20,966 bases of DNA, taken from IMG/VR virus record IMGVR_UViG_3300018423_000089, positions 1 through 20,966 of that record; one strand, given 5' to 3'. Shown here in pieces: positions 1-20,966 of this stretch; position 1 is the stretch's first letter, and each line of letters starts with the position of its first letter. Origin of the DNA: a virus. Below the pieces are notes generated by a model. It was not told the DNA's origin. It saw nothing but the letters and a program-made list of their open reading frames with translations, and did not search any database. The position numbers were made by a program, and so were the translations under genes.

Positions 1-624
1 AATTAAAGATTGCCATGTAGAGATAACAATAGGAGCTTTAGTGTTCTTATCTACTCCACCTTGAATTGTGTATATTTCATCTTCACAACCATAATCTACA
101 AAGTCACCTGACATTTGATGTACTAATGAAATGGTCGGAACAATAATCAATGTTCGTAAACCAAATGTTTGATAATAATGCTGCTGAATTAAATAAATGA
201 TTAACGACTTACCTGATGAAGTCGGAGATAGTGATAAAGACCTACGATTCTTTAACGCATTTTCAATATACTCTATCTGATAATCACGAGGCTTGAACTT
301 ACAATTAATAGATTCCGCAAGTTCTTCAACATAACCTTTTTCAATAATTTCCTTTTCACCAATTTCAGATGGAGCATCTAATATATAATCGCGCTGTTCG
401 CAAAACTTTTGTAAGTGAGGATATAAACCAACATATAGAACAGGTCGCATAGGTTGAAACAAACGAATCGTACCATCCCACACTCTTGCTTTATATTTTG
501 GACTGAATTGATAACCTTCAGGTTTGAAAGCAAAGAACTCAGATAATTCAGACTTCATACCCGCATCTGCTTTGATACGCATATATACCGAATTAATATA
601 TTCTACTTCTATTCGTTCACTCAT
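1..624 (-). CDS. uvsW: UvsW-like recombination helicase, N-terminal part (runs off window)
   Basis: The reverse strand from ATG 624 reads through position 1 without a stop, giving about 208 N-terminal residues. T4 UvsW is an ATP-dependent SF2 helicase that unwinds branched DNA and R-loops and drives the switch from origin- to recombination-dependent replication. The N-terminal ~75 residues carry the UvsW substrate-recognition pattern (FFAFKPEGYQFSP near 30-42, VWDGTIRLF near 49-56), matching T4 FFSFEADGYRFNP and NWDGRIRL. A Q-motif-like RDYQ lies at 113-116, Walker A SPTSSGKS at 133-140, and motif Ia-like LIIVPT follows. The DEAD-box half lies outside the window. The ATG overlaps the stop of the upstream small gene by ATGA, so it is translationally coupled within the uvsY operon. 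The identification is by recalled similarity to T4 UvsW and is strong. Confidence 0.93.
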   Translation of the reverse strand, partial: MSERIEVEYINSVYMRIKADAGMKSELSEFFAFKPEGYQFSPKYKARVWDGTIRLFQPMRPVLYVGLYPHLQKFCEQRDYILDAPSEIGEKEIIEKGYVEELAESINCKFKPRDYQIEYIENALKNRRSLSLSPTSSGKSLIIYLIQQHYYQTFGLRTLIIVPTISLVHQMSGDFVDYGCEDEIYTIQGGVDKNTKAPIVISTWQSLI

Positions 625-842
625 AATTTAAGTGCCAAGACCACCAGGATTGCTGTTAATAATATGTTGGTGAAAAAGATACCTATTGCCAAAATAGTAT
701 GATACCAAATCCATCTTGTCTTATAAGCATTTTCGATAGTGACCTCGTTTGGGTCAACATCATCTGCCATCATATCAATTACTTTAGGTTCAGGTTTTGT
801 CTCCTCCTGCTTCCACGCCCATTCCATAAATTTATTCCACAT
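621..842 (-). CDS. Small single-TM membrane protein, unknown function
   Basis: A 73-residue protein with a charged, Glu/Asp-rich N-terminal half (about residues 1-42) and one clear hydrophobic segment at about 45-72, ending LVVLALKL. It probably sits in the inner membrane with the N-terminal half exposed. It lies between uvsY and uvsW with minimal overlaps on both sides (TAATG with uvsY, ATGA with uvsW), so it is one cistron of the recombination operon. I do not recognise a family with a known function. Similar short membrane proteins are common beside recombination genes of marine T4-like phages, but that is general knowledge and not a match I could test. Confidence 0.8.
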   Translation of the reverse strand: MWNKFMEWAWKQEETKPEPKVIDMMADDVDPNEVTIENAYKTRWIWYHTILAIGIFFTNILLTAILVVLALKL

Positions 843-1279
843 TAATAATCTCCGGATTGGAATTTTAGAATATCAATCATATTCTTAATTACAAAATTCC
901 TACTGTGTATTGTTTTAATTATATCTTCAAGATAGTTTGCATTTGCACTATGGAAATCAATTGTAAGACTTAACTTAATAATATCTTTATCTGCTTGAAT
1001 GTATTTGTCTAAATCGTTTCTTAATACTTTTAACTGAAACGGCTTCCAACCTTTTTCTTTTAAAGTTAACTCATCCATTGAGCCGTCGTAATAATTACGC
1101 TTCTCCATTTCAAGTTCTTTATATTCGGCTTTAAGTTTCTTTACACGTAAGACTTCTCTATAATAAAGATTATAGTACTTACTATGAAGTTGGGGAATTC
1201 TTTTACTTTCACCGACCAAGTTCGTTTCATCGATTGGTGAGTCTTGCGCCCAAATGGCCGCTATATCATTTGTGTCCAT
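842..1279 (-). CDS. uvsY: UvsY recombination mediator
   Basis: A 145-residue, highly charged, helical protein, close to T4 UvsY (137 aa). UvsY is the mediator that helps UvsX recombinase displace gp32 from ssDNA. Shared features are a lysine-rich helix around 46-65 leading into the RNYYDGSMDE segment (T4 LDYYSGRGDG), the KVLRNDLDKYIQADKDI region, and the C-terminal I..IHSRNFVIKNMIDILKFQSG segment, which parallels T4 IKSRGFAIKHIQDMRAFEAG. A consensus sigma70-like promoter lies just upstream (1310-1338) and gives a leader of about 24 nt. It is the first cistron of uvsY, small membrane protein, uvsW. Its partners UvsX and gp32 are encoded at the far right end of the window. Confidence 0.93.
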   Translation of the reverse strand: MDTNDIAAIWAQDSPIDETNLVGESKRIPQLHSKYYNLYYREVLRVKKLKAEYKELEMEKRNYYDGSMDELTLKEKGWKPFQLKVLRNDLDKYIQADKDIIKLSLTIDFHSANANYLEDIIKTIHSRNFVIKNMIDILKFQSGDY

Positions 1280-1309
1280 AATCTATCTCAAACTATTAAT
1301 TACATATCC

Positions 1310-1338
1310 ATTATACACTATTTGTATATAAATGTCAA
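1310..1338 (-). promoter_or_regulatory. Early sigma70-like promoter of the uvsY-uvsW operon
   Basis: On the minus strand, -35 TTGACA is at 1338-1333 and -10 TATAAT at 1315-1310, with a 17 bp spacer. Both hexamers match consensus and the -35 is preceded by AACTA. The expected start is near 1303, 24 nt before the uvsY ATG. It lies in the gap after the stop of the tail-tube-like gene, so it separates early uvsY from the late structural gene upstream. Confidence 0.9.
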
Positions 1339-1345
1339 TAGTTAT

Positions 1346-1837
1346 TTACAGTTGTTCCATTGTAAATGTATCGTATCTCATTGTGACCGAACATGTTGCA
1401 TAAGAAACATCTTGAACATTTACGTCAAGATTAATTGCTCCTAACGATGTAGGGAAACTATCTTTAAATGTAAACTGCACATGTGGATTTTTATGAGAAT
1501 TGGTAATCGTTAATATAATATCTGATTTAAATCCATTCTGAGCAAGTAAGCTTTTTGTTTGTTTGGTTGATTCTGGTCCAGAAATACCTTCCATCCAATT
1601 AAGCACTTCTTTATAATTATTCATATTCTCGTCAACGATAAACGACAATTCCAAATCAGTATATGAAATGTTTTGTGGCACTTCGTAAAAAGGATTCGTT
1701 GGAGAACTTAGTTCTATTGCCGTAGCAGACAAACTTGGAACAGATGCCTTTTGCGTAAAAAACTCAACATGAGGCAACCTCTGAATACTAACAGAGAAGT
1801 TTGTCGGAGATAAGTAATTATTAATTATTTCTGTCAT
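1346..1837 (-). CDS. Tail-tube (gp19-like) virion structural protein
   Basis: A 163-residue protein, the same length as T4 gp19. It has the pattern I associate with marine T4-like tube-fold proteins: an N-terminal F.V.I.RLP strand, a VEFFTQKASVPSLS segment, a YTDLELSFIVDENM strand, then a YKEVLNWMEGI helix and a C-terminal beta-rich half. T4 gp19 and its paralogue gp54 share this fold (tail tube, and tail tube initiator on the baseplate). The sequence cannot tell me which of the two roles applies, or whether it is another tube-fold baseplate component. An AATAAATA late-type promoter lies 42 bp upstream on the same strand. In T4 the uvsY neighbour is baseplate gene 25, so a structural gene here fits the layout, although the protein is not gp25. 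Confidence 0.62.
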   Translation of the reverse strand: MTEIINNYLSPTNFSVSIQRLPHVEFFTQKASVPSLSATAIELSSPTNPFYEVPQNISYTDLELSFIVDENMNNYKEVLNWMEGISGPESTKQTKSLLAQNGFKSDIILTITNSHKNPHVQFTFKDSFPTSLGAINLDVNVQDVSYATCSVTMRYDTFTMEQL

Positions 1838-1848
1838 CTACTAATTCC

Positions 1849-1856
1849 TATAAATA
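1849..1856 (+). promoter_or_regulatory. Late promoter TATAAATA upstream of FkbM gene 1
   Basis: An exact match to the T4 late promoter -10 box TATAAATA, recognised by gp55-containing polymerase with gp33 and the gp45 clamp. It lies 45 bp before the ATG at 1902 and faces right. The expected start is near 1862. No TTGACA-like element precedes it, as expected for the late class. Confidence 0.7.
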
Positions 1857-1878
1857 GATTTATCAATTGTTATTATAC

Positions 1879-1886
1879 TATTTATT
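1879..1886 (-). promoter_or_regulatory. Late-type promoter AATAAATA for the tail-tube-like gene
   Basis: The minus strand reads AATAAATA, a variant of the NATAAATA late box used by marine T4-like phages. It is 42 bp upstream of the structural gene start at 1837. With the plus-strand box at 1849 it forms a compact two-way late control region. Confidence 0.5.
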
Positions 1887-1901
1887 AGATTGGACTAAAT
1901 C

Positions 1902-2600
1902 ATGCAAAACATTCACGACCTTGATACAGCTGGGCTGACTATTCAAGAAATCTCAACATTACATAATCAAATTATACTTGGAAAGGACTACGATTGGTGG
2001 TCTGAAGTACAGGCAGGTGGTACTGTCGTCGACATTGGAGCAAACATTGGATTGTTTTCAAAGAAAGCTTTAGATGCAGGCGCAGGCAAAGTCTTAATGA
2101 TTGAACCTAACAGACGATTACTTAAAGCCGCGATTAAAAATGTATCTGACCACATAATTGATACACCACCTGAGCAAGTCAAAGTTAAAGCAATCAACGC
2201 TGCGATTGGAAAGGATGTCGATAGACAAACAATTTACAAATCACAAACGATGGTTGAAGGCGAAGAACCGAGAGTTATGACTCTTGCTGAAATCACTTAT
2301 TGGAATAATTTAGAGTTTATTGATTATTTAAAGATAGATGCTTGGGGAGCAGAATATAATATCTTATGTCCTGATATATTACCTTTCTGTATGGACCGAA
2401 CACGATTCATTGCGATTCGTTGTTATATGGATAAACGATACAATACGAAAAAGATCTTTGAGAAATGGAGAGAAGAAATTTTAACTCCACTTAAGGATAG
2501 GTTACTATTTAAAGATGAAGCTTTGAGAGAAAAGATTTGGTATGATGATTGGGAAGATCACCTTCCAAATACTTTTATGATATACGTTAGGAATTGGTAA
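1902..2600 (+). CDS. FkbM-family SAM-dependent methyltransferase, paralogue 1
   Basis: A 232-residue Rossmann methyltransferase. SAM-binding motif I is DIGANIG at 44-50, with the acidic ribose-binding residue E68 in VLMIEPN. The FkbM signature K-I-D-x-E-G-x-E appears as KIDAWGAE at 144-151, so the usual first Glu is replaced by Trp148. FkbM proteins O-methylate sugars or polyketides. In phages they are usually assumed to act on glycans or on virion or host surface polymers, but the substrate cannot be read here. The gene is a clear paralogue of the gene facing it at 2587-3291 (shared KDY.WW..V..G.TVVDIGA, EP.R..LK..I.N.SD). The two overlap at their 3' ends by 14 nt. A late box lies upstream, while the Shine-Dalgarno sequence is poor. 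Confidence 0.85.
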   Translation: MQNIHDLDTAGLTIQEISTLHNQIILGKDYDWWSEVQAGGTVVDIGANIGLFSKKALDAGAGKVLMIEPNRRLLKAAIKNVSDHIIDTPPEQVKVKAINAAIGKDVDRQTIYKSQTMVEGEEPRVMTLAEITYWNNLEFIDYLKIDAWGAEYNILCPDILPFCMDRTRFIAIRCYMDKRYNTKKIFEKWREEILTPLKDRLLFKDEALREKIWYDDWEDHLPNTFMIYVRNW

Positions 2601-3291
2601 TAAACAACATAAAGGAACTCCACTTTTTAAAGTCTCCTTTATTTAAAAACTCATCGTCGTAAGCTTTTTCTCTATCTTCGTGTTCGAGGAACCTTACTTG
2701 ATTAACATCAAATTCTCTCAATAGACCATCGCGAAATTTTTGCCATTGTTTAACACAACCGCTGTATGCGTTTAAATGAAACTCGCATGCAATATGTTTT
2801 ACGTTGTTTTTCAAATACGGAAGATTCATTTCAGTAAAGATACCATACTCTCCACCTTCGCAATCAATTTTTAAATAATCTATCTTTGGGATATCGTAAT
2901 CAACTACAAGATCCAAGAAAGACATCTTTTTATAATCTTTATGGTCTGAATAGACATTCGCAAAATGATTTGCTGTTGAACCAATCCCAGCCTCAATAGG
3001 TAAGACAGGAACCTTTCCGTGGTCAATAAAATAATCCGATATGTTTCTTATAAGCGTTTTGAGATGAGGGCGAGAAGGCTCAACGGCAATGATACGATTA
3101 GCACCACGATCCAAAGCGTGACATACAAAAAAGCCAACACAAGCACCAATATCGACAACAGTATCACCAGGCTCAACGTCACGCCACCATTGATAATCTT
3201 TTCTATAAAAGAATTCATGATATAAAGTTTGAACATCCGTTAACGGAAGTCCCTCAGTTAATAAGTTTAAGTTTAAATGTTTCTTTTCCAT
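2587..3291 (-). CDS. FkbM-family SAM-dependent methyltransferase, paralogue 2
   Basis: A 234-residue paralogue of the 1902-2600 protein. Motif I is DIGACVG at 47-53, the ribose-binding acid E71 lies in AVEPSR, and the FkbM signature KIDCEGGE at 141-148 is intact, unlike in paralogue 1. This copy therefore looks catalytically competent by motif. It is the last cistron of the leftward early topoisomerase operon: its ATG is 3 nt after the stop of the small membrane protein gene. The two paralogues probably belong to different expression classes (early for this one, late for the other). The likely role is methylation of a glycan or other hydroxyl acceptor; the substrate is unknown. Confidence 0.87.
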   Translation of the reverse strand: MEKKHLNLNLLTEGLPLTDVQTLYHEFFYRKDYQWWRDVEPGDTVVDIGACVGFFVCHALDRGANRIIAVEPSRPHLKTLIRNISDYFIDHGKVPVLPIEAGIGSTANHFANVYSDHKDYKKMSFLDLVVDYDIPKIDYLKIDCEGGEYGIFTEMNLPYLKNNVKHIACEFHLNAYSGCVKQWQKFRDGLLREFDVNQVRFLEHEDREKAYDDEFLNKGDFKKWSSFMLFITNS

Positions 3292-3294
3292 AAT

Positions 3295-3456
3295 CTACCA
3301 ATTGTGTATGACATTTGCCATAATAAAGAAGCAGGTTAAAAAGTTAACCCCCACAATAAGAGTCCGAAGCAAAGCCACATAATTATCATAGGGTTCGGTC
3401 TTTTCATCAGAGAACCCTCCTAATGCATACTTCCATATTGTCCATATATTTTTCAT
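3295..3456 (-). CDS. 53-residue single-TM protein, unknown function
   Basis: A reverse-strand ORF beginning MKNIWTIWKYALGGFSDEKT and ending ANVIHNW, 53 aa. An N-terminal amphipathic stretch and an acidic turn (SDEKTEPYD) are followed by a hydrophobic helix at about 30-50. The ATG overlaps the TGA of the upstream 63-aa gene (ATGA), and the next gene starts 3 nt after its stop, which supports real translation. I recall similar short proteins in marine T4-like phages, but no function is known to me. Confidence 0.72.
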   Translation of the reverse strand: MKNIWTIWKYALGGFSDEKTEPYDNYVALLRTLIVGVNFLTCFFIMANVIHNW

Positions 3457-3644
3457 TCGTAATCATTACCAACATATTCAAAAAATCCATTAGGACCTAC
3501 TCTATATGTTGACCCAGGTTTCAAATCAAGTTCGTCAATAACCAAGAACTTATCATCAGGATCTGATTCTTTAAGAATTCTAAATCCATCAGGGAACTGC
3601 TGTACTAACGTATTTTTAATTTGTGTAAATTTTCCGTCTACCAT
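3453..3644 (-). CDS. Hypothetical 63-residue protein
   Basis: A small soluble protein, MVDGKFTQ to YVGNDYE, with alternating hydrophobic residues (FRILKESDP, FLVIDELDL, YRVGPNGFFEYVG) that suggest a compact beta-rich domain. A GGAG ribosome binding site overlaps the end of gene 52 and the ATG follows the gp52 stop by 1 nt. It is co-transcribed with the topoisomerase genes. I do not recognise a family. Confidence 0.7.
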   Translation of the reverse strand: MVDGKFTQIKNTLVQQFPDGFRILKESDPDDKFLVIDELDLKPGSTYRVGPNGFFEYVGNDYE

Positions 3645-3645
3645 T

Positions 3646-4995
3646 TTATATATTCTCCAAGTCTGTATTAAATTGTTCAGTAGGTGTTGTCTTAGTCCAA
3701 AAGCTCAAAGTTTTATTTGTTTCTTCAATCTGTTTCTTTAACTTTACAATTTCGTCTTTTGTAAGGTTAATGATACTTAATGCGAGCAATCTGTTTGTGT
3801 CACCTCCTAGTGCAGATGTCTCTTGCATTATTTGTTTAACGACCTGTGCCTTTGTATTGTCTTTCATTACAATACGACTATCAATAAACGCTTGAATAAA
3901 CTCCATCTTAACTTTAAGCCATCGAACCTCTTCAGTATACTTTGCTACTTCAGCGTCAATTCTCTGCTGTAGTATCCCAAGGCGGTAGTCACAAAAGTCC
4001 TTTAGAAGTGTTTTTGCATCCGCATATTCTCGGAGTTTGCCGTCAAAATCAATGACTGTGATGTTTTGCGAATATGGCTTGGATAACTTAAACTTAGAAA
4101 TAAGCTTAGAATCATTCCATTTCGCAGAAGCCAATTTGAGTTTAACCTCAAACCTAAATCCATTCTTATCGCAAAGATCGTCGTAAGATACAATATCTCC
4201 ATCTTCTTCCAACTTATCAAGTACCTTAACATAACCTTCTCGGTCAAAGCCGTATGGTACTTCTGTGATGGAGACTAAGGTTTTACCCTGTCGTTTAAAA
4301 GTACCATACGAAACATACTTGGTGGGATCTTCAGTACTCTGCTCAACTTCTCCTGTGTAATCCGGAAACTTAACTCGGATTGGAGTTCGTATTGCATTGT
4401 TATTAATATACTGAAGACAAGCCTTAGCAAGATCTTGAGGATCGTGCGGAAGAATGTTTGTAGCAAACCCTGTCGCAATACCTTTTGTTCCATTTACAAG
4501 TACCATAGGAATGATAGGTAAATAGAATTGAGGTGGTTCGTGCTCAGGATCTTCATGCACTGGACTCAAATCAATATCTTTAACATATTTGTTAAAATTG
4601 TCAGAGAGTCGAGAATAGACATAACGAGGAGCACCTGCTTCTTGAACAAGTCGAGTACCAAATGAGCCTCGACCTTCAATTAGGCAAATGTTATTATTCC
4701 AAGTTGCTGCCATTAATTGACCTGCGCCTGCCGCAGATGCTTCACCATGATTATAACCATAATCTGATATAATACCTGAGACAGCAGAGACCTTTTTAAA
4801 ATCTTTCTTACTATTAAGGATTGACGAATAGAGATAGAACCTTTGAACAGGTTTAAGTCCATCAATCATATTTGGAATAGCACGAGATTCAACGGTATAC
4901 ATTGCGAATGATTTCCATTCGTTAGCTGCTACCTTTGAAATAGGATACTCTGTTCCTAAATTGTTTTCACTAATGTAAGCTGTTAAATCACTCAT
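3646..4995 (-). CDS. 52: DNA topoisomerase II medium subunit (gp52-like, breakage-reunion)
   Basis: A 449-residue protein, close to T4 gp52 (442 aa). It is the GyrA/ParC-like subunit that cuts and rejoins the DNA gate. The N-terminal segment has ESRAIPNMIDGLKPVQRF (DGLKPV is the family hallmark), and a winged-helix GEASAAGAGQLM region follows. The catalytic tyrosine is in GAPRYVYSRL, with Tyr125 directly after the conserved Arg124. FGTRLVQEAG precedes it, and GTKGIATGFATNILPHD is the conserved tower-entry motif. The C-terminal half is coiled-coil and Lys/Glu-rich. There is no GyrA-type C-terminal beta-pinwheel, as expected for the phage enzyme. Its ATG overlaps the stop of the YkgJ-like gene. 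It pairs with the gp39-like subunit encoded two genes upstream. Confidence 0.95.
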   Translation of the reverse strand: MSDLTAYISENNLGTEYPISKVAANEWKSFAMYTVESRAIPNMIDGLKPVQRFYLYSSILNSKKDFKKVSAVSGIISDYGYNHGEASAAGAGQLMAATWNNNICLIEGRGSFGTRLVQEAGAPRYVYSRLSDNFNKYVKDIDLSPVHEDPEHEPPQFYLPIIPMVLVNGTKGIATGFATNILPHDPQDLAKACLQYINNNAIRTPIRVKFPDYTGEVEQSTEDPTKYVSYGTFKRQGKTLVSITEVPYGFDREGYVKVLDKLEEDGDIVSYDDLCDKNGFRFEVKLKLASAKWNDSKLISKFKLSKPYSQNITVIDFDGKLREYADAKTLLKDFCDYRLGILQQRIDAEVAKYTEEVRWLKVKMEFIQAFIDSRIVMKDNTKAQVVKQIMQETSALGGDTNRLLALSIINLTKDEIVKLKKQIEETNKTLSFWTKTTPTEQFNTDLENI

Positions 4996-5300
4996 AAATA
5001 ATTACCTATAATCTTGTTATTATCCACTCTTTTAAATTCTTGTTTTGTTACGACTCCAGATTTTACATCATCAATTAATCGTAACGCATTTTCCTTTGTC
5101 ATTTTACCCACTGTATAGTTGTGTAACATTATACATACATAATCTTGACAAGGCTTTGGTCTGTTTTCGTATATTGCACATCTGTTAGTTGATGTTAGGT
5201 TAACACAAGGTAATAACAAATCATCTTCTCCTGGTATGTCAACTTTATCAAATAGTGTACCATTACAACAGAGACCACAATCAAAGCAAAGATTATCCAA
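4992..5300 (-). CDS. YkgJ-like cysteine-cluster (Zn/Fe-binding) protein
   Basis: A 102-residue protein with the YkgJ/UPF0153 cysteine signature: C5-x2-C8-x2-C11-C12 at the N-terminus, then C32, C41, the YENRPKPC motif ending at C51, and C56. The family is annotated as zinc- or iron-chelating and its biochemical role is poorly defined. The C-terminal 40 residues are a plain basic/acidic tail. The gene is embedded between the two topoisomerase II subunit genes, overlapping gp39 by 8 nt and gp52 by ATGA, so it is made together with them. Whether it modifies or binds the topoisomerase is not shown. Family assignment is confident by motif; function is not. Confidence 0.8.
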   Translation of the reverse strand: MDNLCFDCGLCCNGTLFDKVDIPGEDDLLLPCVNLTSTNRCAIYENRPKPCQDYVCIMLHNYTVGKMTKENALRLIDDVKSGVVTKQEFKRVDNNKIIGNYL

Positions 5301-7122
5301 ACATATACTCCTTTCTTAAATTACTGTCCTTACCAAACATCATTTGAAATACTGATGCATCATCAACCGTGACTACATCATACTTCGGACAATTAATAAT
5401 AGTACTATACTCATCTTCAGTTAATGAACCTAGACCCTTAATGTATCTGTGCTTATATGTAGATTGCTTATTCTTAAACGAACTTGCTTCTTCATAAGTA
5501 TAGAACCATTCCACTTCATCACCTTTTGAACTAATCATAATAGGTGTTCTTGTAATCATTACTCTCTGTTCAGTTAACAGGCGAGGCCAAAATTTGTAAA
5601 AGAACGCAATCAGCAATGGACTGATATGTCCAATACCATCATGGTCAGCATCAGTTAATGTTGCGATATGTTGATAAGACATATTGTCAACAGAATTAGG
5701 ATCGTTAATATCTAATCCTAATACAGCAACCAATTCAGATAGTTCTTTGTTCTTTAATACCTCAGCAGGTTTCATATCCCAGGTATTCATAATAACACCA
5801 CGGAGTGGAAATGCTCCAACCTTATCAGGGTCACGAACCTTTAATAAGAATCCCATCGCAGAATCACCTTCCACAATCTTTAATGTTGCATCATCTTTAT
5901 TTGCCGATATATGTTTAGCAACCTTAACCTTACGGAGTTTCTTTTGAGCCAATGTAGCAGCTCTTTTATCCGCAGCAAGTTTCTTTGCTAACTGCGCTTC
6001 AATAATTGGGTCAATAATATCAGGTGTATTTAAAATCTTTTGAGCAAGCCAAGCACCATCACGAACACCGCAAGATTCCATGTGGGATTTGATTTCTCCC
6101 CAAGGATTCGTTAACCTTTCTTTTGTTTGAGAATCAAATTTAGGATTCGTAAAGTTCCTAGCAAACATCACAAAGGTTAAACCACTCTTAATTGTAGTTT
6201 TTAATACTTCGACTTTATGACGTCTTTTAATTTTAACAACGAGTTCATCTATAATGGCGTTCATAAAGACATCTACATAAGTACCACCTTGTCTTGTGTT
6301 AACACCATTTATAAAACTATTCGTTCTAAATCCATCCTCTGAAGGTGCAATAAAGTATGACAGATTATCAGTCTTCTCAAGAATTGTAGTATCACTGAAT
6401 AAAGCAGCATACTGTTTAATGTCTTTTACTTTAACTCTTTTCTTATCGAAGCTAAATTGGATTTCTGGGAAAGCCATTTGTAAACTGATAAGACGATCTT
6501 CAATTAATGTAATCGTATCAAGTTCTTCTAAACTATCAACCTCAAATAAACTAAAGTCAGGAGTAAAGGTTACTTCGGTACCATGACCTGCTCTATCGCC
6601 TGTTTTAATTTTTAATGTATCAGCACCATCTTTACAATCAACTTGTATGTATTTTTTATTAGACCAAGTTTTACCTGAGAAAGATTCCGATAGGAAGTTC
6701 GTAGCAGCAGAGCCGACACCGTTAGTTCCAATCGTAACTCGTTCATCATCAAATGAGGTACCTGCATTAACTTTAGTCCAAGCAGCAACAGGTCGTAAAA
6801 GTTCTTCTTTACTTGTTTCGTCAAATATTTTATCTTGAGGAATACCGCGACCGTTATCTGTCACTGTAATAGAATTACCGCGAATGCTTACATTGATTTT
6901 ATTTGCGTATTTAAAATTAGTACGAATTGCTTCGTCAATTGCATTATCAAGAATTTCATCAACCATCTTTGATAGTGCAGGTACATACTTTGCTTTCTTC
7001 CATTCTCCAAGAACAAATCTTTCGATGTCTTCCTGAGAACTTGAACCCATGTACATACCGATACGTTCACGAACATGCTGTCGTGCCGTAAGTATTCTAA
7101 ATTGTTCAGTGTTCGTTGCCAC
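5293..7122 (-). CDS. 39: DNA topoisomerase II large subunit (gp39-like, uninterrupted)
   Basis: The ATPase subunit of phage type II topoisomerase, 609 aa from GTG 7122. GHKL motifs are DEILDNAIDE (55-64), DNGRGIP (89-95) and GTNGVG (132-137). The TOPRIM half contains VEGDSAMGF and DADHDG, and the C-terminus ends NLRKEYMFG like T4-type enzymes. In T4 this protein is split into gp39 and gp60; here it is one frame. The frame is open up to 7176, but -10 TATAAT of a consensus promoter covers 7153-7148 and transcription should start near 7141. The TTG at 7176 and ATG at 7149 would therefore not be on that mRNA. GTG 7122 has GGAG 8 nt upstream and begins VATNTEQFRILTARQHV, a normal N-terminus for the family. 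It heads the leftward early operon. Confidence 0.94.
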   Translation of the reverse strand: MATNTEQFRILTARQHVRERIGMYMGSSSQEDIERFVLGEWKKAKYVPALSKMVDEILDNAIDEAIRTNFKYANKINVSIRGNSITVTDNGRGIPQDKIFDETSKEELLRPVAAWTKVNAGTSFDDERVTIGTNGVGSAATNFLSESFSGKTWSNKKYIQVDCKDGADTLKIKTGDRAGHGTEVTFTPDFSLFEVDSLEELDTITLIEDRLISLQMAFPEIQFSFDKKRVKVKDIKQYAALFSDTTILEKTDNLSYFIAPSEDGFRTNSFINGVNTRQGGTYVDVFMNAIIDELVVKIKRRHKVEVLKTTIKSGLTFVMFARNFTNPKFDSQTKERLTNPWGEIKSHMESCGVRDGAWLAQKILNTPDIIDPIIEAQLAKKLAADKRAATLAQKKLRKVKVAKHISANKDDATLKIVEGDSAMGFLLKVRDPDKVGAFPLRGVIMNTWDMKPAEVLKNKELSELVAVLGLDINDPNSVDNMSYQHIATLTDADHDGIGHISPLLIAFFYKFWPRLLTEQRVMITRTPIMISSKGDEVEWFYTYEEASSFKNKQSTYKHRYIKGLGSLTEDEYSTIINCPKYDVVTVDDASVFQMMFGKDSNLRKEYMFG

Positions 7123-7147
7123 TATATTGTCTCCATCATCAATTGCC

Positions 7148-7176
7148 ATTATACCACAGTTGAAGGTCAATGTCAA
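7148..7176 (-). promoter_or_regulatory. Early sigma70-like promoter, proximal, for the topoisomerase operon
   Basis: The minus strand has TTGACA at 7176-7171, a 17 bp spacer and TATAAT at 7153-7148, both perfect and preceded by AACTA. The expected start near 7141 leaves a ~19 nt leader before GTG 7122. This promoter decides the gp39 start choice. Confidence 0.9.
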
Positions 7177-7181
7177 TAGTT

Positions 7182-7242
7182 AATTGCTTTCAGGGCTGCA
7201 CCTTCTCTACGAGTTCGCGCCTTACCACCCTCTCGAGCAATT
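7182..7242 (-). other. Structured element, possible small RNA or 5' leader
   Basis: This ~60 nt segment, less AT-rich than its surroundings, sits just downstream of the distal leftward promoter. Arms AATTGCT (7182-7188) and AGCAATT (7236-7242) are perfect inverted repeats. Read on the minus strand, further nested pairs AGGG/CCCT, GCGC/GUGC and CUC/GAG stack inward, giving a rod with small internal loops. It would be transcribed from about 7248 before the proximal promoter. It has no start codon followed by a useful frame. It could be a stable small RNA, a leader control element or a protein-binding site. The structure was read by eye and no folding energy was computed. Confidence 0.4.
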
Positions 7243-7254
7243 CATTATGATACC

Positions 7255-7283
7255 ATTCTAACAGGTTTCATTGTGAATGTCAA
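7255..7283 (-). promoter_or_regulatory. Early sigma70-like promoter, distal, leftward
   Basis: The minus strand has TTGACA at 7283-7278, a 17 bp spacer and TAGAAT at 7260-7255 (one mismatch from TATAAT). The expected start is near 7248, directly upstream of the structured element. Its upstream sequence TAACTATTGACATT is the same as that of the proximal promoter, which suggests the two arose by duplication. Confidence 0.82.
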
Positions 7284-7357
7284 TAGTTAATTTTACTATC
7301 GTCTGGTATCTATATATTGTATAAGGAGAAAAAAATCAAATTTTTTCATATTTGCTA

Positions 7358-7386
7358 TTGACATTCATTGTGAGATAGTTTATTAT
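7358..7386 (+). promoter_or_regulatory. Early sigma70-like promoter of the rightward small-gene region
   Basis: TTGACA at 7358-7363, 17 bp spacer, TATTAT at 7381-7386, with GCTA before the -35. The expected start is near 7393. The first gene begins at 7420 with an AAGGAG ribosome binding site in a ~27 nt leader. Confidence 0.85.
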
Positions 7387-7419
7387 GGTAGTATAACAAA
7401 TCGGAAAAGGAGTTAAATT

Positions 7420-7617
7420 ATGAGTTGTTTACAAAATGATATGATGCTTGAGAACATCCATCAGGACGTTCTTGATGCAGACGAGAAAGGACTTTTAGAG
7501 TCCGAAATAAGAGATATTGTTATCGAGACTGGTTTACATGCCGATGATGATAGAGATGAAATATTAATTAGGATTACCGAGGAAAGGTTTGACGCCTTGC
7601 CTGATGGTCCACAATAA
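7420..7617 (+). CDS. Hypothetical acidic 65-residue early protein
   Basis: First gene after the rightward early promoter, with AAGGAG well placed before the ATG. The product is small and strongly acidic (many Asp/Glu, few Lys), probably helical (MLENIHQDVLDADEKGLLE, IRDIVIETG). Its size, acidity and position are typical of phage early host-takeover proteins. No domain is recognised and no function can be assigned. Confidence 0.7.
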   Translation: MSCLQNDMMLENIHQDVLDADEKGLLESEIRDIVIETGLHADDDRDEILIRITEERFDALPDGPQ

Positions 7618-7626
7618 GGAGTTATT

Positions 7627-7812
7627 ATGAAAAACGAATATATTAAATTGTTAGCTGAACAGTCAATCAGAAATGGAGAACAAAGGTATACAGAGGCACA
7701 AATAAGGTCTCTGGTTGGAGCTCCAGATATTGACGAGGATAATACCTGTGGTTGCGGAGAAGACATCAATACGTGTCCTGATGCATACGAACATATGACG
7801 CATGGTGTCTGA
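7627..7812 (+). CDS. Hypothetical 61-residue protein with CGCG cysteine pair
   Basis: A small protein starting 9 nt after the previous stop, with AAGGAG before the ATG. A helical N-terminal half (YIKLLAEQSIRNGE) is followed by an acidic linker and a C-x-C-x(n)-C arrangement (NTCGCGEDINTCPD near 39-52) that could bind a metal. The operon is closed directly after it by a terminator at 7820-7860. Family not recognised. Confidence 0.68.
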   Translation: MKNEYIKLLAEQSIRNGEQRYTEAQIRSLVGAPDIDEDNTCGCGEDINTCPDAYEHMTHGV

Positions 7813-7819
7813 TATAACT

Positions 7820-7860
7820 AAAAGTTCTATGGATATTCCTAAAAATTATAGAACTTTTTT
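7820..7860 (+). terminator. Rho-independent terminator after the two-gene early unit
   Basis: AAAAGTTCTAT at 7820-7830 pairs perfectly with ATAGAACTTTT at 7848-7858. The loop is 17 nt and the arm runs into TTTTTT at 7855-7860. It lies 8 nt after the stop at 7812 and 12 bp before the next promoter, so it insulates the two units. Confidence 0.75.
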
Positions 7861-7871
7861 CAGATTAGCTA

Positions 7872-7900
7872 TTGACAAGATAGCCCAAATAGAGTATAAT
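7872..7900 (+). promoter_or_regulatory. Consensus early promoter of the second rightward unit
   Basis: TTGACA at 7872-7877, 17 bp spacer, TATAAT at 7895-7900, preceded by GCTA. The expected start is near 7907. It drives the long run of overlapping small genes and tRNAs beginning at 7934. Confidence 0.9.
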
Positions 7901-7933
7901 ATAATCTGAAATTTGAAAACAATGGGAGTTGTT

Positions 7934-8263
7934 ATGAATTATGAAATCAAACCAAGGACAACATTCGTGTCCACCTCGCTTCAAGGTTATATTGAGGCAT
8001 CTTACGCAGACCTAGTCAAGGTCTTTGGTCATCCACAATGTACTGAAACTTCCGGTGACGGTAAAGTCGACATTGAGTGGGAACTTAAAATCATAGAGGA
8101 AGACGGTCAAGTCTATCCTATTACCATTTATAATTGGAAAGATTATGACGGTGGTTATTTTGCCATGTCGTCTGAGTCTTACAATTGGCACATTGGTGGT
8201 AATGCAGGGATTGTATCTGCTTACATCAATGAATACTTTGAAAATGAAATGGAGGTTGCGTAA
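7934..8263 (+). CDS. Conserved phage protein, 109 aa, unknown function
   Basis: I start it at ATG 7934 (MNYEIKPRT), which has GGGAG 5 nt upstream. The frame is open to a TTG at 7913, but that lies only about 6 nt from the predicted mRNA start. The pattern ...LQGYIEASYADLVKVFGHP...GDGKVDIEWELKI...ITIYNWKDYDGG...WHIGG... is one I recall from small conserved proteins of many large phages, where the function is unknown. The protein is soluble and beta-rich. Its stop overlaps the next ATG (TAATG). Confidence 0.75.
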   Translation: MNYEIKPRTTFVSTSLQGYIEASYADLVKVFGHPQCTETSGDGKVDIEWELKIIEEDGQVYPITIYNWKDYDGGYFAMSSESYNWHIGGNAGIVSAYINEYFENEMEVA

Positions 8264-8502
8264 TGAGTAAGTCAATGACATTTGAACAGATTAAGAAATT
8301 CCTAGAAAAGGAAAAGGTAAAGTACGAAAAGGAAATGGCAACTGCTGAAGCACGAGAAAACGCTAAGAACGAACGTGCTGCTGCTAAGCTTGCGAAAATG
8401 AAAGACTTTGCGTTATATTCTGACGACAAGTTTGACCCAGCCATTGAGCTAGGATTGACTCCAACGTATAATGAAGGAGGGTTCGACCAAGAGTGGAACT
8501 AA
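8263..8502 (+). CDS. Hypothetical 79-residue helical, lysine-rich protein
   Basis: The N-terminal 50 residues form a continuous charged helix (FEQIKKFLEKEKVKYEKEM, then Ala/Arg-rich to LAKMKDF), likely coiled coil. A short loop-like tail ending GGFDQEWN follows. It is coupled to the previous gene by TAATG and overlaps the following GTG-initiated membrane gene by 10 nt. No family recognised. Confidence 0.68.
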   Translation: MSKSMTFEQIKKFLEKEKVKYEKEMATAEARENAKNERAAAKLAKMKDFALYSDDKFDPAIELGLTPTYNEGGFDQEWN

Positions 8503-8645
8503 TCTGGTTTTTTGCGGCTGCTCTCGTAGTAGCCATTTGTTTCTTCGCAGTCATTAAGATTTGTTTATGGCTTGCGGAAACAGTTTGGGAAAACACATTT
8601 TTGCTGTTCTCTCTATTAATATTATTTTTAATTTTTGGATTATAA
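8493..8645 (+). CDS. 50-residue two-TM protein starting at GTG
   Basis: An open frame from GTG 8493 to TAA 8643-8645 encodes a very hydrophobic peptide: about residues 4-27 (IWFFAAALVVAICFF...) and 34-50 (ENTFLLFSLLILFLIFGL) are two membrane helices around a short polar turn (AETVWEN). GGAGG lies 13 nt upstream, rather far, but the frame exactly fills the gap between 8502 and the next ATG at 8649. The hydrophobic pattern also argues that it is real. Function unknown; a two-TM peptide of this size could be holin-like or host-membrane-acting, but nothing here proves that. Confidence 0.55.
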   Translation: MELIWFFAAALVVAICFFAVIKICLWLAETVWENTFLLFSLLILFLIFGL

Positions 8646-8648
8646 AAT

Positions 8649-9074
8649 ATGCAAGTTTATTTCTCGGGTCCTCGCGACGGACAGTTAGATATGAATTTAA
8701 AGGCACAGGCTTTGATGGCAGTCAGGTTCTTTACAAAAGAACTTGGTATAAGTCGACTCCGTACCAACATTCATATTAAGTTCCATCACAAGCTCTTTGT
8801 AGACAACTCCCACAGTGAAGGACTTTGCGAGTCGGTGGATCCGAGAAATTTTATTATTGATGTCGCATTGTATGGGAATTGGATGTCGACATTAGCTCAT
8901 GAATTAGTTCATGTGAAACAGTTTGCTCGTAAGGAGCTTACAGAAAATTTACAGTATTGGAAAGGTAAGGACCACACCGAAACTGCGTATTGGGAACAGC
9001 CTTGGGAAAAAGAGGCTCGAAGGTTACAGAAGAAACTCATGATTGGATTTATGAATGAGTTTGAACAGAGTTAG
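8649..9074 (+). CDS. Zinc metallopeptidase-like protein (HExxH)
   Basis: A 141-residue protein with HELVH at 84-88 in the helix LAHELVHVKQF, the zinc-binding and catalytic motif of zincin metallopeptidases. Downstream YWEQPWEKEARRLQKKL gives Glu residues (E120, E122) that could be the third zinc ligand, as in SprT-like or gluzincin arrangements. Small single-domain proteins of this kind occur in several T4-like phages, but I know of no defined substrate. The protein has no signal peptide, so it is probably cytoplasmic. It is followed directly by a tRNA gene. Confidence 0.72.
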   Translation: MQVYFSGPRDGQLDMNLKAQALMAVRFFTKELGISRLRTNIHIKFHHKLFVDNSHSEGLCESVDPRNFIIDVALYGNWMSTLAHELVHVKQFARKELTENLQYWKGKDHTETAYWEQPWEKEARRLQKKLMIGFMNEFEQS

Positions 9075-9085
9075 TATTTGGAAAT

Positions 9086-9162
9086 GCGCTCATAGCACAA
9101 CTGGATAGTGCAACAGCCTTCTAAGCTGTAGGTTCCAGGTTCGAGTCCTGGTGGGCGCGCCA
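9086..9162 (+). tRNA. tRNA-Arg (anticodon TCT)
   Basis: A complete cloverleaf. Acceptor GCGCTCA (9086-9092) pairs with TGGGCGC (9152-9158), followed by discriminator G and an encoded CCA. The anticodon stem ACAGC/GCTGT encloses loop CTTCTAA, giving TCT, which reads AGA. The T arm is CCAGG-TTCGAGT-CCTGG. AGA is a rare codon in many hosts but frequent in AT-rich phage genes, so codon supplementation is the likely role. Confidence 0.93.
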
Positions 9163-9176
9163 AATACAAAGAGGGG

Positions 9177-9184
9177 TATAAATA
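9177..9184 (+). promoter_or_regulatory. TATAAATA late-promoter-like box after the tRNA-Arg
   Basis: An exact TATAAATA match, 14 nt after the tRNA CCA end. The expected start (~9190) falls at the ATG of the 9189 gene, so it cannot give that gene a leader. It could serve the next genes (from 9334 on) late in infection, or be a chance match in AT-rich sequence. Confidence 0.35.
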
Positions 9185-9188
9185 GGTA

Positions 9189-9374
9189 ATGTCTAAGAAG
9201 AAAGAAAGAATACCACTCAAAGGCGGTGCTGAAGAGGATGCATTGACATCTGCACGTAAGTGGTATGTATACTTGACTAAGTCAGGTGTTACCAAAAGTA
9301 TTAAGAAAGGTTATAACAAAAGGTTTAGAAAAAATGGAAAGGAACAAATCAAATCCAGTAGCGAAGAACTGTAA
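9189..9374 (+). CDS. Hypothetical basic 61-residue protein
   Basis: A lysine-rich small protein (MSKKKERIPLKGGAEED...WYVYLTKSGVTKSIKKGYNKRF) with a GAGGGG sequence 12 nt upstream of the ATG. The high positive charge could mean nucleic-acid binding. Its 3' end overlaps the next gene by 41 nt in another frame. No family recognised. Confidence 0.55.
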   Translation: MSKKKERIPLKGGAEEDALTSARKWYVYLTKSGVTKSIKKGYNKRFRKNGKEQIKSSSEEL

Positions 9375-9477
9375 TAAGTTCAATAAGCCTGCTACGCACA
9401 AAGATCGTAAGAAGGCAGCAAGCCGTGGTTATACAAAACATAAAGGAATAAACAATGAGCTTAACAGAATACTTTAA
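9334..9477 (+). CDS. Conserved basic 47-residue phage protein
   Basis: I start it at ATG 9334 (MERNKSNPVAKNCNKFNKPA); the frame continues upstream only through a GTG at 9286. The NPVAKN..KFN.PATH.DRKK...RGY.KHKG pattern resembles a very small, highly basic protein family I recall from many T4-like and other phages. Its function is unknown. It is probably nucleic-acid binding by charge, which is inference. It overlaps the neighbours on both sides (41 and 23 nt). Confidence 0.62.
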   Translation: MERNKSNPVAKNCNKFNKPATHKDRKKAASRGYTKHKGINNELNRIL

Positions 9478-9667
9478 AGAACTGCAAAGTCATGATTGGT
9501 ATTATGAATACTCAGACGACCATTCAGTTTGGACAAAAGGAAGGAATGCTCGACAAAAGATACAGGCAGCAGCTCAGGAAAACGATCTGCTTATGAAAAT
9601 GTATAATGATTACGCTGACTACGTATTTAATAAAATGCCAAAGCCTGTCATTGAAAACTACTTATGA
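9455..9667 (+). CDS. Hypothetical 70-residue protein
   Basis: AAAGGA lies 8 nt before the ATG. The protein is helical, rich in Tyr and Asp (SHDWYYEYSDDHSVWTKGRNA), with a second helix MKMYNDYADYVFNKM. Its TGA overlaps the next ATG (ATGA), indicating coupling. No recognised domain. Confidence 0.66.
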   Translation: MSLTEYFKELQSHDWYYEYSDDHSVWTKGRNARQKIQAAAQENDLLMKMYNDYADYVFNKMPKPVIENYL

Positions 9668-9834
9668 GATTGTTAGAAAAGAATTATGGAGATGTTAGAA
9701 TATTCTCCGAAAGACCATTTGGGTATAAAAGATATATCGTTGATTGGGGAGACGGACGTCAATCCATGTATAGTGGTCTTTGGTACAAAAAAGAAAAGGT
9801 CTTTGAATTAGTTGAAGCACAGTTGCCGGCTTAG
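9664..9834 (+). CDS. Hypothetical 56-residue protein whose 3' end overlaps tRNA-Thr
   Basis: The frame from ATG 9664 to TAG 9832-9834 starts inside the previous stop (ATGA). The product is MRLLEKNYGDVRIFSERPFG to ELVEAQLPA, 56 aa, with aromatic and basic residues in a probable beta hairpin (YKRYIVDWGDG, QSMYSGLWYKKE). Its last 10 nt lie inside the tRNA-Thr acceptor and D-arm: the stop codon is the TAG of GGCTTAGCTC. Transcript processing at the tRNA 5' end would therefore cut off the stop codon. Unknown function. Confidence 0.62.
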   Translation: MRLLEKNYGDVRIFSERPFGYKRYIVDWGDGRQSMYSGLWYKKEKVFELVEAQLPA

Positions 9835-9900
9835 CTCAGCAGGTAGAGCAACTGATTTGTAATCAGTAGGTCGGGAGTTCGATTCTCTCAGCCGGCACCA
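9825..9900 (+). tRNA. tRNA-Thr (anticodon TGT)
   Basis: Acceptor GCCGGCT (9825-9831) pairs with AGCCGGC (9890-9896), followed by A and an encoded CCA. The anticodon stem ACTGA/TCAGT holds loop TTTGTAA, giving TGT, which reads ACA. The T arm is GGGAG-TTCGATT-CTCTC. It overlaps the preceding small gene by 10 nt. Confidence 0.93.
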
Positions 9901-9911
9901 TTTGGAATATT

Positions 9912-10619
9912 ATGAAAGAAGTATTTGTATTTGACATAGACGGAACATTGACAGATTCACGGAAACCTATTGACTCTGAATTTGAATCCTATATGATTGA
10001 ATTTGCGAAAAACAATGACGTCTATTTCGTCACTGGATCCGACAGACAAAAGACCTTTGAACAAATAGGTCCAAATTTATACGAGTCTGTCAAGGGAGTC
10101 TGGCACTGCAATGGAAACGAGTATTGGGAGAAGAATAGGCGTGTTAGTAAAAATGACTATACTCCTGATTATGAATTTAAACATTACTTAACTCAATTTG
10201 TTCATAGAAGCAAATATCCAATTAAGGCAGGAGATCATTTAGAGATTAGAACAGGTATGATTAATTTCTCTGTTGTTGGTCGTAATGCAAATGAACAACA
10301 AAGACAACAATATTATGATTGGGATTCAAAGAATAAGGAAAGACATCAAATCGTAGAAGATATTAATCGTCTATATCCAGCAGTACACGCAAGTATCGGT
10401 GGACAGATAAGTATTGATATTATTCCTAGAGGTAATGATAAGTCACAAGTGGCTAAAATCCTAAATAAAGAATATGAGTTTATTCATTTCTTCGGAGATA
10501 GAATGGCTTATGGTGGAAATGATTATCCACTTGCATTAGTAATTGACTTAGGTAAGATGGGATGGAACTATCCTGTTGAATCTTGGCAAGACACCTGGGA
10601 GAGGTTAAAAGAATTATGA
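9912..10619 (+). CDS. Phosphomannomutase-like HAD-superfamily enzyme (eukaryotic PMM type)
   Basis: A 235-residue HAD-IIB protein. Motif I FDIDGTLTDS has the nucleophile D8 and acid/base D10. Motif II is TGSD (41-44). The cap contains EIRTGMINFS (111-120) and GRN (123-125). SIGGQISID (161-169), DK (176-177) and FFGDRMAYGGND (193-204) follow. These match eukaryotic alpha-PMM signatures (RNGMLNVSPIGR, GGQISFD, FFGDKTxPGGND) far better than bacterial ManB, and the length is close to human PMM (~250 aa). The family interconverts mannose-6-P and mannose-1-P, feeding GDP-sugar synthesis. All key motif residues appear present. It starts 11 nt after tRNA-Thr and its TGA overlaps the next ATG. The substrate is inferred from family; a related sugar-phosphate phosphatase activity is possible. 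Confidence 0.82.
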   Translation: MKEVFVFDIDGTLTDSRKPIDSEFESYMIEFAKNNDVYFVTGSDRQKTFEQIGPNLYESVKGVWHCNGNEYWEKNRRVSKNDYTPDYEFKHYLTQFVHRSKYPIKAGDHLEIRTGMINFSVVGRNANEQQRQQYYDWDSKNKERHQIVEDINRLYPAVHASIGGQISIDIIPRGNDKSQVAKILNKEYEFIHFFGDRMAYGGNDYPLALVIDLGKMGWNYPVESWQDTWERLKEL

Positions 10620-10783
10620 AAAAGAAAATAACATATGCACACGAGTTGCATGAAGAACAAACACTCGAAGTTGCTGGAACAATTGAAAAAGTAGAAGGCG
10701 GACGAACATACGTCCGTAGACTTGATGGATATATTATTGATATGCCAACAGAAAATATTATTGAAGAGGTTGACATAGGTTAA
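10616..10783 (+). CDS. Hypothetical 55-residue protein
   Basis: Starts at ATG 10616 inside the stop of the PMM-like gene; an in-frame TTG at 10583 is less likely. The protein is MKKKITYAHELHEEQTLEVA..., then TIEKVEGGRTYVRRLDGYIIDMPTENI, which looks like a small beta-barrel of SH3/KOW-like proportions. Ends TAATG with the next gene. No firm family. Confidence 0.62.
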   Translation: MKKKITYAHELHEEQTLEVAGTIEKVEGGRTYVRRLDGYIIDMPTENIIEEVDIG

Positions 10784-11067
10784 TGATTCGTTCTGAAAAA
10801 GGTGAAAGAAAAATTGATTGGTATGTAAAATGGGTAGCATCCGTTTTAGTACTATCAGCAATTATTTTTAGGTCAGCAGGAGCAGAGTTCCATTTGCTTG
10901 ATTTATATTTTAGCTTTTTTGGAATAGGCCTATGGTTATGGGTAAGTTTGCTTTGGGAAGACCGAGCACTTATTCTTTTGAATGGAGCTGCTTTTGCTAT
11001 ATTGGCTATTGGTATCGTAAGAGATCATGGTCAATGGTGGATGCAGTGGTGGTCTAATTTATTATGA
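10783..11067 (+). CDS. Small multi-pass membrane protein, 94 aa
   Basis: The ATG overlaps the previous stop (TAATG). There are about three hydrophobic helices: WYVKWVASVLVLSAIIF (13-29), LLDLYFSFFGIGLWLWVSLL (38-57) and ALILLNGAAFAILAIGIV (62-79). A basic N-terminus and a Trp-rich end (HGQWWMQWWSNLL) flank them. The stop is immediately followed by tRNA-Arg. Function unknown. An inner-membrane location is inferred from hydrophobicity. Confidence 0.7.
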   Translation: MIRSEKGERKIDWYVKWVASVLVLSAIIFRSAGAEFHLLDLYFSFFGIGLWLWVSLLWEDRALILLNGAAFAILAIGIVRDHGQWWMQWWSNLL

Positions 11068-11142
11068 GCCCTCGTAGTTTAACGGATAAAACAGTCGGCT
11101 ACGAACCGACAACTAGAGGTTCGATTCCTTTCGAGGGCGCCA
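11068..11142 (+). tRNA. tRNA-Arg (anticodon ACG)
   Basis: Acceptor GCCCTCG (11068-11074) pairs with CGAGGGC (11132-11138), discriminator G and encoded CCA. The anticodon stem GTCGG/CCGAC encloses CTACGAA, giving ACG, which reads CGT. Wider decoding (CGC, CGA) would need A34-to-inosine editing by host TadA. The gene begins 1 nt after the stop of the membrane protein. The T arm is AGAGG-TTCGATT-CCTTT, the weakest stem. Confidence 0.9.
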
Positions 11143-11152
11143 ACAGGAGTAT

Positions 11153-11446
11153 ATGATGGAAAGAACAGAAACACAAAATTTGATTAACGCTTTAAAGAAA
11201 GGCGTTGTGACGGTTGTATTTAAAAAGATTAATACTGAAGAGATTCGTATTATGCCATGTACATTGAACCCAGATGTACTTGAAGAACATTCTGTAAAAA
11301 CAATCATTAAAGATTTCAACGCAGATTCAGATCATGTTGCCGCATGGGCAATTGATAAAGAAGCGTGGAGATCCTTTAGGTTAAATACAGTTATATCATG
11401 GGAGGAAGGTTATCCTTCAGGAGCAACAAATGGCGAAGTGGCCTAA
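11153..11446 (+). CDS. SH3-barrel-like (DUF2693-type) small protein
   Basis: A 97-residue protein after AGGAG; ATG 11156 has better spacing than ATG 11153, so the product may be one residue shorter. The pattern LINALKKGVVTVVFKKINTEE-IRIMPCTLNP followed by VAAWAIDKEAWRSFRLNTVISWE resembles the small SH3-like beta-barrel proteins annotated in many marine phages. They are thought to bind nucleic acid or act as regulators, but function is not established. Overlaps the next gene by 17 nt. Confidence 0.65.
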   Translation: MMERTETQNLINALKKGVVTVVFKKINTEEIRIMPCTLNPDVLEEHSVKTIIKDFNADSDHVAAWAIDKEAWRSFRLNTVISWEEGYPSGATNGEVA

Positions 11447-11723
11447 ATCACAATCTTGGTATGGTGGTGTACGTAAAGAATTTAACTTTGAGAATGGATA
11501 TATAATTTCATTAGTTAAATTTCCAGGTTCTTATGGTTATAAGAAAGGACTTTGGGAGCTTGCGATAATGAACAAAGATGGAGACTTCGAGGATCCGCCC
11601 TACGAAGAAGTATTAAAAATATTAGATGACTATAAACAGGCTGACCCAGGAATTTATGGTTATCTCAATGATCCATGTGCGGATAGGATTATTGAAGCAG
11701 TAAGGAGAATAGATGCCAGTTAA
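11430..11723 (+). CDS. Hypothetical 97-residue protein
   Basis: A soluble protein with a beta-rich N-terminal half (GGVRKEFNFENGYIISLVKF, GLWELAIMNKDGD) and a helical C-terminal half (EEVLKILDDYKQ, ADRIIEAVRRI). The arrangement resembles small phage proteins that carry a 'WELA' beta strand next to an Asp/Glu-rich loop. Overlaps both neighbours by short stretches, typical of this unit. Unknown function. Confidence 0.66.
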   Translation: MAKWPKSQSWYGGVRKEFNFENGYIISLVKFPGSYGYKKGLWELAIMNKDGDFEDPPYEEVLKILDDYKQADPGIYGYLNDPCADRIIEAVRRIDAS

Positions 11724-11928
11724 ATTAGGACAAAGCGCAAGAAAGATTGTAAGAGGAGCCTCAAGGCCTTCATTTGAATATACTCATGATTATATCAAAG
11801 CATATTCCAATGGGGCTTTAATAGAAAAGTATAATGCTTCGAGTACAAAGAAAAGAGATAAAAGAAAAATCAAAATTGAATTGGAAAGACGTAATAAACT
11901 TGGAAAGGCAAATGTCGTTTTTGGATAA
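11713..11928 (+). CDS. Hypothetical basic 71-residue protein
   Basis: A Lys/Arg-rich small protein. An unstructured N-terminus (MPVKLGQSARKIVRGAS) precedes a short helix YTHDYIKAYSNGALIEKY. A strongly basic stretch (TKKRDKRKIKIELERRNK) then gives a nucleic-acid-binding look. I recall comparable tiny proteins in cyanophages with an E/D-Y-I-K...L-I-E-x-Y...K-x-K-I-x-x-E-L-x-R-R layout, conserved but uncharacterised. Overlaps the next gene. Confidence 0.63.
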   Translation: MPVKLGQSARKIVRGASRPSFEYTHDYIKAYSNGALIEKYNASSTKKRDKRKIKIELERRNKLGKANVVFG

Positions 11929-12094
11929 ATTAGCATACGAATCAACAAAGCTTCTAATATGGAGTGGAGTTATTCTATGGGTTGTAATTATAGGAATAGG
12001 CTTATATAGTTTATTTGAAAAAGATGAAGTAATAGGGTATACACATCATGGTGTACCTGTTTTAAAATCTGAATTGGAGAAAGAAAGTGAGTAG
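11912..12094 (+). CDS. Single-TM small protein, 60 aa
   Basis: I choose ATG 11912 (MSFLDKLAYEST), which has GGAAAGG just upstream; the frame continues to a TTG-type start at 11834 but that adds only basic residues inside the previous gene. One strong hydrophobic helix, LLIWSGVILWVVIIGIGLYSLF (about 14-35), is followed by a charged tail ending KSELEKESE. Probably inner membrane. Unknown function. Confidence 0.66.
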   Translation: MSFLDKLAYESTKLLIWSGVILWVVIIGIGLYSLFEKDEVIGYTHHGVPVLKSELEKESE

Positions 12095-12299
12095 AACTCG
12101 ACAAGCACATATTCGTAAGGAAGCCGTAACCGGTAATAATGAATCAGGCTCAAATGGCCCAGATACGATGTATATTGTGGACTTATTGGAAAATGGTCAA
12201 GTAGTAGAATCAAGGAAGCTTCCTGGTAAAAGTGAATCTTACGCAAGAGACGTTGTAGAAAATTGGGAAAATGGAATAATCCAATTGCTCGTTGATTAA
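12087..12299 (+). CDS. Hypothetical 70-residue protein (GTG start)
   Basis: Starts at GTG 12087 with GGAG 8 nt upstream, overlapping the previous gene by 8 nt. The N-terminal 30 residues are polar and probably disordered (SRTRQAHIRKEAVTG..NESGSNG). The remainder is a compact beta-alpha unit (MYIVDLLENGQVVESRKLPG, then a helix SYARDVVENWENG). It is the last gene of the early rightward run: the late box at 12298 begins inside its stop region. No family recognised. Confidence 0.63.
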   Translation: MSRTRQAHIRKEAVTGNNESGSNGPDTMYIVDLLENGQVVESRKLPGKSESYARDVVENWENGIIQLLVD

Positions 12300-12305
12300 T
12301 AAATA
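12298..12305 (+). promoter_or_regulatory. Late-type promoter AATAAATA of the structural block
   Basis: AATAAATA lies 22 nt upstream of the TTG-started structural gene, with AAAGAGG as ribosome binding site between them. It matches the NATAAATA late box and stands exactly at the boundary between small early genes and a virion-type gene, which supports it. Confidence 0.5.
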
Positions 12306-12326
12306 TATCTAAAGAGGTATATTCAA

Positions 12327-12911
12327 TTGAGTAGATTACAAAGTTCAGGTACAATTTCTATGAATGACATTCGTAACCAGTTTGGTGCGAGTGGTACTCC
12401 TGACATGGCCGAATACTATAGAGGCGGTGTTAATGCGACGAGAGTTCATAGTTACGGTTCAGGACATAATACAACAGTTCCTACGAGTGGAACAATTGAT
12501 ATGGCAGACTTCTATAATACACATAGAGGCTGGCATTTAGTATGTGGACAAGTTAACTTCGGTACCAACTTTATTCGTAACTACGGTTATTCAAACGGAA
12601 CTATTATTCCTGCGATGGGTTCAATCAACCCGACAAATTACCGAGGAGCAACAATACAAGGTATGTATCGAGTTTGGACAACATTTAAAAATCAGCAAAA
12701 CTATTCTCAAGTAATTTATATGCAAGGTATTTTACCAAGAAATTGGTTTAACCGATATACCGATGGTACATATACTTTATACACCGCGAACGCAAGTTGG
12801 AACAGAGACTTTAACCAAAATAGGACAAGTTGGATTTGGGGATCCGGCTATGTTTTTGGTACAGCACCTTATTCAAACGGAGCAGTACTTTCACCAGAAA
12901 CTCCACAATAG
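12327..12911 (+). CDS. Virion structural / tail-fibre-like protein (TTG start)
   Basis: A 194-residue protein starting at TTG 12327 (MSRLQSSGTISMNDI), with AAAGAGG 9 nt upstream. The N-terminus contains two copies of a short motif: SSGTISMNDIRNQF (6-19) and TSGTIDMADFYNTHR (about 53-67). Each is followed by a Gly/Asn/Thr/Tyr-rich beta segment. SGTIxMxDI modules of this kind are common in marine T4-like phage structural proteins near tail fibres. The composition (Asn, Thr, Gly, Tyr, Trp, few Lys) fits an extracellular adhesin or fibre tip. A late box precedes it. The exact virion position is unknown. Confidence 0.65.
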   Translation: MSRLQSSGTISMNDIRNQFGASGTPDMAEYYRGGVNATRVHSYGSGHNTTVPTSGTIDMADFYNTHRGWHLVCGQVNFGTNFIRNYGYSNGTIIPAMGSINPTNYRGATIQGMYRVWTTFKNQQNYSQVIYMQGILPRNWFNRYTDGTYTLYTANASWNRDFNQNRTSWIWGSGYVFGTAPYSNGAVLSPETPQ

Positions 12912-12926
12912 ATATAGGATTATATA

Positions 12927-13661
12927 ATGGCAATAAGATTTGATTTAATAACAGAGATTAACGATACAGACTTCAACCGAATGTTTGATGATTGTATTGA
13001 TAACTTAAATAATGGAAGCTATCCTTGGGAAGGCACACCTGTCGCTGATGGTGACAATGAAGCAAAGCGTGAATATATTCGTACACAATTTCAATCTCAT
13101 TTAAATTCAGCTGATGCAGGCGGAGTTGTTTTTGTATGTTCAGAAGATGGTTATGCATTAACAATGTCTTCAGGATTTGTAGAAGGTACTCACTTCGTTG
13201 GAACAATGATATTAATTGGTCGCAACCAAGCAGGAAGTAAATCATATATGTATGCTGATGAATATCATGTAGCAAGAGAAGCATTTTGGGACGAAGTAAA
13301 TTACCTAACTTGGGATTTTCAAACACTAGGACCAGGTACTGCATTCTTCGACCATATAGCAACTGTTTATAATGATACAGTAGAAAATAATCCAGAATGG
13401 ATTCGGAATGCTCGATTCGCACGCGATAAAGAAGGAGATATGCGAGGTGAAATTGTTGCCTCTGAAGCAAACACATCTATCATTCCTGCTCATTTAGTGC
13501 AAGAAAATCAGCTCGGTAATTCTTCACTTAAATTAACAACATCAACACTAATACCTGGTGAGGAAGGAGTTGATGGAGAATTTGAACCTGAAGACGACCC
13601 AGAAAGATTACAATGGTTAGAGGGTACTCACCCAGACCAACAACCCCCTGAAGAGGAATAA
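12927..13661 (+). CDS. Hypothetical 244-residue protein in late block
   Basis: A soluble protein with an acidic, Pro-rich C-terminal tail (EPEDDPERLQWLEGTHPDQQPPEEE). The N-terminal part, helices followed by GGVVFVCSEDGYALTMSSGF and THFVGTMILIGRN strands, resembles the order of elements in a GNAT-like fold. I see no convincing acetyl-CoA loop, so I leave it unassigned. It follows the fibre-like gene by 15 nt with an AGGAT ribosome binding site, so it is probably a virion component or a fibre partner. Confidence 0.65.
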   Translation: MAIRFDLITEINDTDFNRMFDDCIDNLNNGSYPWEGTPVADGDNEAKREYIRTQFQSHLNSADAGGVVFVCSEDGYALTMSSGFVEGTHFVGTMILIGRNQAGSKSYMYADEYHVAREAFWDEVNYLTWDFQTLGPGTAFFDHIATVYNDTVENNPEWIRNARFARDKEGDMRGEIVASEANTSIIPAHLVQENQLGNSSLKLTTSTLIPGEEGVDGEFEPEDDPERLQWLEGTHPDQQPPEEE

Positions 13662-13664
13662 ATT

Positions 13665-13928
13665 ATGAATTATAAAGGACACAACGTTGAGGTATTAACA
13701 CCTCTTAAGAAAAAGATTATTGATGAAGCAACTAAACCGTTTGGGCCATTGAATGATGGGCCTTTCAAAACATCTTTAGATAAAATGGAAGGTGTATTTA
13801 GAAAAGAAGTTGTTTCTTATAAAGTTAAAGATGGTTACTTATATAAAGAAACCGCTATTAGAGATTTTTCCGATGGTGATTATCATGACACCGTCAAAAT
13901 AGAAACTCTACATTCAGTAGAGAAATAA
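13665..13928 (+). CDS. Hypothetical 87-residue protein
   Basis: Starts 3 nt after the previous stop. MNYKGHNVEVLTPLKKKI leads into a PFGPLNDGPFKTSLDKMEG loop and a beta-rich C-terminal half (FRKEVVSYKVKDGYLYKETAIRDFSDGDYHDTVKIETL). I recall similar small 'KxVVSYKxxDGxLxKET..R.Y.DGDY.D' proteins in marine T4-like phages, without known function. Last gene before a strong bidirectional terminator. Confidence 0.68.
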   Translation: MNYKGHNVEVLTPLKKKIIDEATKPFGPLNDGPFKTSLDKMEGVFRKEVVSYKVKDGYLYKETAIRDFSDGDYHDTVKIETLHSVEK

Positions 13929-13932
13929 TAAA

Positions 13933-13951
13933 AAGGGGCATTGCGCCCCTT
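13933..13951. terminator. Bidirectional hairpin terminator between convergent late units
   Basis: AAGGGGC (13933-13939) pairs with GCCCCTT (13945-13951) around a 5 nt loop. An A-run precedes and T-rich sequence follows, so it can serve both the rightward 12327-13928 unit and the leftward 13955-16053 operon. Confidence 0.8.
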
Positions 13952-13954
13952 CCT

Positions 13955-14278
13955 TTACTTTTTAGTCCAAGCTTGCGCACCAAAGAATGCAGCAACAATA
14001 CCAGCAACAGCAATAAAATATACTCCTGCCATATCGCCCAAGATATCAGCTGCCTTTTCATAACCGACCACATTGGATCCGATTACTAAAACAGGATATG
14101 CTAACATTCCATACAATGAGAACCATGCCATCTTACGTTGTGCATCTCTCATAGCATCCTGGTCTTCGAGTTCTTTTCTCTTAAACTCTAAATACATTGC
14201 CTCTTCAGCTTTGGAAACTTTACCGTCTCCGTTTGTATCAGCAGGATGATGTCCGCTTGATTTTAATTCTTCTTCCAT
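13955..14278 (-). CDS. Membrane protein with EF-hand calcium-binding loop, 107 aa
   Basis: The N-terminal soluble part contains a perfect 12-residue EF-hand loop, D14-x-N16-x-D18-G19-x-V21-S22-x-x-E25 (DTNGDGKVSKAE). A charged helix (KRKELEDQDAMRDAQRK) follows, then two hydrophobic helices (about 52-68 and 83-103). It is the last cistron of the late leftward operon and its ATG overlaps the stop of the 54-aa gene. Ca2+ is abundant in seawater and the periplasm. A calcium-sensing membrane role, for example in lysis or entry, is a guess. Only one EF loop is present, so pairing would need dimerisation. Confidence 0.72.
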   Translation of the reverse strand: MEEELKSSGHHPADTNGDGKVSKAEEAMYLEFKRKELEDQDAMRDAQRKMAWFSLYGMLAYPVLVIGSNVVGYEKAADILGDMAGVYFIAVAGIVAAFFGAQAWTKK

Positions 14279-14442
14279 TATTTTTCGCCTTTAAGTAAGG
14301 TATATACTCCCCAACCTAGACCAACCCAAGCTGCAAGTTTTACAATACCGCCGAATAAAATTATAGATCCGCATATTGCGATTAGTACACCACCGTCTAA
14401 TGAAGTTCTTTCGACTAATCTATCTTTAATAAAATCTAACAT
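14278..14442 (-). CDS. 54-residue small membrane protein
   Basis: A reverse-strand ORF MLDFIKDRLVERTSLDGGVL... to GVYTLLKGEK, 54 aa, with GGAG 7 nt before the ATG. An amphipathic N-terminal helix is followed by a Gly-rich hydrophobic region (about 18-50) long enough for one long or two short helices. The TAA overlaps the next ATG. The N-terminal helix plus Gly-rich hydrophobic segment resembles small holin or pinholin peptides. This is suggestive only. Confidence 0.68.
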   Translation of the reverse strand: MLDFIKDRLVERTSLDGGVLIAICGSIILFGGIVKLAAWVGLGWGVYTLLKGEK

Positions 14443-14461
14443 ATTTTTCTCCTTTTTTGTT

Positions 14462-14623
14462 TTACACTATATAATCTATACGAGACTTCCGAGCGGTATG
14501 TTTCTTACCGTCTTTAGTTACGTAAGGTTTAGTGATACCTTTACTTCCTTCCTTAATGAATAGCAAGCTTGCCATACAGTAGGTCACTGAAGTTAGCATA
14601 ATTGCTAATAATATAAATTCCAT
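14462..14623 (-). CDS. 53-residue small protein with N-terminal TM
   Basis: A reverse-strand ORF MEFILLAIMLTSVTYCMASL..., 53 aa, starting 1 nt after the hesB-like stop. A hydrophobic N-terminal segment (2-23) is followed by a basic tail (KEGSKGITKPYVTKDGKKHTARKSR). It could be a signal-anchor or an uncleaved membrane peptide. There is no lipobox. Operon position and spacing support it; function unknown. Confidence 0.62.
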   Translation of the reverse strand: MEFILLAIMLTSVTYCMASLLFIKEGSKGITKPYVTKDGKKHTARKSRIDYIV

Positions 14624-14624
14624 T

Positions 14625-14939
14625 TTAAAATCCTATTGATTCTCCGCAACCGCAAGAAGCGGTTTCATTTGGATTGATAATTCTAAATGATTCATTCAAT
14701 CCTTCCTTTACCCAGTCCAACTTTGCATCTTTAAAATACGGTTCGGACAATTTATCCATGACTATTTTAAACTTTCCGTAATCAGTTACAGTATCATCGT
14801 TACTAATTTCACGAGCATATTCAATAATATACTCAAAGCCAACACACCCACCAGCAGTGACACCCAACCTAATATAGCTAGGTTGCGATCCTGCCGTTCT
14901 TTCAATCGCTTTAGATATTGCTGCATCGGTTAGTTCCAT
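14625..14939 (-). CDS. HesB/IscA/ErpA-type Fe-S cluster carrier
   Basis: A 104-residue A-type carrier with the three conserved cysteines: C32 in the LGVTAGGCVGFEY motif, and C96 and C98 in the C-terminal CGCGES motif. The SFRIINPN segment before them is typical (SF.v.NPn...CGCG). The family scaffolds or delivers [2Fe-2S]/[4Fe-4S] clusters to target proteins, with cytoplasmic location. Homologues are a known auxiliary metabolic gene of marine T4-like phages. The gene overlaps the stop of the upstream cistron by ATG. Expression would be late, from the promoter at 16094. Confidence 0.9.
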   Translation of the reverse strand: MELTDAAISKAIERTAGSQPSYIRLGVTAGGCVGFEYIIEYAREISNDDTVTDYGKFKIVMDKLSEPYFKDAKLDWVKEGLNESFRIINPNETASCGCGESIGF

Positions 14940-15307
14940 TACTTTTTCTTTTCAAGATTATCTAATCTTTTGTTGATATCATCAATCAACGATTTAAGCT
15001 CAGCTGTTCCACCAGGAGCAACAGGAGGATGTGAATCTCCTTCAAGCATTTCTATTCTATCTTCAAGCTCATCAATTTTTCCAGTAATACGAGGATACTT
15101 TTTTCTCCAAGCATCAGGGTCATTTTGTAACCAAGTCCAACCCCAACGAATTACAAGATATTCTAAAATACCGTCAAATTTTGCTACAGCCCAAGTTGCC
15201 ATTCTCGTATCTTTAAACCAAAACAAGAATCCTGCGCCTGCGATTGAACCAAGGATTGCTGTATAAATCCATAAGGTATCTGATAATAACCTCTCTAAAA
15301 TGTCCAT
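14939..15307 (-). CDS. TM plus coiled-coil protein, 122 aa
   Basis: The N-terminal membrane helix LWIYTAILGSIAGAGFLFWF (about 12-31) is followed by a Trp-rich amphipathic part (WAVAKFDGILEYLVIRWGWTWLQ). Two heptad-type stretches (KIDELEDRIEMLEG, ELKSLIDDINKRLDNLEKKK) flank a Pro/Gly-rich linker. The design, a membrane anchor with a periplasmic or cytoplasmic coiled coil, is reminiscent of spanin-like or holin-associated proteins, and the lipase gene is immediately upstream. No specific family is recognised. Starts on the TAATG junction with the lipase gene. Confidence 0.68.
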   Translation of the reverse strand: MDILERLLSDTLWIYTAILGSIAGAGFLFWFKDTRMATWAVAKFDGILEYLVIRWGWTWLQNDPDAWRKKYPRITGKIDELEDRIEMLEGDSHPPVAPGGTAELKSLIDDINKRLDNLEKKK

Positions 15308-16053
15308 TAGTTGTCCTTAGTATATTTTGTGTAGTTATCCATTGAGTGGTCTGCAAGGCCGTCAAAAGGCTTTAGATTAATCCACGAAGTCACAATACCT
15401 CTTAGTTTATCTTTCAACTTTCTCCACCAAGCAAGGTTCTTGATAATACCGTTATAGTTAAAATACATAACTGTACCGTGATGACGGTAACCCATAACCC
15501 AAGGTGGTATAACTGTAACTAAATCATTGTTATTAACAAAGCGATAATGTTCAACACTTGACATGTTCTTTACAAACTCGGCATTACCAACTCTTGGTGA
15601 TCCAAATGTATATAGAACAGGTTTGTGTACTTTTAATCTTGAAGCAGCAATTGTTGCCATTGCTCCACCTAATGAATGTCCACAAATTGAAATCTTTTTA
15701 TCTGAATGTTTTCCAAATTCTTTCATAACGTCTTCCCAGATATCATCAATTTCATTTTGGAAACCATTATGTACCCAACCACCAACTTGAGCCTTATCAG
15801 GCCAAATATTTAAATCTGCTTTAAGGTCGTTGAGTTCTGTAGGTTCAGTACCACGGCAACATAGAACGAATTCTTCTTTATTCCAAACACAATGAGCTTG
15901 TGCGCCGTCTTTATCAATAAATTTATGACCGGTATAACCTAATGCTTTGAATAATGGTTTGGCTTCCTTACCATCTTCATATGCAATTTTTGCCATTTCT
16001 GCTTTTTTAATGGCTTCACTTTTTACATCATCAAATTGTACTTTATTTTTCAT
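15307..16053 (-). CDS. Class 3 lipase (alpha/beta hydrolase)
   Basis: A 248-residue Lipase_3-type protein from ATG 16053, which has GGGAG 7 nt upstream. An upstream TTG at 16092 would lie at the late promoter itself and is rejected. The nucleophile elbow is GHSLGG (125-130, Ser127). The following GSPRVGN is diagnostic of the family. Asp177 in FVNNNDLVTVIPP is the expected acid and His236 in DHSMDNY the expected base. No signal peptide is seen, so export would need help (for example a holin), or action is cytoplasmic. It hydrolyses acyl esters; membrane lipid degradation at lysis is a reasonable inference. First gene of the late leftward operon. Confidence 0.88.
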   Translation of the reverse strand: MKNKVQFDDVKSEAIKKAEMAKIAYEDGKEAKPLFKALGYTGHKFIDKDGAQAHCVWNKEEFVLCCRGTEPTELNDLKADLNIWPDKAQVGGWVHNGFQNEIDDIWEDVMKEFGKHSDKKISICGHSLGGAMATIAASRLKVHKPVLYTFGSPRVGNAEFVKNMSSVEHYRFVNNNDLVTVIPPWVMGYRHHGTVMYFNYNGIIKNLAWWRKLKDKLRGIVTSWINLKPFDGLADHSMDNYTKYTKDN

Positions 16054-16093
16054 AAGTTCTCCCATTGAGATATATACAATTGAGTTCAGCAAT

Positions 16094-16101
16094 TATTTAT
16101 A
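16094..16101 (-). promoter_or_regulatory. Late promoter of the lipase operon
   Basis: The minus strand reads TATAAATA at 16101-16094, an exact late box. The expected start near 16088 is upstream of the chosen ATG 16053. It shares four base pairs with the plus-strand late box, forming the 12 bp palindrome TATTTATAAATA. Confidence 0.75.
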
Positions 16102-16105
16102 AATA
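16098..16105 (+). promoter_or_regulatory. Late promoter of the heme oxygenase-bilin reductase unit
   Basis: An exact TATAAATA on the plus strand, 39 nt before the heme oxygenase ATG. The expected start is near 16111, with a GAGGAAA ribosome binding site before 16145. It overlaps the opposite-strand box, so one site can load polymerase in either direction. Confidence 0.75.
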
Positions 16106-16144
16106 CTTTCATATACAAAATGAATTAAATCATGAGGAAACGAA

Positions 16145-16765
16145 ATGGCAAACAATTTAAAAGAACTAACAAGGCAACACCACGATAACGCAGAAAGAAC
16201 TGAATTTGCCGATATGTTACTTTCTGGGAATATCAGTCCTAAACTTTACCAAGAATATTTACACGCTCAATTACAAAATTATATGGTATTGGAATCAGCG
16301 GTTGAAGTACCGATGGAATTAGAACCTATCTTTAGGTCAACTTTAATTGAAGAAGATTTATCAGAATTACAATCCACTTACGATTTAGAAGAAGTTGAAG
16401 AAAACTTTGAATCCGTTATAGAATATAATAAACATATTCATAAACTTCTCGAAGATGGTGATAACGAAGCATTACTTGCTCATTTGTATGTAAGACACTT
16501 TGGAGATGCTCACGGTGGTCAAATCATTAAAAGAAATGTTCCTGGTGCAGGTCTTATGTATGAATTTGAAAACAGGGCAGAGTTGATTAAACAAGTAAGA
16601 GAATTATTACATGATGGAATGGCTGACGAAGCAATGATATGTTTTGAATATGCAGAAAGGTTATTCCATGAGCTCATGGAAAACTATCGAAACAACGCAG
16701 AAGATTACGAACCAGAAAATTATGCGATGGCAAGACAGATGGGCGGTTGGGAAGATAATGAATAA
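16145..16765 (+). CDS. ho1: Biliverdin-producing heme oxygenase
   Basis: A 206-residue, mostly helical protein of the HO-1 family, which opens heme to biliverdin IX-alpha, CO and Fe2+ using reduced ferredoxin. The proximal heme ligand is expected to be His13 in QHHDNAE (family H-x-x-A-E). The distal helix motif appears as YVRHFGDAHGGQIIKR (115-130), equivalent to Y.RYLGDLSGGQ.L; the Gly124-Gly125 pair and Asp121 are kept, while the usual Ser is His123. The length is slightly below cellular enzymes (~240 aa), as in cyanophage ho1. It is coupled to the bilin reductase gene (8 nt overlap), which consumes biliverdin. This gene order is the two-step bilin pathway. Confidence 0.88.
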   Translation: MANNLKELTRQHHDNAERTEFADMLLSGNISPKLYQEYLHAQLQNYMVLESAVEVPMELEPIFRSTLIEEDLSELQSTYDLEEVEENFESVIEYNKHIHKLLEDGDNEALLAHLYVRHFGDAHGGQIIKRNVPGAGLMYEFENRAELIKQVRELLHDGMADEAMICFEYAERLFHELMENYRNNAEDYEPENYAMARQMGGWEDNE

Positions 16766-17453
16766 AATTGAAAGTCCTCTCTTTGATAGATTGAGAAATT
16801 TATCAGAGGAAATCTGTAATGTGTTTGATTCCTATATGGAACGTTATGATAATCCTAAACACACAGCAGACTTAAACGGTTGGGAAGATCACTTTTGGTC
16901 AAACGACATTATTCGCAAATGTCATTTAAAAACAATTGAACCCGTAGGTAAAAACAAATTATGGTTAATGCATATTAATGTGTTTCCTGAGTTTGATGTT
17001 GACCTTCCTATCTTCGGTTTAGATATTGTTGCTAATCCTAAAAAGATATCAGGTTGCTTTTGCGATTACTCTCCACTTCACGACCGAGGTCATGTATTCC
17101 TAGATAAGTTTAAATACGAAACCGAAGAACTAACTTGGACAAGAGCAAGAGAGATGCCTGACTGGGCAAAAGAAATCTTTTCTGAAAATATTGTAGGCGC
17201 AGGTTCAATAAGAGAAGGATTAGAAACAGACCAACTTTGTCAGATGGCTTTGAACCTAGTTACTTTTTATTGTTCAGAGATGGGAAATCCTGTTCATCAG
17301 AAATTAGATTGTCTGAATACAAAAGAAGCACAGAACAAATATTGTCGTAATCAGAAAATGAATAAGATGCTTCATTCTTCAATACTCGCAATGGGTGTAC
17401 CTGAAGAACGCAAAAATCAATATGTAGAGAATGTTTTATTTGAAGAAGTATAG
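16758..17453 (+). CDS. pcyX: Ferredoxin-dependent bilin reductase (PcyX/PebS/PcyA family)
   Basis: A 231-residue FDBR from ATG 16758, which overlaps the last 8 nt of the heme oxygenase gene; the frame extends upstream to 16644 only inside that gene. The diagnostic core is FPEFDVDLPIFGLDIVANPKKISGCFCDYSPLHD (about 76-109), matching FDBR PEFDLPIFG.D.V.......DLSP. Asp103 of CDYSP aligns with the catalytic Asp105 of PcyA/PebS. FDBRs reduce biliverdin to phycobilins with ferredoxin electrons. Of the phage enzymes, PebS makes phycoerythrobilin in cyanophages. PcyX is a PcyA-like four-electron enzyme reported from metagenomic phages assigned to alphaproteobacterial hosts. The absence of cyanobacterial genes in the window favours PcyX, but family placement needs a tree. 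No chromophore-binding protein is seen nearby. Confidence 0.85.
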   Translation: MNKIESPLFDRLRNLSEEICNVFDSYMERYDNPKHTADLNGWEDHFWSNDIIRKCHLKTIEPVGKNKLWLMHINVFPEFDVDLPIFGLDIVANPKKISGCFCDYSPLHDRGHVFLDKFKYETEELTWTRAREMPDWAKEIFSENIVGAGSIREGLETDQLCQMALNLVTFYCSEMGNPVHQKLDCLNTKEAQNKYCRNQKMNKMLHSSILAMGVPEERKNQYVENVLFEEV

Positions 17454-17475
17454 ACACTTTTGGTGTTATACTTTT
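17446..17475 (+). terminator. Weak hairpin terminator after the bilin unit
   Basis: AAGTATA (17446-17452) pairs with TATACTT (17467-17473) and ACAC (17454-17457) with GTGT (17463-17466), with G17453 bulged. A short TTTT follows at 17472-17475. The stop codon of the reductase gene is inside the 5' arm. The U-tract is short, so termination may be partial. Confidence 0.5.
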
Positions 17476-17565
17476 GTCAAAGAATAAATCTCATGAATGG
17501 TCATAATAGTGAAAGTTTAACAAAACCTTAACACAATTTTTCACAACCCTGTTATATATAGTAGC

Positions 17566-17580
17566 GTTACCTTTGGTAAC
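17566..17580. promoter_or_regulatory. Palindrome in the control region of the exported-peptide cassette
   Basis: GTTACC-TTT-GGTAAC is a perfect 6 bp inverted repeat, located between two weak promoter candidates. One is TTAACA (17528) with TATATA or TTATAT near 17552-17558. The other is TTTGGT (17572) with TATAAT (17595-17600) at 17 bp. A repressor-binding operator or an mRNA hairpin are both possible. The rest of 17458-17624 holds no gene, and none of the phage-type perfect promoters is present. Confidence 0.4.
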
Positions 17581-17624
17581 ACTTAACCCTAATTTATAAT
17601 TTCACACAGGAGTGAAAAAAAGAA

Positions 17625-17858
17625 ATGAAGAACTTAGTAATTGCCCTCTGTCTTGCGGCCTCAGGAATTGCCACCCAAGCAGTTGCTGATGGAAAAGATT
17701 ATGTTGCACGTTTGAATGACGATGGTCTATATTGTGCTCGAGTAGAAATCCAAGGTATCAATGGTTTAACCACGCGCAAGACTCGCTGCCGTACCTTAGA
17801 AGGTTGGGAAAAAGCTGGCTACTTAGTTGGTCAAAAAGAGGTTAACGAGGTACAATAA
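17625..17858 (+). CDS. Exported two-cysteine small protein
   Basis: A 77-residue protein with a clear Sec signal peptide: MKNLV, hydrophobic IALCLAASGIATQA, and a cleavage-like AVA-D at about 19-22. The mature ~56 residues contain YCARVEIQGINGLTTRKTRCRTLEGWEKAGY, with two Cys (likely a disulfide) in a C-x(n)-G-x-x-x-x-x-R/K-x-x-C-x-T-x-x-x-W pattern. The same pattern occurs in small periplasmic proteins of proteobacteria (general recollection). The base composition appears visibly richer in G+C than neighbouring genes. It has its own control region and is followed by a second small gene and a terminator, so it looks like an acquired moron. AGGAG lies upstream. Confidence 0.75.
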   Translation: MKNLVIALCLAASGIATQAVADGKDYVARLNDDGLYCARVEIQGINGLTTRKTRCRTLEGWEKAGYLVGQKEVNEVQ

Positions 17859-17859
17859 A

Positions 17860-18078
17860 ATGATTAAGACAGTCCGAAATTGGACCCTTGCTGTTTTATT
17901 TTTTGGAGCTTGTATTACTGGATTCTTAGCACCAATTATTTGGCCTCATTTATACATGCCCTTTCAATCACCAATCTATGGTATCCCTCTCGTTCAACAT
18001 CACGTTGAACTTTGTGACAGACAATCGCTCAGTGTCATCAACTTTTGCGAGCCGCTCGACCCCCTTAGAGTGGCTTAA
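17860..18078 (+). CDS. Small one-TM protein of the moron cassette
   Basis: ATG 17860 follows the previous stop by 1 nt, with AACGAGG upstream; a TTG at 17827 in the same frame is less likely. The 72-residue product has an N-terminal membrane helix NWTLAVLFFGACITGFLAPIIW (about 7-28). A Pro-rich periplasmic-looking region follows, with two cysteines near the end (VELCDRQSLSVINFCEPLDP). Together with the exported peptide it may act at the host envelope, for example in exclusion of other phages. That is inference from topology only. Confidence 0.65.
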   Translation: MIKTVRNWTLAVLFFGACITGFLAPIIWPHLYMPFQSPIYGIPLVQHHVELCDRQSLSVINFCEPLDPLRVA

Positions 18079-18086
18079 TAAATAGA

Positions 18087-18115
18087 TTGACATCTAAGTA
18101 AAACTTTGTTATAAT
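18087..18115 (+). promoter_or_regulatory. Consensus early promoter running into a hairpin
   Basis: TTGACA at 18087-18092, 17 bp spacer, TATAAT at 18110-18115, both perfect. The expected start (~18121-18123) falls inside the 5' arm of the hairpin at 18116-18153. Most transcripts would thus be a short hairpin RNA unless polymerase reads through toward gp33. Confidence 0.85.
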
Positions 18116-18153
18116 AGACTTGTCCGGTTGAAATACTTCAGCTGGGCAGGTTT
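18116..18153 (+). terminator. Strong 14-17 bp hairpin with U-rich tail
   Basis: CTTGTCCGGTTGAA (18119-18132) pairs without mismatch, counting G-U pairs, with TTCAGCTGGGCAGG (18137-18150) around loop ATAC. AGA (18116-18118) can extend the stem with TTT (18151-18153), and TTTATTATA follows. It can end transcripts of the moron cassette (stop at 18078). It also sits directly on the start of the 18087 promoter, so it may instead be an attenuator or a tiny RNA. Confidence 0.72.
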
Positions 18154-18177
18154 ATTATACATTTCAAAAAATAACTA

Positions 18178-18206
18178 TTGACATACGCAGTTAACTAGTA
18201 TATAAT
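18178..18206 (+). promoter_or_regulatory. Consensus early promoter of the gp33-gp59 unit
   Basis: TTGACA at 18178-18183, 17 bp spacer, TATAAT at 18201-18206, preceded by AACTA. The expected start (~18213) is 5 nt before ATG 18218. That makes the longer gp33 start nearly leaderless on this transcript and favours ATG 18251. Confidence 0.88.
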
Positions 18207-18217
18207 ATAAGGTATAC

Positions 18218-18493
18218 ATGACAAAAAAGAATTCAAAGGAAAAAACTGATATGTCCGTTGTAGCTCTAACACCCGATAAAATCCATCACGAAATAAGCAA
18301 ACATATTTCAAAAGGAGTTCCATATATTGACGCCTTAGTCGACTTCTCCGAGAAGAATGGAATTGAAATAGAAACAATTGCTCAAATCGTAAAGAAGAGT
18401 TCTATCTTGAAAGAAAAGATTCGGACTGAGGCAGTTACTTTAAAGATGGTGAAGAAGGAAGATGAACAAGATATCACAGACTTTAGCGAGTGA
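18218..18493 (+). CDS. 33: Late transcription co-activator (gp33-like)
   Basis: A 91-residue protein, or 80 residues from ATG 18251, which has AAAGGA about 10 nt upstream and fits the promoter at 18178 better. T4 gp33 bridges the beta-flap of RNA polymerase and the gp45 clamp so that gp55-polymerase initiates at TATAAATA boxes. Similarity to T4 gp33 is modest but ordered: G.PYIDALVDFSEKNGIEIETIAQIV..SSILKEKIRTEA parallels T4 MSYLEATTAFLEENSIPETQFAKFI..GIIEKIQSEA. The C-terminal EDEQDITDFSE parallels the hydrophobic/acidic clamp-binding tail. Gene order 33-59-32 is as in T4. Overlaps gp59 by 32 nt. Confidence 0.85.
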   Translation: MTKKNSKEKTDMSVVALTPDKIHHEISKHISKGVPYIDALVDFSEKNGIEIETIAQIVKKSSILKEKIRTEAVTLKMVKKEDEQDITDFSE

Positions 18494-19067
18494 TGATAGT
18501 TTTAATGCTTATGTTAAATTCTTAGCATTGAAAAAACATTTTACGACGGACAATTACGATTACTTTAAATACAATGGAAAGGTACGTGCAAATTACGAAA
18601 CATTTATGTCTCGAAACGATGCCTATTCATTCGCAAAATTAGCGAAAAAAGATGATGTTCAAGGACTCATTTTAAGTAATCTTTTAATAAATAAAAACAT
18701 CTGGGTACGTGATTTGCTTGACAGCGAAGGCGAAGCCAGATATATGAATTGGAGGAAAAAGATAGAATCATTAGGTTATGTCTTCAAATCCGAGCTTGCT
18801 CATCTTAATGATGAATACAAGCGAAACTTTATATCAGTCGATGGACAACATCCTCTTGTGATGACATTGTTATTACAAAAGAAGATTAGTCTTGAGACGT
18901 TTACTATTTTAGCTTTCATGGCGAATATATTTTCGTACTGGAGTGAGAAAATAGTTGACAAACATGTTAGTTTTGATATAATAGACAAATCCAGAAAGTA
19001 TAAACCTTTCTTGGAGTTTGAACCAAATCGTTTTAAGACAATTGTTAAAGAACGGTTTGATATTTAA
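18462..19067 (+). CDS. 59: DNA helicase loader (gp59-like)
   Basis: A 201-residue all-helical basic protein, close to T4 gp59 (217 aa). gp59 loads gp41 helicase onto gp32-coated fork DNA. Recognisable stretches are ALKKHFTTDNYDYFKYNGKVR (T4 MIKQHMNGKYDVIKYNWCMR), FAKLAKKDDVQGLILSNLLINKNIWVRDL (T4 FQKLSEKY...LIFISNLVANQDAWIGDI) and LLLQKKISLETFTILAFMANIF (T4 LLQSNIISFETFILLDSFLNII). The ATG lies inside the end of gene 33 with a GAAGGAAG ribosome binding site. A promoter for gene 32 is embedded near its 3' end. Confidence 0.93.
   Translation: MNKISQTLASDDSFNAYVKFLALKKHFTTDNYDYFKYNGKVRANYETFMSRNDAYSFAKLAKKDDVQGLILSNLLINKNIWVRDLLDSEGEARYMNWRKKIESLGYVFKSELAHLNDEYKRNFISVDGQHPLVMTLLLQKKISLETFTILAFMANIFSYWSEKIVDKHVSFDIIDKSRKYKPFLEFEPNRFKTIVKERFDI
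18955..18982 (+). promoter_or_regulatory. Internal promoter for gene 32 inside gene 59
   Basis: TTGACA at 18955-18960, 16 bp spacer, TATAAT at 18977-18982, both perfect. The expected start near 18989 gives a ~118 nt leader to the gene 32 ATG. The leader contains an imperfect-free hairpin CAAATCGTT (19024-19032) / AACGGTTTG (19051-19059, one G-U pair). Separate high-level expression of SSB fits its stoichiometric role. Confidence 0.8.
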
Positions 19068-19106
19068 TACTACGCAATATAACGCTATACATAAGGAGAA
19101 CTAATT

Positions 19107-20033
19107 ATGGCACTAACAGACTTCTCTTCTCTGAAGAAGAATCGCACGAAGACCTTGGATAAGTTGAACTCTCAACTTGAAAAGATATCTTCAAAATCAT
19201 ACCAAGACCCTAACGCAGGAAAATTTTGGAAACCAACGAGAGACAAAGCCGGTAATGGATTCGCAGTAATCCGTTTCTTGCCTGCACCTCAAGGTGAAGA
19301 AATGCCTTTCGTAAGGTTGTGGGATCATGGATTCCAAGGACCTACAGGTTTATGGTATATCGAAAATTCACTAACCACATTGAACCAGGATGATCCTGTT
19401 TCTGAGTTTAATTCTAAACTGTGGAATAGTGGAGTTGAATCTGATAAAGACCAAGCACGTAAGCAAAAGCGCAGGCTCAAGTATACTGCTAATGTCTATA
19501 TCGTTAAAGATTCAGGCAATCCTGAAAACGAAGGTAAAGTATTCCTTTATCAATTCGGTAAGAAGATCTTTGATAAGTTGAATGATTTAATGAATCCAAC
19601 TTTTGAAGATGAGGATCCAGTAAATCCGTTTGACCTATGGGAAGGAGCAAACTTCCGTCTCAAAATCAGACAGTTTGAAGGTTATCCTAACTATGACAAG
19701 TCTGAGTTCGACCCTGCTTCACCATTGTCTGAAGACGATGCTGAGTTGGAAAGAATTTGGGGAGAACAACATTCTCTCGAAGAAATTGTTTCTGAAAAGA
19801 ACTTCAAGTCATATTCCGAGTTGAAAACTAAACTCTATCGTGTTCTTGATTTACAAAATGATGAACCGACTGCTTCTGCACCGGTAACTGAAACTGCTGA
19901 TGAATTGGATTTATCTGATATGTCCAACGATACAGCTGAACCAGTAATGGCAACGGCTGAACCTGATGTAGGCTCAACCGCTAGTGATGATGATGATGAC
20001 CTTAGTATCTTTAAGGAATTGGCACGTAGTTAA
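19107..20033 (+). CDS. 32: Single-stranded DNA-binding protein (gp32-like), cysteine-free
   Basis: A 308-residue gp32 homologue (T4 301 aa). It coats ssDNA and organises replication, recombination and repair. The basic N-terminal domain (SSLKKNRTKTLDKLNSQ) mediates cooperativity. The core contains FWKPTRDKAGNGFAVIRFLP, GLWYIENSLTTL, NPENEGKVFLYQFGKKIFDKLN and the DLWEGANFRLKIRQFEGYPNYDKSEF signature. The C-terminal tail is acidic (DDDDDLSIF). T4 binds zinc through His64 and the cysteines around CPVC; here the matching segment reads DDPVSEF (95-101) and the whole protein has no cysteine, so the zinc site is absent. AAGGAG lies 7 nt before the ATG. It has its own promoter within gene 59 and a strong terminator after it. 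Confidence 0.96.
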   Translation: MALTDFSSLKKNRTKTLDKLNSQLEKISSKSYQDPNAGKFWKPTRDKAGNGFAVIRFLPAPQGEEMPFVRLWDHGFQGPTGLWYIENSLTTLNQDDPVSEFNSKLWNSGVESDKDQARKQKRRLKYTANVYIVKDSGNPENEGKVFLYQFGKKIFDKLNDLMNPTFEDEDPVNPFDLWEGANFRLKIRQFEGYPNYDKSEFDPASPLSEDDAELERIWGEQHSLEEIVSEKNFKSYSELKTKLYRVLDLQNDEPTASAPVTETADELDLSDMSNDTAEPVMATAEPDVGSTASDDDDDLSIFKELARS

Positions 20034-20042
20034 TAACAGCAC

Positions 20043-20069
20043 GGAGGGTACTTCGGTGCCCTCCTTTTT
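20043..20069 (+). terminator. Strong Rho-independent terminator after gene 32
   Basis: GGAGGGTAC (20043-20051) pairs with GTGCCCTCC (20056-20064) around a C(TTCG)G tetraloop, followed by TTTTT (20065-20069). One T-G wobble pair only. It lies 10 nt after the gene 32 stop. Confidence 0.92.
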
Positions 20070-20080
20070 AAGGAGATTAT

Positions 20081-20365
20081 ATGTCTATAGAAAAAGAAAC
20101 CACAATACTTGATTTTGATTTTGGTTTTACTGCTGTTGACGCCGATGAATTAGAAGTAGTTCAACAAGCAAAGGAAGCAGTTACTACAACTGCAGCTTCT
20201 GCTGAACAGAACGCTGCTAAGGCTCAATTAATATATGATGCGGTTGTACCGCTATTGAATAACTTAAAAGCTAACCCAGAAAAGGATTACATATATTGGC
20301 CAAACCGATATGAGAAACTTGATGCGTTTGCCGATAAGTTACATCAAATTTTAAGTGGAGAATAA
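20081..20365 (+). CDS. Conserved hypothetical protein between gp32 and uvsX, 94 aa
   Basis: AAGGAG precedes the ATG, partly within the terminator tail. The N-terminus has the short FDFGFTAVDADELE motif, followed by an Ala-rich helix (QAKEAVTTTAASAEQNAAKAQLIYDAVVPLLNNLKA) and a C-terminal helical part with YIYWPNRYEKLDAFADKL. 'NPEKDYIYWPNR' is a motif I recall in small proteins next to uvsX in marine T4-like phages. Function unknown; position suggests a role in recombination or replication. Ends 2 nt before the uvsX ATG. Confidence 0.8.
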   Translation: MSIEKETTILDFDFGFTAVDADELEVVQQAKEAVTTTAASAEQNAAKAQLIYDAVVPLLNNLKANPEKDYIYWPNRYEKLDAFADKLHQILSGE

Positions 20366-20367
20366 TT

Positions 20368-20966
20368 ATGAGTTTACTCGATAAAATGTTAAAGGCCGGG
20401 TCAATAAAGCAGGCATCTGCTCTATCTGATTCTGCTTTCTTTAAAGATAAGGATCCTATTCAAACAGAACTACCTATTGTAAATATTGCATTTAGTGGTT
20501 CGTTAAAAGGTGGTCTTATCCCAGGTCTTACAGTTGTAGCAGGAGAATCAAAAAGTTTCAAAACTTTGCTCGGCTTATATTGTATGAAGGCTTATTTGAA
20601 AAAGTACCCGAAAGGTGTTGCTTTGTTATACGATTCTGAATATGGTATTACACCTGAGTATTTAGAATCTTTTGATATTGATACAACAAGAGTACTTCAC
20701 ATTCCAATTGAAGATGTTGAACAACTAAAGTTTGATATTACAAAAAGATTAGATGAAGTATCAAAAGGTGACAATGTATTCCTAATGATTGACTCAATCG
20801 GTAACCTTGCTTCGAAGAAAGAAGTTGAGGATGCTATGAATGAAAAATCAGTAGCGGATATGTCGAGAGCAAAAGCACTCAAGTCATTGTTCAGAATCAT
20901 TACACCTAAACTGACTACAAAGGATATTCCTTGTATCGCAGTTAACCATACATATAAAGAGATTGG
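20368..20966 (+). CDS. uvsX: UvsX RecA-like recombinase, N-terminal part (runs off window)
   Basis: ATG 20368 has GGAG upstream, and 199 residues are visible. UvsX forms presynaptic filaments on ssDNA and performs strand exchange. Walker A is the phage-specific GESKSFKT (59-66; T4 GPSKSFKS), with Phe in place of the usual Gly before Lys. Walker B is VFLMIDSIGNL, followed by a SKKEVEDAMNEKSVADM region (T4-like L1 loop area) and TTKDIPCIAVNHTY near the window edge. Its mediator UvsY is at the far left of the window. Confidence 0.95.
   Translation, partial: MSLLDKMLKAGSIKQASALSDSAFFKDKDPIQTELPIVNIAFSGSLKGGLIPGLTVVAGESKSFKTLLGLYCMKAYLKKYPKGVALLYDSEYGITPEYLESFDIDTTRVLHIPIEDVEQLKFDITKRLDEVSKGDNVFLMIDSIGNLASKKEVEDAMNEKSVADMSRAKALKSLFRIITPKLTTKDIPCIAVNHTYKEI

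Follow-up and report, generated by a model that had tools for sequence, protein, structure and literature searches.

We analysed the complete IMG/VR record IMGVR_UViG_3300018423_000089 (20,966 nt, hereafter the window), which carries a heme oxygenase gene (HO, 16145-16765, + strand, 206 aa) followed by a ferredoxin-dependent bilin reductase gene (FDBR, 16758-17453, + strand, 231 aa). The two genes overlap by 8 nt, with the ATG of FDBR overlapping the stop codon of HO (ATGAATAA), and such overlap or direct abutment is frequent in relatives (offsets 0, -10, -3 and -7). A TTG start at 16644, taken from a program-made list of open reading frames, is unnecessary for FDBR and was discarded in favour of the ATG at 16758. 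A first scan found 75 relatives, and near-identical copies of the cassette are present in several further IMG/VR metagenome records. Furthermore, dN/dS values of 0.06-0.20 for FDBR and 0.07-0.13 for HO indicate that both genes are under purifying selection. Because of the copies in other records, the dN/dS values and the confident fold described below, the cassette is neither a chance occurrence nor an assembly artefact, and we confirm a genuine two-gene HO-FDBR operon. An earlier note on this DNA had proposed this pair of coupled genes with their motifs and coordinates, and the Pfam and PDB matches, the residue alignments and the 8 nt overlap bear it out.

The HO protein matches the Pfam family Heme_oxygenase (PF01126, E=1.3e-20) and, in the PDB, HO-1 and HO-2. 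Alignment with human HO-1 places its proximal His13 at His25 and its distal GDAHGG (Gly120-Asp121...Gly124-Gly125) at the GDLSGG motif, as in HO-1-type enzymes, and the comparison with human HO-1 shows its tyrosine, arginine and phenylalanine sites to be kept as well. When the ORFs upstream of FDBR were aligned for the clade to which the window reductase belongs (the lysine clade, described below), the histidine and GDxxGG were intact in 51 of 59 rows; the remaining eight are probably a different ORF sitting upstream of FDBR.

The second protein matches the Pfam family Fe_bilin_red (PF05996, E=5.6e-18), and its top PDB match is PcyX (5OWG, E=1e-33), with PcyA next. An AlphaFold model, computed from an input without the row of the Pelagibacter phage Mosig (EXVC030M), has a mean pLDDT of 92, and Foldseek returned PcyA as its top match, then PcyX, PebB and PebA. 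The domain, the fold and an invariant Asp89 identify the protein as a member of the FDBR family, for which biliverdin reduction is predicted. The closest isolate relative is the Mosig enzyme at 31% identity, which is itself 85% identical to the crystallised PcyX_EBK42635. A maximum-likelihood tree likewise keeps the window protein within the FDBR family, where the earlier note had put it. In this tree, the lysine clade is sister to PcyX (100/99 for both together) and apart from PcyA, and the window sequence is separated from the PebA/PebB/PebS branch at 100/100 and falls outside the nine-row clade of characterised PcyX, to which it has ~30% identity. The lysine clade's own support is moderate (87/88), and the tree, which gave long-branch warnings, was built without alphaproteobacterial PcyA (Bradyrhizobium ORS278) and the PcyA of the freshwater phage CB_2.

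The active site separates these groups sharply. Over 283 distinct sequences, the columns of PcyA His74, Glu76, His88, Val90 and Asp105 read H-K-H-N-D in 121/121 distinct lysine-clade members collected (His56, Lys58, His72, Asn74 and Asp89 in the window), H-D-H-C-D in 126/126 distinct PcyX-clade rows including the crystallised PcyX, H-E-H-V/I/N-D in 29 PcyA-type sequences, all of which have Glu at the Glu76 position, and R-A/T-N-V-D in the Peb sequences. Lys58 therefore occupies the position of both PcyA Glu76 and PcyX Asp55. The PcyA Tyr238 column is Tyr in the window clade (Tyr222) and in PcyA, and Phe in PcyX; in PcyA, Tyr238 is the hydrogen-bond partner of Glu76 (PMC9800206). Lys58, Asn74 and Tyr222 are invariant throughout the 121 distinct members, the most divergent of which share ~46-50% identity with the window, and we found no intermediates between the Lys and Asp clades among the best 80 matches of each of six viral scans, nor among the 283 sequences.

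Compared with PcyA of cyanobacteria and of phage CB_2, the catalytic comparison that the earlier note had proposed, the window FDBR keeps the equivalents of His74, His88, Asp105, Arg149, Trp154, Asn219 and Tyr238 (with Arg131, Trp136 and Asn202 completing the set), but has Lys for Glu76 and Asn for Val90, and lies in a separate clade. PebS of cyanophages such as P-SSM2 is also a phage FDBR, and single-enzyme reduction is possible for both, but it belongs to the PebA/PebB branch and is without the His74 and His88 equivalents. The pre-PcyA enzymes of heterotrophic bacteria resemble the window enzyme in being without Glu76 and in reducing bilins outside photosynthesis, whereas their His88, kept in the window, is absent (pre-1) or replaced by Asn or Thr (pre-2, pre-3) (PMC10151467). 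PcyX is closest in setting, being a non-cyanophage enzyme of PcyA-lineage fold with HO immediately upstream and the His/Asp pair in place, but it has Asp, Cys and Phe where the window has Lys58, Asn74 and Tyr222. Collectively, these sequence comparisons indicate that the window FDBR is neither PebS nor PcyA, nor PcyX as characterised. The earlier note had framed the choice as one between PebS and PcyX; its exclusion of PebS holds, while PcyX gives way to a sister clade in which Lys invariably occupies the Asp55/Glu76 position. The lysine clade is apparently a large, undescribed sister group of PcyX. In the papers covered, we found no description of this clade or of its late promoter (see below), and some of its sequences may be present in published trees.

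What these substitutions mean for the product can be predicted in part. Glu76 is required for 18-vinyl reduction, pre-PcyA enzymes without it yield PhiB or PEB (PMC10151467), and PEB is the product of PcyX (PMC13193486), which forms it via 15,16-DHBV. With Lys in place of the Glu76-type acid and the His72/Asp89 pair retained, the lysine-clade product should not be phycocyanobilin (PCB), and the leading candidates would be phycoerythrobilin (PEB), as in the sister PcyX, or phytochromobilin, with the published caution that an FDBR product is not readable from sequence or tree position (PMC13193486).

A simpler reading, to which we give serious weight though somewhat less than an even chance, is that the enzyme makes PEB exactly like PcyX and that Lys58 is neutral drift at a position unused in catalysis. 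The sister relationship to PcyX at 100/99 and the retention of the essential His and Asp pair fit this reading, as does the FEBS J 2018 study of PcyX, in whose abstract the Asp replacing PcyA's Glu is reportedly non-catalytic. However, the invariance of Lys58, Asn74 and Tyr222 at the divergence given above argues that they are not the outcome of drift, and Asp55 is treated elsewhere as a PcyX-specific catalytic residue (PMC11480375). At the opposite end, the lysine clade may be a further kind of FDBR whose regiochemistry or product differs from those of known FDBRs, in which Lys58 would act on the D-ring side of biliverdin together with Asn74 and Tyr222. Its bilin would then be produced late and serve the virion or lysis, not host light harvesting; we consider this improbable.

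The cassette lies upstream of a gp33-gp59-gp32 cluster composed of a gp33-like late transcription co-activator (18218-18493, +; PHROG 254; following the cassette at 121/153 loci), the gp59 helicase loader (18462-19067, +; PHROG 269; 140/153 loci) and the gp32 single-strand DNA-binding protein (19107-20033, +; PHROG 224; 111/153 loci). On the other side, divergent from HO, is a class 3 lipase gene (15307-16092, -; Lipase_3, E=2e-23), whose ORF is open to 16092 with a likely ATG at 16053 and which is found at 46 lysine-clade loci, and beyond it a recurrent neighbour (14625-14939, -; Pfam Fe-S_biosyn; 56 lysine-clade loci) coding for an A-type Fe-S carrier-like protein of the IscA family. The large (gp39 type, 5293-7176, -; PHROG 543) and medium (gp52 type, 3646-4995, -; PHROG 551) subunits of topoisomerase II, UvsY and a tail tube protein complete the T4-like core genes recognised by PHROG in the window. 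The PcyX clade occupies another genome position and another phage lineage, with gp59 in 0/82 of its loci, mostly with shorter flanks.

Using the gp39-type topoisomerase as a lineage marker, the closest isolates are Vibrio phages (49%); seven large lysine-clade contigs encode it at 74-87% identity, and it is absent from Mosig and from the two D contigs tested. Terminase (TerL) placement was taken from two long lysine-clade contigs of the same lineage, G001 (169.7 kb) and G463 (221.4 kb), as the window itself is without TerL. Both fall with or next to Sinorhizobium phage phiN3 and not inside the 100/100 cluster that comprises the cyanophages, Mosig and Melnitz, an OM43 phage among its members. 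The window phage is a T4-like marine phage, and on these trees the cassette would belong to T4-like phages that are distinct from the pelagiphage/cyanophage family and whose host is probably proteobacterial. Published hemO-pcyA/X-valaS cassettes (Wegner et al. 2024) likewise combine HO and FDBR in aquatic phages, but no alaS was noticed beside the window pair and the Mosig-like contigs are a different phage group. A host-derived gene was considered and rejected: only 3/385 alphaproteobacterial genomes sampled contain an FDBR, so that most potential hosts of that class are without one, and of the matches G015 contains binned phage-like contigs while those in G350 and G409 fail the FDBR profile.

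The earlier note had seen no sign of a cyanobacterial host and had named photosystem genes as the mark of an ordinary cyanophage case. In the related contigs searched, we found Photo_RC in 0/26, the phycobiliprotein/phycobilisome family (through which the bilin-binding globins associated with pre-PcyA were also looked for) in 0/21 and no GAF protein in 26-27 contigs or records. The lysine-clade contigs checked also yielded no Fer2 (2Fe-2S) ferredoxin at the curated cut-off, and a candidate phage ferredoxin in G010 was rejected as sub-threshold with two stops. Mosig, in contrast, encodes both a 2Fe-2S ferredoxin and a ferrochelatase, neither of which turned up in those lysine-clade contigs. Because the records are fragments, these absences are only suggestive. 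That HO and FDBR are known cyanophage genes, and that the window gp32 is 50-55% identical to cyanophage gp32, would be compatible with a cyanobacterial host whose phycobilisomes the pair supports, as do PebS and PcyA in cyanophages. We nevertheless judge this very improbable, given the searches for psbA/psbD-type, phycobilisome and GAF genes, the TerL of two lysine-clade contigs outside the cyanophage group, and a gp39-type topoisomerase search with no cyanophages among its ten commonest names, although hundreds of them match gp32. The earlier note's observation on photosynthesis genes holds for the related contigs searched, but the absence of a cyanobacterial host is not itself new, since HO-PcyX pairs in non-cyanophages, including the isolated SAR11 phage Mosig, have been published (PMC11480375; PMC13193486).

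A feature absent from the earlier note bears on the purpose of the cassette. Positions 16094-16105 contain TATAAATA, the T4 late-promoter consensus, readable on both strands within the palindrome TATTTATAAATA; HO begins 47 nt beyond it and, in the other direction, the lipase gene probably ~41 nt beyond it. Of 55 distinct regions preceding HO in the lysine clade, 47 contain TATAAATA, as against 4.5% of shuffled sequences and 3/53 such regions in the PcyX clade. Among 24 divergent lysine-clade representatives (<80% identity), 22 carry the motif before HO, in two cases (L204 and L208) >100 nt upstream, and 12 have the complete 12-nt palindrome. In the window alone, the count of TATAAATA (4 vs 3.1 expected) is not significant and the signal is one of conservation and position only; a sigma-70 scan was uninformative (8 matches vs 7.3 expected). 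In G001, an ORF begins 20-75 nt after 14 of the 20 TATAAATA sites, compared to 10 of 98 sites for six control 8-mers, and the capsid, sheath, protease and tail genes of G001 and G463 are preceded by the motif, which HO thus has in common with virion genes. This conservation before HO suggests that the operon probably shares the timing of the virion genes and is switched on late in infection, and the divergent lipase probably shares the promoter. Such late regulation of the lysine-clade operon appears to be new.

Taken together, the overall best explanation, which we hold to be reasonably likely, is a late heme-to-bilin operon of a T4-like phage that probably infects proteobacteria. Transcription of the gp55/gp33 type from TATAAATA would, late in infection, produce HO and FDBR, translationally coupled. 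HO would open the heme of the host, giving biliverdin IX-alpha, iron and CO, and FDBR would reduce biliverdin to a phytobilin with electrons from a host ferredoxin, a donor that we assume given the Fer2 result above. Disposal of host heme would free iron during virion production, with FDBR pulling the HO reaction forward and removing biliverdin. Published proposals for such genes include iron supply, photoreceptors and bilin-binding proteins (PMC11480375). We lean towards heme disposal and iron release because of the probable late timing, the failure to find acceptor genes and the IscA-like neighbour at 56 loci; this benefit is the most likely one yet the weakest step of the explanation, and we give it low weight. 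HO alone would free iron, which counts against this benefit, and besides the IscA-like gene no other iron gene is tied to the cassette. Iron-loaded tail fibres were considered and rejected, since neither G001 nor G463 shows an enrichment of HxH motifs in its long tail-fibre proteins.

Two other purposes have to be weighed. The operon may serve heme removal or redox control, with HO destroying respiratory heme or the bilin acting as an antioxidant and iron a by-product, which we think unlikely: a heme-free alternative oxidase is encoded on two lysine-clade contigs, G001 and G469, but a family search did not find it in 25 of 26 lysine-clade contigs (most of them short) or in the window, and as a general partner it was rejected, being confined to G001 and its relative G469. 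Light sensing, in which the new bilin would replace biliverdin in a host bacteriophytochrome and reset or jam its output, is in our view improbable. A freshwater phage HO/PcyA pair co-expressed with Cph1 does yield a functional phytochrome chromophore (PMC11480375), but no GAF protein was found in the 26 related contigs searched and late expression would come too late for much gain from host signalling. Under the late heme-to-bilin reading that we prefer, the conserved promoter argues for a role of the pigment pathway in virion production or lysis and not in early host photosynthesis or signalling. Heme-to-bilin genes in non-cyanophages have been called enigmatic (PMC11480375), and this promoter and the lysine clade, large and with a clear-cut new active site, offer two handles on them.

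Several minor observations were made along the way. The alternative oxidase genes lie at 10842-11423 (-) in G001, next to genes for NrdA and a glutaredoxin-NrdB fusion, and near 36549 in G469. A protein of ~235 aa without assigned function (phrog_7084) is encoded just upstream of FDBR at nine divergent loci (L214, L215, L216, L218, L219, L221, L222, L227 and L232), several of which have HO further upstream. Two contigs with a PcyX-clade FDBR, G472 (117 kb) and G473 (126 kb), showed no T4-like TerL that could be detected, and PcyX may therefore not be confined to T4-like phages; the lipase of G472 is 46% identical to that of the window. Phage-like FDBR contigs are binned in MAGs assigned to Bacteroidetes, Rhodobacteraceae, Halobacteroidaceae and Pirellulales (L230-L235), a possible source of false host claims. 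Elsewhere in the window, two convergent FkbM-type methyltransferase genes overlap at their ends (1902-2600, +, and 2587-3291, -), a small CxxCxxCC protein just under the Pfam cut-off (4992-5300, -) is a possible zinc or iron binder, and a phosphomannomutase-like HAD hydrolase gene (9912-10619, +) sits amid three tRNA genes.
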